The notes beneath the pieces are model-generated. The model made no database searches, was not told where the DNA came from, and saw nothing but the letters and a program-made list of their open reading frames with translations. A stretch of 64,000 bases of DNA from an uncultured Acidobacteriota bacterium (GTDB lineage: Bacteria > Acidobacteriota > Terriglobia > Terriglobales > Acidobacteriaceae), in the NCBI GenBank assembly GCA_903832055.1, contig CAILAC010000013.1:248001-312000 (forward strand), given 5' to 3'. Below, piece by piece: positions 1 to 64,000 of this stretch. Every line of letters starts with the position of its first letter. Positions within the stretch are counted from its first letter, which is position 1. A program made the translations under genes and the position numbers.

Positions 1-1
1 G

Positions 2-1051
2 ATTGGGGATGCTCCAGCAGATGCAGGACCACTGGCAACCGATCTTTCGAGCAATTTCGACAGAAAAGATGTAGCGCATGCACTGCGCAAAGTCGCCGAC
101 TGGCAATTGGCGCGGATGCCCGGCAACCTTACCCAGGATTGGACGGCGGCTGCTCTGTACGCTGGCTTCATGGCAGTACCGGATGCGGTAAACGGCGATG
201 CATACCGAAAGGCGATGCGGGCGATGGGTGAACAGTTCGCGTGGCAACTGGGGCCGCGCGCCTACCATGCCGATGACCACGCAATCGGGCAAACCTATCT
301 GGAACTCTACGAATCAGCCCATGATTCGGCGATGCTGGCTCCCACGCGGACCAGCATGGATGCTCTTATGAAGCGGTCCGACGACCCGGCAAAGCCGCTC
401 TGGTGGTGGTGCGATGCGCTCTTCATGGCTCCGCCTGTACTGGCCCGGTTGAGCAAGATAACGGGCGACCCAAGGTATCTGGATTACATGAACCGGGAGT
501 GGTGGATCACTTCCAAACTGCTGTACGACCCGGCGCTTCACCTGTATGCCCGCGACGCGACGTATCTTGAAAAGCATGAGGCGAATGGAGCCAGGCTCTT
601 CTGGTCGCGGGGCAATGGATGGGTGATGGCCGGGCTGGTTCGGGTGCTTGAAACGATGCCAACGAACTACGCTTCGCGGCCTCGCTACGTTGCGCAATTC
701 AAGGAAATGGCCAAGGCTGTCGCGGCCCTGCAAGGCGCCGACGGCCTGTGGCGGCCGGGGCTGCTCGATGCCGCTGCTTATCCGCTCCCCGAGGTTTCCG
801 GTTCAGCCTTCTTTACCTGCGCGCTGGCCTGGGGAGTCAGAACCGGTCTCCTCGACCGGAAAGAGTATCTGCCCGTCGTGAAGCGAGCATGGACGGGCCT
901 GCTCGCGCACATTTATCAGGATGGCCGACTCGGATCGATTCAGCCGATCGGGGCCGCTCCGGATCAATACGGCGTGTCGGCTAGCTACGTCTATGGCGTG
1001 GGCGCATTTTTGCTGGCGGGCTCAGAAGCGCACAATTTGGCTGCTCACTAA
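2..1051 (+). CDS. Glycoside hydrolase family 105 (unsaturated rhamnogalacturonyl hydrolase), 5'-partial
   Basis: The reading frame is open from the left edge, so the N-terminus lies outside the window; about 349 residues are visible. GH88/GH105 enzymes remove the unsaturated uronic acid from the non-reducing end of oligosaccharides made by pectin or rhamnogalacturonan lyases. Family-like motifs seen are WWWCDALFMAPP, whose Asp matches the catalytic position of the family, and the aromatic-rich FWSRGNGWV further on. The alpha/alpha-barrel pattern of repeated Trp/Tyr-rich helices is also present. The stop is 9 bases before the DUF4861 gene, which is followed by kduI, so a pectin-uronate operon is likely. 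The TTG at 107 is not a credible start because the frame continues upstream with family-like sequence. Confidence 0.85.
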   Translation: MGDAPADAGPLATDLSSNFDRKDVAHALRKVADWQLARMPGNLTQDWTAAALYAGFMAVPDAVNGDAYRKAMRAMGEQFAWQLGPRAYHADDHAIGQTYLELYESAHDSAMLAPTRTSMDALMKRSDDPAKPLWWWCDALFMAPPVLARLSKITGDPRYLDYMNREWWITSKLLYDPALHLYARDATYLEKHEANGARLFWSRGNGWVMAGLVRVLETMPTNYASRPRYVAQFKEMAKAVAALQGADGLWRPGLLDAAAYPLPEVSGSAFFTCALAWGVRTGLLDRKEYLPVVKRAWTGLLAHIYQDGRLGSIQPIGAAPDQYGVSASYVYGVGAFLLAGSEAHNLAAH

Positions 1052-1060
1052 GGAGCTTGG

Positions 1061-2281
1061 ATGACGGCAGTGACACAACCGAAGAAGCGTCAGGCAATGG
1101 TTCTGCTGAATCTGGCCGTATCGGTTCTGTCTGTCGGAGTTGCTCAATCCCACGCGCAACGGTTGGTCGTCGTAAGCCCTCGCCACCATGCCCGGCTTGC
1201 CGAGGTACTGGAAATACCAATCGAGGACATCCGCAAAAGCATCCCTGATGTTGAACATTTCAGTGCAGTCAACGCAGCGACGAACGAAACGATCACAACT
1301 CAGATTTACTCCAACCCCGATCGCCCTGCACATGACATGCTGCTGCTCGCGATTCAAATGCCAGTCGGAGGCAGGCTGGCAATAGACTTCATCCCGTCCG
1401 GCGATTCGCAACAGAATGCGCTTGTTTTTGGCCGCGAAGCTCCCGAGCGCAAAGATGACTTTGCCTGGGAAAACAAGTTTGTCGCCTACCGTGTTTACGG
1501 TCCGGCACTTGAAGCAACCGGCGAAATCACCTCGGGCATCGACGTATGGTCAAAGCGCGTGCCAAATTTTGTCATTGACAGCTTTTACCGGCACGATGCC
1601 GAGGGCGCGCGCACGCACAACCCGGCCCTCTCGTATCACAAGGATGACGGCGTCGGACTCGACTCCTATCTTGTGGGCCCCTCGCGTGGGTGCGGTGGTA
1701 CTGGAGTCGTAAGCGACGGCAAGCTTTGGGTTTCAAAGAACTACGCCCATCTGCGACAAATCGCCTCCGGTCCGGTACGTTTTGAGTTTGAATTAACCTA
1801 CGCGCCCTGGAATGCCGACGGCATTCAGGTGACTGAAACTAAACGCATCACGCTCGATGCCGGAACCCACATGAACCGGATTCAATCCACCTTTACGTTT
1901 GCCGGTCCTACGACAATCGACGTTGCCGCAGGCCTCGCGATTCACCCAGGAGCTGACTTTGTGTCGCTCAACAGTGACCACATCCTTGCCGTTTGGGACA
2001 CTCCCCAGGATGCCTCTGCCGGGCGTATTGCCACAGGTGCCATCGCTCCGGATGAATCGAATGCCAGGGTTATGCGGTTAGGCGACCAGGCCTTGTTTGT
2101 TTTTCAAGTACACTCCGGGCAGCCCATCCGTTACCTGGCCGGTTCAGGATGGTCAAAGGCAGATATGCCCACCCGGCAGGCCTGGAACGACTACCTGGCA
2201 AGAACCGCCAGACAGGCGCGTTATCCGCTTCAGATTCACTGGGTAAAGAAACCTATTCCGTTGAAAGAAGATCGACCATGA
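1061..2281 (+). CDS. DUF4861 family secreted protein, pectin/uronate utilisation
   Basis: A 406-residue protein with a hydrophobic N-terminal segment ending near SHAQ, which looks like a cleavable signal peptide, so a periplasmic place is likely. The sequence resembles DUF4861 proteins of Acidobacteria and Bacteroidetes, which occur beside GH105 and kdu genes; their biochemical role is not established. The mid-region carries conserved-looking blocks such as WENKFVAYRVYGP and SYHKDDGVGLDSY. The start is an ATG placed 5 bases after AAGGAG at 1050-1055, which overlaps the upstream stop. The last bases overlap the kduI start (ATGA), so the two genes are translationally coupled. The family call is from recognition, not a search. 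Confidence 0.75.
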   Translation: MTAVTQPKKRQAMVLLNLAVSVLSVGVAQSHAQRLVVVSPRHHARLAEVLEIPIEDIRKSIPDVEHFSAVNAATNETITTQIYSNPDRPAHDMLLLAIQMPVGGRLAIDFIPSGDSQQNALVFGREAPERKDDFAWENKFVAYRVYGPALEATGEITSGIDVWSKRVPNFVIDSFYRHDAEGARTHNPALSYHKDDGVGLDSYLVGPSRGCGGTGVVSDGKLWVSKNYAHLRQIASGPVRFEFELTYAPWNADGIQVTETKRITLDAGTHMNRIQSTFTFAGPTTIDVAAGLAIHPGADFVSLNSDHILAVWDTPQDASAGRIATGAIAPDESNARVMRLGDQALFVFQVHSGQPIRYLAGSGWSKADMPTRQAWNDYLARTARQARYPLQIHWVKKPIPLKEDRP

Positions 2282-3108
2282 AGACCATCAACCTGCCGGA
2301 CCCGATTCGATTCCAGAGCATGAGCACTGAAGAACTTCGCGCCTCATTTCTGCTGGACTCTCTCTTTGCGCACGACCAGATTCAGTTGGTCTACGTCGAT
2401 CTCGACCGCACCGTGATCGGTTCTGCAGCCCCGACGGCAACGCCACTCACCCTGGGATGCCCGGCAGAACTGCGGGCAGAGACTTTTCTGGAGAGAAGGG
2501 AACTGGGCATTCTCAACGTCGGTGGCCCCGGTTGGGTTGAGGTCGATGGCACCAGCTATCCGCTGGGCAATCTCGACGCCCTCTATGTCGGCCGGGGCGC
2601 GGAGACAGTTGTCTTCAAAAGCGGTGATCTGGATGACCCCTCGTTTTACTATCTGCTCAGCTATCCCGCGCATGCATCCTGCCCAACTCGACTGATTCAA
2701 ACGGATGCGGAGGCTTTGTTGAGCATCGGCAGCAGCGAAACTGCGAACGCGCGCCACATCTCAAAATTGATTCATCTGGAGGGCGCGGAGAGTTGCCAGC
2801 TTGTGATGGGTATGACGCGCCTTGACCCCGGCAGCGTATGGAACACGATGCCTCCCCACACCCACATGCGCCGGTCAGAGGTCTACCTCTACTTTGATGT
2901 TCCAGAGCAGGATCGCGTCATCCACCTGATGGGACCGCCACAGCAGACGCGCCACCTGGTTGTCGCCAACCGTCAGGTCGTGATCTCGCCCGGTTGGTCA
3001 ATTCACGCCGGCGTGGGTACTCGAAATTACAAGTTCTGCTGGGGCATGGGCGGCGAAAATCAGGTATACACCGATATGGATCCCGCCCCTGTGAGCGAAC
3101 TCCGTTGA
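2278..3108 (+). CDS. kduI: 5-dehydro-4-deoxy-D-glucuronate isomerase
   Basis: KduI isomerises 5-keto-4-deoxyuronate to 3-deoxy-D-glycero-2,5-hexodiulosonate, the step after unsaturated uronate release by GH105 enzymes. The 276-residue length matches the family (about 278). The cupin metal-binding set is visible: MPPHTHMRRSEVY supplies two His and a Glu, and SPGWSIHAGVG supplies the last His. The C-terminal FCWGMGGENQVYTDMD is typical of KduI. The frame can be extended upstream to 2149 inside the previous gene, but the ATG at 2278, which forms an ATGA overlap with the upstream stop, gives the family-length protein. Its neighbours make the pathway assignment strong. Confidence 0.95.
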   Translation: MKTINLPDPIRFQSMSTEELRASFLLDSLFAHDQIQLVYVDLDRTVIGSAAPTATPLTLGCPAELRAETFLERRELGILNVGGPGWVEVDGTSYPLGNLDALYVGRGAETVVFKSGDLDDPSFYYLLSYPAHASCPTRLIQTDAEALLSIGSSETANARHISKLIHLEGAESCQLVMGMTRLDPGSVWNTMPPHTHMRRSEVYLYFDVPEQDRVIHLMGPPQQTRHLVVANRQVVISPGWSIHAGVGTRNYKFCWGMGGENQVYTDMDPAPVSELR

Positions 3109-3166
3109 GTCTCCCGTTCGCTGCGGCTGTTTGGACTGCTCAGACCCAACAGCTTAGACTGACGGT

Positions 3167-4546
3167 ATGACCCAGGGCACTCGCGAGACATGGAAAAGGG
3201 AACTGGCTGACCTCATGCGTCTGGCCATCCCGGTCGTTCTCAGCGAGCTTGGCTGGATGGCTCAGAGCGTCGTGGACACCATCATGGTCGGCAGGCTCGG
3301 CCCGGCGGCGATTGGCGCTGTCGCTATAGGCAACGCGCTCTTTTATACGCCTTCGATTTTTGGTATTGGCCTGCTGCTTGGCCTCGACACAGTGGTCGCC
3401 CAGGCTTACGGACGCAAAGACTACGACGATTGCCATCGCTGGCTGGCCCAGGGAGTCTACCTAGCCACCGCCATTGCGCCCGTGTTGATGATTCTGATTG
3501 CCGTGGCCAGCTTTGGATTTTCACGGTTTGGCATCACGCCTGAGGTGGCCGGGCCAGGTGCCAGCTACCTGCGGATGCTCAACTGGAGCCTGCTGCCGCT
3601 GTTGCTCTACGCCGCTTCACGCCGCTATCTGCAAGGCGTAGGCCAGGTACGCGTGATCACCCTCACCTACGTCGGGGCAAATTTGTTGAATTGGGGAGGG
3701 AACTGGGCGCTGATCTACGGCCATCTCGGCTTTCCCGCAATGGGGGTGCGCGGGTCTGCGCTGTCTACCGTCATTGCACGCATCCTCATGGCGGTCTCTC
3801 TGCTCGGGTTTGCCTGGCGCTACGAACGCAAGCGCGGCCATCCGCTCTTTCGTCACTGGGCAGGTCCGCAGCTTGACCGGATCGCAACGCTGCTGAAACT
3901 TGGCTTTCCGGCTGCGATTCAGATTGCGCTCGAAGTGGGCGCATGGAATACCGCCACGCTCTCCGCCGGATGGCTCACCCCCATCGCCCTCGCTACGCAT
4001 CAAATCGCCATCAACTATGCCAGCATCACCTACATGGTGCCTCTGGGGATTTCAGCGGCTGCCGCCGTCAGCGTCGGCCATGCCGTGGGCGCTGGTGATA
4101 AAGCCAAAGCCCGTCGAGCGGGCTGGCTGGCGCTTGGGCTAGGCACCGCATTCATGCTGCTCGCAGGCATCGTCTTCCTGGTTGCTCCACGGCCCCTGAT
4201 CGAGCTGTTTACGGCAGACCCGCGCGTGCTCGCCGTGGGGCCCAGCCTGCTTTGGATTGCTGCTGCATTCCAGATATTCGATGGCGTGCAGACGGTCTGC
4301 ACCGGAGCCCTGCGCGGGCTAGGCGAAACCCGCGCACCCATGATTGCCAACTTCATCGGCTATTGGATTCTGGGCCTGCCGCTGGGCATGATCCTCTGCT
4401 TCGTGTTCAAATGGGGCATTTACGGCATGTGGATTGGCCTGACGCTGGCCCTCATCGTGATTTCGGCTATCCTGCTGCGCGGCTGGTATAAAGACTCAGA
4501 AGCCCTCAACGCCGACCAGTCGATCGCAGAAGAGCCTCAACCTTGA
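3167..4546 (+). CDS. MATE family multidrug/cation efflux transporter
   Basis: A 459-residue inner-membrane protein with about twelve hydrophobic segments, the size of MATE (NorM/DinF) transporters that export drugs or metabolites using a Na+ or H+ gradient. The first segment has the family-like pattern PVVLSELGWMAQSVVDTIMV, followed by the GRLGPAAIGAVAIG loop; the second half repeats the layout, as expected for the two-lobed fold. No strong ribosome binding site precedes the ATG. It lies 58 bases after kduI and could belong to the same transcript, but nothing in the sequence links it to uronate transport. The substrate is unknown. Confidence 0.88.
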   Translation: MTQGTRETWKRELADLMRLAIPVVLSELGWMAQSVVDTIMVGRLGPAAIGAVAIGNALFYTPSIFGIGLLLGLDTVVAQAYGRKDYDDCHRWLAQGVYLATAIAPVLMILIAVASFGFSRFGITPEVAGPGASYLRMLNWSLLPLLLYAASRRYLQGVGQVRVITLTYVGANLLNWGGNWALIYGHLGFPAMGVRGSALSTVIARILMAVSLLGFAWRYERKRGHPLFRHWAGPQLDRIATLLKLGFPAAIQIALEVGAWNTATLSAGWLTPIALATHQIAINYASITYMVPLGISAAAAVSVGHAVGAGDKAKARRAGWLALGLGTAFMLLAGIVFLVAPRPLIELFTADPRVLAVGPSLLWIAAAFQIFDGVQTVCTGALRGLGETRAPMIANFIGYWILGLPLGMILCFVFKWGIYGMWIGLTLALIVISAILLRGWYKDSEALNADQSIAEEPQP

Positions 4547-4570
4547 TGATTTCTGAAGGATCGTCGGAAG

Positions 4571-5119
4571 TTATCTCTGACTGGCTTCTCCCGCTGCAAC
4601 CCGGCGGTTGAACTCTTCAGATGCACCTCGCGGCACGCTCAGGCTGCGCCAATGTTCGTGCTGCAAATGCTTGGCCAGGAAAATGATTTGCCCGCAGTGG
4701 TAGGGATAGTGAGCGAGCTGCCGGTTGATCGCCTGCAGCACGGAGTGCTCTTCGCCTCGAATGGTCACACGCCGGGCCAGATCAGCCTCCGTAAGGGAAC
4801 TCACCGATGTGAGGAATGTGCGCCAGCCACTTTCCCAGTGCGCCAGCAACTCCATCCGGCTCTTCGGTGGATCTTCAAACTCCGCGTCCCGGTTACGCCA
4901 TTCCTTTTCCCCGTCGCTCGTCAAAAAGTCACTCCAGCGCGATCGCATATTCCCAGCCATGTGCTTCATGATGACAGCAACCGAATTCATTTCTGGATCG
5001 AGGGATATGTACAGTTGCTCATCCGAAAGCTGACCGATGGCCGCCTCAGCCAGCTTTTTGTAGTGGCGAAAGACCCCAAGGGTATCTTCAAGATAAGACG
5101 TCGTGACTTTCAGTGCCAT
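4571..5119 (-). CDS. DinB-like superfamily protein (DUF1572 type)
   Basis: About 182 residues predicted to form the four-helix bundle of the DinB/YfiT-like group. Metal-ligand-type histidines are visible in the IMKHMAGNMRSRW helix and in the late AHYPYHCGQIIFLAKHL segment, a spacing typical of these putative metal-dependent hydrolases or transferases. The function of the subgroup is unknown; thiol-linked stress chemistry is a common guess. A longer frame starts at 5134, but GGGAGG lies 7 bases before the ATG at 5119, so that start is preferred. It converges with the MATE gene, 24 bases apart, with no clear hairpin between. Confidence 0.75.
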   Translation of the reverse strand: MALKVTTSYLEDTLGVFRHYKKLAEAAIGQLSDEQLYISLDPEMNSVAVIMKHMAGNMRSRWSDFLTSDGEKEWRNRDAEFEDPPKSRMELLAHWESGWRTFLTSVSSLTEADLARRVTIRGEEHSVLQAINRQLAHYPYHCGQIIFLAKHLQHEHWRSLSVPRGASEEFNRRVAAGEASQR

Positions 5120-5145
5120 CGATCCACCTCCCATCGAGAGAATTT

Positions 5146-6000
5146 CTAGGACGTCGCTGCTGCTTCAATCTCCGCCCATTCAGTGTCGCTCAGCCTGACT
5201 TCCGCCGCCTTCACATTCTCCTCAAGGTGCGCTACGGACGACGTGCCGGGAATTGGCAGAATCACCGGAGAATGGTGCAGAAGCCACGCCAGCGATAGCT
5301 GACTGACGGTAGCATCATGCTTCCTGGCAGCGACGTCAAGCACGCCTCCTGGCTTGGCCAGCTTGCCGGCAGCAACAGGGAACCACGGTATAAAGGCAAT
5401 CCCGTGCTTTTCGCAGTACTCCAGCACATCCTCGTGAGCCCGGTCGCTGAGGTTGTACTTGTTTTGCACGCTGACGATGTCCACCACCTTGCGCGCCTGC
5501 TCGATCTCGGGGACTTTGACTTCGCTCAGCCCAATATGCCGGATTTTGCCCTGCTGCTGCATGGTTTTCATCGCCCCGAGCGACTCCTCCACGGGTGTCT
5601 TCGGGTCAATACGGTGCAATTGCCAAAGATCCAGGGTCTCTTGTTGCAGCAGTCGCAGGCTCATTTCGACCTGCTGCACCAGGTATTCAGCCCGGCCCAC
5701 CGGCGCCCACTTCACCGGGCCTTGCCGCGTCAGGCCGCCCTTGGTGGCAATGACCAGGTCTTTTGAATACGGTGCCAACGCCTCGCCGATCAGCCGTTCG
5801 CTCACGTCTGGCCCATACGCATCGGCCGTATCGATGAAGTTGACGCCCAACTCCACGGCCCGCCGCAGCACGCGCTTGGAGTTCTCAGCATCTTTGGGCT
5901 CGCCCCATACGCCATCGCCCACGATGCGCATTGCACCAAATCCAAGACGGTTCACCTCGAGGTCGCCGCCAAGCTTGAAAGTTTTTGCAAAATCACTCAT
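5146..6000 (-). CDS. Aldo/keto reductase
   Basis: A 284-residue NAD(P)H-dependent oxidoreductase with a TIM-barrel fold. Family features are the N-terminal LGFGAMR, the catalytic-region NFIDTADAYG carrying Asp and Tyr, the VIATKGG strand with the Lys, the DLWQLHRIDP strand with the His, and the C-terminal VILPIPGTSS cofactor loop. All four members of the catalytic Asp-Tyr-Lys-His set are therefore present. The start is the ATG giving MSDFAKTF; the longer frame to 6066 adds 22 residues with no family similarity. It precedes the DinB-like gene on the same strand by 26 bases, so the two may be co-transcribed. The substrate cannot be deduced. Confidence 0.9.
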   Translation of the reverse strand: MSDFAKTFKLGGDLEVNRLGFGAMRIVGDGVWGEPKDAENSKRVLRRAVELGVNFIDTADAYGPDVSERLIGEALAPYSKDLVIATKGGLTRQGPVKWAPVGRAEYLVQQVEMSLRLLQQETLDLWQLHRIDPKTPVEESLGAMKTMQQQGKIRHIGLSEVKVPEIEQARKVVDIVSVQNKYNLSDRAHEDVLEYCEKHGIAFIPWFPVAAGKLAKPGGVLDVAARKHDATVSQLSLAWLLHHSPVILPIPGTSSVAHLEENVKAAEVRLSDTEWAEIEAAATS

Positions 6001-6197
6001 GGCTGGATAGATGCAGCGATGTCCAGAATGGATTCTCCAGCAAGGCAAAATGCCTGAGGAGTGCATGCAGCGAAGTGGCTAGCTGTCATCTATTTAGCAG
6101 GATATTGTTCAACTACAATCCAGACTTCGCATGTCTGATAACAGATATTCTGTAACGTGAACGGGTTCATGCCAAGTTGAGTATCTGTTTTTTGGCA

Positions 6198-6737
6198 CTA
6201 ACCTCGTATGGCGGCGAGGATCGTCGCTGCGCCTGCTTCACTGAAGTCTCCAGCGACCGATGCGAGTATGGTGCCCTGCCGATCTACGACCAGCGCGTAG
6301 ACGGTCGCTTCGGAGCTGATACCGATAGCCTTTTTGAATTCAGTTTTGCTGGTATACAAAGTGACCACGTGGGCCCTTGTAGACGTACTCGGAATGCCGC
6401 GACGCATTCCGGTGTCAATGAACCATCGACCGATCACACCGGGATTGTCGATCACCGGTAATTCAAGCCACGGTGTTTTACCCTCTGCGAGATGCAAGCC
6501 GGTTGTCCAAGTGTCCACGTCGGCCTGTTGCTCCCGCTGAAATGCCACAACCAGAATCGTACGTTCGCCTGGCAGGTCCTTTGGGAGTGAAAGAGCACGC
6601 CCGTTCAGGTCGCTACTGTTGACGACGGGAAAATGGTTGGCAGGCTGCGGCGAAGACTGTGGTGCGAACCCAGGATTTGCGCCCATAAACGCTCCGAGTG
6701 TCAGGATGAATCCGAATCGTATGGCAGCAACAAACAT
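6198..6737 (-). CDS. Secreted thioredoxin-fold protein of unknown function
   Basis: About 179 residues beginning with a hydrophobic signal-like segment (FVAAIRFGFILTLGAFMGAN), followed by a domain that reads like a thioredoxin-fold: a strand TILVVAFQREQQ, a helix with Trp, an IDTGMRRGIP loop before the cis-Pro-type region, and VYALVVDRQGTILASVAG near the end. It has no CxxC pair, so redox activity is unlikely. The pattern is reminiscent of ATP10-like assembly factors, but this is a weak resemblance. The start chosen is the ATG at 6737, preceded by an AAGG-like site; a longer frame reaches 6785. It lies 60 bases downstream of the bifunctional nuclease gene on the same strand. Confidence 0.55.
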   Translation of the reverse strand: MFVAAIRFGFILTLGAFMGANPGFAPQSSPQPANHFPVVNSSDLNGRALSLPKDLPGERTILVVAFQREQQADVDTWTTGLHLAEGKTPWLELPVIDNPGVIGRWFIDTGMRRGIPSTSTRAHVVTLYTSKTEFKKAIGISSEATVYALVVDRQGTILASVAGDFSEAGAATILAAIRG

Positions 6738-6797
6738 TCTCGCCTTCACCCCAGGAAAGTAGCAAAACTCCGGCGAAGGAGCCACCGCAAGGTCAGA

Positions 6798-7286
6798 CTA
6801 CATCTTGTAGCGGCCCAGATCCTCATCGTTCAGCCCTTCGAGCCATTTGCGCAATTGCTCCGTAGTTCCGCTCTCCGGGGGGCCGGAATTGTTCATGCGC
6901 GCCACAGCCAATATCGGCTCTGCTACATAAATTGGACAATCTGCTCTCAGCGCCAGAGCAATCGCATCTGACGGTCTGACATCCACCGTTACTGGTTCCC
7001 CGCCTTGGGTCAACCACAATACGGCGTAAAACGTGTCATCTTTAAGTTCTGTAATCACAACACGATCCAGCCGTCCGTTCAATGAATGGATGAGATTTAG
7101 CGCCAGGTCGTGCGTCATCGGCCTTGGGGCCGCCATCTTCTCTATTTCAATCGCGATGGCGTTGGCCTCATAGATGCCTACCCAGATGGGCAGCACGGTA
7201 TCAGAGCCCACATCCTTGAGGATCACGATGGGCATGTTCGTGTTGGGGTCCATCATCAACCCGCGAATGCGCATTTCAACGTCCAC
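6798..7286 (-). CDS. Bifunctional nuclease (BFN/DUF151) domain protein
   Basis: A 162-residue protein dominated by the DUF151/BFN domain. The domain begins with IVILKDVGSDTVLPIWVGI and continues with EANAIAIEIE, then PRPMTHDLALNLI, and the hallmark VDVRPSDAIALALRADCPIYV. Plant members have RNase and DNase activity; bacterial members are largely uncharacterised. A longer frame exists, but GGGAGG lies 5 bases before a GTG at 7286, which gives a protein starting VDVEMRIRG and places it 22 bases after the miaB stop. The two genes are probably one operon. The coupling of a BFN gene with a tRNA modification gene would fit RNA metabolism, but this is inference. Confidence 0.88.
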   Translation of the reverse strand: MDVEMRIRGLMMDPNTNMPIVILKDVGSDTVLPIWVGIYEANAIAIEIEKMAAPRPMTHDLALNLIHSLNGRLDRVVITELKDDTFYAVLWLTQGGEPVTVDVRPSDAIALALRADCPIYVAEPILAVARMNNSGPPESGTTEQLRKWLEGLNDEDLGRYKM

Positions 7287-7308
7287 AGTGCCCTCCCGTT
7301 CAAAAAAA

Positions 7309-8628
7309 CTAGATCGCCTCGCCGACCAGGCTATTCGGAAAAGTCTTCGTAATCCTGACCTGGTGGTAGGTTCCTGGTGCCGGTGCAATAGGGTTGTTCC
7401 AGGTAAAATTTACCGGCTTGTTTTGCGAACTACGTCCAGTAATCTGACCCCTCGCCGGATTTACACCCTCAACCATTGCCTCAAGAACTTCCCCTAAGTG
7501 CTTGTCGTAATTGACCCTTTGAATCTCTCGCTGGCGATCAAGCAGCACCTGAAGGCGTGTCGATTTTTCCATGTCCGGAATGGAATCAATCATCACCAAC
7601 GCCGGCGTATTCGGCCGAGCTGAATACTTGAACCCGAAAACGGCATCGTACTGAACCTCGTTGAGCAGGTCAATCGTCTGCTCAAAATCCTCAGCAGTCT
7701 CCCCGGGGAAACCGACAATGATGTCCGTCGTCAGCGCAATCTGTCGCTTCGCTGCCTTTACCCAGCTGATGCGCTCCAGGTACCAGTCGCGCGTGTATTC
7801 CCTCGCCATCATCCGCAGGATGCGCGAAGATCCGGACTGCACCGGCAGATGGATGTGGTCGCATAGGGTTGGCACGGCATCGATCACCTCGACAATGTCG
7901 CGGGTGAAGTCACGCGGGTGGCTGGTCGTGAATCGAACTCGCCGCACACCAGGAAGCTCACCCAGAGCCTGCAGCAGTTCAGCAAAGGTCCGCTTCCCTG
8001 AGGGGTCGCGGAAGCTGTTCACGTTCTGGCCAAGCAATTGAATTTCCGTATAGCCGAGGTCGACAATGCGCCGCGCCTCTTCAATCACGGAGTCAGAGGT
8101 ACGGCTGCGCTCTTTGCCACGCGTATACGGCACCACGCAGTAAGCGCAGAACTTGTCACAGCCCTCAATGATGGTTATGTAGCCGCGGTAAGGATTTTGC
8201 CGCGAAGTGAACTCAGTCTCAAACGTCAGGTCTGTCTGGCGGTCGTCCAGGCCCGTGATGCGAGTCTCCCCTGCCTCAAGCCTGGCCAGCATCTCGGGTA
8301 ACTTGCGGTAGGATGCGGAGCCGGCAACAATCGAGACGTAGGGGGCGCGCTCAAAGATCTTCTCGCCCTCCTGCTGCGCCACGCAGCCAATGACCGCAAA
8401 GCGCTTGCCCTGCTTGTGCAGCTTTTTGTAGTCGTTCAGCCGATTGAAGACCTTCTGCTCTGCCTTGTCGCGAATCGAACAGGTGTTGTACAGCAGCAGA
8501 TCAGCGTCTTCCTCAACCTGCACCTGCGCGTATCCCTGCTGCTCAAGCGTGCCAATGACCTTTTCCGAGTCATGGGCATTCATCTGGCATCCGAAGGTTT
8601 CGAGATAAAAAGTCTTTCCGGTCGCCAT
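7309..8628 (-). CDS. miaB: tRNA-2-methylthio-N6-dimethylallyladenosine synthase
   Basis: MiaB is a radical-SAM methylthiotransferase that adds a methylthio group to i6A37 of tRNAs reading UNN codons. The 439-residue protein shows the N-terminal UPF0004 domain with its three cluster cysteines (FGCQMN, NTCSIR, GCVAQQ). It also has the radical-SAM CxxxCxxC motif in CDKFCAYCVVPYTRG, and a C-terminal TRAM domain (VLVEGVNP-like EAMVEGVNPARGQITGRSSQ). The GCQMN and SIRDKAEQKV signatures favour MiaB over MtaB or RimO. The ATG start gives the expected MATGKTFYLETFGCQMN. The bfn gene follows in the same direction. Confidence 0.95.
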   Translation of the reverse strand: MATGKTFYLETFGCQMNAHDSEKVIGTLEQQGYAQVQVEEDADLLLYNTCSIRDKAEQKVFNRLNDYKKLHKQGKRFAVIGCVAQQEGEKIFERAPYVSIVAGSASYRKLPEMLARLEAGETRITGLDDRQTDLTFETEFTSRQNPYRGYITIIEGCDKFCAYCVVPYTRGKERSRTSDSVIEEARRIVDLGYTEIQLLGQNVNSFRDPSGKRTFAELLQALGELPGVRRVRFTTSHPRDFTRDIVEVIDAVPTLCDHIHLPVQSGSSRILRMMAREYTRDWYLERISWVKAAKRQIALTTDIIVGFPGETAEDFEQTIDLLNEVQYDAVFGFKYSARPNTPALVMIDSIPDMEKSTRLQVLLDRQREIQRVNYDKHLGEVLEAMVEGVNPARGQITGRSSQNKPVNFTWNNPIAPAPGTYHQVRITKTFPNSLVGEAI

Positions 8629-8655
8629 ACCTCTCAGTATATCGCCAGATGTGGT

Positions 8656-9093
8656 TTACCGCTCGGGCGGCATATCGCTATGCAGATACGCCAGCAGCGC
8701 GGCCATCTGCTCCTCGGTAAATCGCCCGGAAAAGCTGGGCATCTTCCCTTTGCCGTAGATAATCTGCCGCCGGACTTCGGCGTCAGTCGCAGGAGCGCCA
8801 CTGGGCAAATTCGATTTGGCCATGGCTCCGTGAATGTTTGGCGGTGGAGGCTTGAGCGCAAGGTCATTGTCTTCGTGGCAATGAGCGCAGCGAACGGCAT
8901 AGAGGTGCTGCCCCTCGACCTGTTGGGGACTAAGGGCTGGCTTGGTGTGGCACCCGGCTAGAGCCATCACAACCACTAGCAGGGTCCCAGGTCCGAAATT
9001 CCAGACCTGGGGTACCCATTTTTGTAATCCGTCAGTTCCCTTCTGCAAGCTAGCTGGCCTTTTTGCCGTCGGCAAACTTGGCGCTGACTGCAT
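8656..9093 (-). CDS. Small c-type cytochrome, probable lipoprotein
   Basis: A single-heme cytochrome c domain: heme attachment CAHCH, then the downstream KGKMPSFSGRFTEEQM, whose Met is the probable distal heme ligand. Before the domain is a hydrophobic stretch ending in the lipobox LAGC, so the protein is probably lipid-anchored outside the inner membrane. The start is uncertain. The longest frame overlaps the superoxide dismutase gene by 44 bases, and the coding sequence just before the hydrophobic stretch includes a palindromic repeat (8986-9012). The true start may be a later TTG or GTG. It sits downstream of the secreted dismutase, so both are likely co-expressed and act in the periplasm. 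The electron partner is unknown. Confidence 0.72.
   Translation of the reverse strand: MQSAPSLPTAKRPASLQKGTDGLQKWVPQVWNFGPGTLLVVVMALAGCHTKPALSPQQVEGQHLYAVRCAHCHEDNDLALKPPPPNIHGAMAKSNLPSGAPATDAEVRRQIIYGKGKMPSFSGRFTEEQMAALLAYLHSDMPPER
8986..9012. repeat. GGTACCCCAGGTC-type palindromic repeat
   Basis: On the minus strand the sequence reads GGGTACCCCAGGTC, a short loop, then GACCTGGGACCC: arms of at least 8 perfect base pairs. It closely resembles the GGGTGCCCCA hairpin units at 54091-54121 and 60730-60772. It lies between the dismutase stop and the cytochrome lipobox, so it is translated if the longest cytochrome start is used. It could also act as a partial attenuator between the two genes. 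Confidence 0.6.
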
Positions 9094-9793
9094 CCCAGTT
9101 CACGGCTGAGAAGTAGGCCTTCACATAGTCGGCACGCTTGTTCTTGTACTTGAGGTAGTAGGCGTGCTCCCAGACATCGATGCCCAGCACCGGCTTGTGG
9201 CCGAGGGTGAGCGGGCTGTCCTGGTTGGGGGTGGTTTCAATTTCGAGCGTACCTGCAGGCGATAGCACCAGCCAGGCCCAGCCGCTGCCAAATACGCCCG
9301 TTGCAGCGGTTGTCAGCTTGTCCTGAAAGCCGGAGAAGCTGCTGAAACGCGTGTCGATGGCCTTGGCCAGCTCACCTGTAGGGGCCGCGCCGCCCTTGCC
9401 CAGCGTGAGCCACCAGAATGAGTGGTTGGCATGCCCGCCGCCCTGATTGCGTACCGCCGTTCTGATCGCCTCAGGAACCGCGCTCAGATTGGCCACAAGT
9501 TCTTCCACCGTCTTGCCGGCAACTTCAGGGTGCCCGGCGACGGCGGCATTGAGCTTGTCCACGTACGCCTGATGATGCTTGTCATGATGCAGATGCATCG
9601 TTTCAGCGTCAAAATAGGGCTCAAGTGCGTCGTAAGCGTATGGCAGCGCAGGTACGCTGAAAGGTCCTGCGACCGGTGCGGGCGCTGCAGCCGCGGGCGC
9701 TTGAAATCCTGCTGCTCTGCTCACGCGAGAGGCCGCGAAAAGCACCGCGCTTGCCAACCCGCTCATCTGCTTGATTGCCATTCTGCGATTCAT
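9050..9793 (-). CDS. Fe/Mn superoxide dismutase with Tat signal
   Basis: A 247-residue protein: an N-terminal twin-arginine signal (NRRMAIKQM followed by a hydrophobic run and ASRVSRAAG), then a complete Fe/Mn-type dismutase domain. The metal ligands are visible as His in PYFDAETMHLHHDKHH, His in HANHSFWW, and Asp and His in IDVWEHAYYLKYKNKR. It converts superoxide to oxygen and peroxide; the Tat signal implies a folded, metal-loaded enzyme exported to the periplasm. The ATG has AAGGA 7 bases upstream. Iron and manganese types cannot be separated with confidence by eye. The 3' end overlaps the longest frame of the cytochrome c gene. An ATCAAC-A-GTTGAT inverted repeat lies upstream at 9879-9891. 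Confidence 0.92.
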   Translation of the reverse strand: MNRRMAIKQMSGLASAVLFAASRVSRAAGFQAPAAAAPAPVAGPFSVPALPYAYDALEPYFDAETMHLHHDKHHQAYVDKLNAAVAGHPEVAGKTVEELVANLSAVPEAIRTAVRNQGGGHANHSFWWLTLGKGGAAPTGELAKAIDTRFSSFSGFQDKLTTAATGVFGSGWAWLVLSPAGTLEIETTPNQDSPLTLGHKPVLGIDVWEHAYYLKYKNKRADYVKAYFSAVNWDAVSAKFADGKKAS

Positions 9794-9948
9794 GTGAGAG
9801 TCCTTCTCCTCAAATATCTTGATAAATCGGTTACGGTTGCCTGCTCAGCGCGAATGCGCCGCATCGTCGGACGAATCGATCAACAGTTGATGATAAGAAA
9901 CTGCCGCGGGGCTGCAGTTTCAAAGACACCTTATCGTAAGCTGAAAAG

Positions 9949-10914
9949 ATGCTCTTGCCCACCCTGTCAGAAATTGAAGCCGCGCAAAAGGTCGTTTACC
10001 AGACCATGCCGCCCACGCCCCAGTATAGTTGGCCCCTGCTCAATGACCGGCTGGGCGTGAATGCCTATATCAAACATGAGAATCACTCCCCCGTAGGCGC
10101 GTTCAAACTGCGCGGCGCGTCAGTCTGTGTTGCCTGGCTCAAGCAGACCCATCCCGATCTGACCACTGTCGTCGCAGCGACCCGAGGAAACCACGGTCAG
10201 GGTGTCAGCATGGCCGCCAGGAGCCACGGCTTGCGCGCAATCATCGTCGTGCCCAACGGCAACAGCCTCGAAAAGAATCGCGCCATGCGCGCTCAGGGCG
10301 CTGATCTGATCGAACATGGCGATGACTTCCAGGAGTCTTTGGAGTTCGCCCGCTCACTCGCCGCCCGACCTGGCCATGAAATGGTCGAATCCTTCCATTC
10401 CCGTCTGGTGATGGGCACCGCCACCTACGCGCTTGAGTTCCTTCGCGCCGCGCCACCTCTCGCCACCGTCTACGTCCCCATCGGACTTGGTTCCTCTATC
10501 TGCGGCATGGCGGCGGCCCGCAATGCCCTCGGCCTCTCGGCTGAAATCGTCGGCGTGGTGGCTGCTGCGTCACCCTCCCATGCAGTCTCTTTCCGGGAGC
10601 GGCGCGTGCTGGAAGCTCCATCGCATACCAAAATTGCCGACGGCCTGGCCTGTCGCGTGCCTAATCCTGAAGCCATGCAGGTCATCTGGGATAACGTAGC
10701 GCGCATCGTCGAGGTATCCGATGCAGAGATCGCCGCAGCCATGCGCGCTTACTACCAGGACACCCACAATCTAGCAGAAGGAGCGGCCGCCGCCGCGCTC
10801 GCAGGGGCTCTCCAAGAGAAGGACCGGCTCCAGGGCCAGACCATCGGCATCGTACTCACCGGCGGCAATGTTGACCGGGAGATTTTTGCCCAGGTGCTGG
10901 CGGAGGCAATATGA
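9949..10914 (+). CDS. Threonine/serine dehydratase (PLP fold type II), no ACT domain
   Basis: A 321-residue PLP enzyme of the threonine dehydratase group, which deaminates threonine to 2-oxobutyrate (or serine to pyruvate). The PLP lysine is K53 in SPVGAFKLRGA; the Gly-rich phosphate loop reads PIGLGSS; RGNHGQGVS is the substrate loop. It ends at LTGGNVDREIF without the C-terminal ACT regulatory domain of biosynthetic IlvA, so a catabolic TdcB-like or related role fits better. The last residues overlap the following thioesterase gene (ATGA), so the two are coupled. It is divergent from the dismutase gene across a 155-base gap. Confidence 0.87.
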   Translation: MLLPTLSEIEAAQKVVYQTMPPTPQYSWPLLNDRLGVNAYIKHENHSPVGAFKLRGASVCVAWLKQTHPDLTTVVAATRGNHGQGVSMAARSHGLRAIIVVPNGNSLEKNRAMRAQGADLIEHGDDFQESLEFARSLAARPGHEMVESFHSRLVMGTATYALEFLRAAPPLATVYVPIGLGSSICGMAAARNALGLSAEIVGVVAAASPSHAVSFRERRVLEAPSHTKIADGLACRVPNPEAMQVIWDNVARIVEVSDAEIAAAMRAYYQDTHNLAEGAAAAALAGALQEKDRLQGQTIGIVLTGGNVDREIFAQVLAEAI

Positions 10915-11363
10915 CCGAACAGCCCAAAGGCACCAAGCCACTCTCCCATAGTGCCCAGAATCAATGCTTTGGCTGCGGCCCGGGAAGCCCCGTGGGTTTG
11001 AGACTCGAATTTGCCGTTGACGAAGACGCAACGGTGATTTGCGATGCCGTCATTTCCAACAACTACGAGGGCCCTCCCGGCTACGTACACGGCGGCATCA
11101 TCGCGACACTGCTGGATGAGGCGATGAGCAAGGCAAACCGCGCCCGCGGGGTAACCGCCATGACTCGGCAAATGCAGGTTGATTATCTGCACCCCGTCCA
11201 CTCCGGCAAGCCGATCCGGCTCGTCGCGCGTGTGACCAGCAGCGAAGGCCGTAAACACTGGACCTCAGCGGAATTACTCAGCTCCGAGGGTGTCTGCCTG
11301 GCAAAAGCAACCGGACTGTTTATCGCAATTAGACCTCGGGTTGCGTCCCCTGACCAAAATTAG
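10911..11363 (+). CDS. PaaI-type hotdog-fold thioesterase
   Basis: A 150-residue single-domain hotdog protein. The typical helix pattern GPPGYVHGGIIATLLDEAMS carries the HGG motif and an acidic residue in the central helix, as in acyl-CoA thioesterases of the PaaI/4HBT group. The N-terminal NQCFGCGPGSPVGL is typical of a subset of these proteins. It is probably cytosolic and hydrolyses a CoA thioester; the substrate is unknown. The start overlaps the dehydratase stop, and one possible link is the acyl-CoA made from 2-oxobutyrate, but this is only contextual. Confidence 0.8.
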   Translation: MTEQPKGTKPLSHSAQNQCFGCGPGSPVGLRLEFAVDEDATVICDAVISNNYEGPPGYVHGGIIATLLDEAMSKANRARGVTAMTRQMQVDYLHPVHSGKPIRLVARVTSSEGRKHWTSAELLSSEGVCLAKATGLFIAIRPRVASPDQN

Positions 11364-11762
11364 TACCGGTTACCATTCCAGACCATTGTTTGTTACTTCC
11401 TGAGTACCGAAGCAGGTTGCTCTTACCCGTTCCGGTCTGCAATCCAGACGAAACAGGAATACCAACATGTCCGCCCTTCATTCATCTTGATTGAGAGGCA
11501 TTCTCACTTGAAACATGATTTGATGCAGGGCATGGAAACAGGTCTGTCTCAGCCGGTTTGCAATCAGGGTCTTGTGTTGAGTTCAATCATGTTCACCCGG
11601 AACTGACTCATCCGGTTAACCCAATAGCAGCGTCCATGAGTCCCGGAATCTTCCGGAGGTATGGACGAGTGAAGACGAGACGCGCCTGGCAAACCAACCA
11701 GCGCTTCAGGGCTTCAACTTCGCTTTGGCGAACGACTGCTCATCACGGTTGAAAGGAACCAA
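11364..11762 (+). other. 399-base non-coding leader region before the first APEVD gene
   Basis: No convincing gene lies here. The 3' part looks like a long 5' untranslated leader. A two-part stem-loop is visible at 11631-11667: CGTCCAT pairs with ATGGACG, and inside it CCGGAA pairs with TTCCGG. A smaller GTCTG-CAATC-CAGAC hairpin lies earlier. I recognise no known riboswitch. The Shine-Dalgarno AAAGGA is just before 11763. Confidence 0.45.
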
Positions 11763-11966
11763 ATGAAGAATCTGCTGAAGTATTCCGTTCTCGCTGTGAT
11801 GTTTGTGCTTGGCACAAGCACACTCGCCCATGCGCACGAAGATCGCGACAATGGCGGCAAATGCAATGACAACCAGGCTCCCGAAGTGGATGCCGGTTTC
11901 GCCATGAGCGGCCTCACGCTGCTGGGTGGCACGTTGACCGTACTACGCGCTCGCCGCAAGAAGTAA
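11763..11966 (+). CDS. Mini secreted protein with C-terminal APEVD sorting tail (exosortase substrate 1)
   Basis: A 67-residue protein made almost only of targeting signals: an N-terminal signal peptide (MKNLLKYSVLAVMFVLGT to AHA), a polar stretch of about 20 residues (HEDRDNGGKCNDNQ), then the tail APEVD, a hydrophobic helix (GFAMSGLTLLGGTLTVL) and a basic end RARRKK. The tripartite tail is the layout of PEP-CTERM-like sorting signals, closest to the VPEID-CTERM type handled by exosortase E. After both cleavages only about 19 residues would remain, with one Cys. The ATG follows AAAGGA. The second substrate and the exosortase/protease follow on the same strand. Calling it a substrate is inference from signal and linkage. 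Confidence 0.8.
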   Translation: MKNLLKYSVLAVMFVLGTSTLAHAHEDRDNGGKCNDNQAPEVDAGFAMSGLTLLGGTLTVLRARRKK

Positions 11967-12353
11967 CCATTGTGAGGGAAGGCCGAAGCCGGCCTTTCAA
12001 CACCAGGGCACTTGGATCTTTAGAAACAGCTTTGCTTCAAAGCTGTTTGCGGTAGATTCGGGATGCGGTCGCAAAGAGTGTTTCCAAGACTTGCATCCCT
12101 TTGATTTCTTGATAGCGATCAATCAAAGGCCGATTCCCTGGCCAGATTAAACTGAGCAACTCTCTATGCATCAATCACTTGAGAATCTACTCTTCGCGTA
12201 GTACTGCATATCCCGATTTGGCCAGCAGACACTTTCGCGCAGCGCCTTGGCCCAGAAGAGCCATTTCGAACTGCGTCAGATGACGATACCAATGATGAAA
12301 GACAGGGTGAAACAAAACGCCCGGTCAATCCAACAGCCTTGAAGGACATTGGA
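11967..12353 (+). other. 387-base spacer with two further hairpins between the APEVD genes
   Basis: No gene is supported here. It has an 11-pair perfect inverted repeat at 12024-12048 (AAACAGCTTTG, loop CTT, CAAAGCTGTTT). A second structure at 12098-12129 pairs CCTTTGA with TCAAAGG around an inner TTGAT/ATCAA stem. A structured leader or a promoter for the second gene could lie here; I see no recognisable riboswitch. GAAGGA lies shortly before the ATG at 12354. Confidence 0.45.
11976..12000 (+). terminator. Hairpin after APEVD gene 1
   Basis: AAGGCCG, a 4-base loop AAGC, and CGGCCTT form a 7-pair stem at 11979-11996, 12 bases after the stop, followed by only a short T run. It may be a weak terminator or a processing/stability hairpin that sets a different level for the first small gene than for the downstream genes. 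Confidence 0.5.
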
Positions 12354-12566
12354 ATGAAAGCAACCCTAAGATTTTTCCTCCCAGCGATGGTAGTCGCACT
12401 CACCATGAGCGCAGCAGCCCGCGCAGACAATGGGTTCAACGCTCAACCAGGCAATGTGCCGTCGTGCAACCAGGTTGCTCCTGAAGTTGATCCCAGCATG
12501 GCCGTGGTTGGCGTATCACTGCTTGCTGGATCACTGACAGTTCTGCGCTCGCGGCGTCGTCGGTAG
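12354..12566 (+). CDS. Mini secreted protein with C-terminal APEVD sorting tail (exosortase substrate 2)
   Basis: A 70-residue paralogue of the first mini protein: signal peptide (MKATLRFFLPAMVVALTMSA to ARA), a polar stretch (DNGFNAQPGNVPSCNQV), then APEVD, a hydrophobic helix (SMAVVGVSLLAGSLTVL) and RSRRRR. Both proteins have one Cys followed by Asn a few residues before APEVD. The ATG at 12354 with GAAGGA 7 bases upstream is preferred to the TTG at 12339. The stop is 3 bases before the GTG of the exosortase/protease gene, so they are translationally coupled, which strongly supports an enzyme-substrate pair. Confidence 0.82.
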   Translation: MKATLRFFLPAMVVALTMSAAARADNGFNAQPGNVPSCNQVAPEVDPSMAVVGVSLLAGSLTVLRSRRRR

Positions 12567-12569
12567 CCG

Positions 12570-14276
12570 GTGGCCGTGCTGACCAACTTCCCCAACCGCG
12601 CATCGACCGGGAGCAACCACTCCCCGTCGAGTTTGCGCGCTTTGGCATTCCTCAGCTTTCCCCAGTTCCTGCTGGGACGCATCGGTCTCCTCGCCGGGAT
12701 CCTTGCCCTTGATTGCGTGCTGCTGGCCAGCGTTCCACACACCGCAGCCCTTCTTGGCCCGCTCGCGCCATTTGGCATCGTTTCATTTGCCGTGTTTGTT
12801 GGCCTCGGCTACTCCAGGCTCAAATCTCCGCGTGATCCTCTCGAGTTCAATACCGTCTTCTTTGTCGCGCATCTGGCATCTGTCGCAGCCGTCTTTCTGG
12901 GAATCCTTGCCGCCTGGCACCGATTTGACTTCCTGCAAGGCTCACACGCCTTCCATCTCGCCAGCCGCTTGGTGTTGCTGGCTGGAATCGTACTTCTCGC
13001 CCTCGCCTGCATCCCCTTCAAGACCTGGGTCCGCACCTTCCGGTCCACCCGCCGGCTTTGGCTTTACTCATCGTTGGCGGGTGGGCTGGCCTGGCTCATG
13101 CGCTACCCGCTTCAGTCTTTCTGGGATGCTTCCAGTTCTGCCCTGGGTCGAATTCTTCAAGTTGTGGCGTTCCACTCGGTCAAGTTCGTTCTTCGTTTCT
13201 TTCTACCCAACGTGCTGGTCGATGCCAACAGCTTTAGAATCGGCACACCCAACTTCACTGTCATCATCGCCGAGGCCTGTTCAGGTATGGAGGGTCTAGG
13301 ACTGGTGCTGGTCTTCACCCTCGTCTGGCTCTGGTATTTCCGCAGAGAGAGTCGCTTTCCCCAGGCACTCTTGCTCGTTCCATGCGCCCTCCTCTGCGTC
13401 TGGATGCTCAACATCCTGCGCATCGCTGCACTTGTGCTCATCGGCAACGCTGGCGGTCGCGATGTCGCCATGGTTGGCTTCCACTCTCAGGCCGGCTGGA
13501 TTGCCTTCACCCTCGTCGCCCTCGCCTTTTCGATGGCCACGCGCAAACTCCGCTGGGTGCGCCGGCTTCCCTCCTACTCGGTTGCGACCGTTGCCAGCCA
13601 ATCCCCTCTCCCGCTCGAGTCCACTGCGTCAGAAATCGGCGAGTCCCCGGCGACCGCAGCATACCTCGTTCCCTTCCTGGCGATACTCGGCGCGTCATTT
13701 GTTTCCAAAGCCGCTTCCGGCTATTTTGAATGGCTCTATCCCCTCCGTTTCATCGCAGCAGTCATCGCCCTCTGGCACTATCGTGATGAATACAGGAAGC
13801 TCAACTGGCGCTTTGGTTGGGCTGCTCCCCTGACTGGCGCAGCGACCTTCCTCGTCTGGATCATCCCCTCTTTCTGGTCGCAAAGTTCCTCGACAAGTGC
13901 TCTCGGAAGCACCCTGACCGCCCTCTCTCCTCTAGCACGCTTCACATGGATAGCTTTCCGTGTCCTCGCCGCAGTGGTCACAGTCCCAATGGCCGAAGAA
14001 CTGGCCTTTCGCGGCTACCTTGCACGCCGAGTGATGGGGCGAGAGTTTGAAACGATGTCATTCGCCAGCTTGACAGCCGTTTCTATCGCTGTTTCGTCCA
14101 TAGTCTTCGGTCTGATGCACGGCCATCAATGGATGGTCGGCATTGCAGCCGGAGTGGCTTTTGCCCTGGTTCTACGTTGGAGGGGGCGCATCGGCGACGC
14201 CTTCATTGCACACGCCACCAGCAATCTGCTGCTGGCTGCATGGGTGCTGCTACGCGGGGATTGGGGACAGTGGTAA
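12570..14276 (+). CDS. xrtE: Exosortase E / CPBP protease fusion
   Basis: A 568-residue polytopic inner-membrane protein of two parts. The N-terminal part is an exosortase with the transpeptidase-like triad: C237 in AEACSGMEGLG, R284 in LNILRIAAL and H305 in GFHSQAGW. The C-terminal part is a CPBP/CAAX-type intramembrane protease with E476-E477 in EELAFRG, H517 in FGLMHGH, and H548 with N552 in HATSN. This fused layout is known as exosortase E/protease, linked to VPEID-CTERM substrates. It would cut the APEVD tail of the two upstream mini proteins and perhaps process another precursor. The start is a GTG 3 bases after the substrate stop. A separate promoter is not obvious. Confidence 0.88.
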   Translation: MAVLTNFPNRASTGSNHSPSSLRALAFLSFPQFLLGRIGLLAGILALDCVLLASVPHTAALLGPLAPFGIVSFAVFVGLGYSRLKSPRDPLEFNTVFFVAHLASVAAVFLGILAAWHRFDFLQGSHAFHLASRLVLLAGIVLLALACIPFKTWVRTFRSTRRLWLYSSLAGGLAWLMRYPLQSFWDASSSALGRILQVVAFHSVKFVLRFFLPNVLVDANSFRIGTPNFTVIIAEACSGMEGLGLVLVFTLVWLWYFRRESRFPQALLLVPCALLCVWMLNILRIAALVLIGNAGGRDVAMVGFHSQAGWIAFTLVALAFSMATRKLRWVRRLPSYSVATVASQSPLPLESTASEIGESPATAAYLVPFLAILGASFVSKAASGYFEWLYPLRFIAAVIALWHYRDEYRKLNWRFGWAAPLTGAATFLVWIIPSFWSQSSSTSALGSTLTALSPLARFTWIAFRVLAAVVTVPMAEELAFRGYLARRVMGREFETMSFASLTAVSIAVSSIVFGLMHGHQWMVGIAAGVAFALVLRWRGRIGDAFIAHATSNLLLAAWVLLRGDWGQW

Positions 14277-14360
14277 AGCTCCAGCAGCGCCGGTAGCAAC
14301 AAGTGTTCCCGAACCCACCTGACAGCACCCGCTCAGGATTGCCACTTATACAATCAGAGA

Positions 14361-16454
14361 ATGCTCGCCGAAACCGCGCCTCAATTCCCAAAAGCGGATG
14401 CGAGTTCCCTCTCCGACCTGCTCCACAGCGCTTTCGGCTTTGCCGAGTTTCGCGCCAACCAGGAGGCGGTCTGCCACGCCGCCGTCGCCGGCGAAGACGC
14501 CCTGCTCGTGATGCCCACCGGCTCTGGAAAAAGCCTCTGCTACCAGCTCCCCGCCATTGCACGCGGAGGTACCGCGCTCGTCGTCAGCCCCCTCATCGCC
14601 CTCATTGAAGATCAATGCGCCAAACTCGTCAGCCTTGGCTTTTCAGTCGCCCGCATCCACTCCGGCCTTGACCGTGCCGTCAGCCGCCAGGCCTGCATCG
14701 ACTACCTGCAAGGCAGCCTGCAGTTCCTCTTCATCGCCCCGGAACGCCTCCGCGTCCCCGGCTTCCCGGAGATGCTCGCCAAGCGCAAGCCTACCCTCAT
14801 CGCCATTGACGAGGCTCACTGCATCTCGCAGTGGGGCCACGACTTCCGCCCTGACTATCGCATGCTCGGCCAGTACCTGCCCGCCCTGCGTCCCGCCCCC
14901 GTGCTCGCGCTTACGGCCACCGCGACGCCCGCCGTCCAGCGCGACATTCTTGCCCAGCTTGGACTCACCAACGCACGCAAATTCATCCACGGATTTCGCC
15001 GCGACAACCTCGCCATCGAGGTTTCTGAAGTCCCCATGCCGATGCGGCCCGAGCTGATCAGCGAACTGCTCCGGGACCCCGCCCGCCGCCCGGCAATCGT
15101 CTACGCGCCCGCCCGCAAGAAAGCGGAAGAACTCGCCAGCCGTCTCGGCAGTGTCTGCAAAGCCGCCGCCTATCACGCCGGTTTGCCCGCCGACATTCGC
15201 TCAGATGTGCAGCAGCGATTCCAGTCAGGCCAGCTTGATTGCGTCGTGGCTACCATCGCTTTTGGCATGGGCATCGACAAGGCGGACGTCCGCACCGTCA
15301 TTCATGCCGCTCTGCCCTCAACTCTCGAAGGCTACTATCAGGAGATCGGCCGAGCCGGGCGCGACGGCCGGCCCAGCCGCGCCATCCTCATGCACTCCTA
15401 TGCCGACATTCGCACCCACGACTTCTTCCTCAAGCGCGACTACCCCCCGATAGACTCCGTGCAAAAGGTCTTTAACGCCCTGTCGGCCGACCCCCGTCCG
15501 CTCGATGAAATTCGCGCCAGCCTCATCGACAACCCCAAAAATCACGACATCGACGAAGAAACCTTTGCCAAGGCCATCGAAAAGCTTTTCATCCACGGCG
15601 GAGCCCAGGTCGATTACGAAAACAACGCGACTCGCGGCGACCATCGCTGGTCTGCTCCCTACACCAGGCAAAGCGACTACCGCCGCAATCAGCTCGAGCT
15701 GGTGCGCAAGTTTGTCGATGGCCATCAATGCCGCATGGCCGCGCTTGTGCTCCACTTTGGCGACCTCGCTGACGGCCGCATCCGTTGCGGCCTTTGCGAC
15801 TTCTGCACGCCGGGCGGCGGTTCTTCGCAGCAATACCACGCACCCTCGCGCGCCGAAAATACCGCCATGCAGGCCATCCTCGACGCCCTGCGAGGAAACG
15901 ATGGCAAGTCGCTCGGCAAGCTGCTCAAGGAACTCCCCGGCAACCTCAACCGGAAAGACCTCGATGCCTACCTCTCCGCCCTCGCCAAATCCGGACTGAT
16001 CACCGTCGATGACGCGGAATGGATCAAGGACGGCGAAACCATCCTCTACCGCAAGGCCAGCCTCACCGCCCAGGGCGAAGCACTCGAAGACGGTGATCTC
16101 GCCTCGAAGTTTTCACTGCAGCTCCCCGGCGAAAGCTCCGGGGCAAAGCAGAGCAGCCTCCCGCGTGCCCGCTCCGAAGCAAAGCCCGCCTCCAAAAAGT
16201 CGAGCGCCGCTGCCCAACCCATCGACCTCGATCCGGCAGGGCAGGCTCTTGAACAGGCGCTCAAGGAATGGCGCACCACCATCGCCAAAAAGCTGGGTAT
16301 GCCGCCCTTCATGGTGCTCCATGACCGCACCCTGCAAGCCATTGCCAACCGGTGCCCCACGACCCCAAATCAACTCCAGGAAATCTCTGGCATGGGCCCC
16401 ACCAAGGTCGAAAAGTACGGCCACACGATCCTCGAAATCTGCAAACGACAATAG
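14361..16454 (+). CDS. recQ: RecQ-family ATP-dependent DNA helicase
   Basis: A 697-residue 3'-5' superfamily 2 helicase used in recombination and fork repair. Visible parts are the RecQ-specific N-terminal block with FRANQEAVCHAAVAGEDALL, Walker A MPTGSGKS, DEAH box IDEAHCISQWGHDFRPDY (with the aromatic-rich loop), and motif VI GRAGRDG. The zinc-binding cysteines follow in CRMAALVLHFGD and CGLCDFC, and a C-terminal HRDC domain includes MPPFMVLHDRTLQAIA. A linker of about 50 residues rich in Ser, Lys and Ala precedes HRDC. The start ATG at 14361 has no strong binding site. It follows the exosortase gene by 84 bases. Confidence 0.93.
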   Translation: MLAETAPQFPKADASSLSDLLHSAFGFAEFRANQEAVCHAAVAGEDALLVMPTGSGKSLCYQLPAIARGGTALVVSPLIALIEDQCAKLVSLGFSVARIHSGLDRAVSRQACIDYLQGSLQFLFIAPERLRVPGFPEMLAKRKPTLIAIDEAHCISQWGHDFRPDYRMLGQYLPALRPAPVLALTATATPAVQRDILAQLGLTNARKFIHGFRRDNLAIEVSEVPMPMRPELISELLRDPARRPAIVYAPARKKAEELASRLGSVCKAAAYHAGLPADIRSDVQQRFQSGQLDCVVATIAFGMGIDKADVRTVIHAALPSTLEGYYQEIGRAGRDGRPSRAILMHSYADIRTHDFFLKRDYPPIDSVQKVFNALSADPRPLDEIRASLIDNPKNHDIDEETFAKAIEKLFIHGGAQVDYENNATRGDHRWSAPYTRQSDYRRNQLELVRKFVDGHQCRMAALVLHFGDLADGRIRCGLCDFCTPGGGSSQQYHAPSRAENTAMQAILDALRGNDGKSLGKLLKELPGNLNRKDLDAYLSALAKSGLITVDDAEWIKDGETILYRKASLTAQGEALEDGDLASKFSLQLPGESSGAKQSSLPRARSEAKPASKKSSAAAQPIDLDPAGQALEQALKEWRTTIAKKLGMPPFMVLHDRTLQAIANRCPTTPNQLQEISGMGPTKVEKYGHTILEICKRQ

Positions 16455-16493
16455 GCAAGCGATCTGCTAGTTTCTCTGTATCGCACACAAAAG

Positions 16494-17144
16494 ATGCTCA
16501 CCTGTGCCGGAGCCACCGTGACCCCGCTCTCAAGAACTCTCATGCTCCTGATCCTCGCTCCTGTCCTGTGCGGATCCTCGCAGCAGCCAGCCGCACTCCC
16601 CGAGCCGGTGGGCGAAAACGTTCTGCGCATCGAAGGTACAGACCAAGCCTCCGGCATCCACTACCTCAAGCTCATCCTGCTGCTCCAATCCCCCGAAGCT
16701 ACCGCAAACGGCTCACCAGAAACGCTGCCTCGCTTCACCATGGAGTGCCGCGAACTGGCCGGTAAGCGAAGTCTCCACTGGCTCCTTCGCTTCGACGGCA
16801 GCCCCGACTTCAGGTTTCAGGCTCCCATCCTCGCTACAAAAGAGAACCCTTACCCAACCAAAAATCCATCCACAAACATCAACATGCGCTTCGAGGGTTA
16901 CATGCGTTCCCAGGAATTCAAACGCCAATGGGAAGTGCTCCCTACCGGGGAACTTCACTATCGAAACCCTGGCTTCGATTCTCACAACCTGGATGATCCC
17001 CGCTACTTCCTCCAATGGCTCGGTTCCCTGCCCAATCTGCGCATAGGCTTCGCCAAACCGGCAGCAAATCAGGCAAAGGAACTCGTCTTTCCTATGCAGC
17101 ACCTGCTCGACCAGCTCAAGAAAATTGAGCTCTGCCAGCCGTAG
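16494..17144 (+). CDS. Hypothetical exported protein
   Basis: I do not recognise this 216-residue protein. The first 35 residues include a hydrophobic stretch (TLMLLILAPVLCGSS) with LAPVLC near a lipobox-like position, so it may be an exported protein or lipoprotein. The rest is polar with many aromatic residues and no repeats. It lies 39 bases after recQ and converges with the permease gene. Base composition and the start ATG look like those of neighbouring genes. It is probably real. Confidence 0.6.
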   Translation: MLTCAGATVTPLSRTLMLLILAPVLCGSSQQPAALPEPVGENVLRIEGTDQASGIHYLKLILLLQSPEATANGSPETLPRFTMECRELAGKRSLHWLLRFDGSPDFRFQAPILATKENPYPTKNPSTNINMRFEGYMRSQEFKRQWEVLPTGELHYRNPGFDSHNLDDPRYFLQWLGSLPNLRIGFAKPAANQAKELVFPMQHLLDQLKKIELCQP

Positions 17145-17166
17145 AGCCTTTTCGGGGAAACAAAAA

Positions 17167-18711
17167 TCAGCCGCGATCGCCTTGAACCTTAGTCATCGCG
17201 CATCCCAGCAGAAACACTGCGCCGGCAGAATACCCCAGCGCAAACTCAGGCGCGACCCACCATCCGATGTGCCCCACAACGCCCCCCGGCGTCAGCGTAA
17301 ATGCGTGTATCACCCCAAACGCTGAGAGCACCGCCGCCGCGCCTAACCACCCCGCCGCTTGCGCAAATCTTCTTTGGATCGCCAGCGCAAGAGCCGCCGA
17401 CCAAAGCATCGATGTCAGCAATCCACCCTGCCCCAGCGCGACCAGCCCAGACAGGGCCAGTTCTGACCCGATCCGCGGCACAACTTCTGCAATCGAACTA
17501 TTGGCCTTCGACAACACCGAATCAAGCAAACTTGTGGCCCATTGAGCCAGCATGGGCACCAGCCCCAGAGCCACCGCAACTGACTGATTCGCCGGTACTT
17601 CCACAAACGCCTGGCCCACTGTCACCAGCCCAAACCACACAATCACAGGCCCCGCCACTTCGAGCGGAATCACCCGCAGCACGAGCGGTAGCACCCCCGT
17701 CATGCACAGCACCACCGTCACCAACCCGTTGAGCGCAGAATAGCCCGACCGAGCTCCATTCGCCTTGTGCGCCGCGTGGCCCACATAGAGTGTCGTCGGA
17801 AAAGGGCTCCCCAGGCAGGCAGCCGCGAGGGTCGCCAGCCCATTCATCAGAAGAGAAGGCGTCGTTTTGAAATCATCCCCGGCCAACTTCACCGACTCAA
17901 GAATCTGCAGCGAGGCGAGCGTATCGAGCGCCGCCAACGGCAGGATGATCGTCAGGTAGCTCCACCACTGACCCTGTCCAAACAAGGCAAATACATTGAT
18001 AGCGTGAGGCCAATACAGCCCTGGCTCAATCGCCACGGTGGCCGGAGCCTCGTACAAATGAAAGTAGCGCAGCACCGCCACCAGCGCCGCTCCAAGCCCA
18101 ATTGCCACAAGCGCCGGAGGAATGCGCACCGGCAATCGCATCCGCGATCCGTAAAACGTAAACAGCACTACCATCGGCAACAGTGCCACCGCTGGATGTT
18201 CAAACACCCCAAAGACAAATCCCAGGCACAAATACGCCAGAGCCAGCCCAGCCAGCGGGCAAAGCAGCGCCGCCCGCGGTGTGTGCCGACGCAGCCAATC
18301 GGTTCCAAATGCCCCGACCGTCTGCACCACGCCGCTTAGCAAACTGGCAAAAATCCCCGCATGCCAGGCCAGGGTCGCGTCATGTGTTCGCGCATACACC
18401 GGGCCCATAATCAGAAAAACATACGCAAAAATCGTCGGTGTATTCACCCCAAACGGAATCGCCGTCACGTCATCGCGCCCCGTTTGCCGCGCCAGGCGAC
18501 GCGCCTGCCATGCATAGAACAGGTTCCCGGCAAACACCGAAAGCGCCACGCCCGGCAGCACCCGCCCTACGACAAACTCGGTTGAAAACCCGCACACCGG
18601 CGCCAGACCTACAATCAGCAACAGATCAGGAAAGCCGGAAAGGAACAGCCCAAAGAACCCGTCCACATCGCCAGAGGTGAACCATGCTGGCCTGTGCGCA
18701 TCCCTCTTCAC
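17167..18711 (-). CDS. NCS2-type xanthine/uracil permease family transporter
   Basis: A 514-residue inner-membrane protein with 12-14 hydrophobic segments. The N-terminal WFTSGDVDGFFGLFLSGFPD and the TAIPFGVNTPTIFAYVFLI segment match the NCS2/AzgA-like nucleobase permease group. The start GTG at 18711 shares one base with the TAG of the upstream Rieske oxygenase gene, so translation is coupled. A longer frame runs into that gene and is less likely. A substrate such as a purine or a related heterocycle is plausible from the family, but transport has been shown for few members of this subgroup. Confidence 0.78.
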   Translation of the reverse strand: MKRDAHRPAWFTSGDVDGFFGLFLSGFPDLLLIVGLAPVCGFSTEFVVGRVLPGVALSVFAGNLFYAWQARRLARQTGRDDVTAIPFGVNTPTIFAYVFLIMGPVYARTHDATLAWHAGIFASLLSGVVQTVGAFGTDWLRRHTPRAALLCPLAGLALAYLCLGFVFGVFEHPAVALLPMVVLFTFYGSRMRLPVRIPPALVAIGLGAALVAVLRYFHLYEAPATVAIEPGLYWPHAINVFALFGQGQWWSYLTIILPLAALDTLASLQILESVKLAGDDFKTTPSLLMNGLATLAAACLGSPFPTTLYVGHAAHKANGARSGYSALNGLVTVVLCMTGVLPLVLRVIPLEVAGPVIVWFGLVTVGQAFVEVPANQSVAVALGLVPMLAQWATSLLDSVLSKANSSIAEVVPRIGSELALSGLVALGQGGLLTSMLWSAALALAIQRRFAQAAGWLGAAAVLSAFGVIHAFTLTPGGVVGHIGWWVAPEFALGYSAGAVFLLGCAMTKVQGDRG

Positions 18712-19733
18712 TAGGCGACACCGTACGTAAATCCGATTTGCCGCAGCCACTTCCGATAAGCAATTGCCATCCGATCAGAACGCAAATGCAGCTCGGCCTG
18801 CAGGTCGAGCGGCAGCAATTCCGGCCGCTGCGATTCGACAATCGCCTTGTCCTGCCCTGCCACAAAGTCCTGAAATGCAATCAGTTCCGCCTCTGGAATC
18901 TCGTGGCCGTAGTTCATCGCCATCACCATCCGCATCTCCGAGTGTTCCGCATCGACGGGCACCACCTGCGCCAGAATGCCAAACTGCTGCGCTCCGTGGT
19001 GCTTCACAAATCCCGCCGTCAGCGGCCCCTGCACCTCATAGTGATAGCTCACATAAGCACCCTGCCCCGTGCCGTCCGGATCGGGCTGCCAGATGCGAAT
19101 ATCATTCGCCTCCGGTCCTGAATGTGGACCCCGCGTCCCCTTTGTTACCTCGTAGTCTTCAATCTCACTGCGCAACGGGTCCCCGAGCAGCCCGCTGTGC
19201 ACAATGCCCAGGTGCGCCACGTCCAGCAGGTTTTCAATCAATCGCGGCCCAAGCGCCCTGAATCGGTACGGCCCCGCCAGCATCACGCGAAACCCTTCCG
19301 CCTCGGCAATCGGAAACTCCGGCAATCCACCCGCAGGCTCTCCAAAGCATACCCAGATCACTCCGTATCGCTCCCGCACCGCATATACCTGCGCTCGCGC
19401 CTTCCCCGGTGGCATCAGCCCCGGATGCGCGGGAATCGCCACGCACAGCCCCGACCCGGCATATTTCCAGCCATGATACGGGCACTCCAGGCAATCTCCG
19501 TCTACTCCAGCTTTCACCGTTCCAAGGGAAAGCTTCGCCCCGCGATGGATACACAGATCAAGCCAGCAGTGCAGCCCGGAGGCCGAACGCCACAGCACCA
19601 GGTCCCGGCTCAGAGCCCGCCTTGAAACGGTCCTTCCCTGCTCCACTTCGCGCGACCAGCCCACGGCAAACCACTCCGTGAGCAGTCGCGGGTCGTCCAG
19701 AATTAGGGATGGGTCTAAGAGGTTGGCTGTCAT
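18711..19733 (-). CDS. Rieske non-heme iron oxygenase, alpha-subunit type
   Basis: A 340-residue oxygenase with an N-terminal Rieske domain: the 2Fe-2S ligands are CIHRGAKLSLG and CPYHGWKY. The C-terminal catalytic domain has the mononuclear iron motif in ENLLDVAHLGIVH, which gives the bridging Asp and two His. The size resembles vanillate/toluenesulfonate demethylases and methylxanthine N-demethylases rather than large three-component dioxygenases. A reductase partner is not in the window. The ATG at 19733 is preferred to the TTG just before. The coupled NCS2-type permease suggests that the oxygenase acts on the imported compound, possibly a purine-like heterocycle; this is inference. Confidence 0.87.
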   Translation of the reverse strand: MTANLLDPSLILDDPRLLTEWFAVGWSREVEQGRTVSRRALSRDLVLWRSASGLHCWLDLCIHRGAKLSLGTVKAGVDGDCLECPYHGWKYAGSGLCVAIPAHPGLMPPGKARAQVYAVRERYGVIWVCFGEPAGGLPEFPIAEAEGFRVMLAGPYRFRALGPRLIENLLDVAHLGIVHSGLLGDPLRSEIEDYEVTKGTRGPHSGPEANDIRIWQPDPDGTGQGAYVSYHYEVQGPLTAGFVKHHGAQQFGILAQVVPVDAEHSEMRMVMAMNYGHEIPEAELIAFQDFVAGQDKAIVESQRPELLPLDLQAELHLRSDRMAIAYRKWLRQIGFTYGVA

Positions 19734-19805
19734 CAAAAATGCCGTGATTGCTGCTCAGTGTACATGAGTCAGCAACCACGGCAATCAGGCTATTCTGAGA
19801 ACTGC

Positions 19806-22247
19806 CTACCTTTGCTCATTCAGACCGGAATTGACGCTCGACGATGCCGTTTTCAATGGACTCTTCGATCCGTTTCTCCGTTTCCGCTTCACCGGCGGTG
19901 CCGAACTCGGTGGACGATTCTTGCCATTCGACCGCTTCCCGGTCGCCTCAATCACCGCGCGCATCCAGTAATCGCCTTGCGCATCCACCTCAATGCCGTG
20001 CACTTCCCGCTCAAAGCCCGGGAATCGCTTGCCAAATTCCTCCAGCGCCAAAATCAGCTTGATCACCGGGCTATCCGCATCCCCCAGCCGCTCACCCGGC
20101 ATACATACTGGAATCCCCGGCGGATACGGCACAAGCATCACCCCGGCAATTCGGCCCGCCATCTCATTGAACTTCACCTTCTCAGTACCGTTGCGCACCA
20201 GCTTCTGATACGTCTGAGACGGGGTCAGCACCTCGACTGTGTTCAGCTCACACGCTTCTGCTTCAAGAGCACTCAGCCGCAACTCCACCATCGCCGCGTG
20301 CATCTCGTCACTCAGCTCTTTCAAGCTGACATTCCGGTACTTCGCAGGATACTTGGTTACCAGATCCGGCAAAGCCTCGCTCAACGTCGCCTCGGTATCG
20401 TAAAGCCGCTTGAATTCAAACAGATTCTCCAGCAGACTTCCCCATTTGCCCTTACTGGTTCCCACCGAAAACAGCACCAGAACCGTGTAATCGCCGGTCC
20501 GAGCAATTTCAACACGGCGCGCATCCAGAAACTCCGTCAAAATTGCCGCCGGAATCCCCCACTCAGCCACTACGCCCTGCGCATTCACGCCCGGCATCAG
20601 AATCGTCACCTTCGTGGGATCCAGCATGCAGTAATCATCCTCGACGTCATCGTCGAGATACCCATGCCAGTCCTCGCCCGGCTTCAGTGTCCAGCAGCTT
20701 GAGTTCGTCGCCAGCAGCTCATCCGAAGCATCCTCAAACAAATAGCGTGTCCCATCCAGCGGGTCCTCGACCTTGTCCGGTTGGAAGAGTCGGAAGAACC
20801 AGCCGTCGCCGCCCTCCAGCGCCCGTAGCCTGTGCGCAATCGAAGACATCGCCTTGCGGAAGCTGATCGCATCAAAGATCGTTTCCGCCATCAGCGTCGG
20901 CCCTGCCGGCTCGTCCATCATCGCCGCCGCCACGTCCAGTGAAGCAATCAGCGGATAAAACGGCGACGTCGTCCCATGCATCATGAATGCTTCGTTGAAC
21001 TGGTCAAACTCCAGCGGTGCCCTCGGGCTCAGCTTGATATGCACCATCGAAGCCATCGAGAACGCCGCCAGCATCTTGTGCGTCGACTGGACTGCAAACA
21101 GCGTAGGCCGCTCCGGCATATCATCCGCAACGTCCATCGCGAACCGCCCACGATAGATCGGATGAAACTTCGCATATGCATACCACGCCTCATCAAAGTG
21201 AATGCGCGACACACTCGGCGAAAGCTCCGTAACCAGCCGGTTCACGTCGTAGCAGAGACCGTCATACGTCGAATTCGTCACGACCGCGCACACCGCCTCC
21301 TGCGAGGCAGCTCCGGCAGAAAAAGGACTCTTCGCGATCAGTTCCTTGATAGCAGCCTGACTAAACCGCTTCAACGGAACCAGCCCGATCATCCCATAAC
21401 CGTTCCGGGTCGGGGTCAAATACACCGGCCGTGCCCCGGTCACTGTCAACGAATGGCAAATGGACTTATGGCAGTTCGCGTCGACAATGACAATATCGTC
21501 CTGCCCAATGACCCCATGCCCCACAATCTGATTTGAAGTTGACGACCCACCCAGGACGTAGAACGTCCAGTCGGCCCCAAAAATCCGCGCCGCATTCCGC
21601 TCCGACTCCCCCGGAGGCCCCACATGGTCGAGCCACGAGCCCAGCGGCGAGGTCGAGATGCCCAGATCCGACCGCATGATGTTCTCGCCAAAGAACTTGT
21701 GAAACTCCATGCCCACCGGATGCTTCAAAAACGCCACGCCACCCATATGCCCAGGCGCGTCCCAGCTGTAGGCGCCCTGATCGTTGTACTTCTTCAATTC
21801 GCGGAAATACGGCGGCAACAGCTGCTCGTTGTAGCGCTCCACGGCAAAATCCACACGGCTGGCGATAAACGCCGGCGTGTCACCAAAGAGATGGATGTAC
21901 TCGTGGACCTGCTTCACCACTTCAAGTGGCAGTTCGCTTACCAGCGTCCGGTCTGCAATCAGGAAGATTGGCACCTTCTTGTTGCGCCGCCTCACCGCGC
22001 GGATAATTCTGAGCGCGGCGCGCTCGTCAAACTGATGCTCACCCGCCAGATCCCAGTCCAGCAGAATCGCCGAGTGCGAAGGGTCGGACTTCACGAGCGA
22101 GAGGCCGTCCTCCGGGGTCGAAGTGCGAACCACTTCGTATCCCTCTTTGCTGATCGCATCTACCAGCCGTTCCATTGCTCTATCGGAAACTGAATCCGTT
22201 CCACCCACTTCGCTGGCAATCAGCAGTACCCAACGTCCCTCGTCCAT
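19806..22247 (-). CDS. Arginine/lysine/ornithine decarboxylase (acid-resistance type fold)
   Basis: An 813-residue PLP decarboxylase of the AdiA/LdcI/SpeC family. The N-terminal domain (residues 1-140) is receiver-like, as in the family wing domain. The catalytic core has DAPGHMGGVAFLKHP, the loop VLGGSSTSNQIV, HFDEAWYAYAKFHP and the PLP Lys K391 in STHKMLAAFS. The C-terminal domain follows. It decarboxylates a basic amino acid to a polyamine precursor or as an acid-stress proton sink. The length and motifs do not by themselves tell which amino acid is used; arginine is likely. No antiporter gene lies beside it. The start has GAGG 4 bases before ATG. Confidence 0.88.
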   Translation of the reverse strand: MDEGRWVLLIASEVGGTDSVSDRAMERLVDAISKEGYEVVRTSTPEDGLSLVKSDPSHSAILLDWDLAGEHQFDERAALRIIRAVRRRNKKVPIFLIADRTLVSELPLEVVKQVHEYIHLFGDTPAFIASRVDFAVERYNEQLLPPYFRELKKYNDQGAYSWDAPGHMGGVAFLKHPVGMEFHKFFGENIMRSDLGISTSPLGSWLDHVGPPGESERNAARIFGADWTFYVLGGSSTSNQIVGHGVIGQDDIVIVDANCHKSICHSLTVTGARPVYLTPTRNGYGMIGLVPLKRFSQAAIKELIAKSPFSAGAASQEAVCAVVTNSTYDGLCYDVNRLVTELSPSVSRIHFDEAWYAYAKFHPIYRGRFAMDVADDMPERPTLFAVQSTHKMLAAFSMASMVHIKLSPRAPLEFDQFNEAFMMHGTTSPFYPLIASLDVAAAMMDEPAGPTLMAETIFDAISFRKAMSSIAHRLRALEGGDGWFFRLFQPDKVEDPLDGTRYLFEDASDELLATNSSCWTLKPGEDWHGYLDDDVEDDYCMLDPTKVTILMPGVNAQGVVAEWGIPAAILTEFLDARRVEIARTGDYTVLVLFSVGTSKGKWGSLLENLFEFKRLYDTEATLSEALPDLVTKYPAKYRNVSLKELSDEMHAAMVELRLSALEAEACELNTVEVLTPSQTYQKLVRNGTEKVKFNEMAGRIAGVMLVPYPPGIPVCMPGERLGDADSPVIKLILALEEFGKRFPGFEREVHGIEVDAQGDYWMRAVIEATGKRSNGKNRPPSSAPPVKRKRRNGSKSPLKTASSSVNSGLNEQR

Positions 22248-22514
22248 CTCACCTCACACTTCCTTACGTATCCTACAACTCTTGGCCTGTTCTGTTTCCC
22301 TTGCCATCATCTCCGTCAACTCAAATTCATCTACCTGCAACACACCGCCGACACCCTCCTGGCAATCCTCTGAAGTTTGTGCCATGCAAATCCTGTTTGG
22401 GATGCCTGATTCCCCGCCATCCGCATCACTGGTACACTTGAGATTCGGACCAGAATCGCAATTTGCATTGCATCCGCAAGGTCCTCGGTATTGCATGGGA
22501 AGTGAGGAAACATA
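22248..22514. promoter_or_regulatory. Divergent intergenic region before pdxS
   Basis: A 267-base region between the divergent decarboxylase and pdxS genes that must hold both promoters. Just upstream of pdxS the half-site TTGCAT occurs three times (about 22460-22495), once as TTGCAT-CC-GCAA. The same TTGCA half-site is in the palindrome before pdxT. A shared regulator is possible but unproved. A GAGGAA site precedes the pdxS ATG. Confidence 0.35.
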
Positions 22515-23528
22515 ATGGCAGAAGCCACTCATAATGGAAGCTTTACAGGTACCAGCCTCCGTCTCAAGGTAGGTCTGGCTGAGATGCTCAAGGGCGGCGT
22601 CATCATGGACGTGATGAGCGTGGAACAGGCAAAAATCGCCGAAGAAGCTGGCGCAGTCGCCATCATGGCTCTGGAACGCGTTCCCGCCATGATCCGCGCC
22701 GAGGGCGGCGTAGCCCGCATGGCCAACCCTCGCCTTATCAAGGCCATCAAAGCCGTTGCGTCCATTCCCGTGATGGCCAAGGCGCGCATTGGCCACTTCG
22801 CTGAGGCCCAGGTCCTCGAGGCTCTCGGAGTCGACTTCATCGACGAGAGCGAAGTGCTCACCCCAGCCGACGAAGTGCACCACATCGACAAGCATCAGTT
22901 CACCATCCCCTTTGTCTGCGGCGCACGCAACCTTGGTGAAGCCCTCCGTCGCATCGCCGAGGGTGCCGCCCTCATCCGCACCAAAGGCGAGCCCGGCACC
23001 GGCGACGTCGTCCATGCCGTCCAGCACATGCGCCAGATTCGCAAGGAGATCCGCGCCCTCACCGTGCTCGGTGAAGAGGAACTCTTTGCCGCCGCCAAAG
23101 AGCACGGCGCACCCTACGAGCTGGTTCGCATGGTCGCCAAAACCGGCAAGCTTCCCGTTCCCAACTTCTCCGCAGGCGGCATCGCCACCCCCGCAGACGC
23201 AGCCCTGATGATGCAGCTCGGCGCAGAAACAGTCTTCGTCGGCAGCGGTATCTTCATGAAGTCAGGCGCGATTCCGCTCGACGTCAGCACCTGGACCGCT
23301 GAAGAAGCGTCCATCGGCCTCTGCACCTCAACCGATGTCGGCACCCCGCGCAACCCTGAAGAACGCGCTGAGGCCGTCTCCCGGGCCAAGGCCATCGTCC
23401 TCGCCACCGCTCATTTCAACGATCCGAAGATCATCGCCGAAGCCAGCGAGATCGTCACCGGCGAAATGAAAGGCCTTGCCGCCGCAGCCATCGAAGCCCA
23501 GGACCTGATGCAAACCCGCGGCTGGTAA
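22515..23528 (+). CDS. pdxS: Pyridoxal 5'-phosphate synthase, lyase subunit
   Basis: PdxS joins ribose 5-phosphate, glyceraldehyde 3-phosphate and ammonia from PdxT into PLP. The family core is clear: [17 protein letters not shown], then [28 protein letters not shown], the [12 protein letters not shown] strand and [15 protein letters not shown]. The C-terminal end is MQTRGW. It is 337 residues, about 40 longer than typical. Roughly 28 extra residues (253-280, including [17 protein letters not shown]) sit between GSGIF-MKSG and [16 protein letters not shown], where other PdxS have a direct join. The insertion is in frame and the rest is conserved, so it is probably real. A strong terminator follows. 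Confidence 0.95.
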
Positions 23529-23549
23529 GCACTGGCCGTCCCTACAACC

Positions 23550-23583
23550 AAAAGCCGGAGATGCCCTGCATCTCCGGCTTTTC
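23550..23583 (+). terminator. Rho-independent terminator of pdxS
   Basis: A perfect 14-pair inverted repeat (AAAAGCCGGAGATG, 5-base loop CCCTG, CATCTCCGGCTTTT) begins 21 bases after the pdxS stop and ends in a T run. It also has an A run on the other side, so it may serve both strands. Confidence 0.9.
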
Positions 23584-23606
23584 TATGTGCAGATACTTGG
23601 CAAAGT

Positions 23607-23831
23607 CTACAAAGGAAGTGATGCACGTCTATTTTGAAGTAACTCTTTCAGAATGGAGTCATACTCATAGCCGCAAAATCCAAATCGAACACAAATGATG
23701 TCTGGAAGGTATGGTTCGGGGATTCGACTACGATCAAGTTTGAAATTCATGAAGAGGTCGAACGTCCCATCGATTCCTCTTACAATTTCAACCTTTTTAA
23801 CTTGATTCGAATCTTTCCCGGTTTTGCCCAC
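23607..23831 (-). CDS. Small hypothetical protein
   Basis: A 74-residue frame starting with GTG 4 bases after a strong GGAGG. The product begins with Lys-rich residues (GKTGKDSNQVKKVE) and has a C-terminal helix-like end (YDSILKELLQNRR). It matches nothing I recognise. The region is more AT-rich than its flanks, like the adjacent toxin-antitoxin module, which suggests acquired DNA. It runs opposite to pdxS and ends just before the bidirectional terminator, which could also terminate it. The strong binding site is the main reason to list it. Confidence 0.4.
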   Translation of the reverse strand: MGKTGKDSNQVKKVEIVRGIDGTFDLFMNFKLDRSRIPEPYLPDIICVRFGFCGYEYDSILKELLQNRRASLPL

Positions 23832-23896
23832 TGCACCTCCAAAGCAACTTTTACATGCGCAGATGACTAGTGATGTGACTATATCTGGGGAAGAAG

Positions 23897-24151
23897 ATGA
23901 CTTGGCCAGTCTACGACGCGAAAGCCCGTTTCAGCGAACTCCTCGACGCAAGCGTAGAGTACGGTCCTCAAATCGTGACCCGGCGTGGCGTTGAAACAGC
24001 AGTCCTCGTTTCCATCGCCGAATGGAAGCGTCTTCAGGCTACGTCGAAGCAGTCGCTCGTCGATCCGCTAACCGACCCCAACGGTCCACATGACCTCTTC
24101 ATCCCGCCACGCCGAAGGCTCATTCTTCGGTCTTCATCCGAAAATGACTAG
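23897..24151 (+). CDS. Type II antitoxin, Phd/YefM family
   Basis: An 84-residue protein with the Phd/YefM DNA-binding N-terminus: WPVYDAKARFSELLD, then a short linker, and IVTRRGVETAVLVSIAEWKRL. The C-terminal tail is Pro/Arg-rich and would wrap a toxin. These antitoxins bind their own promoter and neutralise the partner toxin by direct contact. A purine-rich GGGGAAGA precedes the ATG. The last eight bases overlap the start of the PIN-domain toxin gene (ATGACTAG), which is the usual antitoxin-toxin order. Confidence 0.85.
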   Translation: MTWPVYDAKARFSELLDASVEYGPQIVTRRGVETAVLVSIAEWKRLQATSKQSLVDPLTDPNGPHDLFIPPRRRLILRSSSEND

Positions 24152-24569
24152 CCCACATAGGTATCTTCTCGATACCAACGTCATCTCCGAGCTGCGCAAG
24201 AGCAAACCTCACGGCGCGGTATCAGCGTGGCATCGGTTCGTCGCTTCGGAGCAAATGGCGATTCCAGCTGCAGTCATTGGCGAAATTCAAGAGGGCGTAG
24301 AGATAACCCGAAGCCAGGACCAAAGCAAGGCGCAGGAAATTTAAGCCTGGCTGGATGCAGTCATCGAGTACTACTTTGTCTACCCAATGGACGCCGTTCT
24401 GTTTCGCGAGTGGGCGAGGCTCATGGCAGGGAAATCCGATGAACTCTCAGGTGATGCCATGATCGCCGCGACCGCGCGAATCCATAAGCTAACCGTCGTC
24501 ACCCGCAACACCAGGGACTTCGCAAATTTCGGCGTCGATCTTCTGAACCCCTTCGACTACAGGCCTTGA
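24144..24569 (+). pseudogene. VapC-like PIN-domain toxin with in-frame stop
   Basis: The reading frame starts MTSPHRYLLDTNVISELRKS and ends LTVVTRNTRDFANFGVDLLNPFDY, a complete PIN RNase fold of about 141 codons. A TAA at 24342-24344 interrupts it after QSKAQEI; translation in the same frame continues as AWLDAVIEYYF. A single base change from GAA (Glu, common at this place) to TAA explains it. The first Asp (LLDTN) and Glu (GEIQEGV) of the catalytic acid set lie before the stop; the later Asp (SGDAMIAA) and TRDF lie after. The truncated 66-residue product should not be an active RNase unless the stop is read through. The upstream antitoxin appears intact. Confidence 0.85.
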
Positions 24570-24898
24570 TTCCGCATCCAAACCTTAGAAATCGATCAGC
24601 AAACACCCCGATGCCGCAGTTCTGGGAAAGCTCCTCCTCATTGCCATCGAACAACTCACCTTTCCTTTTGGCGGCTCTGCCCTTTGTCACTGCTTTGCGA
24701 GATTCGTCCAATCTCGAAATCGCTGATCACTGCAACACGCTTGCACAGAATTAAGCCGACTTCGCGCAGAATGGAATCGGCCCGTAAACTCTCCTGCTTC
24801 AATCAGTCAGCAGATGTCGCGGTCTGAGATATGAGGCATTCCAACGGTCTGTGCCACCATACCAACGCCGCTCCCCTGCTGAAGTGAAGGCAGCCTTG

Positions 24899-24921
24899 AT
24901 ATATTGCAATCTGCAATATAT
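24899..24921. promoter_or_regulatory. Perfect palindrome, likely operator of pdxT
   Basis: ATATATTGCA, 3 bases ATC, TGCAATATAT: two perfect 10-base arms. The short spacing and AT-rich arms look like a dimeric repressor or activator site rather than an RNA terminator, since no T run follows. It lies about 150 bases before the pdxT start. TTGCA half-sites also precede pdxS. Confidence 0.5.
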
Positions 24922-24936
24922 GGGTGCGTGAAACTA

Positions 24937-24947
24937 CCCCCCCCCCC
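24937..24947. repeat. Homopolymer of 11 C
   Basis: Eleven consecutive C residues, 26 bases downstream of the palindrome start arm and about 120 bases before the pdxT start. Such tracts can slip during replication and may alter promoter spacing. Sequencing or assembly error in the exact length is also possible. Confidence 0.7.
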
Positions 24948-25070
24948 TGAATATTTGCAAACCCTTCCATTATTTAAGTGGTAAACAGCCGATCGGACAA
25001 AAGTCTGTCCGCTTCACGGCGTGAAACCTACCCAGGCATGCATCCGTTATCCTGAAAACAGGAGATCGAA

Positions 25071-25715
25071 TTGTCTGAAACTCATTCCGCGCCGCACATC
25101 GGCGTCCTCGCCATTCAGGGCGATTATGAAGCGCACGCCGAGGCACTCAGAGATGCCGGCGCAATTCCATCGCTCGTCAAAACCGCCGCTGACCTTTCCG
25201 GGCCCAACGGCCAGCCACTCGACGGCCTCGTCCTTCCCGGCGGCGAATCCACAACCATGCTCAAGTTCCTCCTGCCCAACAACGGCCGCAAAGGCTTCTT
25301 TGATGAGCTAAAAGCCTTCGTCCATTCCCGGCCCACGTTCGGCACCTGCGCAGGCGCCATCCTGTTGGCCAGGGAAGTCCGCAACCCAACGCAACCGGAT
25401 AGGCCACAGCCCAGCCTCGAAGCTCTCGATATCGCCGTCGAGCGCAACGCCTACGGATCGCAGGCTGACTCCGCCATCCTTACGCTCGAAACTTCCCTGC
25501 AAGGCGGCCCGCTGGAAACCGTCTTCATCCGCGCCCCACGCATCGTCCATACTGGACCCGGCATCGAGATCCTCGCCTCGCGCGATGGCTCCCCTGTTCT
25601 TGTTCGGCAAGGCAACATCATGGCCGCCACCTTCCACCCAGAGTTATCCACAGACCGCCGGGTGCACCATCTCTTTGTCGAGATGGTCAAATCGAGACCA
25701 CAAACTCAGTCCTGA
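25071..25715 (+). CDS. pdxT: Pyridoxal 5'-phosphate synthase, glutaminase subunit
   Basis: PdxT releases ammonia from glutamine for PdxS. The 214-residue class I glutamine amidotransferase has the family start IGVLAIQGDYEAHAEAL, GGEST, the nucleophile Cys in FGTCAGAILLA, and the His-x-Glu of the triad in ATFHPELS. The triad is complete. The start is TTG with AGGAG at 25060-25064, 6 bases upstream; no ATG fits the N-terminus. Although pdxS and pdxT are usually adjacent, here about 1.5 kb and an acquired module separate them. Confidence 0.93.
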   Translation: MSETHSAPHIGVLAIQGDYEAHAEALRDAGAIPSLVKTAADLSGPNGQPLDGLVLPGGESTTMLKFLLPNNGRKGFFDELKAFVHSRPTFGTCAGAILLAREVRNPTQPDRPQPSLEALDIAVERNAYGSQADSAILTLETSLQGGPLETVFIRAPRIVHTGPGIEILASRDGSPVLVRQGNIMAATFHPELSTDRRVHHLFVEMVKSRPQTQS

Positions 25716-25865
25716 TTCCCGAATTATTTGTTTTTCTGCGGGTTGCGTTCACTTGTCTCGTTAAGTCCTATAAGTGAACAGGTTCTATCAGTGCAAAATG
25801 ACTTGCGCAGAATCCAGTGCAACCCATGCTGAGTCGGTGTAATCTGACTCTCACAGAGGCACGTC

Positions 25866-26630
25866 ATGCCAACCACCTTTACCCGACATCCAGTTGATAC
25901 CGAGAGGAAAGACCCAGGAATTGGCGGAAAACCGCCCGTTGATCTGCGTCCCACAGGCGGCGGAGGCAGTGGCGACGACGATGAATGGAAGCGCATGGGC
26001 AAAGGCGGCCCCCGCGACCTGCTCACCCGCTACCGCAGAATGGTCTGGTTTGGCCTCGCCGGCGACATGATGTTCTTCTTCCCCCTGGCCGTGATGTTCT
26101 ACGCGCATCAGGGAGTGGGCCATCTCGACCCACGTACCCAGGAGTTCATTGGTGACTGGCATCCCGTCCAGCTCCCGCCGATACTGTTCCTGAATACCGC
26201 CGTCCTTATCCTGAGCAGCCTCACAATGGAGATTGCCCGCCGCCACATCTTCCACGAACTCGACGTTGTTGAAGAATGGCTGGGCCTTGGCCGACCCGCG
26301 CTAAGGCGCACTTTGCCCTGGCTCGCGACAACTCTGCTCCTGGGTTGTCTTTTCGTCGCGGGTCAGTGGACCGCCTGGACTCAACTCACGGCACAGGGAT
26401 TTTCGTTTGACCATCTGGCCACCCCGGCCATCTACTTTTTCTATATCATCACGGGCTTCCACGCTATCCACTTGATGCTCGGTATCCTGGCGCTTCTAGG
26501 CTGTCTGGTTGCTCTGGGCCGCCTTGGCAAAGTCGAATTTCGCCAGATCGCCGTCGACAGCATCAGCTGGTATTGGCATGTGATGGGTCTTGCCTGGATA
26601 TTCCTCTTTGCCCTGCTGGCATTCAGCTAG
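25866..26630 (+). CDS. Heme-copper oxidase subunit III
   Basis: A 254-residue inner-membrane protein. The first 55 residues are polar and Gly-rich, then five hydrophobic segments follow. Features of cytochrome c/quinol oxidase subunit III are WFGLAGDMMFFFP, the Glu-containing FLNTAVLILSSLTMEIARRH, the FHAIHLMLGILAL segment and the terminal SWYWHVMGLAWIFLFALL. No subunit I or II gene is nearby, so this is an orphan or a second copy that works with an oxidase encoded elsewhere. It converges with and overlaps by 4 bases the metallophosphoesterase gene. Confidence 0.85.
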   Translation: MPTTFTRHPVDTERKDPGIGGKPPVDLRPTGGGGSGDDDEWKRMGKGGPRDLLTRYRRMVWFGLAGDMMFFFPLAVMFYAHQGVGHLDPRTQEFIGDWHPVQLPPILFLNTAVLILSSLTMEIARRHIFHELDVVEEWLGLGRPALRRTLPWLATTLLLGCLFVAGQWTAWTQLTAQGFSFDHLATPAIYFFYIITGFHAIHLMLGILALLGCLVALGRLGKVEFRQIAVDSISWYWHVMGLAWIFLFALLAFS

Positions 26631-27703
26631 CGTGGCTTTGATTTCGGACGAGTCTTTATCTGGGATTTGGCAGGCACTGATGGATTTGCCGTCACTGTAA
26701 AGCTGTCTTTCTTCTCCACATTGAGTGCCGATTCTGGTGCGTCCGGATTGATGACCTTCCACATTTCACCGTGTAACTGGTGATCGCGAATGGAAATCGT
26801 CAGATAGTGGTACACCGGAAAACCAGAGTCCCGATAAAGATCATGACTTCCCCTGAACAGAATCGGATAGGGCACAGCCCCTCCACCCCCGGTTACCACA
26901 TACTCCACACCGTGCCGCTCAAACCGCTCATAGTTATGAATATGCCCGCTAAAAACAACAACTTTGGCATGCAGATGATCTAATCGCGCCTCGAGTGCAT
27001 TGCAAAGCAACAAAGCGTCTTTTGATGGCAAACTTGCCACCAACTGTGACTGGGTGTCCGCTACCCATGGGATGTGGTACAGAATCAGCACAAACTCAAC
27101 CGACGGCGGGATGTGGTCAAGCTGCGAAAGGTACCAGCGTCCCTGATCAGATCGCGGACTGGCAGACTGCATCATGTCCAGAGAAATTACTTCGACTGAA
27201 CCCAGCAGCGCCGAATAGTAGCGATGGCGTTCGATATCGGGAAAGTTATCGAGATAGTTTGAGATGCCCTGCGCGTGATCAAAATAAACCTCGTGATTGC
27301 CAATCGCCGGCAAGATGGGAAAGCCATCCGAGCGCCAACTTGCAGTTTCACGCTGAAACTCTTCCCAATCCGTTTTTCTGTCCCCGAAATACGGCATGTC
27401 GCCGGTCAATAGGAGCGCGTCAGGGCGCTCCAGGCCAATCTTCTCAGCGAGCCACTTGCGAATTTTAGGATTTGTGCCGCTGGTCACTTTAGGGTCAGTA
27501 AAACGCATATCTCCATAAGCAACCAGCCGCATCGGTGCACCTGCAACAAAATGCCGCAGCACCAGGGTCGGATGGCTGTCAGGATTAGAATGCGGACTCA
27601 TCGGCTGAGGCTCAGCCCATCCACTGCGAACACAGGAAAATAAGGCAAGGAGAAGCGTGAGCGCCTGAGCCTTACGAAACACTGTCAAGAAGCGAGCAAC
27701 CAT
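26627..27703 (-). CDS. Exported calcineurin-like metallophosphoesterase
   Basis: A 358-residue phosphoesterase. The N-terminal LTLLLALFSC is a signal, perhaps a lipoprotein lipobox. The metal-site motifs follow in order: AYGDMRF (the D-x-H motif varies to GDMR), LLLTGDMPYFGD, AIGNHEVYFD, LYHIPWV and VFSGHIHNYER. The C-terminal 40 residues are Lys/Pro-rich. Periplasmic proteins of this family hydrolyse phosphoesters or nucleotides; the substrate here is unknown. The start ATG gives MVARFLTVFRK, a good basic signal-peptide start. Confidence 0.85.
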   Translation of the reverse strand: MVARFLTVFRKAQALTLLLALFSCVRSGWAEPQPMSPHSNPDSHPTLVLRHFVAGAPMRLVAYGDMRFTDPKVTSGTNPKIRKWLAEKIGLERPDALLLTGDMPYFGDRKTDWEEFQRETASWRSDGFPILPAIGNHEVYFDHAQGISNYLDNFPDIERHRYYSALLGSVEVISLDMMQSASPRSDQGRWYLSQLDHIPPSVEFVLILYHIPWVADTQSQLVASLPSKDALLLCNALEARLDHLHAKVVVFSGHIHNYERFERHGVEYVVTGGGGAVPYPILFRGSHDLYRDSGFPVYHYLTISIRDHQLHGEMWKVINPDAPESALNVEKKDSFTVTANPSVPAKSQIKTRPKSKPR

Positions 27704-27778
27704 GCAGGCTCAGATTACCATTCACCCCGCTTCGGGTCCGCAAATGATCAAATGCTTGCGCGCAGAGTCAGGGGGTCT

Positions 27779-28114
27779 TCATGCGCGTTGAAGATGGATC
27801 AGCGAACGTAGTCTCTCACCCATCGTCGGAAGTTCCGGGCAGGCAAAGTAAACCTCACGATTCCGTGCCATTAATAGTTCAATCGCAGCAACTTGTGGGT
27901 TTGGGTTACACGGGTTTTCTCCCTTGTGACTCATGCAGTCAAGTACGAATTCGTCAGCAAGGTATTCAATGGCATGACCAAGCATCTCGATGGCCCGACC
28001 AGTCTCTGGAGAAATCCTTCTTCGCCGGAATGTTGAAATCGCCGTATTTGAATGCGCCAACCCTGAGATAGCGTTAAGGGGAATCAAGTTGCTGTGCGTG
28101 ACCGCGGTCGCCAT
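27779..28114 (-). CDS. Small hypothetical protein
   Basis: A 111-residue protein that I do not recognise. It has the basic patch FRRRRISPETGRAIEMLGHAIEYLADEF and a Cys-containing middle (LDCMSHKGENPCNPNP), followed by AIELLMARNREVYFACPEL. The look is that of a small helical cytosolic protein. A start at 28138 is possible, but GAGGA lies 8 bases before the ATG at 28114. It is transcribed away from the nuo operon, so the 364-base gap holds divergent promoters. Confidence 0.55.
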   Translation of the reverse strand: MATAVTHSNLIPLNAISGLAHSNTAISTFRRRRISPETGRAIEMLGHAIEYLADEFVLDCMSHKGENPCNPNPQVAAIELLMARNREVYFACPELPTMGERLRSLIHLQRA

Positions 28115-28478
28115 ATATTCTGTCCTCAACCCATGCATCGGCTACTCTATGGCATGTTTCAGATGACCAAGGTACTGAATCTCGATTTTCTGAGAATTCT
28201 GCCATCTGTATGAGTTTCCGCCGATTCGCCCGAAGATTCCGTGCACGGCATCACAGCCTTCAGCTCAGCCTTTGTACTGGAACAGGAAGATTTTGGCGCA
28301 CGCAAGATCGATCTTCCCAAAATGCCGTTTTCGGGTACATCATCCCAAATCGGCCAGTGTCCGGGCTTGACGCATCGACGGTGAAAACCTAAGCTCAAGC
28401 TAGCGGTTCCGCGACAGGAAGGCCAGAAGCGATCTTGCTCCAGGCGACCCTGCGTCAACGACGCTGACGAGAGCGACC
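28115..28478. promoter_or_regulatory. 364-base divergent spacer before the nuo operon
   Basis: No gene is supported; a minus-strand frame at 28159-28512 overlaps nuoA and has no coding character. The region must contain the promoter of the nuo operon and that of the small minus-strand gene. I see no clear consensus promoter or known regulator site. Confidence 0.4.
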
Positions 28479-28883
28479 ATGACCCCTCCGTATTTTTGGC
28501 AATACCTCCCACTGCTCCTGCAAATCGTCGCCGCCTTTGGGCTGGGACTTGGTATGGCTGTCGGCTCTTTCTTCGTTGGCCGGCATCGCAACACCAAGAC
28601 CAAGCTGGCCACCTACGAGTGCGGCATTGAAGCCGTCGGCGATGCTCGAAGCAGGTTCAGTGTGCGCTTCTACATGGTTGCCATGCTGTTCATTCTGTTC
28701 GACGTGGAAGTTGTCTTCATGATGCCCTGGGCCGTCATTTACAAGCAGCTCCCTGCCATCACCGGCTCGGCCTGGTTTGGTTTCTGGGAGATGCTGGTCT
28801 ACCTCGGCTTTGTTGCGGTCGGACTCTTCTACATTGTGAAAAAAGGCATTCTCGACTGGTCCAACGATAAAGGTGATCTCTAA
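28479..28883 (+). CDS. nuoA: NADH-quinone oxidoreductase subunit A
   Basis: A 134-residue membrane subunit with three hydrophobic segments. The family signature is ATYECGIEAVGDARSRFSVRFYMVAMLFILFD, including the TYECG loop with its Cys near the quinone site and the Phe-rich following helix. The complex pumps protons as it moves electrons from NADH to quinone. The start codon gives a family-length protein. The stop directly abuts the nuoC start, so the usual nuoB gene is missing between them. Confidence 0.94.
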   Translation: MTPPYFWQYLPLLLQIVAAFGLGLGMAVGSFFVGRHRNTKTKLATYECGIEAVGDARSRFSVRFYMVAMLFILFDVEVVFMMPWAVIYKQLPAITGSAWFGFWEMLVYLGFVAVGLFYIVKKGILDWSNDKGDL

Positions 28884-29378
28884 ATGAGTGTGACCCTGGC
28901 TGACAAGGAATCCGTCCTGCGCGAAAAAGCCGACCACCCGGCCGTCGCAGCCATCCTGAACTGGAAGTCTGACTCTCTGGCTGACGCCCGCTGGGACCGC
29001 GATGAACTGACCCTCACGATCGCCCGCGAAGATATTGTCGGCGCGGGCTTCGCAATTGAAAATGCGGGCTACAACTTTCTCGAAGACGTCACCGCCGTCG
29101 ACTGGTTTCCTGCTTCACCTCGCTTTCAGGTGAGCTACCACATTGTTTCCCACTCCCTCAAGGAGCGTATCCGGCTTCGCGTCATGCTCGACGAAAGCTC
29201 GCCTGTGGTCGATTCCATCATCCCAGTCTGGCCATCGGCAAACTACTACGAACGCGAGGTCTTCGATTTGTTTGGCATCCGCTTCGACGGACACCCTAAC
29301 CTGCGCCGCATCATGATGCCTGAAGAATGGGTAGGCCATCCTTTGCGCAAGGATTATCCGGTCGAAGGATACAGGTAA
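28884..29378 (+). CDS. nuoC: NADH-quinone oxidoreductase subunit C
   Basis: A 164-residue hydrophilic subunit of the peripheral arm. The hallmark is the C-terminal block SANYYEREVFDLFGIRFDGHPNLRRIMMPEEW, followed by GHPLRKDYPVEG. It links the quinone-reducing module. The ATG follows the nuoA stop with no spacer, using the purine-rich GGTGATCT end of nuoA as a possible binding site. The 135-base gap to nuoD holds a small GGTTTG/CAAACC hairpin and no gene. Confidence 0.94.
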   Translation: MSVTLADKESVLREKADHPAVAAILNWKSDSLADARWDRDELTLTIAREDIVGAGFAIENAGYNFLEDVTAVDWFPASPRFQVSYHIVSHSLKERIRLRVMLDESSPVVDSIIPVWPSANYYEREVFDLFGIRFDGHPNLRRIMMPEEWVGHPLRKDYPVEGYR

Positions 29379-29513
29379 AACAGACGTGACTGGTTTGTGC
29401 CGGTGGTCAAACCGATCAAAACGTGCTCCGCTCATCACCATCGAATCGCCCTTTATCGTTGTATGCTGTAGAGTCCACTCGCTTAAGCAACCCTCAACGG
29501 AGACCAGGTTCTA

Positions 29514-30734
29514 ATGGCCCAGTTCACGGAAACACCCATTCTGGAAGCGCCGATTGCTGAAGGCTCCGCTGACCAGACCATGGTCCTCAACATGGGCCCG
29601 CAGCACCCCTCGACGCACGGTGTTCTACGTTTGGTGCTTGAGATTGACGGCGAGATCGTTGTCCGCCTCTACCCTGAGATTGGCTACCTTCACACTGGTA
29701 TCGAGAAGACCTGCGAGGCCAAGTTCTATCAGCAGGTCGTTCCGCTCACCGACCGCATCGACTACCTCAGCCCGATGCACAACAACCTCTGTTATTGCCT
29801 GGCCGTCGAAAAGCTCCTTGAACTCCCGATTCCCGACAAGGCGCAATGGGTCAGAGTCCTGCTCTCGGAGTTGACCCGGCTCAATTCACATCTGGTCTGG
29901 CTCGGCACACACGCCATGGATATTGGCGCGCTCACCGTCTTCCTCTACACATTCCGCGAGCGCGAAGACATTCTACGCATCTTTGAGCTGGTCGCAGGCC
30001 AGCGCATGATGACCAGCTATTTCCGCATCGGCGGCCTCTCCATGGAGCCACCCCTCGACTTTTTCGAGCGGGTGCAGAGCTTCATCAAGACTTTTCCGGA
30101 AAAAATCGACGAATATTCAAACCTGCTCACCGGCAACCCCATCTTCGTCAACCGGCTGCAGAACGTTGGCCACCTCTCTGCTGCGGACGCCATCGCGCTC
30201 GGCGTCACCGGTCCTCCGCTGCGTGCCTCTGGCGTCGATTTTGACCTGCGTCGCGACATGCCCTACTCCAGCTATGAGAAATTCCAGTTCAAGGTGCCCA
30301 CATCCCAGCGATGTGACGTATGGGGACGCTACCTCGTTCGCCTGGAGGAGATGCGCGAATCGGTCAAGATCATCCAGCAGGCACTCGACGGCATGCCTCT
30401 TGGGCCGGTCAAGGCAAACGCGCCCAAGATCGTGCTGCCTGATCGCGAAAAGATGAAGACCCAGATGGAGTCGCTCATTCATCACTTCAAAATCGTTACG
30501 GAAGGCTTCGCCGTACCCGCTGGCGAGGTTTACCAGGGAATTGAATCGTCCCGCGGACAAATGGGCTACTACGTCGTTTCGGACGGCACAGCGAAGCCGT
30601 ACCGTGTCCACATGCGGAACCCGTCGTTCGCTTCACTGCAAGCCCTTGAAACCATGTGCAAAGGCCGCATGCTGGCCGACGTAGTCGCCGTCATTGGTAG
30701 CATCGACGTAGTTCTGGGAGAAATCGACCGATAA
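29514..30734 (+). CDS. nuoD: NADH-quinone oxidoreductase subunit D
   Basis: A 406-residue peripheral subunit that forms the quinone pocket with NuoB. Signatures are VLNMGPQHPSTHGVLRLVLE, the following EIGYLHTGIEK, NLCYCLAVEKLL, RIGGLSMEPP and the C-terminal KPYRVHMRNPSFASLQAL. The HGVLR His is the quinone-site residue of the family. The start ATG follows an ACGGAGAC site. The TAA shares its last A with the next ATG, coupling it to the 110-residue gene. Confidence 0.95.
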   Translation: MAQFTETPILEAPIAEGSADQTMVLNMGPQHPSTHGVLRLVLEIDGEIVVRLYPEIGYLHTGIEKTCEAKFYQQVVPLTDRIDYLSPMHNNLCYCLAVEKLLELPIPDKAQWVRVLLSELTRLNSHLVWLGTHAMDIGALTVFLYTFREREDILRIFELVAGQRMMTSYFRIGGLSMEPPLDFFERVQSFIKTFPEKIDEYSNLLTGNPIFVNRLQNVGHLSAADAIALGVTGPPLRASGVDFDLRRDMPYSSYEKFQFKVPTSQRCDVWGRYLVRLEEMRESVKIIQQALDGMPLGPVKANAPKIVLPDREKMKTQMESLIHHFKIVTEGFAVPAGEVYQGIESSRGQMGYYVVSDGTAKPYRVHMRNPSFASLQALETMCKGRMLADVVAVIGSIDVVLGEIDR

Positions 30735-31066
30735 TGGCAACCGCCCTCATAGCCGATGGGACGAGCCAGCTCTGGCGCGAGTTCTGGGTCTCGCTCGCTT
30801 CCCTCTTGCGCAGTTACACCGCCGTCCATGGCCTCAATCGCAAGCAGCAAGCGACGGTCGAGCTTGGCGAAGACCATATCATCGTCCGCGCCGGAGAGCG
30901 CTGGCTCCGCCTTGACCGGACAGAAGCAAACGTAGCCTGGGCGCGTGAAGATGCCAGCGAAGGATGGATGCAGTTGACAGTTGATGGCAGACTGAAGAGC
31001 GAAGCCGGAGCAGAAGAAGAGATGGACATGCAAGCCGAAGCCTGGGCACGGGAGTTGATGCGATGA
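30734..31066 (+). CDS. Unknown small protein inside the nuo operon
   Basis: A 110-residue soluble, charged protein (no membrane segment, no Cys) coupled by one-base overlap to nuoD and by ATGA overlap to nuoE. Its middle reads like an alternating beta pattern (TVELGEDHIIVRAGERWLRLD), followed by NVAWAR and a C-terminal acidic-helical end. I do not recognise it, and it is not a standard complex I subunit. Its place between coupled genes suggests co-production with the NADH dehydrogenase module, as an accessory subunit or assembly factor. Confidence 0.75.
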   Translation: MATALIADGTSQLWREFWVSLASLLRSYTAVHGLNRKQQATVELGEDHIIVRAGERWLRLDRTEANVAWAREDASEGWMQLTVDGRLKSEAGAEEEMDMQAEAWARELMR

Positions 31067-31575
31067 GTACCGAAACCATGAGTATCTTTTCACCCGCGCT
31101 GGCCACTCGCTTTGACGCGCTCGTCCTGAAGTATCCCGTGAAACGCTCCGCCCTCATCCCCATGCTGCTCTATGCCCAGGATGAAGTCGGTTATGTCTCT
31201 GACGCCGTCATGGCCGAGATCGCCGAGCGGCTTTCAATCACCGCGCTCGATGTCAAGAACGTGGCCAGCTACTACTCCATGCTGCGTTTCAAACCCGCCG
31301 GCAAATACAACGTGCAGGTCTGCACCAACATCAGCTGCATGCTGCGCGGCGGCTACGAAATCTTTGACCACCTGCAGGAGAAACTCGGGATTGGCCACAA
31401 GGGCGTAACCGCCGACGGCGTTTTCTCCCTTGAAGAGGTCGAGTGCATTGGCGTCTGCTGCTGGGCCCCGGCCATCCAGGTCAACTACGACTTCCACGAT
31501 GAACTGACCAACGACAAGGTGGACCAAGTGCTCGCCGACTACAAGGCCAAGGCCGCCACAGAAGGAGCGCGCTAG
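31063..31575 (+). CDS. nuoE: NADH-quinone oxidoreductase subunit E
   Basis: A 170-residue thioredoxin-like subunit that carries the 2Fe-2S cluster N1a. Ligand Cys are in VQVCTNISCMLRGG and ECIGVCCWAPAIQVN, the family layout. It forms the NADH-binding module with NuoF and NuoG. Two nearby ATG codons (31063 and 31078) are possible; the first overlaps the upstream stop as ATGA and is preferred. The stop is followed directly by nuoF. Confidence 0.95.
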   Translation: MSTETMSIFSPALATRFDALVLKYPVKRSALIPMLLYAQDEVGYVSDAVMAEIAERLSITALDVKNVASYYSMLRFKPAGKYNVQVCTNISCMLRGGYEIFDHLQEKLGIGHKGVTADGVFSLEEVECIGVCCWAPAIQVNYDFHDELTNDKVDQVLADYKAKAATEGAR

Positions 31576-32886
31576 ATGCCCAGGCTCGTATCCCATCCCG
31601 ATGAAGTCAAAATCGTCACCAGCCGCTTTGGCAAAGGTGCTGCAGATATTGACCGTTTTCTCGAACTCGGCGGCTACGAATCCACTCGCAAAGCTCTCGC
31701 CGAGGGTCCGGAGTGGATCATCAATGAAATGAAAGCCTCGGGGCTTCGCGGTCGCGGCGGAGCAGGCTTTCCCACTGGACTCAAGTGGTCATTCGTACCC
31801 AAAGTCTCGGCCAAGCCGAAGTATGTGCTGGTCAATGGCGACGAATCCGAGCCCGGTACCTGCAAAGACCACCTCATTTTCCTTCATGACCCGCACGCCG
31901 TCATTGAGGGCACCATCATTGCTGGCCTTGCTATTGGCGCCAAAACCGGCTTCATCTATCTGCGCGGCGAGTATCGGTACCTCATCCAGATCGTCGAAAA
32001 GGCCGTTGCCGACGCCTATGCCAAGGGGTTTCTGGGCAAGAACATCTTCGGCAGCGACACCGAATTTCAGATTATCGTCCAGACCGGGGCAGGAGCCTAT
32101 GAGGTTGGCGAAGAGTCGGCGCTCATGGAATCGCTCGAAGGCAAGCGCGGCATTCCCCGCATCAAACCGCCCTTCCCTGCTGTCGTCGGCCTCTACGGCG
32201 GTCCTACAGTCATCAACAATGCTGAAACCATCGCCAGCGTTCCGCATATCCTCGCCATGGGCGGCCCGGCCTACGCTGCGGTTGGCTCCGAGCGAAACGG
32301 CGGCACGCGCCTCTTCGGCATCAGTGGCCACGTCAACAACCCAGGCATCTACGAGCTGCCCATGGGCTACAACCTCAAGAAAATGATCTACGAGGTAGCA
32401 GGCGGCATCCGTGGCGGGCGCACGCTCAAAGCCGTGGTCCCGGGCGGGTCGTCAACGCCAGTGTTGCTTCCCCACGAAATCGAAACCCTCGGCATGGACT
32501 TTGACCAGGTCGGCAAGGCCGGCTCCATGCTCGGCTCGGGCGGCGTGGTCGTGCTCGACGACACTGTCTGCATGGTCGAGTTCGCCCTTCGCACCATCAG
32601 CTTTTACCAGCACGAAAGCTGCGGCTGGTGCATCCCCTGCCGCGAAGGCACCGACTGGCTCAAGAAGTCGCTCACCCGTTTCCACGCCGGATTTGGAACG
32701 ATGAAAGACATCGACAACATTCAGTATCTGGCCGAAAACATGATGGGACGAACTTTCTGCCCGCTCGGCGACGCAGCTGCGATGCCTACACTCGGCTTCG
32801 TCAAGAAGTTCCGCAAGGAGTTCGAAGACCACCTCGACGGCAAACCCTGCCCTCACGCCAAGCATCTGGATGTAGCGCTGGTTTAG
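31576..32886 (+). CDS. nuoF: NADH-quinone oxidoreductase subunit F
   Basis: A 436-residue flavoprotein that binds NADH, FMN and the N3 4Fe-4S cluster. The FMN/NADH loop is GLRGRGGAGFPTGLKW, then VNGDESEPGTCKDH. The N3 cysteines are in ESCGWCIPCREG and the later TFCPLGDAA. Length and motif order match the family. The ATG begins directly after the nuoE stop, and it is followed by a 60-base gap to nuoG. Confidence 0.96.
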   Translation: MPRLVSHPDEVKIVTSRFGKGAADIDRFLELGGYESTRKALAEGPEWIINEMKASGLRGRGGAGFPTGLKWSFVPKVSAKPKYVLVNGDESEPGTCKDHLIFLHDPHAVIEGTIIAGLAIGAKTGFIYLRGEYRYLIQIVEKAVADAYAKGFLGKNIFGSDTEFQIIVQTGAGAYEVGEESALMESLEGKRGIPRIKPPFPAVVGLYGGPTVINNAETIASVPHILAMGGPAYAAVGSERNGGTRLFGISGHVNNPGIYELPMGYNLKKMIYEVAGGIRGGRTLKAVVPGGSSTPVLLPHEIETLGMDFDQVGKAGSMLGSGGVVVLDDTVCMVEFALRTISFYQHESCGWCIPCREGTDWLKKSLTRFHAGFGTMKDIDNIQYLAENMMGRTFCPLGDAAAMPTLGFVKKFRKEFEDHLDGKPCPHAKHLDVALV

Positions 32887-32946
32887 TTTCGGCACAGCAA
32901 CAGGCAATACGCAAGACTGGGCCGCAGGCCCGAGGATTTGGAATCA

Positions 32947-35301
32947 ATGGCAGATGTAACTTTCACAGTCGATGGAAAGAAGCTCACCGCACCCGCAGGA
33001 ATGCTGCTGATCGACGCCTGTCGCAAGGCGGGCATCGAGATTCCGGCCTTCTGCTACTACCCCGGCCTCTCGCTTCAGGCCGCGTGCCGCATGTGCGTTG
33101 TTCGCCAGGAAAAGGTGCCCAAGCTCCAGACCGCCTGCACCACCACTGTCGCCGAGGGACAGATCTTCGTCACCGACTCGCCAGAGATTACCCAGGCGCG
33201 TAAGGCCACCATCGAGCTTCTTCTGGGAAATCACCCGCTCGACTGCCCCGTCTGCGATGCCGGCGGCGAGTGCGAACTGCAGGACATGACCTTTAAATAC
33301 GGCGCCGGCGAAAGCCTCTACGTCGAGGCCAAGCAGCATCGCGAAGAGCAGAAGTGGTCCCCCGCGGTCTACTTTGACCGCCCACGCTGCATCCTCTGTT
33401 ACCGCTGCGTCCGCATGTGCGGCGAAGGCATGGATGTCTGGGCCCTCGGCATTCAGAATCGCGGAGCCTCGGCCACCATCGCCCCCAATGGCGGCGACCA
33501 CCTCGACTGCGAGCAGTGCGGCATGTGCATCGATGCCTGCCCGGTCGGCGCGCTCACCTCTGATACCTACCGCTACAAGACCCGCCCCTGGGAGATGAAC
33601 CACGTCTCCACCGTCTGCACTCACTGCGGCGACGGCTGCAAGGTCACCCTCGGCGTCCGCCAGGCCAATGACGGCGCTGAGATCATCCGCGCCGACAACC
33701 GTGACAAGTCCGGCATCAATGGCGACTTTCTTTGCGCCAAGGGGCGCTTCGGCTTCGACTTTGTCGAGTCTGTCGACCGCCTCACCAAGCCGCTTGTTCG
33801 CAATGCGGCTGGCAAACTGGAACCTGCAACCTGGGAAGCTGCGCTTCGCCTCGTCGCCGCAAAATTCAAAGAGGTTCGCGACGCAGGCACCGGCATTGGT
33901 GTGATCGGTTCAAACACCAACACCAACGAGGAGAATTACCTCCTGCAGAAATTCGCCCGCACCGTCCTCCAAACCAACAACATCGATCACGTCCGCTCGA
34001 CGGATTACGCTGGCTTCGCCCTCGCGCTGGCAGGCACTTCCGGCCGCGCCGCCAGCCTTCACGACACGACCACCGCGAAGGCCATCCTGCTTATCGGCGG
34101 CAACCCCACGGAGGAGCATCCGCTCCTCGCCTGGAACCTGCGCACCAACTTCCGCCACAACCAAGCCCGCATCTACATCGCGACCAACAGCCCCATCAAG
34201 CTCGAGCGTCAGGCCATCAAGTCGCTGCTGCTGCCCATTGATGGCTATGAGAGTTTCGCTGAATTTCTCAGCGGCAGCGCCACTGAGATTGACAGCATTG
34301 CCGAGGCCGCTGCTTTTCGTGAGGCCGTTGTCGCCGAAGAATCGCTCCTCGTGGTCTTTGGAGAAGAGTATCGCGGTGCGGCAATCGATTCCCTCATCCA
34401 ATGGGGCCTTGGTAGGGAAGGCGTCAAATTCGCCTATCTGGGCGACTATGCCAACTCCCGCGGCGCAGCCGACATGGGTCTCTTCCCCGACCTGTTGCCC
34501 GGCTACGTGCCCGTGGCTGACGCCGGTGCATTTGCCCTTGAGTACGCAGGGATGCCCTCTTCCGCTGGTAAAGACGCTGTAGCACTCTTCGACAGCGCGG
34601 CGGCGGGCCAACTTGGCGCCCTCTACGTGGTTGGTTCTGACCCTGTGTCGGCCTACGGCGTTGACCCATCGGCTCTGAAGAACACCTTCGTCGTCGCCCA
34701 GGACATCTTCCTGACCTCGACTGCAGCCCTCGCCGACGTGGTCTTGCCCTCAGCCAGCCTGTATGAAAAATCCGGCACCGTCACCAATACGTATGGCGAC
34801 GTTCAACTGGTCAAGAAGGCTGCTGACAAGGCTGGCGTCAAGCCAGACTTCGAGATCCTCATCCGTCTCGCGGGTGCTATGGGCGTCGATGTGAAAAAGC
34901 TTGTGCCCTTCGGACAAATTGGAAAGACGGGGGGCGGCGTCTCCGCCGACATGGGCCAGTCCCGTGGTGCGCAGTCCGGCGAAGTCGACCGCCACGCAGT
35001 CTGGCTTACCGCCAACGGCCTCGAGCCGCGCCTCAGCCCCTTTGATCCGCTCGCAGTCCTTGACGAAATCGAGCGCCTCGTCCCTTCCTATAAACTGGAC
35101 AGACTTAATCTTTTTGGTGGCAACGACAGCGCGACAGAACCCGGCTTTGTGCCGGTCAGTAGCCTGGTTTCAGCCCGCGATCTCATTCTGCCTGCCCACG
35201 ACGGCCTCTTTACTTCTGGCACTCTGGGCGCACACACTGCCGCCCTCACTGAACTTAATCAGTATCAAAATCAGGCTGTCGCCGAAGTCGCCGCCGACTA
35301 G
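32947..35301 (+). CDS. nuoG: NADH-quinone oxidoreductase subunit G
   Basis: A 784-residue iron-sulfur subunit. The N-terminal ferredoxin domain has Cys in FCYYPGLSLQAACRMCVV and TACTT. The next cluster is in HPLDCPVCDAGGECELQDM, then CILCYRCVRMC and CEQCGMCIDACPVG. A molybdopterin-oxidoreductase-like region follows, with CTHCGDGCKV and many later sections without active Mo ligands, as usual for NuoG. The ATG at 32947 has GAGGA at 32932-32936 and is preferred to the TTG at 32938. The C-terminal 60 residues are variable. Confidence 0.94.
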   Translation: MADVTFTVDGKKLTAPAGMLLIDACRKAGIEIPAFCYYPGLSLQAACRMCVVRQEKVPKLQTACTTTVAEGQIFVTDSPEITQARKATIELLLGNHPLDCPVCDAGGECELQDMTFKYGAGESLYVEAKQHREEQKWSPAVYFDRPRCILCYRCVRMCGEGMDVWALGIQNRGASATIAPNGGDHLDCEQCGMCIDACPVGALTSDTYRYKTRPWEMNHVSTVCTHCGDGCKVTLGVRQANDGAEIIRADNRDKSGINGDFLCAKGRFGFDFVESVDRLTKPLVRNAAGKLEPATWEAALRLVAAKFKEVRDAGTGIGVIGSNTNTNEENYLLQKFARTVLQTNNIDHVRSTDYAGFALALAGTSGRAASLHDTTTAKAILLIGGNPTEEHPLLAWNLRTNFRHNQARIYIATNSPIKLERQAIKSLLLPIDGYESFAEFLSGSATEIDSIAEAAAFREAVVAEESLLVVFGEEYRGAAIDSLIQWGLGREGVKFAYLGDYANSRGAADMGLFPDLLPGYVPVADAGAFALEYAGMPSSAGKDAVALFDSAAAGQLGALYVVGSDPVSAYGVDPSALKNTFVVAQDIFLTSTAALADVVLPSASLYEKSGTVTNTYGDVQLVKKAADKAGVKPDFEILIRLAGAMGVDVKKLVPFGQIGKTGGGVSADMGQSRGAQSGEVDRHAVWLTANGLEPRLSPFDPLAVLDEIERLVPSYKLDRLNLFGGNDSATEPGFVPVSSLVSARDLILPAHDGLFTSGTLGAHTAALTELNQYQNQAVAEVAAD

Positions 35302-35325
35302 AAACGCAAGAAAGGTCTGATCGCC

Positions 35326-36372
35326 GTGAACTTTTGGTTTTTCTTACTGCTGAGCATCCTTAAAGTGGCCCTGGTGCTGGTCGTCTTTCTCACCTCGGTT
35401 GCCTATACGGTGCTGCTTGAGCGCAAGCTCGTTGGCCGCATTCAAAATCGTTGGGGACCCAGCCGCGTAGGCCCCTTTGGCCTCCTGCAGCCTCTCGTCG
35501 ATGGAGCCAAACTCTTCCTTAAAGAAGACATGATCCCGGCAGGCGTCTACAAACCGCTCTACCTGCTTGCGCCGCTCATCGCGCTCGGTTGCTCCCTCCT
35601 TTCGATTGCTGTCGTTCCCTTTGGCGAGCCCATCACCTGGCGCGGCGTCAAGCTCTTTGAAATTGCCGACCTCAATATCGGACTGCTCATCATCCTCGGC
35701 GTCACCTCAATCTCGGTCTATGGCATTGCCCTCGCCGGGTGGTCCTCGAACAACAAATATTCGCTGCTCGGCGCACTCCGTTCATCCGCCCAGATGGTCA
35801 GCTACGAGTTGGCTCTCGGCCTGTCGCTGGTCGGCGTTGTGCTGCGTACCGGTTCCCTTTCTCTCACGGACATCGTGAAGGTACAGTCGGTCCACGGCAT
35901 CGCCAGTTGGAATCTGTTCGGCGGTGGGCAGATCCTGGCATTCTTCATTTATCTGACGGCCGCCTATGCTGAAACCAATCGGGCCCCCTTTGACCTGCCC
36001 GAGGCAGAAACCGAGCTCACTGGCGGTTACCACACCGAGTACAGCTCGATGAAGTTTGCCATGTTTTTCATGGCGGAATACGGCAACATGATCACCGTCG
36101 GCTGCGTGGCCACCCTGCTCTTTCTCGGTGGATGGACCAGCCCCTTCGGCGACCTCATCCCGCCACCGCAAAACATCTTCGTCCATGCGCTGATGCCGAT
36201 TCTCTGGTTTGTGGCCAAGGTTTTCAGCTTCCTGTTCCTCTACATCTGGGTGCGGGGCACGGTACCACGCTTCCGATACGACCAGCTCATGGGCTACGGA
36301 TGGAAGTATCTCGTCCCTGCCGCCATGCTCAACATTGTGGGAACCAGCCTGATTATGGCTGTCTTTCCGTAA
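35326..36372 (+). CDS. nuoH: NADH-quinone oxidoreductase subunit H
   Basis: A 348-residue membrane subunit with about eight helices that forms the quinone channel. Signatures are LLERKLVGRIQNRWGPSRVG, the acidic loop NRAPFDLPEAETELTGGYHTEYSS, and the terminal RFRYDQLMGYGWKYLVP. GTG is the start, with GAAAGG upstream. nuoI would usually follow, but only 102 bases separate it from nuoJ, too few for that gene. Confidence 0.95.
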   Translation: MNFWFFLLLSILKVALVLVVFLTSVAYTVLLERKLVGRIQNRWGPSRVGPFGLLQPLVDGAKLFLKEDMIPAGVYKPLYLLAPLIALGCSLLSIAVVPFGEPITWRGVKLFEIADLNIGLLIILGVTSISVYGIALAGWSSNNKYSLLGALRSSAQMVSYELALGLSLVGVVLRTGSLSLTDIVKVQSVHGIASWNLFGGGQILAFFIYLTAAYAETNRAPFDLPEAETELTGGYHTEYSSMKFAMFFMAEYGNMITVGCVATLLFLGGWTSPFGDLIPPPQNIFVHALMPILWFVAKVFSFLFLYIWVRGTVPRFRYDQLMGYGWKYLVPAAMLNIVGTSLIMAVFP

Positions 36373-36474
36373 GACCTAACCCAACAGTCGTTTACAATCG
36401 GGGCTGACCGGGCGGAAGTACTTCGTCTCCATCCCTGGAACATCCAAGTCGAATCGCACTCAAGTGAAGGCGAA

Positions 36475-36975
36475 ATGCACTTAGTCCTGTTTCTTATCTT
36501 CGCGGCATTCTGTCTGGCGGGAGCCATCAATCTCCTGCTCCAGACCCACCCCATCAACAGCGCCCTGTCGCTGATTGTGGTCATGAGTTCACTCGCCGTG
36601 CTGTATCTGCTGCTCGGCGCTGAGTTCCTTGCCGCTGCGCAAATCATCGTCTATGCAGGCGCTGTCATGGTGCTGTTCACCTTCGTCGTCATGCTGTTGA
36701 ATGTTGGTGAGGAAGAGAAGACCCACGGCAGCCAGGTGGCAAAAGTCATCGGATTCCCGGCTGTCGTCGTCATCCTCGGGGTGATCTCTACCATCGTCCT
36801 CGAAGCGCAAAAGCATCTCGGAGGCGTCTCCCTGTCGGACGGCGTCACCACCACACAGGACCTCAGCCGCGTTCTCTTCCACGAACTGCTGCTGCCCTTT
36901 GAACTCACCTCTGTCCTCATCCTCATCGCCATCCTCGGCGCGGTTGCGCTGGCACGAAAGGAAGGCCACTCCTGA
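36475..36975 (+). CDS. nuoJ: NADH-quinone oxidoreductase subunit J
   Basis: A 166-residue membrane subunit with five hydrophobic helices. The family block [20 protein letters not shown], followed by [24 protein letters not shown], is clear. The last base overlaps the first base of nuoK (TGATG pattern). It is part of the proton-pumping arm next to NuoH. Confidence 0.94.
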
Positions 36976-37289
36976 TGAATTTTGATGTCGTCCCCAGCTC
37001 CTGGTACCTCATCCTCTCGGCGCTCCTGTTTTCACTCGGCGTTATCGGGTTCCTCATCAAGCGCTCGCTGATCACGGTATTCATGTCCATCGAGCTGATG
37101 CTCAACGCGGTAAACCTGTCGTTTGTGACCTTTGCCCATGAGTGGCACGCGGTCAAGGGACAGATTTTCGTCTTCTTCGTCATGATGGTCGCCGCTGCCG
37201 AGGCAGCCGTCGGACTCGCCATCATCATCTCCATCTTCCGCGCCCGCGCCACACTGAATGTCGATCAGATCGACCTGATGAAGCTATAA
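36975..37289 (+). CDS. nuoK: NADH-quinone oxidoreductase subunit K
   Basis: A 104-residue three-helix membrane subunit. The two conserved membrane glutamates are visible in [16 protein letters not shown] and [17 protein letters not shown]. The start overlaps the nuoJ stop. nuoL begins 4 bases after the stop. Confidence 0.95.
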
Positions 37290-37293
37290 GCCG

Positions 37294-39222
37294 ATGAATC
37301 TATACCTATTTCTGATTCCGCTTCTTCCGTTCGCCGGATTCCTGGTCAACGGTCTTCTCGGCAAGCGTCTGCCCAAGGCCGTCGTCTCGACCGTTGCGCT
37401 GGCATTTCCTCTCGCCGCTTTTGGCCTGGTTGCCCGCGCCGCACAGGCAGTCTTTTCCGGTTCGCTTGCTCTGCCCTACGTCGAGAACAGCGGCACATGG
37501 ATCAACGCCGGTCCTCTCCACATCGACTTCAGCTTCGCCCTCGACCAGCTCACGCTCGTCATGCTGCTCGTCATCACCGGCGTAGGCTTCCTCATCCACC
37601 TCTATTCGGTCGGCTACATGAGCCACGAAGAGGGCTACTGGCGCTATTTCAGCTACCTTAACCTCTTCCTTTTCTTCATGCTCATCCTCGTCCTCGCCGA
37701 GAACTACCTCCTCATGTTCGTCGGCTGGGAGGGCGTCGGCCTCGCCTCTTACCTGCTCATCGGCTTCTACTTCCAGAAGAAATCCGCAAGAGACGCCGGC
37801 AAAAAGGCGTTCGTCGTCAACAGAATTGGCGATTTCGGTTTCCTGCTCGGCATGTTCCTGCTGCTTGCCCAATTCGGCACCCTGAGCTTCGGCAAAATCG
37901 GCGCAGGTCTGGCCTCCAACCCCGGCCTGCAGGGCGGCATACTCACCGCCATCGCCCTCTGCCTGGTCGTCGGCGCCTGCGGCAAATCCGCCCAGATTCC
38001 CCTCTACATCTGGCTTCCTGACGCGATGGAGGGCCCTACACCCGTCTCTGCCCTCATCCACGCCGCCACCATGGTCACCGCTGGCATCTACATGATCGCC
38101 CGGACGCATGGCATTTTTGATCGGTCGCCCTTTGCACTTGCAGTTGTTGCAATCATCGGAGCGGGCACGGCGCTCTTCGCCGCAACCATCGCTCTCGTCC
38201 AGACAGACATCAAGCGCGTCCTCGCGTATTCCACCATCTCTCAGCTCGGTTACATGTTCCTCGGCTGCGGAGTCGGCGCATACTCTGCAGCGGTATTTCA
38301 CCTGATGACTCACGCCTTCTTCAAGGCCCTGCTCTTCCTCGCGGCAGGTTCAGTCATCCACGGCCTCGGCGGCGAACAAAATCTATTCAAGATGGGCGGC
38401 CTGCGCAAGAAGATGCCCATTACGTTCTGGACGATGGCGATGGGTGTTGTCGCCATCGCTGGAATTCCACCCTGGGCCGGGTTCTTCTCGAAGGACGCCA
38501 TCCTTTACGAGGCATTCCAGCACGGAGCGCTCGGTCGCGGCCTCTACATGGTTGGCCTACTCACCGCCTTGCTGACAAGCTTCTACATGTTTCGCCTGTT
38601 CTATCTCGCCTTCTTCGGCGAGAGCCGTGCGAAGGTTCATCTTGACGCGCATGGCCATGCTCATGAAGCCCACGAGAGCCCCTGGTCGATGCTCTTGCCG
38701 CTTGTCATCCTCGCGATTCTCTCAGTCGTCGGCGGCGTGATGGGCATCGAGCGCTTCGGAGCCTTTCTGGCGCCAGTCCTTGGTCCGGTGGCTGATTCGG
38801 CTTCGCTCCCCGGAGGCAAGAGTCTGGAGTTGACTCTTATGATCGTCGCGGTCGGCATTGCGGTGCTTGGATGGCTCACGGCACGGATATACTATGGCCG
38901 CAAGAGCGAGCGCCCCGCACAGATCGCCGCGGCAGTCCCCGGAGTCTACAAGCTGCTGGTGAACAAATACGGCATCGATGAGTTCTATGGCGCAGTCATC
39001 GTCAAGCCACTCATGCTTGTCTCCCAGTTCATCCTCGGCTGGATTGGCGAAGGCATCATCATCCGTGGTTCGGCATGGCTGCTCGCCGGCATTGCCACGC
39101 TGCTCGGCGAGTTACTCCGCCGCTGGCAATCCGGCAATCTGCGCAGTTACTCCGCCTGGCTCGCCGCAGGAGCCGCAGCTTTGCTCATCTTCGCAGCATA
39201 TTTCACATGGATGGTGCGCTAA
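37294..39222 (+). CDS. nuoL: NADH-quinone oxidoreductase subunit L
   Basis: A 642-residue antiporter-like membrane subunit with at least 14 helices. Signatures are MFVGWEGVGLASYLLIGFY, then PLYIWLPDAMEGPTPVSALI with HAATMVTAGIYM, and DIKRVLAYSTISQLGYM. The C-terminal part after about residue 500 should include the long lateral helix and end helices. Part of it is His-rich (HLDAHGHAHEAHES), a feature of some NuoL proteins. nuoM begins directly after its stop. Confidence 0.95.
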   Translation: MNLYLFLIPLLPFAGFLVNGLLGKRLPKAVVSTVALAFPLAAFGLVARAAQAVFSGSLALPYVENSGTWINAGPLHIDFSFALDQLTLVMLLVITGVGFLIHLYSVGYMSHEEGYWRYFSYLNLFLFFMLILVLAENYLLMFVGWEGVGLASYLLIGFYFQKKSARDAGKKAFVVNRIGDFGFLLGMFLLLAQFGTLSFGKIGAGLASNPGLQGGILTAIALCLVVGACGKSAQIPLYIWLPDAMEGPTPVSALIHAATMVTAGIYMIARTHGIFDRSPFALAVVAIIGAGTALFAATIALVQTDIKRVLAYSTISQLGYMFLGCGVGAYSAAVFHLMTHAFFKALLFLAAGSVIHGLGGEQNLFKMGGLRKKMPITFWTMAMGVVAIAGIPPWAGFFSKDAILYEAFQHGALGRGLYMVGLLTALLTSFYMFRLFYLAFFGESRAKVHLDAHGHAHEAHESPWSMLLPLVILAILSVVGGVMGIERFGAFLAPVLGPVADSASLPGGKSLELTLMIVAVGIAVLGWLTARIYYGRKSERPAQIAAAVPGVYKLLVNKYGIDEFYGAVIVKPLMLVSQFILGWIGEGIIIRGSAWLLAGIATLLGELLRRWQSGNLRSYSAWLAAGAAALLIFAAYFTWMVR

Positions 39223-40782
39223 ATGGACTCTATGAACGGCATCATCCTCTCGATCATCCTCCTCGCCCCACTTGTTGGGGCAGCGATCACTCTGTTGCTG
39301 CCTGAAAAAGGCAAGCTCCCCGCTATCGTAGCTCTCATTACCGGTCTGTTTACGTTCGTTTGCACCCTGCATCTGCCCGCCCACTTCAACTCCGGCGCAT
39401 CAGGCTTCCAATTCGTTCAGGACTTCACCTGGATTAGCAACCCCAACATCCACTACCACCTCGGCGTTGACGGCCTCTCTCTCTGGCTCGTCGTCCTCAC
39501 CGGCCTGCTCGCGCCAATCGGAGTCCTTGCCAGTTGGAGCAGCGTCAAAGAGCGCAGCAAGGTCTTCTACGCCCTCTTCCTCGTCCAGCAGACCGCCATG
39601 CTCGGCGTCTTCGTCTCGCTCGACCTCATGCTCTATTACGGCTTCTGGGAACTGTCGCTCGTCCCCATGGCCATCCTCATCGCCATGTACGGCCGTAACC
39701 TGACTGAAAACAGCGGCCCCAAGGCTGCCCTGCGCTTCTTCCTGTACACCTTCATTCCATCGGCCCCGCTGCTGGTCGCCATCCTCTGGCTCTACGCCAA
39801 AACCGGCAGCTTCGACTTTGCCACGCTGCAAGCGGCAATCGGAACCCACGCCTTCTCGACAGCCGCGCTCTGCTGGCTTGCCTTCGCCTTCCTCATCGCC
39901 TTCGCCGTCAAGGTTCCCGTCCTCGGCCTCCATGGCTGGCTTCCCGACGTCTTCTCTGAAGCACCCGTCGCCATGGCCATGGTCGTCGCCGGTAAGCTCG
40001 GCCTCTACTCCCTCATACGCTTCCACGTCGGCCTATTTCCCGTCCAGGCCCGGCAGGCTGCCCCATGGATGATCGCGCTCGCAACCATCGGCATTCTCTA
40101 CGGCGCATGTCTTGCGCTTGTGCAAAAGGATTTCTGGAAGGTTCTCGCTTACGGCACCATCGCGAGCCTGAGTTTCTGCACCCTCGGCATCTACGGCTTC
40201 ACCCTTGCCGGACTCGACGGCGCCGTACTCCAGACGATCAACGAAGGCGTCATCGGCGCGGCCCTCTTCGTCCTGCTCGGTGCGCTCTACGAACGCTTCG
40301 GTACCAGCACCATCGCCAACTACGGCGGTCTCGCCAAAAAGACCCCAGCCCTCGCCACCCTCTTCGTCATCACCGGCCTCGCACTGGTCGGCCTGCCGCT
40401 CTTCAACGGCTTCGTCGGCGAATTTCTCGTCCTCTCGAGCACCTTCACCGGAGTCAGCAAAGGCTGGGCAGCAGCCGGAACGGTCGGCGTCATTCTCAGC
40501 GCCGCCTACCTGCTCTCGCTCGTCCAGAAAATCTTCTACGGACCTGAATCGCAGGCGGTCATCGCCTATCCCGGCAAAGACCTCGGCTTCCGCGAACAAC
40601 TCGTCCTCTGGTACCTGGCTCTCATCATGCTTGGCATTGGCATTTGCCCCAATATCCTCTTGAACGGCATTGAATCAGGAGTCCAGCAAGCCGCTGGCTA
40701 CCCGACGCTCAGCGAACAGATGAAGTCCAATGCATCCTCCTTCGTCGTGATTGCTCAAGAAATCAGCAAAGGAGGCAAGTAG
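39223..40782 (+). CDS. nuoM: NADH-quinone oxidoreductase subunit M
   Basis: A 519-residue antiporter-like membrane subunit. Clear features are YHLGVDGLSLWLVVLTGLL, the helix with GFWELSLVPMAILIAMYG (its Glu is the essential acid), FAVKVPVLGLHGWLPDVFSEAP and KVLAYGTIASLSFCTLG. The stop TAG overlaps the GTG start of nuoN by one base. Confidence 0.95.
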   Translation: MDSMNGIILSIILLAPLVGAAITLLLPEKGKLPAIVALITGLFTFVCTLHLPAHFNSGASGFQFVQDFTWISNPNIHYHLGVDGLSLWLVVLTGLLAPIGVLASWSSVKERSKVFYALFLVQQTAMLGVFVSLDLMLYYGFWELSLVPMAILIAMYGRNLTENSGPKAALRFFLYTFIPSAPLLVAILWLYAKTGSFDFATLQAAIGTHAFSTAALCWLAFAFLIAFAVKVPVLGLHGWLPDVFSEAPVAMAMVVAGKLGLYSLIRFHVGLFPVQARQAAPWMIALATIGILYGACLALVQKDFWKVLAYGTIASLSFCTLGIYGFTLAGLDGAVLQTINEGVIGAALFVLLGALYERFGTSTIANYGGLAKKTPALATLFVITGLALVGLPLFNGFVGEFLVLSSTFTGVSKGWAAAGTVGVILSAAYLLSLVQKIFYGPESQAVIAYPGKDLGFREQLVLWYLALIMLGIGICPNILLNGIESGVQQAAGYPTLSEQMKSNASSFVVIAQEISKGGK

Positions 40783-42266
40783 TGAACACCGCTCTCCAAT
40801 CTGTACCCGATATCTATCGCATTCTCCCTGAAGTCATCCTCACCCTCACCGGCGTCTGGATCATGCTCATGGACGCAGCCATGAAGCCCTCGAAATCCCG
40901 TCGCAGCCTCGGCTGGGTGGGCGCTTTTGGCGTCACGGCTGCCCTTTATGCCAGCCTCGGCCAGCTTTCTATGCCTGCCGGCACAGCCTTCTTCGGCACC
41001 GTACAGACCGACGCGTTCTCCGTCTTCTTCCATGTGCTCATCTGCGGTATCGTTCTGGTTGCGCTGCTGCTCTCGCTCGATACTCTTCCGGCCAATCAAC
41101 ACCATCGCGGCGAATACTTTGCGCTCATGGTCTTTGGCGCGGTCGGCATGTGTCTGCTCACCAGCGCTGTTGAGCTCCTGGTCGTTTTCATCGCCCTCGA
41201 AATCTCTTCGATCTCGACCTACGTACTCGCTGGTTATCGCAAGAACACTGGCAAGGGACCTGAAGCCGCCATCAAGTACTTCCTCCTCGGCTCCTTCGCC
41301 ACCGGCTTCCTGCTCTACGGCGTGGCTATGATCTTCGGCGCCACAGGAACGACGCAAATCAACGACATCGCTGCTCTTATTCCCGTCGCCAAGTCGCCCT
41401 CGCTGGTTCTCATTGCCTTTGCCTTGCTCATGGTCGGCATCCTCTTCAAGGTCTCTGCAGCACCCTTTCACGTCTGGACCCCCGACGTCTATGAGGGCGC
41501 CCCGTCACCCGTCGTCGCCCTCATGTCCACCGCGCCCAAGGCTGCTGCGTTTGCGCTGCTGATCCGCCTGGTTTACGGCGGCTTCCCCACGCTCAAGCCC
41601 ATGTGGCTGCCGCTGCTCTGGGCCGTCGCCGTGCTTTCGATGACCGTAGGAAACCTGGCCGCCCTCAGGCAGGAAAACGTCAAGCGCATGCTTGCCTACT
41701 CCTCGATTGCCCACGCTGGCTACCTGCTCGCCGCCTTTGCCGGTGCAGGAACGTCGGGCATTGCTGCCGCTGCTTTTTACACCGCAGCCTACTCGGCCAT
41801 GAATGTTGGCATCTTTGCCGTCATCACCGTTGCCAGCGGCTACGACGAAAAGCTCCCGCTCATTGGCGACTTCCGCGGACTCATCCACCGCGCACCATTG
41901 CTCGGCGGTCTGATGCTCTTCTTCCTCATCTCGCTCATCGGCATCCCGTTCACTGGCGGCTTTTTCGGCAAGTTCTTCTCCTTCACCACTGCCTCCCAAG
42001 GCGGAGCAATCTGGCTCCCGCTCATCGGCCTCTTGAACTCCGGCCTTGCCGCAGCCTATTACCTCAAGCTTGTCGTCAGTGTCGCCCAGGCTCCGTCATC
42101 GAACGCCCCGGTCGCTCCCAAGCCTCAGATTGGCGTCGCGGTCGGTACAGCCCTCGCCTTCGCCACCATCGCAACTCTGGTATTGGGCATTGCCCCAGGC
42201 CAGGTTCTGGGTGCCGCAAAAGCCAGCGCCCAGACCTTTGCCACCACCATCTCCTCGATCAAGTAA
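40782..42266 (+). CDS. nuoN: NADH-quinone oxidoreductase subunit N
   Basis: A 494-residue antiporter-like membrane subunit and the last gene of the operon. Features include the FIALEISSISTYVLAGY helix with its Glu, FKVSAAPFHVWTPDVYEGAPSP and KRMLAYSSIAHAGYLL. The start is GTG overlapping the nuoM stop. A long hairpin follows the stop. Confidence 0.95.
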   Translation: MNTALQSVPDIYRILPEVILTLTGVWIMLMDAAMKPSKSRRSLGWVGAFGVTAALYASLGQLSMPAGTAFFGTVQTDAFSVFFHVLICGIVLVALLLSLDTLPANQHHRGEYFALMVFGAVGMCLLTSAVELLVVFIALEISSISTYVLAGYRKNTGKGPEAAIKYFLLGSFATGFLLYGVAMIFGATGTTQINDIAALIPVAKSPSLVLIAFALLMVGILFKVSAAPFHVWTPDVYEGAPSPVVALMSTAPKAAAFALLIRLVYGGFPTLKPMWLPLLWAVAVLSMTVGNLAALRQENVKRMLAYSSIAHAGYLLAAFAGAGTSGIAAAAFYTAAYSAMNVGIFAVITVASGYDEKLPLIGDFRGLIHRAPLLGGLMLFFLISLIGIPFTGGFFGKFFSFTTASQGGAIWLPLIGLLNSGLAAAYYLKLVVSVAQAPSSNAPVAPKPQIGVAVGTALAFATIATLVLGIAPGQVLGAAKASAQTFATTISSIK

Positions 42267-42279
42267 ACAGGATGAACCG

Positions 42280-42328
42280 GTGGTGGTTCCCCCTTGTCAC
42301 GCTCCTTGTGACTAGAGGAAGCCACCAC
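42280..42328 (+). terminator. Long hairpin after nuoN
   Basis: GTGGTGGTTCC at 42280-42290 pairs with GGAAGCCACCAC at 42317-42328 (one bulged G), and inside GTCAC pairs with GTGAC. It lies 13 bases after the nuo operon stop and before the convergent glycosyltransferase gene. There is no T run, so it may be a bidirectional or Rho-assisted end. Confidence 0.5.
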
Positions 42329-42357
42329 TTCGCGACCTCCACAGACCCGCCTAATCC

Positions 42358-43575
42358 CTAAGCCCGGCGGTTAATCGTCTCCCGATAAAAATCCACTGCC
42401 AATCCCAAAACCCGTTCATGCGAATACCGCTCCACCGCCCATGCCCGTGCTGCTTCCCCCATCCGCTTCCGCTTTGCCTCGTCGCAGAGTAATTCCAGCG
42501 CCGCCTCTGCAATCGCCTCTGGAATGCGCGGCGGTATCAACAGGCCTGTCACCTCTGACAGCACCGCATCCCGTGCCCCGGTCGATTCAGTCGTAATCAC
42601 TGGCACACCTGAGGCAGCCGCCTCCAGCGCTGCGTTGGGAAACCCCTCGCGGTGTGTCGGCAAAATCATCACATCCATTGACCGGTAATACGGTGCCGTG
42701 TCTTTGACATATCCCGTATGGCGAATCCGCGGATGACCTGCGATCAACTCTCGCCACTCCTCATGCAATGCGTCTTCTGATCCGTCAAACCAGCCCACGA
42801 GCAGCAGCCAGCAGTCTGGAACCTGCCGCAAAATCGCTTCAAAGGCTACCAGGAGTTCCGGCACCCCTTTGTCATTCGTCAGCCTCCCTACAAACCCCAC
42901 CACAGGCTCGCCCTGGGGAATGATCAACCACTCCCGCGCCTCTGCGGGCCCAGGCGCATAACGTTGCGTATCTACTCCATTGCTGCTGCCATGGCCCAGC
43001 AGTTTCAGCTTTTCCACGGGGGCGATCCCCATTGCCCGCGCTACATCTCGCAAACTCGTACTGTTGCACAGCACCACGTGGGCGCATCGCGCCGACAGTC
43101 GTTCCAACCACAGCAGTAAATGCAACTTCAAGCCCCGAGAAGACTCCAGCTTCAATCCGCGCAGTGTGTAGACCCTGTGCGGCACCCGCAGCGCCCACGC
43201 AGCCAGATTTCCCAACAGGCCAGCCTTGGGAGTGCTGAAATCGGTAATCGCCGGTCTCACCCGCAGCAACATGCCTACAATCGCCAGTAAAGAAAGCAAA
43301 TCAGAAATGGGTGCAATGCCCCGCTTCATCCGAATTGGATATGCGGTCACTCCCTCGGCCGCTACAGTTTGGTCGAGCATCTCCCCGGGTGAAGCAACTA
43401 CAGTCACATGAAATCCTGCCAGCCTGAGCGCACGTAACCGCCCTGCAAGCACCAGGCAGGTCTGGTCGCTTGTGACGCCGACAACCAGACGCAAAGCCTC
43501 AACCTCACCCATCCGCAGGGTTGAGCGCTCGCGCGACTCCGTCTCCAACAAATTATCCAGTGAGCTTGCCGCCAT
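42358..43575 (-). CDS. Glycosyltransferase family 4
   Basis: A 405-residue GT4 enzyme (GT-B fold) that adds a sugar from an activated donor during polysaccharide building. The C-terminal donor domain shows GFVGRLTNDKGVPELL, LLLVGWFDGSE and HREGFPNAALEAAASGVPVITTES, with the E-x7-E motif. The N-terminal domain has FSTPKAGLLGNLAAW and RVYTLRGLKLE, typical of WbpH/EpsD-like enzymes. A start at 43656 is possible, but GAGGA lies 7 bases before the ATG at 43575. It is divergent from the next two GT4 genes across about 200 bases. Confidence 0.88.
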   Translation of the reverse strand: MAASSLDNLLETESRERSTLRMGEVEALRLVVGVTSDQTCLVLAGRLRALRLAGFHVTVVASPGEMLDQTVAAEGVTAYPIRMKRGIAPISDLLSLLAIVGMLLRVRPAITDFSTPKAGLLGNLAAWALRVPHRVYTLRGLKLESSRGLKLHLLLWLERLSARCAHVVLCNSTSLRDVARAMGIAPVEKLKLLGHGSSNGVDTQRYAPGPAEAREWLIIPQGEPVVGFVGRLTNDKGVPELLVAFEAILRQVPDCWLLLVGWFDGSEDALHEEWRELIAGHPRIRHTGYVKDTAPYYRSMDVMILPTHREGFPNAALEAAASGVPVITTESTGARDAVLSEVTGLLIPPRIPEAIAEAALELLCDEAKRKRMGEAARAWAVERYSHERVLGLAVDFYRETINRRA

Positions 43576-43776
43576 CGCGCAGTCCTCGTTCAACTTGCGA
43601 AGCAGCCGGGGAAAGTGTCGTTGCACGTGCAAAGCACCGTATCGGTGCTTCGTCATCGTTTCAGAAGAAACAACCGTATCAGAACCGAAATCTGACGTCT
43701 AGCAGGATTTATCGATTCGGAGTAACCTTGGAAAACTAACTCAAACGTCGACCGAAAACTGGATGGCTCTGCCTAG

Positions 43777-44880
43777 ATGACCATGCTCCCCAGGCTCCTT
43801 CTCGTCATCCCCCATCTCGGTGGCGGTGGGGCTGAACGCGTCACAGCCCAGCTCGCACGCCACCTCAATCCAGAGCTGTTTGAGATACACCTCGCGGTCA
43901 TCACCAGCGATTGCCCCGGAGCCCAACTCCCTCCAGCTTCAGTCAGCCTCCACCGCCTCAATGCAGGTCGAGTTCGAAACGCCTGGCTACCACTGCTATG
44001 CCTCATTCGCTCACTTAAGCCTCGGGTAATTCTCTCCAGCATGGCCCATCTCAATTTCCTCATCCTGCTGCTCAAGCCATTGCTTCCTGGCCATACCCGG
44101 ATTCTCGTTCGTCAAAACACGACAACCTCAGCGTCAAACCCCAGCTGGATTACCCGCCAACTCTACCGCCAACTGTACCCACGCGCCGCAGCCATCCTCT
44201 GCCAGTCGCAAGCCATGGCAGATGACCTTGCAAAACGCTTTGGAGTTGCCCCGCACCTGCTCCATTGCTTGTCCAACCCCATCGATATTGAATCAATCCA
44301 CGGCAATGCCAGCCATCCGGTAATTTGGTGCGAGGATGCCGCACCGCGTCTGCTCACCGTAGGCCGTTTGTCGCGGGAAAAGGGCATGGATCTTCTCCTG
44401 CACGCAACAGCGATCCTTCGCAAAACCTATCCCGATGTCCAACTGGCTATTCTTGGCCGGGGCTCAGAAGAAGCTTCTCTCCGCGTGCTTGCGGCGGAAC
44501 TTGGCCTGAATACCTCCGTTGTCTTCGCTGGCCACACCGACCCGGCACTCTACTACCCAGGAGCTACACTTTACGTCCTGCCATCCCGCCACGAAGGCAT
44601 GCCCAATTCCCTGCTCGAAGCCGCAGCCGCAGGCCTGCCCCTTGTTGTCACCCCATGCAGCCAGGGCGTGATTGAATTGCTTCAGGAGGCCCCCGGAGCC
44701 TGGATCGCTTCACACATTTCCGCGGAACCCCTTGCAGAGACCATCGGCCGGGCTCTTGGAACCACGGCAGTTCAGTCTCCCCGCTATCAACATGCGTTCC
44801 TTGCGCCCTTTGAACTCCAGTCCGCGATTGCGGCCTATGAGGGACTCATTCTGAGATTTGTAAACGAGGATAGGACATGA
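43777..44880 (+). CDS. Glycosyltransferase family 4
   Basis: A 367-residue GT4 protein. The glycine-rich start LLLVIPHLGGGGAERVTAQLARHL is typical of family GT4. Later RLLTVGRLSREKGMDLLL, VQLAILGRGSEEASL and SRHEGMPNSLLEAAAAGLPLVV give the donor domain with the E-x7-E motif. The 3' end overlaps the following GT4 gene as ATGA. The donor and acceptor are unknown. The pair probably extends the repeat unit of the exopolysaccharide made here. Confidence 0.9.
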   Translation: MTMLPRLLLVIPHLGGGGAERVTAQLARHLNPELFEIHLAVITSDCPGAQLPPASVSLHRLNAGRVRNAWLPLLCLIRSLKPRVILSSMAHLNFLILLLKPLLPGHTRILVRQNTTTSASNPSWITRQLYRQLYPRAAAILCQSQAMADDLAKRFGVAPHLLHCLSNPIDIESIHGNASHPVIWCEDAAPRLLTVGRLSREKGMDLLLHATAILRKTYPDVQLAILGRGSEEASLRVLAAELGLNTSVVFAGHTDPALYYPGATLYVLPSRHEGMPNSLLEAAAAGLPLVVTPCSQGVIELLQEAPGAWIASHISAEPLAETIGRALGTTAVQSPRYQHAFLAPFELQSAIAAYEGLILRFVNEDRT

Positions 44881-45989
44881 TTGCACTGCGACCCAGTCTT
44901 GCCCTCCTCATCCCGACACTTGACCAGATTGGCGGTGCCGAGCGTCAGGTTCTCCTCCTCGCCCAATCGCTGGCAAAACTCGGTTGGCATGTCACCGTAA
45001 TCACCCTCTCTGGCACTGCGAATGCTGAAACTGCCCAATTAACGCACCTCGGGATCGACTACTTTTCCCTGGAAATGCGACGTGCCTGGGTTGATCCTCA
45101 GGGCTGGCGGCGTTACATTGCCTGGCATCGACAAAATCAGCCTGCAATCATCCACGCTCATCTGCCCCACGCCACGTGGTTTGCACGCTGCGTTCGACCG
45201 TTTGCCCCCGTCCGCGTCGTAATCGACACCATTCATACCAGTAACACTGGCACCCTGGCCCGCAAGCTCCTCTACCGGTTAACTCGGCCCCTTACCACTC
45301 ACGTCACATGCGTCAGCGATGCCGTCGCCCAGACCACGCTCGCAGCAAAAATGGCGAATCAGAACAAACTGTCTGTTCTTCCAAACGGAGTTCCCCTCCC
45401 GAAGTTGTCTGATGAAAGAAAGCAGCAGAGAAGTTTCCATTGGGTTGCGATCGGCCGACTCTCCCCAGTCAAGGATTATCCAACCCTCCTGCAAGCCTTT
45501 GCGCTGCTGCCGCAGGGTGCTTCACTCACCATAGCCGGCACCGGTCCCGAAGAAGCCACTCTGCGCAAGTTAGCCGCCACGCTCGACATTGCCGCCCGCG
45601 TACACTTTGCCGGCTTCCAGCCCAATATTCAGCCTCTGCTTCAATCCGCAGACGCCTTTGTCCTGAGCTCGCGATGGGAAGGACTCCCCATCAGCGTCCT
45701 TGAAGCCTCGGCAGCCAGCCTTCCCGTCGTCGCCACCGACGGCGCGGGTACCGGCGAGGCTCTCATCTCTGAGCAGACGGGCTTGCTCGTCCCTGTAGGC
45801 AACCCAGAAGCACTGGCCAGCGCCATGGTCAAAATCATGGAACTACCCACAGCAGAGAGCCAAAAAATGGGCAGCAATGGTCGGCGGTTCATCGAAGAGA
45901 ATTTCAGCCTTCCGGCTGTCACCGCACGGTGGGAATCACTCTACCTGCGTCTTCTTGCCACCCATTCTGACCCAGCCGCATTCGGCTAG
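44877..45989 (+). CDS. Glycosyltransferase family 4
   Basis: A 370-residue GT4 protein starting LALLIPTLDQIGGAERQVLLLA. Its donor domain has HWVAIGRLSPVKDYPTLL, SLTIAGTGPEEATL and SSRWEGLPISVLEASAASLPVV. It is translationally coupled to the previous GT4 gene. The deacetylase-like gene on the other strand ends 15 bases away. Confidence 0.9.
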   Translation: MIALRPSLALLIPTLDQIGGAERQVLLLAQSLAKLGWHVTVITLSGTANAETAQLTHLGIDYFSLEMRRAWVDPQGWRRYIAWHRQNQPAIIHAHLPHATWFARCVRPFAPVRVVIDTIHTSNTGTLARKLLYRLTRPLTTHVTCVSDAVAQTTLAAKMANQNKLSVLPNGVPLPKLSDERKQQRSFHWVAIGRLSPVKDYPTLLQAFALLPQGASLTIAGTGPEEATLRKLAATLDIAARVHFAGFQPNIQPLLQSADAFVLSSRWEGLPISVLEASAASLPVVATDGAGTGEALISEQTGLLVPVGNPEALASAMVKIMELPTAESQKMGSNGRRFIEENFSLPAVTARWESLYLRLLATHSDPAAFG

Positions 45990-46004
45990 GCAGCGCGCAA
46001 TGTG

Positions 46005-46766
46005 TCAGCGCATCACACTTCGCCGCCATCGGTCAAAGCCAATCTTCCCCATCAACCTCGCGTGAAACCATCGGTCACTGGCCGTCCGTTCCCGCTCTGG
46101 CCATTCCGCCAGTACCTGTTGCACCGAGGTAAACTGCCCTGCAAACCGTTCAAGAAACCTGGCCAATTCCTTCACCGAAACGTCCGTTGCCGTATTCGCG
46201 TGTAGACAAATCGTCCATACTCCCTCCTTCTTCTCGCGTGGCCCCCAAAGCTGCTGCGGAATCCACGTCACCCCTCCGTCCAGGAACGGTTGCCGCGCAA
46301 ATCCATCTGAAACCAGGCCAAGCCCCTCTTCGCGCAGCACCTCCAGCGTCACCCGGTCAAATCCATGCCGTGGAGCAACCCAGATTCGCGGCTCCAATCC
46401 ATGCCCTAGCAGCGCCACCATGCCTGACCGAATCCACTCCTGCTGCAACCCCTTCTGCACTCCGGCAAATTCCGTCTGATCATGCAGTGGAATCAGTCCC
46501 CTCCCCCATGCTGCACACACGTGCCTGTAGCCATGCAGCCCAATCGTCGCCCCCAGCTCCTGCCAATCCCGCATCTCGTGCCAGAACCCCGCGTGCGGCG
46601 CATCGACTATCAGGTCGGGGTCTTGATTGGCTGGCACAATCGCCAGAATCGGTTTCACATCGAACCGCAGCAGCAGCGGCACAAACCGCTCCCATCCCGC
46701 CCGACTCATCGTTGGGCACAGATCATCAAACCGGAGCAGATACTGGGCTTTAGCAGGAGATGTCAC
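46005..46766 (-). CDS. Polysaccharide deacetylase-like protein (DUF2334 type)
   Basis: A 253-residue NodB/CE4-like barrel protein. It begins LRFDDLCPTMS, which supplies the first metal-site Asp pair, then GLHGYRHVC gives the His pair, and VAPRHGFDRVTL follows. These resemble the DUF2334/polysaccharide deacetylase layout but lack some canonical NodB motifs, so the substrate and even activity are uncertain. The GTG start overlaps the flippase stop (GTGA), so it is the last gene of the minus-strand polysaccharide operon. Confidence 0.7.
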   Translation of the reverse strand: MTSPAKAQYLLRFDDLCPTMSRAGWERFVPLLLRFDVKPILAIVPANQDPDLIVDAPHAGFWHEMRDWQELGATIGLHGYRHVCAAWGRGLIPLHDQTEFAGVQKGLQQEWIRSGMVALLGHGLEPRIWVAPRHGFDRVTLEVLREEGLGLVSDGFARQPFLDGGVTWIPQQLWGPREKKEGVWTICLHANTATDVSVKELARFLERFAGQFTSVQQVLAEWPERERTASDRWFHARLMGKIGFDRWRRSVMR

Positions 46767-48151
46767 CCGGCCACCTCTTCCAGCTTCCCCTCAGGCGGCA
46801 GCAGCTTATAGGTCCAAAAACAAAGAAACACAAATGTACTCACAGTCCACATTGATGTTGCCAGCGCAATCCCCGCCACCCCAAACCAGCGCATGAAGGC
46901 CAGATTCAGCACTACGTCCAGCACCAGGTTGATCACCCCGCAGTACAAAATCAGCTTCGTCCGACGAATCGCCACGAGGTAGCGGTAAAACACCCGGCTC
47001 ACAATGAAGAACGGCAACTGAATCGCATACATAGCCTGCACGGGAGCAACCGCAGCGGTATCCGCAACACCAAACGCCCCATGCTGAAATGTCAGCCGGA
47101 TGAGTAGATGCGACCCACAAATCATCGCCAGCGCCACCGGCACGGAAATCAGGGCTGTAATTCGCACATACGTATTCACCGTATGCCTGCAACCGCCCCA
47201 GTTCCTTTCAGCAACCATCTGCGAAAAATACGGAGTCACTGCTGTAGCAATCGCTCCGGCCAGCAGATTGAGCACCACGCCGACAAACCGGTTCGCGTAT
47301 ACCAGCGTTGCTACGCTTCCGGTGGGCAGGGAGGCCGCCATTCCCTGATCCACGAGCAAACCGCTTGAAGCCACCAGACCCGACAAGAGTATCGGCCCGT
47401 ACTGCCCCGCCACCTCGAGAATTGCCGGCCTGTTCACAGGGTCCGCACCATGCCAGCGCAGGTCAAACCGGTACCCATGCGTCTGCATCATCCACACCAT
47501 CAGCCCAGCGTGGATCAAGGCTCCCGCGACATTCGCGTACACCAGCGACCAAACCCCAAAATGCCCTGTCAGCAACCACGAGCCCAAAATGATAGCCAAT
47601 GGCGTCGCCATAGGAGCCAACGCCGGCAACGCGAACCGCTCAAAAGTATTCAAGACAGCCGTACAGTTTGAAGCCACGCCGGCAATCAGCACCACGGGGA
47701 GCAGTCCGTAAAACAACTGCTCAGTCAACAGAAGTTTGTCGGCCGAAAAATGACCCGCCACCAGAGGAAAGAAAAATCGCGCCAGCGCTGCCATCACCAG
47801 CGAGGCCCCCGCCAGCAGCACACACGTCCACACCATGGCGCTTGAAAGCAGTTCCTGCGCGCGTGCAATACCGGCCTGTGCTCTTACCCTGACCAGGGTG
47901 GGAATCAGAGCCTGATTCATCGACTCCGAAAACAGATTCACCAGCAGTCCCGGCACCAGAAACGCAATCAGAAATGCGTCCATTGCATCGGAACGGCCAA
48001 AGGCCCCGGCGACGACAAACTCCTTGACCGTTGCCACTACCTTCACCAATGCCCCGCCAATCGTGACGATCACCGCCGCACGAAAGATTCGCCGGTTCAC
48101 GCTCAGCCCCGGCGCGTTCTCTTCAGGCGAAAGTGTTGGAGGAGAAGTCAA
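46763..48151 (-). CDS. MurJ/Wzx-type lipid-linked glycan flippase
   Basis: A 462-residue inner-membrane protein with about 12-14 helices. The N-terminal VVATVKEFVVAGAFGRSDAMDAFLIAFLVPGLLVN segment is the MurJ/MviN signature. In the context of an exopolysaccharide cluster it probably flips the lipid-linked repeat unit instead of lipid II. The start used is a TTG 4 bases after the O-antigen ligase-like stop. The GTGA overlap with the deacetylase-like gene indicates coupling. Confidence 0.85.
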   Translation of the reverse strand: MTSPPTLSPEENAPGLSVNRRIFRAAVIVTIGGALVKVVATVKEFVVAGAFGRSDAMDAFLIAFLVPGLLVNLFSESMNQALIPTLVRVRAQAGIARAQELLSSAMVWTCVLLAGASLVMAALARFFFPLVAGHFSADKLLLTEQLFYGLLPVVLIAGVASNCTAVLNTFERFALPALAPMATPLAIILGSWLLTGHFGVWSLVYANVAGALIHAGLMVWMMQTHGYRFDLRWHGADPVNRPAILEVAGQYGPILLSGLVASSGLLVDQGMAASLPTGSVATLVYANRFVGVVLNLLAGAIATAVTPYFSQMVAERNWGGCRHTVNTYVRITALISVPVALAMICGSHLLIRLTFQHGAFGVADTAAVAPVQAMYAIQLPFFIVSRVFYRYLVAIRRTKLILYCGVINLVLDVVLNLAFMRWFGVAGIALATSMWTVSTFVFLCFWTYKLLPPEGKLEEVAG

Positions 48152-48155
48152 ATAG

Positions 48156-49406
48156 TCAAAAGTCCGTTTGTGGCAGAGATGCTGTCGCCAGTCTATCCGT
48201 TCCTGTCTCCAAATTCCGGTTCTCCCACAGGCGGATATTCGTCCGCGAAAGAAGCCCCTCGGGGACCTGCCCCTCGACTAAGGCTATGATCGCAAAAAGC
48301 AGCCACGTCGTCCGGTTCTCCTCCACAGAACCCACCATTGAAGTCACTGCTCCCACCGCGAGCACTGTTCCCAGGGCAATTCGGATGAGCCCGCTTGTAC
48401 GCGCCACCGCGAGTGCCGCAGCTGTCAAAATCGCGGCAAACAGCGCCATCCCAGCCAACCCCCCTGTCACCAGAACCGCCATCACGGTATTGTGCGCAGT
48501 ATCGCCCTCTGAGAGATGTGCTGCGGTCGTAAACGTTCCTGCTCCCCAACCCCACCACGGGGCCTGCCTGAATGCCTGCCATCCCGCAATCCAGATGTTC
48601 AGACGGTCATTCAGATCGCCGGCACTCAGCTGCTCAGGGATAGTCCCCAACCGCTCCAGCGTTTCAACAGGCACCAGCAAAGCTACCAGAATCGCAGCCA
48701 ATAGCAGGCCTGCCAGCACAGCCAGCGCCGCCCTTCTGCGCCAAACGAGCAATAACCCTCCGGAACCCACCATTGCCACCAATGCTGCAGCAGACCCACC
48801 CCGCGAAGCAGTGACCAGCACCGCCATCAGCCCAACCGGCAGATAGGCCAGCGCCAGCGCTCGCACCCACCATCGACCCTCTGACGCAAACAGCAAGGCA
48901 GCGAGGGGAAAGCCAAAATCCAAAAAACGCGCCACATCATTCGGATCCTGCCCTTCAGCAACGAACCGGATCTGCTCGGCTGCACTTTCGGTTCCTGCAC
49001 CAAATCTCGCCAGATCAATCAGCGTCAGCGCCGCAAGCACCCAGCAGCCTGCCGTGAATGCCATCATCAGCCAACGGACCTCAAAGTGGGTCTCAACCAC
49101 TTCCCACGACAACCAAACCACCATCATTACCTGGAAATAGGCTCGCATCTTCCCGAGGGTCGCCTCTGAATCCACGGTCCACATCCAGCTGCACGCGAAG
49201 TATAAGAACAGACCCAGCACCAACCACTGCATGACGCCCAAGCAACGCACTCGACCCCGCCCGAGCACCAGCAGGACCACCGCCCCGAGAAGCGCAATCC
49301 CGACAATCCGGGCCACGTTCCCAAAAGGTTCGCCTAGATCCAGCGAATATTCCCAGGGGGCAGCAAAGGTGTACAGAACCAGCAACCCGAATGCTATCCG
49401 CTGCAC
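48156..49406 (-). CDS. O-antigen ligase/polymerase family protein (Wzy/WaaL type)
   Basis: A 416-residue inner-membrane protein with 10-12 helices. The large periplasmic loop carries LNDRLNIWIAGWQAFRQAPWWGWGAGTFTTA, followed by GDTAHNTVMAVLVTGGLAG, the pattern of the Wzy_C/O-antigen ligase domain. It would polymerise repeat units or transfer the polymer to an acceptor. A longer frame starts at 49427; GGAGGAG 5 bases before the GTG at 49406 favours the shorter one. The 34-base gap to the export gene shows the same operon. Confidence 0.87.
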   Translation of the reverse strand: MQRIAFGLLVLYTFAAPWEYSLDLGEPFGNVARIVGIALLGAVVLLVLGRGRVRCLGVMQWLVLGLFLYFACSWMWTVDSEATLGKMRAYFQVMMVVWLSWEVVETHFEVRWLMMAFTAGCWVLAALTLIDLARFGAGTESAAEQIRFVAEGQDPNDVARFLDFGFPLAALLFASEGRWWVRALALAYLPVGLMAVLVTASRGGSAAALVAMVGSGGLLLVWRRRAALAVLAGLLLAAILVALLVPVETLERLGTIPEQLSAGDLNDRLNIWIAGWQAFRQAPWWGWGAGTFTTAAHLSEGDTAHNTVMAVLVTGGLAGMALFAAILTAAALAVARTSGLIRIALGTVLAVGAVTSMVGSVEENRTTWLLFAIIALVEGQVPEGLLSRTNIRLWENRNLETGTDRLATASLPQTDF

Positions 49407-49440
49407 AATGACTCCTCCACCCACCACAAATTACTCATCA

Positions 49441-52017
49441 CTAAAATCTCTGCGAATAAACCAATCCGGCGTAAATGCTTACACCGACCGCCGACTGTAT
49501 GGCCGACTCCAGCGTCTTACTCAGCAGGGTTTTTGCGGTAGAATCCGGCACAAACAAGATGTCCCGGTCGCGAACCGCCATATCCGGGTCCTGCCCCCGA
49601 ATCATCCGCTTCAAATTCAGCGTCGTCAGCGTCCTTCCCCCCTGCTGATCGCGAATCAGAATAGCCTTGCCCACTGCCGCGTTCGGCGTTGAACCCCACG
49701 CCAGCGAAAGTGCCTGCACAATGGTCAGCCCCTGTACGGGGTCGACAGCGAAGCCTCCCGGCCGGACAACATCCCCGATCACATACACCAGCCCGGCCCG
49801 ACTCACCTGCACGGTATCCCCAGGCGCAAGTTCGGGATTGTGTTCCACCTTCGTGTCGGTCCCGGTCGGATCTAATATGAACGCCTGAGGCACCACCCTC
49901 TGTGGCTTTCCAATCCCACTGCTCGCGGGGTCGTCCCGGTGTGCGACCGTCACCAGCCGACCCGCATTTGCCGAGAGTCCACTCGCTGCTGAAAGCAGAT
50001 CCAGCAGCCGGTGATGCACCGTATACGCATATACCCCCGGCCGCAAAACCTCGCCCAGCACCGTCACATCCTGCCCAACCGCGCTCGTCACCAGCACTGT
50101 TACCTGCGGATGTAGAAGCAAGCCTCCCGCCAGCAAAGCCTTTTCCACCGCATGCGCGGCTTCCGGCTCGCTCATTCCCAGCAGCTTGACCTGACCAACC
50201 AGCGGCAGCGCCACCGAGCCATCGGCCGCCACGCGCACCGCCGATCGAAACTCCGGTAGATGAAACTCGCTCACCTCCAGAAAGTCTCCAACCGCAATCG
50301 GCATTGCCATGGACGGCCCAATTGTTGCGAGGGTGCCTCGTGTTGCGGCCCCAGGATCCTCCTGATACGTTGCGACCTGCCCCGTCGCATTCCAGACAGG
50401 TGGCGCATCTTTCGCATTCGGTGTGTTCACGACTGCTGGCGTCTGCGGCAGCCGCACCACTCCACTCGGCAAACCCTGTGTATTGGGCGTCGGCGCCTGG
50501 GCCAGCGCATGCCCATGTACAACTAAAACCAACAGCAGAATCACCGCTGCGACTCCTCGAGCGGGCTTCAGCGAATCCAAAAGCAAAGCGCCGCCTGCAG
50601 CCAGCCATGCCCCTGCAAATGCTGTAATTGCCATATATAACGGCAAGTCCGGGGCGACCGGATTCACTGGCTGCCGCGCCTTATCCACCACATTGATACT
50701 CGCGGCCCTTACCCCAGCCGACAGCCGCGCATCCTCAATCCGCCGTGTCAGCCGCGAAACAAGTTCCCGGCCCGACTCAACCTCCCCATGCAGCACGGAG
50801 TACTGCATGGTTGCGTCGTTCTGCCGCAGCCCTTCGTCCATCCGCGCATCCAGCTCTTTCTGCAATAGCATTTCCCGCTCTGCGGCGGCCTTCCACGTCC
50901 GCTCAAAAGCTTCCAGCAGCTTCTCATCCTCCGCTGAAATCTGCTGCTGCAGGTCAACCTGTGCCCGCTCCAGTTCCACAACCCTTGGATAGTTTGGCCC
51001 ATGCTCCGCTTTCAACTGAGCAAGCTCCACACCCACCTCACTCACATGCACCCGCAACTGCTGAACCATCGTCGCGCCCCCCGGCCCCAACTCCGCTTGC
51101 AGTTCAGGATTGGCTGCCAGCACCAACTCTGGATTCCCCTGCTGTGCCTCTTTGTACAACGCCTCCCTCAGTATCCGGTCGCCGCTCGCCGCCGCCAATT
51201 GCCGCCCAGCCTCATCCACACGAAAGATGGTCGGATCATGCAACGTCTCAACCGGCTGCCCGCCCGGTACCGTCTGCTGCTGGCTCATGAAGTTGTGCTC
51301 TCGCTCAAATATCGCCAGCCGCTTCTCTTTCGCCTCGACGGCGGCTGTCATTGCCCCCAGTTGACCTTCCAGCCAGCCTGAAGCTTCGTGCGTCGCATCC
51401 CTGCGGCTCTCCGCCTCTTCGGCTATGTATCCGGCCACGACCGCATTTGCAACCGCCGCGGCCTGAGCCGCATCCTTGCTCCTGTACCGGACCTCGATGA
51501 GCAGTGTTCGCGGCAATGCGCGTACTTTCAGGCGTTTCGCAAATGTTTCCAGCAAGTAACTCTGCGCCTCGGGCGCAGGCTTCAGGGGATCGAAACCCCG
51601 AAATCTCTCCAGAAAATTCCGGCTGAACGACGCTGACTCATACAGCCTCAACCCGGTAATCACACGCCACGCCAGTTGCTCGCTACGCAGTTCGTTTACC
51701 AGAGTCTCCAGTTGCAAAGGGGTGCTCAGGATTGAAGCAGGAGCCATGGCCTCCGCCGCATCCACCGTCAGCGAAGACGACGACTGCATCCGCAGCGCCA
51801 CCCGTGCTGCCGCCTCATATTGGTTAGGAGCAATCAGGCAGTACAGCAAACACAGCAGCAGCAGCCCGCCGAGAGTCGACAGAACGAAATTTCGCCTGCG
51901 CCGCAAAAGTTTGCCCATCTCCCGAAAGGAGATCGACCCCTGCTGCACCCGCTCAGAACCAGGAAAGGAAGTTTCAGCCACGCAGCGCACCCTCATCACT
52001 GGAAAATAATCCAGCAA
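49441..52017 (-). CDS. Fusion of Wzz-type chain-length regulator and Wza-type polysaccharide export protein
   Basis: An 858-residue protein. Residues 44-63 are a first membrane helix, then a periplasmic Wzz/GNVR-type region with long coiled coil (about 230-430), PVNPVAPDLPLYM and a second helix (about 457-482). Next comes a hydrophobic run (VAAVILLLVLVVHGHALAQA, about 488-508) that looks exactly like a signal peptide with a cleavage site. After that comes a Wza-like export domain: GDFLEVSEFHLPEFRSAVRVAADGSVALPLVGQVKLLG, and SLBB-like repeats (VTVLGEVLRPGVYAY, VYVIGDVVRPGGFAV). These usually are separate genes in different membranes. No lipobox Cys follows the internal signal. No frameshift is evident. 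One or two proteins may result after cleavage. Confidence 0.85.
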   Translation of the reverse strand: MLDYFPVMRVRCVAETSFPGSERVQQGSISFREMGKLLRRRRNFVLSTLGGLLLLCLLYCLIAPNQYEAAARVALRMQSSSSLTVDAAEAMAPASILSTPLQLETLVNELRSEQLAWRVITGLRLYESASFSRNFLERFRGFDPLKPAPEAQSYLLETFAKRLKVRALPRTLLIEVRYRSKDAAQAAAVANAVVAGYIAEEAESRRDATHEASGWLEGQLGAMTAAVEAKEKRLAIFEREHNFMSQQQTVPGGQPVETLHDPTIFRVDEAGRQLAAASGDRILREALYKEAQQGNPELVLAANPELQAELGPGGATMVQQLRVHVSEVGVELAQLKAEHGPNYPRVVELERAQVDLQQQISAEDEKLLEAFERTWKAAAEREMLLQKELDARMDEGLRQNDATMQYSVLHGEVESGRELVSRLTRRIEDARLSAGVRAASINVVDKARQPVNPVAPDLPLYMAITAFAGAWLAAGGALLLDSLKPARGVAAVILLLVLVVHGHALAQAPTPNTQGLPSGVVRLPQTPAVVNTPNAKDAPPVWNATGQVATYQEDPGAATRGTLATIGPSMAMPIAVGDFLEVSEFHLPEFRSAVRVAADGSVALPLVGQVKLLGMSEPEAAHAVEKALLAGGLLLHPQVTVLVTSAVGQDVTVLGEVLRPGVYAYTVHHRLLDLLSAASGLSANAGRLVTVAHRDDPASSGIGKPQRVVPQAFILDPTGTDTKVEHNPELAPGDTVQVSRAGLVYVIGDVVRPGGFAVDPVQGLTIVQALSLAWGSTPNAAVGKAILIRDQQGGRTLTTLNLKRMIRGQDPDMAVRDRDILFVPDSTAKTLLSKTLESAIQSAVGVSIYAGLVYSQRF

Positions 52018-52150
52018 GGAATCTCTGCGCAGATTAGGGAAAGTTAATGCAAGTGGTGCAAGGGAAACTAGTCAGAAGTCTCCCCCATTCCCACGGTTCC
52101 GTCAAATCAAATCTACTTCGCCAATCAATCCGCACGCGGATGTCGAGTCA

Positions 52151-53098
52151 CTAGCCACCAATCTCGATCTTCCGATACCACGCAACCGTCCGCTCCAGCC
52201 CGTCTCGAAAGCCTACCGAAGGCGCATATCCCAGCAGTTCCCCGGCCAGCGAAATATCTGCCAGAGAATGCTTGATGTCCCCAGCCCGCTCCGGCTCATA
52301 CTTCACTGGACCTGCATACCCGGTGATTCCCCGCAGCACTTCGACCACCTCATTCAGCGTGATCCGAACACCTGTCGCCACGTTCATGACCTTGCCGGCC
52401 ACCAGGCTGGCAGGCACTGAGGCCGCCAGCAGATTCCCCTCAACGGTGTTCTGAATAAATGTGAAATCCCGGCTCGTCTCGCCATCGCCATAGATCGTCG
52501 GCACTTCGCCCGCCAGCATCTTCCGGCAAAAGATCGCCAGCACCCCCGAATACTGGCTCGTGGGGTCCTGATAAGGGCCAAAAACGTTGAAGTAGCGCAA
52601 AGCCACCGTCTCCAGCCCGTAGACCTTATAAAACGACTGCATGTAATATTCGCCCGCCAGTTTCGCAACCGCATACGGCGAAATCGGATTCGGCAGCATC
52701 TCCTCATGCTTCGGTAGCGTCGGTGTATCTCCGTACGCCGATGAAGAAGCCGCATATACAACCCGCCGTACCCCCGCCTCCTTCGCCGCCCACAGCAGAT
52801 TCACCGTAGCATCCACGCAAGCCACATTGGAAGCAATCGGGTCCGTCACCGATCGAGGTACAGAGGGTAAGGCAGCCTGATGGAAAATCACCTCAACTCC
52901 CCCACAGGCTTCGTGGCAAACTGCAACATTTGCCAGGTCTCCCTCGATAAACTCCATGGCTTCCAACCCAATCAGGTTGGCGCGCTTGCCCGTTGAAAAA
53001 TTGTCGACCCCACGTACCGAATCCCCGCGAGCAATCAAAGCCGTAGCGATCGACCGCCCAATAAACCCAGCCACACCCGTCACCAGATACTTCGCCAC
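52151..53098 (-). CDS. NAD-dependent sugar-nucleotide epimerase/dehydratase
   Basis: A 315-residue short-chain-type Rossmann enzyme. It has the NAD motif TGVAGFIG, the catalytic Ser-Ser-Ser-AYGD region, the SPYAVAKLAGEYY Tyr-x3-Lys motif and the RYFNVFGPYQDP block. The closest look is the UDP-N-acetylglucosamine/UDP-glucose 4-epimerase group (WbpP/GalE). A GTG at 53098 has GGGAGA 6-7 bases upstream and gives the standard MAKYLVTGVAGF start; a frame up to 53140 is less likely. It supplies a sugar for the glycan made by this cluster. Confidence 0.88.
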   Translation of the reverse strand: MAKYLVTGVAGFIGRSIATALIARGDSVRGVDNFSTGKRANLIGLEAMEFIEGDLANVAVCHEACGGVEVIFHQAALPSVPRSVTDPIASNVACVDATVNLLWAAKEAGVRRVVYAASSSAYGDTPTLPKHEEMLPNPISPYAVAKLAGEYYMQSFYKVYGLETVALRYFNVFGPYQDPTSQYSGVLAIFCRKMLAGEVPTIYGDGETSRDFTFIQNTVEGNLLAASVPASLVAGKVMNVATGVRITLNEVVEVLRGITGYAGPVKYEPERAGDIKHSLADISLAGELLGYAPSVGFRDGLERTVAWYRKIEIGG

Positions 53099-53252
53099 AA
53101 TCCATCTCCCTGGAAACCACTCCCCAGAATACAACTCCAAGGTCTACTGCAACTTTCTTCCATAACGAGGCGCAGAACTCGCTTCTGTTCTGACCCTTCA
53201 ATCCTTGGCTCTCGTTCCCAGAGGAAAAGTGATGTTGCTTTGGACTTTGCCC

Positions 53253-54035
53253 TCACTTCAACGGAGCAATCTCGAGCCCCCGGTAATAAGTTTCAGCCCC
53301 CTCTGTCTGAAACAAAATCCTGCCCTTGGTCGCATTCAACTCCGTCCCCTCGTTCACCAGCTTTCCGTTGACGAAGTACCAGACGTGATCCCCCTTTGCC
53401 ACAAGCTCCAGCCTGTTCCACTCGCCTTTTGGCTTCTCCACCTCGCCCGTCGGGTCACGATAACCCGTCACATCCTTCCACACGCCGCCGCCAAACCGCT
53501 GCGACTTCACAAACCTGTTTGGCCCCGGTTTGTCCTCGCTGGTCACCGCCACGCCTTTCACCTTCAACGCTGCGCCCTTCACCAGCCAGATATCCCCCGT
53601 CCCACCTTCCTGTATCTGAAACTCAAACGCCCGCGGCCACACATCCTTCGGCACCTCCGTCAGCGGCTCATCAATGTGGAACAAAATCCCGCAATCCCGA
53701 GCCTTGCCTACCTTATCCAGATAAGTCTTCTCCCCCCACTTGAACTCCGCCCGCAGGTAGTAGTTCTCATACGATTTCTGCGTAACAATCCCCCCAAAAT
53801 CATTCCCCGAAACATGAATCACCCCATGCTCCACAGAAAACACGTGCTCAGGATCTTTATTCACCCCCTGCGCTTTCAGCAAAGTATCAAACCCCTTCAA
53901 ATCCTTCCCATCAAACAACCGCACCATCCTCCCATGCGCCGGAATCCCCGTAGCCGACTGCGCCCCAGCCCAACCACAAAGCGCCGCAAAAACCATCCCC
54001 ACCGCCATAACCCGCAAACCAATTCCCTGCTTCAT
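53253..54035 (-). CDS. Exported DUF1080 (3-keto-disaccharide hydrolase-like) protein
   Basis: A 260-residue protein with a clean signal peptide (MKQGIGLRVMAVGMVFAALCGWAGAQ) and a DUF1080 concanavalin-like domain. Diagnostic blocks are VRLFDGKDLKGFDT, the central DCGILFHIDEP, FEFQIQEGGTGDIW and EWNRLELVAKGDHVWYFVNGKLVNEG. Some DUF1080 proteins hydrolyse 3-keto-glycosides; others are carbohydrate-binding. It lies 154 bases upstream of the epimerase on the same strand and may be outside the operon. Confidence 0.83.
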   Translation of the reverse strand: MKQGIGLRVMAVGMVFAALCGWAGAQSATGIPAHGRMVRLFDGKDLKGFDTLLKAQGVNKDPEHVFSVEHGVIHVSGNDFGGIVTQKSYENYYLRAEFKWGEKTYLDKVGKARDCGILFHIDEPLTEVPKDVWPRAFEFQIQEGGTGDIWLVKGAALKVKGVAVTSEDKPGPNRFVKSQRFGGGVWKDVTGYRDPTGEVEKPKGEWNRLELVAKGDHVWYFVNGKLVNEGTELNATKGRILFQTEGAETYYRGLEIAPLK

Positions 54036-54320
54036 CCAAATCCCCCATTCCTATCAAAAATCAACAACCGCCAATTCTACCCACAAACTGGGTGCCCCAC
54101 ATCTCGCCTCTGAGATGTGGGACAAAATTCGTGCGAAGCGCGAACCCAACGATTCCAACAACCTCAACAGAACTCCAAACACCCCCGCGAATCCAAGCAC
54201 CCAAGCGCCAAAGGCGCAAACCATACCAGCCTGGGCCATCGGCCCAGGTAAAGTAGCCAAACGAGAATCAAGGGCTGAAAGCCCGAACCACCGTCTACTG
54301 AAATGCCCTAAACTTCCTAT
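54036..54320. repeat. Repeat-rich spacer with four palindromic units
   Basis: No gene is supported. Four hairpins lie in a row: GGGTGCCCCACATCTC-gcctct-GAGATGTGGG (10-pair stem, 54096-54121), GCGCC-AAA-GGCGC (54205-54217), CCTGGGCC-ATC-GGCCCAGG (54230-54248) and GGGCT-GAA-AGCCC (54272-54284). The first belongs with the units at 8986 and 60730. Tandem short palindromes of this kind look like REP/BIME elements. I see no IS or transposase next to them. Confidence 0.65.
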
Positions 54321-54866
54321 GTGAAACTCATCGGCCAAACCAAAATCACCACCGTCGAAGAACCCGACCGCCTGCAATTCATCTTGACCCGCGAACACGG
54401 CTGGCTTGACGTTGTTGCCGGACCTATTCTGCTAACAGGCTTCGCGGTATATTCGTTCATCGCGCAAAGTTGGTGGTTTCTATTCTTCTGCGGAATAGGT
54501 TTCGTATATATGGTCGCTACTTATCTGAACGGCCCGGTAACAACACTCTTTGTTTCTGACGAAGGAATAGAAGCAAGCGGAAATCTAGGTCGTGCATTCA
54601 TTACACATGCGAGGATTGAAGCCGACAGGGTAGAGACCTTGGGATATTTCGGCGGCAGCGGAGAAGATGGAACACCCGGACTGTACGTGAATCGAACTGA
54701 GCTTCTCGCCAAACTGAATGAACGGGAGGCTGATAGCATCTCGTTCGCAGTCCGAAAACGATTTCCGTTGCTTGAACGAGGCGACCAATCTTCAACCTCA
54801 CTACTTCACGGCGAAGATAGCGGTATCACCACCCTCGGCCTCTCCAGCCGCTCACCAGAACGCTAA
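54321..54866 (+). CDS. Hypothetical membrane protein
   Basis: A 181-residue protein that I do not recognise. The first half has two hydrophobic segments (VVAGPILLTGFAVYSFIAQ and WWFLFFCGIGFVYMVATYL); the second half is a soluble domain with TTLFVSDEGIEASGNLG and TELLAKLNEREADSISFAVRKR. The layout resembles small PH-like membrane proteins, but I would not assign the fold. The GTG start lies inside a weak context. It is more AT-rich than the genes around it, as if acquired. Confidence 0.55.
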   Translation: MKLIGQTKITTVEEPDRLQFILTREHGWLDVVAGPILLTGFAVYSFIAQSWWFLFFCGIGFVYMVATYLNGPVTTLFVSDEGIEASGNLGRAFITHARIEADRVETLGYFGGSGEDGTPGLYVNRTELLAKLNEREADSISFAVRKRFPLLERGDQSSTSLLHGEDSGITTLGLSSRSPER

Positions 54867-54896
54867 GTCTGCCCCCACCTTTACAATCAAAAAGAC

Positions 54897-56255
54897 ATGA
54901 TCAAAGCCACCCCCACGCACGCCGAAGCCACCTTAGCCGCCCTCAAGAACAAATTCGAAACCCGCGAAGCCCGCATCGGTATCGTCGGCATGGGCTACGT
55001 AGGCCTCCCGCTTGCCCTCCTCTTTTCCGACGAAGGCTTCCGCGTCACCGGCTTCGATATCGCCGCAGAAAAAGTAGAAACCCTCAACGCCGGCGGCAGC
55101 TACATCGTCCGCATCAGCCCGGCAAGCATCCAGCAAGCCCAGACCAAAGGCTTTTGCGCCACCTCGAACTACGGCGATGTCGCCGAGATGGACGCCGTCA
55201 TCATTTGCGTCCCCACTCCGTTGAACGAGTACCACGAGCCAGACCTGAGCTACGTCACCGGCACCGTCGAGTCAATCGCCCCTTACGTCAAAGAGGGCCA
55301 GCTGATTGTCCTGGAAAGCACCACCTACCCCGGCACCACCGAAGAACTGGTAGTCCCGCGCTTGGAATCCGGCAACAAGGCCAACCTGAAAGTAGCCCGC
55401 ACCAAGGAAGAGGGCGGCATCCACGTAGCCTTCAGTCCCGAGCGCGAAGACCCCGGCAACGACACCGTCGCCCGCCACGACATTCCCAAGGTCGTCGGCG
55501 GCTGCGGTCCCATCGCCAGCTCTCTCGCCGCCGCCATGTACGGCAGCATCTTCCGCCGCGTCATCCCTGTCAGCTCGCCCTCCGTCGCCGAGATGACCAA
55601 GCTCCTCGAAAACATCTACCGCTGCGTCAACATCGCCCTCGTCAACGAACTCAAGCAGCTCTGCATGAAGATGGGCATCGACATCCACGAGGTCATCGAC
55701 GCCGCCAAAACCAAACCCTTCGGCTTCCAGGCCTTCTACCCCGGCCCCGGCCTCGGCGGCCACTGCATTCCCATCGACCCCTTCTACCTCAGTTGGAAAG
55801 CCAAGCAGTTCGACTTCCACACCCGCTTCATCGAGCTCGCCGGCGAAGTCAACACCGCCATGCCCTACTTCGTCCTCGACCAGATCGCCGCCGGCCTCAA
55901 CGACCACAGCAAATCCATCAAGGGCAGCAAGATAATGGTCCTGGGATTAGCCTACAAACGCGACATCGACGACCTTCGCGAATCCCCCAGCCTCACCATT
56001 CTCGAACTACTCCGCGAACGCGGAGCCAAAGTAGCCTACAACGACCCCTTCTTCCCAAAAGTAGGCCACGGCCGCCACTACGCCCTCAACATGACCAACA
56101 CCCCATTGGATAACCTAAGCGAATACGACGCGGTAGTAATAGTCACCGACCACACCAGCTATAACTACAAAGAAATAGTCGATCAATCCCAGCTAGTAAT
56201 AGACACCAGAAACGCCACCAAAGGCATCACCGCACAAAATATCCTCCGATGCTGA
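54897..56255 (+). CDS. UDP-sugar dehydrogenase (WbpA/UDP-GlcNAc 6-dehydrogenase type)
   Basis: A 452-residue nucleotide-sugar dehydrogenase that oxidises a UDP-sugar to a UDP-uronic acid in two steps with NAD. Visible are the Rossmann GIVGMGYVGLPLA, ICVPTPLNEYHEPDL, the VLESTTYPGTTEE loop, the KLLENIYRCVNIALVNEL helix and the catalytic Cys in PGPGLGGHCIPIDPFYLSW. The GGHCIPIDP form is typical of WbpA/WbpO-type enzymes. It would supply an acidic sugar to the exopolysaccharide. The ATG at 56249 of the next gene overlaps its end. Confidence 0.92.
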   Translation: MIKATPTHAEATLAALKNKFETREARIGIVGMGYVGLPLALLFSDEGFRVTGFDIAAEKVETLNAGGSYIVRISPASIQQAQTKGFCATSNYGDVAEMDAVIICVPTPLNEYHEPDLSYVTGTVESIAPYVKEGQLIVLESTTYPGTTEELVVPRLESGNKANLKVARTKEEGGIHVAFSPEREDPGNDTVARHDIPKVVGGCGPIASSLAAAMYGSIFRRVIPVSSPSVAEMTKLLENIYRCVNIALVNELKQLCMKMGIDIHEVIDAAKTKPFGFQAFYPGPGLGGHCIPIDPFYLSWKAKQFDFHTRFIELAGEVNTAMPYFVLDQIAAGLNDHSKSIKGSKIMVLGLAYKRDIDDLRESPSLTILELLRERGAKVAYNDPFFPKVGHGRHYALNMTNTPLDNLSEYDAVVIVTDHTSYNYKEIVDQSQLVIDTRNATKGITAQNILRC

Positions 56256-56272
56256 CATCAATCGAAGATACG

Positions 56273-56728
56273 ATGACCACCATCCGCCCAGCCACCCCAT
56301 CCGACTACGACCAGTGGCTCCCGCTATGGCAGGGATATAACGCCTTTTACGGCCGCTCCGGCGCTACAGCGCTCTCCGATGAAGTGACTCAGACCACCTG
56401 GTCCCGTTTTCTCGATCCCGCGGAACCCATGCACTGCCTCGTAGCCGAGCAGAACGGAAAGCTTGTCGGACTCGTCCATTCCATCTTTCACCGGACCACG
56501 ATTTCAGTAGCTCTTACCTGCTACCTGCAAGACCTGTTCACGCAAAAAGAAGTCCGAGGCCAGGGCATTGGACGAAAGCTCATCGAGGCGGTCTACCTGC
56601 AGGCCAGCCAGGCAGGTTCTGCCCGGGTCTACTGGCTAACCCACGAGACCAATGAAGTCGCCACGAAGCTTTATGACAGAATCGCCGAAAAATCCGGCTT
56701 TGTCGTTTATCGCATGCCTATTACCTAA
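56273..56728 (+). CDS. GNAT family N-acetyltransferase
   Basis: A 151-residue single GNAT domain. The start TIRPATPSDYDQWLPLW and the acetyl-CoA loop LQDLFTQKEVRGQGIGRKLIEAV (with RGQGIG) are typical, then a late YWLTHETNEVATKLYDRI. It may acetylate a small amine or an amino sugar; the substrate is not known. An upstream ATG at 56249 overlaps the dehydrogenase end and gives 8 more residues, but the ATG at 56273 fits the usual GNAT N-terminus. Confidence 0.85.
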   Translation: MTTIRPATPSDYDQWLPLWQGYNAFYGRSGATALSDEVTQTTWSRFLDPAEPMHCLVAEQNGKLVGLVHSIFHRTTISVALTCYLQDLFTQKEVRGQGIGRKLIEAVYLQASQAGSARVYWLTHETNEVATKLYDRIAEKSGFVVYRMPIT

Positions 56729-56796
56729 GTCTCTCAACCAAGCAGTGACCGAGAGCACCAGCTCATCGCTGCTGAATCGAAACTTTTCTCGGCACA

Positions 56797-58872
56797 TTAC
56801 TGTTTCGGCATCAGTTCGCTCTGCCATCGCTCCGTCAACAGTTCAACTACCGGATCTCGCTGTCTGTCGATGCGAAGAGCCTCTTTTGTCCGAGATCCAT
56901 TCCTGGCCAGAAATGCCTTTTCCAATGGACTCTGATGCAGTTCTTGATGGGCTAAAAATCGTTCTATAACACCGTTGGCTACCGGCTGTGATTTCTGCGC
57001 ATCCCAGCTTTTAGACATCACTGACATTTCCATATCCAACAAAACATACGCCGCAAGCGCTCCCAGCGCCGTTTTTGGATTCAACGGGTCAGCGGGATAT
57101 TTGTAGTTCTCTGTCCACCTCACGACTTCGCTGCCCGGCATTGGTCGGGCAATCCCGTATCCCTGACCAAAATCCGCACCGAGAATCGCCGCCGCCTCGA
57201 TCATCCCCAGATTTTCCAGCCCTTCTACCACGACAACCGTGTCAAAGCCGTGGGCCAGCCGCGTCAGGTGCAAGATGAACTCAAGCGCTTTCAACGGCTT
57301 GTGCAATGCACTCCTCACCAATCCCTGATCGATCTTCACCTCGTCGAAGCTGTATTGCTCCATGCGCAACAGCGAACTATGCCCCGACCCAAGATCATCC
57401 TGTGCCAACCGTATTCCCCGCTCATTGAGGCGTCGCAAAAATGCCAGGCCCTGCTCCTTCTGCGCGCATCTGTCTTCAGTTTCCAGCATCTCGAGTTGCA
57501 GCCGGCTGGGGGACAATCCGCCTACCTCCAGGGTTTCAAACAGCTCCTTCTCATAGCGTTCGTCGCTGACGCCTGCCGCCGGAAAGTTGATCGCAAACTG
57601 CGCAATCAGCCCGGCCGATTCAAACGTCTTGGCGTCTGCACAAATCTGTTTCAAACCAAGCTGAAAGAGCTGCAACAACTCCTCCTCGCCAAAGGCAGGC
57701 AAAAAACGTGCCGGCGAAAACAACTTCCCATCGCGTCCTCGAAGCCGCGCCAACGCCTCCAGTCGGTCGAGCTTGCCGCTTCGCAGGTCGATGATCGGCT
57801 GATAGAGCATTTCGACCTGATGTTCATCCAGCAGATCGCGATAAACCTTTTGCTCCTGAAGCGAAATCACCATTGCATCTTTCCACCGTTGAACTCCGTA
57901 CCCGAGCGCCCTCTGCACATGCGACAAAAAGCCATTCAACCTCGGTGCTGAAAAATATCCCGGCCACCTGCTGTAGAGGCTCAGTATTGCGATTGACTGT
58001 CCCATCTCATTCAAAACGGGCACTGCAGCACTCGAGCGAAAACCAAGTTCTTTGCCCGGTATCAGCCAGGGATTCGATTCATCAGGAATCGACCAGCTAT
58101 TCGAAATCTTGATCTGTCCACTGCGCCAGGCCCTTCCCCCTGGACCCTGCCCTGTCTGCAATCGATCATGAATGCTCATCCGCGGAATCGTCCCCAAATC
58201 CATCCCGTGGCTGTAAACCTCGGCATCCTTGCCAAAGGTCGCTTCAACCTGCACTTCCCCTTCAGCGTCCGCGCGGCCAAATATCATGCAGACGTCACCG
58301 TCCAGCTCCCCTGTCACTGCCATCACCGTTCGCACAAGATCTGTCAGGTTGCCTGCCCTTGATATCGCCCGATCAACGCTTGCCTGCGACGCGTCAATGC
58401 GTCGGTCGATTTGTCCATAAACTGAGAATTGAAATTCCATGTCAAAAAAGATTCGCTGGGAAGCAATATCCATAAATTTGCCCCGCAAATCTTCGCGAGC
58501 AATGGCGGCGGCGAGCATCTCGCGGATACGCACCAGATACATGCCATACGTCTGAACCAGCCACAGAACGTCCAACCCGACCAAAGCATGCACCCGCCCC
58601 ACGTGCCGCGCAGCTGAGGCATGCGCATCCTGAGTTAATGATGGTGAAAGCAGCATGATGAGGTATTGAGCCTGGCGCTTCCTCAAGCTCTCCATCTCTT
58701 CCGCGCTAAGGGCCAGAAGAATTTCAGAGCCGTGATGCCATTCCAATAGGGTTGCGTAGAAACTTGTAGCAAAATCTTCAGCTAGCTCTATCGTTAATGC
58801 TTCAACAGATTTAAGTATTGGGATTACCGCTTCGCCGTATACCTGTTGTGCCTCTTCTCTACCATATTGCAT
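56797..58872 (-). CDS. Globin-GAF-EAL cyclic-di-GMP phosphodiesterase
   Basis: A 691-residue cytosolic signalling protein. Residues 1-160 look like a globin-coupled sensor: ARHVGRVHALVGLDVLWLVQ is the proximal-histidine helix pattern (H95). A GAF-like domain follows (about 180-330; VAVTGELDGDVCMIFG to SILSLYSRWPG). The EAL domain (about 345-600) keeps E372 in LEALARLR, the Asn in FAINFP, the Glu in LEMLETE, D492-D493 in AQDDLGSGHSS, Lys in VKIDQGLV, the Glu in VVVEGLEN and GADFGQGYG. All catalytic positions appear present, so it probably cleaves c-di-GMP. A C-terminal tail of about 80 residues is unknown. Heme-gas control is inference. Confidence 0.85.
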   Translation of the reverse strand: MQYGREEAQQVYGEAVIPILKSVEALTIELAEDFATSFYATLLEWHHGSEILLALSAEEMESLRKRQAQYLIMLLSPSLTQDAHASAARHVGRVHALVGLDVLWLVQTYGMYLVRIREMLAAAIAREDLRGKFMDIASQRIFFDMEFQFSVYGQIDRRIDASQASVDRAISRAGNLTDLVRTVMAVTGELDGDVCMIFGRADAEGEVQVEATFGKDAEVYSHGMDLGTIPRMSIHDRLQTGQGPGGRAWRSGQIKISNSWSIPDESNPWLIPGKELGFRSSAAVPVLNEMGQSIAILSLYSRWPGYFSAPRLNGFLSHVQRALGYGVQRWKDAMVISLQEQKVYRDLLDEHQVEMLYQPIIDLRSGKLDRLEALARLRGRDGKLFSPARFLPAFGEEELLQLFQLGLKQICADAKTFESAGLIAQFAINFPAAGVSDERYEKELFETLEVGGLSPSRLQLEMLETEDRCAQKEQGLAFLRRLNERGIRLAQDDLGSGHSSLLRMEQYSFDEVKIDQGLVRSALHKPLKALEFILHLTRLAHGFDTVVVVEGLENLGMIEAAAILGADFGQGYGIARPMPGSEVVRWTENYKYPADPLNPKTALGALAAYVLLDMEMSVMSKSWDAQKSQPVANGVIERFLAHQELHQSPLEKAFLARNGSRTKEALRIDRQRDPVVELLTERWQSELMPKQ

Positions 58873-59053
58873 TTGCGCTCCAATTCTGTTCTCGGCGCTT
58901 ACCCTTGGAGATGTATCGAACCCCAGAAATCAGTTTGGATATTTCATGTAACCACAGTACTCCAGATTTTCAGAAAAATATATAACAAGTAATGCCCTTA
59001 TCCCACTAAAGACACTTACTACGTATGCTTTTGCATTCGTGAATCTGCGCTCG

Positions 59054-59674
59054 TCAGACCAGACGCGATCGAGCAAACACTGCCAGCTCTTGCGATATCC
59101 ACTCCCCCCTCACCATCCAGAAGATGCGTTTATTCTGTAACTTACATGGTAACTTCTCAACCGGAAATCCACCGGTAAGCACCAGGGCATCGGCCTCGTC
59201 AACACTCTCCCAGAGCGATTGCTTCCAATCCTCCACCAGCGAGCCAAGCACAGCCAGCCTCAAAAATTTCTCCCCGGCACCAACAATTACATCCAGTGAA
59301 CTTTGATTCGACTCCAGCACCAGCCCGTCCGTTTGTGGCAGATGAACCTTACTCAGCCAATCCAGAGCCCAGTCTGGATCGCCGTCCGGCGCCCCGGCCG
59401 CAATGAATGACCGCGCCGCACCCGCCTTGAGGTAGCGCCCGGTATCCTTTTCAGAATCCCGATTCGTCTCCTCCCAGACTCCCGCGCCTGTTCCGTGCTC
59501 ATGCGCCGTGAGTTTCACAGCCACCCAGCGCAACTCCGGCATCGCCCGCACCAGCGCACAACCCACCGCCGTCTTACCCGACCTGCGACCACTCCCGGAA
59601 ATCACCAGTACAGCCAAAGCGTATGTCCCTTCAACCGCGCAATTTGGGTGCCCAATATCCGGATTTTCAGACAT
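59054..59674 (-). CDS. MobB-like P-loop protein
   Basis: A 206-residue protein with a Walker A GSGRRSGKTA, near the start of the real fold, followed by AVKLTAHEHG and later DALVLTGGFPVEK. It resembles the MobB/dethiobiotin-synthase type of small P-loop proteins; the nucleotide and role are unknown. The first 19 residues (from ATG at 59674) overlap a GGGTGCCCA-type repeat, and a TTG at 59617 with GAAGGG upstream would give a protein starting at the P-loop. It lies 30 bases after lpxD on the same strand. Confidence 0.65.
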   Translation of the reverse strand: MSENPDIGHPNCAVEGTYALAVLVISGSGRRSGKTAVGCALVRAMPELRWVAVKLTAHEHGTGAGVWEETNRDSEKDTGRYLKAGAARSFIAAGAPDGDPDWALDWLSKVHLPQTDGLVLESNQSSLDVIVGAGEKFLRLAVLGSLVEDWKQSLWESVDEADALVLTGGFPVEKLPCKLQNKRIFWMVRGEWISQELAVFARSRLV

Positions 59675-59704
59675 GGGAACCGCAAATCTCCGCGCGCTCA
59701 GCCC

Positions 59705-60706
59705 CTAATCCTTCTTCCGCCGAGCCAGCCTGCTCAAAGTGGCCAACTCACGCAGATACTCCCGCAGCGGCTTTGCCGGAGTTCCCCAAAGCACCGTGCC
59801 TGTCGTGTCCACAGTCTTGCCTGAGAGCACCCCAGCCTGCCCGCCCAGAATCACCCCCGGGCCCACATGCGCATGGTCCCCAATCCCTACCTGCCCGGCA
59901 AGAATCGCCCCCTTGCCCACGGTCGATGACCCCGATATCCCCGTCAGCGAAGCAATCACCACATCCTCGCCAATATCGCAGTTGTGCCCAATATGCACCA
60001 GGTTGTCTATCTTCGTACCCCGCCGAATCCGCGTCTCCGCTAAAGCCCCGCGATCGATCGTAGTATTCGCTCCAATCTCCACATCATCCTCGATCACCAG
60101 CGTCCCCTGCTGCGGAAACTGCGTATAAGCCCCAGTCTCCCGATCCCGCACATAGCCAAACCCATCCGCCCCCAAAACAGCCCCGGCATGAACAACAACG
60201 CGATTCCCAATCTTTGCGAACGGATAGATCACCGCTCTCGGGTGAATTCGGCAATGTTCACCAATTTGTACCCTCTCACCGAGCACAACTCCGGCCTCAA
60301 CACGCGTGCGATCGCCAATCGTCACCTCTTCGCCAATAGCTGCTCCAGGTCCAATCGATACCTCGTACCCCAGCTTCGCCGAAGCAGCAACAAGGGCGGT
60401 TGCGTGTATCCCTGACACAACTAGAGGATCTTCCAGCAGTTTCGCAGCCTGGGCAAACCACAGACGAGGTTGCTTGGCAGCAATCACCGCAGTCCATCCA
60501 TTCCAAGCCGTCGGCGCATACCCCTCTGGCACCACCGCTGCACCTGCGCCTCGACGTACCGCCAATTCCGCGCCCGCCGCAGTGTCGCCGAACGTCAGCA
60601 CACTTTGATCCGCACCGTCCGCCGAGCCAACGCAAAACACATCCATCCCCGCATCGCCACGGATCAGTTCCCCGCCCAGCCGCTCAATCAACTCCCCAAC
60701 CGTCAC
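59705..60706 (-). CDS. lpxD: UDP-3-O-acylglucosamine N-acyltransferase
   Basis: LpxD adds the second acyl chain to UDP-3-O-acyl-glucosamine, the third step of lipid A synthesis. The 333-residue protein has the N-terminal uridine-binding domain and a left-handed beta-helix of hexapeptide repeats (for example [20 protein letters not shown] and [20 protein letters not shown]). The active His lies in [13 protein letters not shown]. The long frame to 60757 is not needed: AGGAGA lies 6 bases before a GTG at 60706. The repeat at 60730-60772 lies directly upstream. Confidence 0.93.
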
Positions 60707-60729
60707 AAATCTCTCCTGAGAACAAAAGC

Positions 60730-60772
60730 GGGTGCCCCATCTTCGGCGCAGTTTCATCGCGCTTAAGGTGGG
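60730..60772. repeat. GGGTGCCCCA-type palindromic repeat
   Basis: GGGTGCCCCATCTT, a 24-base spacer, then AAGGTGGGA: the arms CCCATCTT and AAGGTGGG pair with one G-T. It has the same core as the units at 54091 and 8986. It sits just before the lpxD start and could be part of its leader. Confidence 0.5.
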
Positions 60773-60833
60773 ATACTTTGTATCTAAAGCACTTTATAGT
60801 CTTTCCACAATCCGTTCATCAAACAAATCTCAA

Positions 60834-61733
60834 CTAATAAACCGGCATCTCCCCAGCACGCCGCGTCTTCCAGCGCCGATGTATCCACAACCACTGCTCA
60901 GGATACCGCCGCACCCAACTCTCAATCACCCCTGTACATTGCTGCGTAAGGGCCACAATATCCCCCTCACGATCCCCCGTCACCACCGGCTCTATCGGCT
61001 CCCCAAAGTGCAGAACATATTGACCCTCGGCTTCTTCCCAAACCAGAAAGCCCGGCACCACGGATGCCTCCGTCTTCAGAGCGACACGTGCCAGCCCACT
61101 CGCAGTACATGCCTGCCTGCCAAAAAAGTCAACGAACACCCCCTGAGGAGGCGTCATGTTCGTATCCATCAGAATTCCCACCGACTCCCCCGCGCGCATC
61201 GCCGTCAGCAAACCCCGCGCAAAGTCGTCCTTGTGCATCACCCGATTCCCATGCAGGCAGCGAATCCGGTTCACAAACCGGTCCAGCAGCTCGTTATCGA
61301 GCCGCCGGATAACCATTCCCATCGGGTGCCCCATCAGCGAGTGATAAAAGCTCGACAGCTCCCACGCACCCAGGTGCCCGGTCAGAATCAGCACTCCTTT
61401 ACCGCGCGCCTCAGCCGCAACAAAGTTCTGCAACCCCTCATAGCGGATCCAGTTCTTTGTGTTTCGCTCAGAATAACGCTCCATCCGGCAAAACTCGGCC
61501 AGTTGCCACCCCAGGCTGCGATACACGCCTCGCAGAATTCGCTCGCGATCGGCCAGTGGCATCGACGGATAAGCGATTTCCAGATTCCTCAGCCCGGTGC
61601 GTCGCAGCCTCCGCAAAAGGACATACACCGCACGGCCCAGTCCGGCTCCCAGTAAGCGCGCCACCCCGCGAGGTAACAGCCCAAGCCCCCGAGCAACGCA
61701 CCATACCAGCGCAAATTCAAAGTGTTTCTTCAT
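60834..61733 (-). CDS. Lipid A-type acyltransferase (LpxL/HtrB family)
   Basis: A 299-residue inner-membrane enzyme of the LpxL/LpxM superfamily, which transfers a secondary acyl chain to lipid A precursors. The H-x4-D/E motif is HLGAWE, followed by RRLDNELLDRFVNRIR and a late GILMDTNMTPPQGVFVDFFG loop, all family features. The N-terminal segment LGLLPRGVARLLG is the membrane anchor. It is upstream of lpxD on the same strand, separated by 127 bases that include the repeat, so a joint lipid A role is likely. Confidence 0.9.
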   Translation of the reverse strand: MKKHFEFALVWCVARGLGLLPRGVARLLGAGLGRAVYVLLRRLRRTGLRNLEIAYPSMPLADRERILRGVYRSLGWQLAEFCRMERYSERNTKNWIRYEGLQNFVAAEARGKGVLILTGHLGAWELSSFYHSLMGHPMGMVIRRLDNELLDRFVNRIRCLHGNRVMHKDDFARGLLTAMRAGESVGILMDTNMTPPQGVFVDFFGRQACTASGLARVALKTEASVVPGFLVWEEAEGQYVLHFGEPIEPVVTGDREGDIVALTQQCTGVIESWVRRYPEQWLWIHRRWKTRRAGEMPVY

Positions 61734-61876
61734 TCCGTATCAAAAGGAGAATACCCCCAAGTGTAACCGCCCGGCCAATCCCTTGGGCCACATAACGGAA
61801 AAGGGACCAGAAGATCCGGCACTGAGCTGTTTCGCCCCCTGCCGTTCCCCGGTCCCCGATTCCTCGTTCCTTGGTT

Positions 61877-62590
61877 CTACTGCGCCGCTTTGGCCGCCAC
61901 AAAGGCCTTCGCTACCGTCCGTACAAACGCCTTCGCGCCCTCAGGTACCGCAACGGTACCCTTCAGGATGCTCTGGAAGCTGTGCGCCTGCCCGTAATAA
62001 GCCTCCGTATCGTCGGTACTCTGGCTCACTGCCGCGCCGTTCAGGTCAATTCCGGCGAATAGCCCCTTGCTGCGCGAATACGTCAACAACTCCGCGCTCA
62101 TCTTCCAGTCCGTCGCCGCCTGAGAATTGCGTCCTACCGGGCCAGCCGACGCCGCTGCATCGCCACCGATCTTGAACTTGCTCTTCAACAAATCCTGGAA
62201 ACCGTGGTCATTGACCGCCACCAGCACAAGATCAGTCGACTGACCTCCGATCTGGAACCCAAATGAACCGCCGGCAATCGTAATAAACGCCGGCGCGCTC
62301 CATCCGTGGCCCGTTCGGCAGCTCACCACTCCACGCCCATACTCCGCGCCCACAAGAAAAGCGCCCTTCTTCAGCCCTGGAATCACGGCCACACAGGTCG
62401 CCTGATTGAGAATGTTCAGTGGAATCGTGTTGTCGGGTGTGTTCAAAATCTCCGACAAAACCGTCGATGCCGAATCTAACCGTTCCTGCAACACATTCCG
62501 CGAAGATGCGGCTGTTGCGACGCCTGGGATTAAAAGACCCACACACAGCGCGAAGATTGCAAATACCATTCGTGTTCCGTACGTTTTCAT
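61877..62590 (-). CDS. SYLF-domain (Ysc84-type) exported lipid-binding protein
   Basis: A 237-residue protein with an N-terminal signal peptide (VFAIFALCVGLLIPGVATAA) and a SYLF domain: the CVAVIPGLKKGAFLVGAEYGRGVVSCR start, GGSFGFQIGGQSTDLVLV, and late SKGLFAGIDLNGAAV. SYLF proteins bind phosphoinositide-type lipids in eukaryotes; the bacterial role is unclear. The start ATG at 62590 has GAAGGAG 7 bases upstream; a frame to 62770 is not needed. The upstream 600 bases are non-coding. Confidence 0.88.
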   Translation of the reverse strand: MKTYGTRMVFAIFALCVGLLIPGVATAASSRNVLQERLDSASTVLSEILNTPDNTIPLNILNQATCVAVIPGLKKGAFLVGAEYGRGVVSCRTGHGWSAPAFITIAGGSFGFQIGGQSTDLVLVAVNDHGFQDLLKSKFKIGGDAAASAGPVGRNSQAATDWKMSAELLTYSRSKGLFAGIDLNGAAVSQSTDDTEAYYGQAHSFQSILKGTVAVPEGAKAFVRTVAKAFVAAKAAQ

Positions 62591-63199
62591 GCGAGGCTCC
62601 TTCGTCTTTTGTACATTTTCATCAATCGTCGTTGGCCAGGTTGAAAATGGCTTCACACACAGGTTACAACCTGCGACACAGACATTTTCCTCGACTGCAA
62701 TTCGATCCAACCTTGCGACACCGCGCATCCGCAGCAAAGGGCAAGCTTGCCCATCCGCTTGCTCCACCACTGCTCAACGAGTAAGACGCCTGCCAGAGCA
62801 AAAGGGTTGGCATCCCTTTGCCTCTTCCGCCCCATTACCTTTCACGGACAATCACGGAAAATTCTTCAAAAACAAAAAAATAGGACTTCTGTGGCATCAT
62901 GATTTCCATGAGTCCACAGAAGTCCTTCCCCAGATCTGCGTTGTTATGAAGGTAGTTTGCAAGAGATCAGGACTTTGGACAATATAAGGAAGGGACACTG
63001 TATAAAAGTAACCATTTTTAGTAATTAACTTTTGTTAAATCAATAACATGCGAAATACAATTCATGTATCTCTTCGCGCATGATGTCAGAGCCAAGCATA
63101 GCGTATTAACTCGACATTCTCCTTTTGCGATAGCAAATAAAAATGCAATGATCGAGCAGATTTGAAAGAGTCGCAAATCGAGGCCTGATGCTTCCCACC
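62591..63199. other. 609-base non-coding region upstream of the SYLF gene
   Basis: No protein gene is supported. The first half is GC-normal; the second half (62980-63180) is strongly AT-rich with promoter-like sequence. A hairpin (CATGCGAA to TTCGCGCATG with an inner ATACA/TGTAT) is at 63047-63082. A strong minus-strand terminator is at 62866-62927 and is listed separately. A small RNA gene is a possibility. Confidence 0.45.
62866..62927 (-). terminator. Strong Rho-independent terminator with no assigned gene
   Basis: Reading the minus strand, AGGACTTCTGTGG pairs perfectly with CCACAGAAGTCCT (13 pairs), with an extra TCATG/CATGA stem inside, and is followed by a long T tract (TATTTTTTTGTTTTT). 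This is a textbook terminator. It ends transcripts coming from the right, but the nearest coding gene in that direction ends 270 bases earlier at 63200. Confidence 0.9.
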
Positions 63200-63856
63200 C
63201 TAATTCAAATTAGGTCGCTGACCGCGAAGCGTTGCCTGCACCGAAAGAGCTACACGATTATTCGCACCCGTCTTACGCAGCAGACTGGCAACGTAGGCCT
63301 TCACTGTTCGCTCTTCGATTCCAAGCTCCATTGCGATTTCTCGATTCGAGCACGCCGTCATGATCAAGTCCAGTACTTGGCGCTCCCGCGGACTCAGCTC
63401 CTGCTCAGAAGCGGGTACTACGGCGACAGGCTGGCTAAGTAATCGATCAATCAGCGTCGAAAGCAGCCGACGTGGTGCCCAGATAAAACCAAGCATCACC
63501 GTTTCAACCGCCTGTCGTACCTGGAATGGACCGGAAGCCGAATCAAGGTATGCGCGAGCGCCGGCTGTGATTGACCGCATCACAAGTTCATCATTGCCTG
63601 CCGGACCCAGCACAATCTGCCGAATATCAGGCCGCAGACGCCTGACCATAAACAGGAGCTCTGTCCAACTCGAAGCACCGCCAACGTCAAGAATCAGGTA
63701 ACCAACCGTTGGATCGGCCAGAATCGTCTCAAGATCACCACAGACGGTTTTGACTGCCTGATCATCTTCGAAAGCACTTGCCAGACCTGCCTGGCGGATT
63801 GGTTCGTTCGAAACAATTCCGATTCGGGCATGAAATGCCCCGGGCTTTACGTGCAT
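63200..63856 (-). CDS. LuxR-type response regulator with degenerate receiver
   Basis: A 218-residue regulator. The receiver domain keeps the phospho-Asp position (LILDVGG) but has SNEP where the acidic pair should be and YLDS where the conserved Lys should be, so normal phosphorylation is doubtful. After a linker, the helix-turn-helix domain starts LSPRERQVLDLIMTACSNREIAMELGIEERTVKAYVASLLRKTGA, the clear NarL/LuxR signature. A longer frame reaches 63904, but GGGGAA lies shortly before the ATG at 63856. No histidine kinase gene is in the window. The target is unknown. Confidence 0.85.
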   Translation of the reverse strand: MHVKPGAFHARIGIVSNEPIRQAGLASAFEDDQAVKTVCGDLETILADPTVGYLILDVGGASSWTELLFMVRRLRPDIRQIVLGPAGNDELVMRSITAGARAYLDSASGPFQVRQAVETVMLGFIWAPRRLLSTLIDRLLSQPVAVVPASEQELSPRERQVLDLIMTACSNREIAMELGIEERTVKAYVASLLRKTGANNRVALSVQATLRGQRPNLN

Positions 63857-64000
63857 ACCCAATTCCCCGCTTCCTGACGCCCAAAATTCAGCACACGAAT
63901 GCATGCAATCTGGTTATTAGCTCTTCGGGGGAGGAAAAGCACCGCAATCCAGACACAGACATAGTGACTGCAATTGTCAAAACGTGACAACAGACATTTG

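Follow-up and report, generated by a model that had tools for sequence, protein, structure and literature searches.

A locus pairing an exosortase E/CPBP protease fusion with two nearly cargo-free tailed micro-proteins in an acidobacterial genome

The window, a 64,000-nucleotide stretch of contig CAILAC010000013.1 from an uncultured Acidobacteriota soil bacterium, carries an exosortase E/CPBP protease fusion gene preceded by two genes for very small tailed proteins. The reading favored here, held with about even confidence, is that of a dedicated exosortase E system for which these two micro-proteins are the sole substrates detected in the own genome, processed as proposed below. The unusual feature of the system is the near absence of cargo, not the spelling of the tail. 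A known enzyme is combined with widespread cargo-poor substrates that are apparently undescribed in the literature searched. No description of cargo-poor substrates of exosortase E was found in that literature; curators of TIGR04161 and TIGR04162 may know short VPEID proteins. The features of the locus are as follows.

11763..11966, + strand: mini substrate A, 67 aa, with signal peptide, 15 residues, and APEVD tail (tail profile E 3.1e-15; dN/dS 0.16)
11880..11963, + strand: 28-aa sorting tail of mini A, starting at PEVD, with motif, helix, and basic end (dN/dS 0.03)
11977..11998, + strand: hairpin just after mini A (RNAfold z -2.36)
12354..12566, + strand: mini substrate B, 70 aa, with signal peptide, 18 residues, and APEVD tail (tail profile E 4.9e-13; dN/dS 0.25)
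12480..12563, + strand: 28-aa sorting tail of mini B, starting at PEVD (dN/dS 0.11)
12570..14276, + strand: fusion of exosortase E and CPBP protease, 568 aa if started at GTG (TIGR04162, 192 bits; alternative start CTG 12579)
12604..12629, + strand: stem-loop within the 5' end of the fusion gene as annotated, read by eye, with counterparts in several relatives
12669..13547, + strand: exosortase domain, residues 34 to 326 (C237, R284, H305)
13647..14255, + strand: CPBP (Rce1-like) protease domain with leading helices, residues 360 to 562 (E476, E477, H517, H548; TIGR03008, Pfam PF02517)

The sequence-only reading of this DNA had described an exosortase (C237, R284, H305) and a CPBP protease (E476-E477, H517, H548) fused in a single gene, with two tiny tailed proteins just before it that were nearly all signal, and each of these elements was recovered. 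The ORFs at 11763 to 11966 and 12354 to 12566 were confirmed, both upstream of the fusion gene and both with the layout of signal peptide, 15 to 18 residues, APEVD, helix, and basic end. The 568-aa fusion is a membrane protein and belongs to the exosortase E/protease family TIGR04162, which it matched with 192.2 bits over residues 116 to 565 (curated cut-off, 150 bits). The CAAX-protease-related family TIGR03008 was matched with 114.6 bits against a cut-off of 81, and Pfam identified EpsH and Rce1-like (PF02517) domains. Among 85 distinct fusion sequences, C237, R284, H305, E476, E477, and R481 were invariant, H517 was His in 81 (the others being Q, Q, F, and Y), and H548 was His in all 83 without a gap at the position. 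The Cys-Arg-His that we take to be the defining residues of the exosortase part was thus found in a single chain with the EExxxR, H, and HxxxN of CPBP proteases, the combination expected of TIGR04162. The CPBP residues are those given in PMC11980579. Replacement of H517 was seen in L039 (Acidicapsa dinghuensis; F), L043 (Q), L084 (Y), and L107 (Q), all of which keep C237, R284, H305, E476, E477, and H548; from the substitution, the glutamate protease may be altered in these four. An AlphaFold2 model of the fusion (78 sequences) had a mean pLDDT of 89.1 and a pTM of 0.83, with residues 1 to 27 below 50. A fold search against solved structures returned 96 matches at E ≤ 10, with none at E ≤ 0.001 among the 50 of 96 listed, and a profile search of PDB sequences with the fusion gave no match at E ≤ 1. 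Fusion of an EpsH-like with a CAAX-protease-like domain was already noted in 2006, in four instances (PMC1569441). No experiments on the exosortase E/protease family were found in the literature searched.

The association of tails with the fusion was followed across 85 loci, comprising 80 from a scan of reference genomes (the best of 178 relatives) and five more, including the window's own (L009). Cultured relatives with the cassette include Silvibacterium bohemicum, Terracidiphilus gabretensis, and Acidicapsa dinghuensis. A tailed ORF lay beside the fusion in 73/85 loci, and a small tailed ORF with a start codon, a mini in the narrow sense, in 69/85; 12/85 were without a tailed ORF in the adjoining DNA examined. 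A larger set of 88 loci, 76 of them with tails, contained three duplicates. When the same tail rule was applied to reversed DNA of equal size, 1/85 loci gave a hit, and comparison loci with weak or one-domain matches gave 0/31, these loci being shorter (99 kb in 31 loci). The pairing is therefore firmly more than chance (73/85 versus 1/85), and the conservation of tailed proteins near the fusion in relatives, which had been put forward as the check on the earlier reading, was borne out. Relative to the fusion, 79 of the 101 tailed ORFs were upstream in the same orientation, whereas 16 lay downstream in that orientation and 6 downstream in the opposite one. Because tailed ORFs also occur downstream, some of them on the other strand, the co-location is not merely an operon effect.

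Among 61 genomes, tails were present in 6/6 with a fusion over the cut-off, while the 55 without a fusion yielded one strong tail (G054, E 3.4e-14) and two weak partial matches (E 0.004 to 0.008). G054, which has no fusion over the cut-off, carries the strong-tailed mini L132 (G054:C32:21508-21597) and, on contigs other than that of L132, separate weak exosortase-like and CPBP-like matches. G011 carried a single strong tail, along with a weak partial match on a contig other than that of its fusion. In a wider sample of the phylum, own genome included, the fusion was over the cut-off in 3/396 genomes and is thus uncommon. Apart from the minis, clustering of neighboring ORFs with an overlap filter gave no recurrent family in more than 7/85 loci. 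A gene that, from how its sequence reads, is presumably of the sterol-desaturase/fatty-acid-hydroxylase kind adjoins the fusion in 7/85 loci (L062, L067, L068, L076, L079, L111, and L113), and a family of large surface-like proteins adjoins it in 7 planctomycete loci (L083, L092, L095, L097, L099, L104, and L106). At L079/L006, L059, and G458:C249, similar cargo-poor minis occur four to six in a row, either around a single fusion or sharing a contig.

The cassette is flanked directly by threonine dehydratase and thioesterase genes on its upstream side and by a recQ-like helicase gene on its downstream side. The own genome and four others of the same genus (G001, G002, G004, and G011) have the cassette between the thioesterase and recQ genes, which are there spaced 2.4 to 3.7 kb apart. 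In G010, of the same genus and 88% complete, the two genes are 348 bp apart with no fusion and no tail between them, and in G006 other DNA occupies the site and no fusion was found over the cut-off. Within the genus, the cassette thus comes or goes as one unit.

The proposal that APEVD marks the locus off from VPEID systems was not supported. The motif among the 101 tailed ORFs was APEID in 32, VPEID in 21, APEVD in 8, and TPEID in 8, besides others; APEID, VPEID, and APEVD intermix, and in some fusion genomes this tail also occurs on larger proteins. APEVD as a separate motif class was rejected since it grades into APEID and VPEID, and, judged from the sequences, it is a variant spelling of the VPEID tail already known. 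The minis display the features of VPEID-CTERM proteins (signal peptide, PE[IV]D, helix, basic end, and adjacency to exosortase E) and share the tail architecture of the exosortase E/protease, VPEID-CTERM system (TIGR04162 with TIGR04161), namely PE[IVLM]D, helix, and basic end, but they differ from VPEID-CTERM in being almost without cargo. By score, the window minis fall outside TIGR04161 (cut-off, 33 bits), with no match at E ≤ 1 and, across the own genome, nothing at E ≤ 0.1. Over 55 fusion genomes, the same model matched 36 at E ≤ 0.1 and was over its cut-off in 3, and 7/20 minis matched it at E ≤ 10, the best at 2.5e-5. The PEP-CTERM model TIGR02595 (Pro-Glu-Pro) likewise leaves the minis outside, with no match to those of the window at E ≤ 1 and one of 20 minis matched at E 3.2. 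No family was over its cut-off for the window minis, the best being weak LPXTG-anchor matches to the tail shape. With a tail profile built from 43 rows, mini A and mini B were the sole tails in their own genome, the next best match having E 1.3; two further GCNCCNGARGTNGAY matches there were rejected as not being tails. A Cys-Asn shortly before the motif is common to both window minis and both minis of the nearest relative, L035 (= L010), and the minis tabulated for nine other loci of the window's clade have no Cys at that position.

The PEP-CTERM/EpsH system (PMC1569441) also combines a tripartite tail with a cysteine exosortase, but its genomes have a median of eight and up to 65 tailed proteins of high diversity, whereas here there are two nearly empty ones. 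For the myxosortases MrtX and MrtJ (PMC11980579), a tripartite tail is cut by a CPBP glutamic protease; the CPBP domain here is fused to an exosortase, and the invariant Cys of the MYXO-CTERM motif has no equivalent in the window tails, which contain no Cys from PEVD on. Rhombosortase/GlyGly-CTERM genomes with a single target mostly have enzyme and target adjacent (16/21; PMC3237569), but the enzyme in question is a rhomboid, unrelated to the fusion described here.

Calculated against L035, whole-gene dN/dS was 0.13 for the fusion, 0.16 for mini A, and 0.25 for mini B. Both minis are under purifying selection and therefore look like real genes. When computed by part, dN/dS was 0.03 and 0.11 for the tails of mini A and mini B and 0.82 and 1.1 for the mature stretches, the latter comprising 15 and 18 codons only. 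Selection keeps the tail strongly, and the mature stretch is near neutral.

The scarcity of cargo extended well beyond the window. After six tailed ORFs from L086, L101, L103, and L105 that were cut, large, or without a clear start had been set aside from the 101, 95 minis remained, with a median length of 56 to 57 aa (95 minis, or 93 without the window's two) and a range of 45 to 102. The signal cleavage site was placed by a crude -3/-1 rule in our own script rather than by a trained predictor, and by this rule the median distance from the site to the P of the motif was 6 residues (95 minis), with 10 residues or fewer between site and motif in 66/95. When grouped by tree, Bryobacterales-type and planctomycete minis mostly keep 0 to 10 residues (exceptions, 11 to 47), those of the window's 11-row clade 7 to 50, often proline- or charge-rich, and those of gammaproteobacterial bins 15 to 48. 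Of the 80 loci, 50 led to 49 fusion genomes, of which 47 had between one and eight tails each at E ≤ 1e-5, 97 in total; the two genomes without a profile match have divergent tails recognized by pattern (L111 and L113). Short proteins carried 88/97 tails (86 on frames of ≤160 aa and two, of 175 and 184 aa, counted as short from their start codons), and nine tails were on frames of 218 to 391 aa, in six of the 47 tail-bearing genomes. The fusion family is thus able to take large cargo and mostly has none. The mature stretch of the minis is drifting and often of low complexity, which a spacer would explain no worse than an active peptide would.

The arrangement of the two active sites was judged from the charges of the loops. 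Averaged over 78 sequences, K+R per loop was 2.0, 0.4, 1.7, 0.6, and 2.1 before the long loop and 2.7, 0.3, 2.2, 0.1, 3.2, 0.7, 3.2, 0.1, 2.6, and 0.3 beyond it, so that high and low values alternate over most of the chain. Residues 186 to 239 around C237 (K/R 3.3, D/E 3.4) and the linker 327 to 359 (K/R 2.2, D/E 2.3) were ambiguous as to sidedness by charge, and H517 lies within a turn placed by the charges mid-membrane or outside. We infer that C237 sits where its helix ends on the outer side and that E476, E477, and H548 lie in the inner half of the membrane. These loop charges, read on a predicted model without the use of coordinates, suggest that C237 and E476/E477 face opposite sides of the membrane. 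If this topology is right, the two sites would meet opposite ends of the tail, with the motif outside and the basic end inside, and a second cut by the CPBP domain becomes plausible.

Exosortase E may turn such minis into very short exported peptides instead of anchoring ordinary surface proteins. In the proposed scheme, a mini would be exported by Sec, its leader would be removed by signal peptidase, and the remainder would be held in the membrane by the tail. C237, on the periplasmic face, would then cut at PEVD or close to it by way of an acyl-enzyme. The short peptide, about 20 residues long here and in many relatives about 5 to 12, would pass to water or else to a lipid, an envelope glycan, or a similar acceptor. 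Subsequently the CPBP domain, with its glutamates seemingly in the cytoplasmic leaflet, would cut the left-over tail helix. What results would be a small exported peptide with a processed C terminus. In its full form, a two-cut micro-peptide factory that works on both membrane faces and turns a precursor of leader and sorting tail into a peptide of 5 to 25 residues with a modified C terminus (for example, lipopeptide or glycan-linked) in Acidobacteriota, Planctomycetota, and Gammaproteobacteria (by metagenome bin names), the proposal is tentative and rather doubtful. Were it true, the system would be a widespread maker of peptides and not only a sorter of surface proteins. The exosortase acceptor has been described as "some new moiety" and is unsettled as far as the available text of PMC11980579 goes. 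A nearly cargo-free cassette is a good test bed for what exosortases attach their substrates to, as the whole product, including any C-terminal group, may be short enough for mass spectrometry; the role of the fused protease is also made directly testable.

Several other explanations bear on the same observations. The minis could be small envelope proteins anchored in the ordinary way, the mature stretch serving only as a linker or to bind some other component of the envelope, as might be suggested by the frames of 218 to 391 aa that end in the same tail in other fusion genomes and by the 7 to 50 residues, often rich in proline or charge, kept in the window's clade. The 66/95 minis with 10 residues or fewer, however, have too few for a folded part, and the tails, up to eight per genome, are mostly on short frames, so that anchoring seems unlikely, if still to be reckoned with. 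That selection retains the tail rather than the mature stretch, and that the mini gene adjoins the enzyme gene, would also be consistent with a regulatory or assembly partner, that is, a pseudo-substrate occupying the exosortase or keeping it folded while the real substrates lie elsewhere. The own genome, however, has no other tail above the match at E 1.3, and 41 of the 47 tail-bearing genomes have no larger tailed frame at E ≤ 1e-5; we regard a partner role as improbable.

Decay of a sorting system after the loss of its cargo genes would account for the empty substrates, and H517 was lost in 4/85 sequences, including that of Acidicapsa dinghuensis (L039). Against such a relic stand the dN/dS of 0.13 for the enzyme and 0.03 to 0.11 for the tails, the retention of the other active-site residues in all 85 sequences where aligned, and the tandem copies, which make it very improbable indeed.

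If the minis are processed to short peptides as proposed, the peptide would perhaps be in excess over a weakly translated enzyme, a weak start keeping the latter scarce. In L035, the fusion frame has no ATG, GTG, or TTG for 136 codons. A [C/T]TG in line with CTG 12579 was aligned in 9/9 close sequences (window, L035, L008, L007, L036, L037, L038, L116, and L040; window positions 12567 to 12582), the alignment being by position with the frame of L038 left aside; usable standard starts also occur further on in L116, L036, and L040. From this alignment, the fusion may start at an unusual CTG (TTG in some relatives); TTG 12633 is a further candidate start in the window. The 3-base coupling of mini B to the fusion in the sequence-only reading accordingly depends on the start chosen: it stands if GTG 12570 is used and gives way to a gap of 12 bases if CTG 12579 is used. 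Mini B and the fusion share a frame in both the window and L035. The nearest upstream tailed ORFs showed a mild excess in the fusion frame (27/55, with 18 and 10 in the other two). Readthrough of the mini B stop codon into the fusion was put aside as less probable, since 28/55 of these ORFs lie in a different frame and the junction is accounted for by a CTG/TTG start.

Hairpins were scored with RNAfold against mononucleotide shuffles. Windows after tailed ORFs had a mean z of -1.81, with z < -2 in 40/99, compared with a mean of -0.13 and 2/85 for windows inside the enzyme gene; the excess is weak evidence for a surplus of substrate, because ordinary terminators give the same. The hairpin at 11977 to 11998 was absent from the results of a consensus terminator scan. 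For the 65 nt after mini B, the gain over shuffles was only slight in the window (z -1.09) and larger in L035 (z -2.81); in the window, mini B is not clearly followed by a hairpin. At the fusion junction of several close relatives, the arms of the stem-loop seem, by eye, to co-vary.
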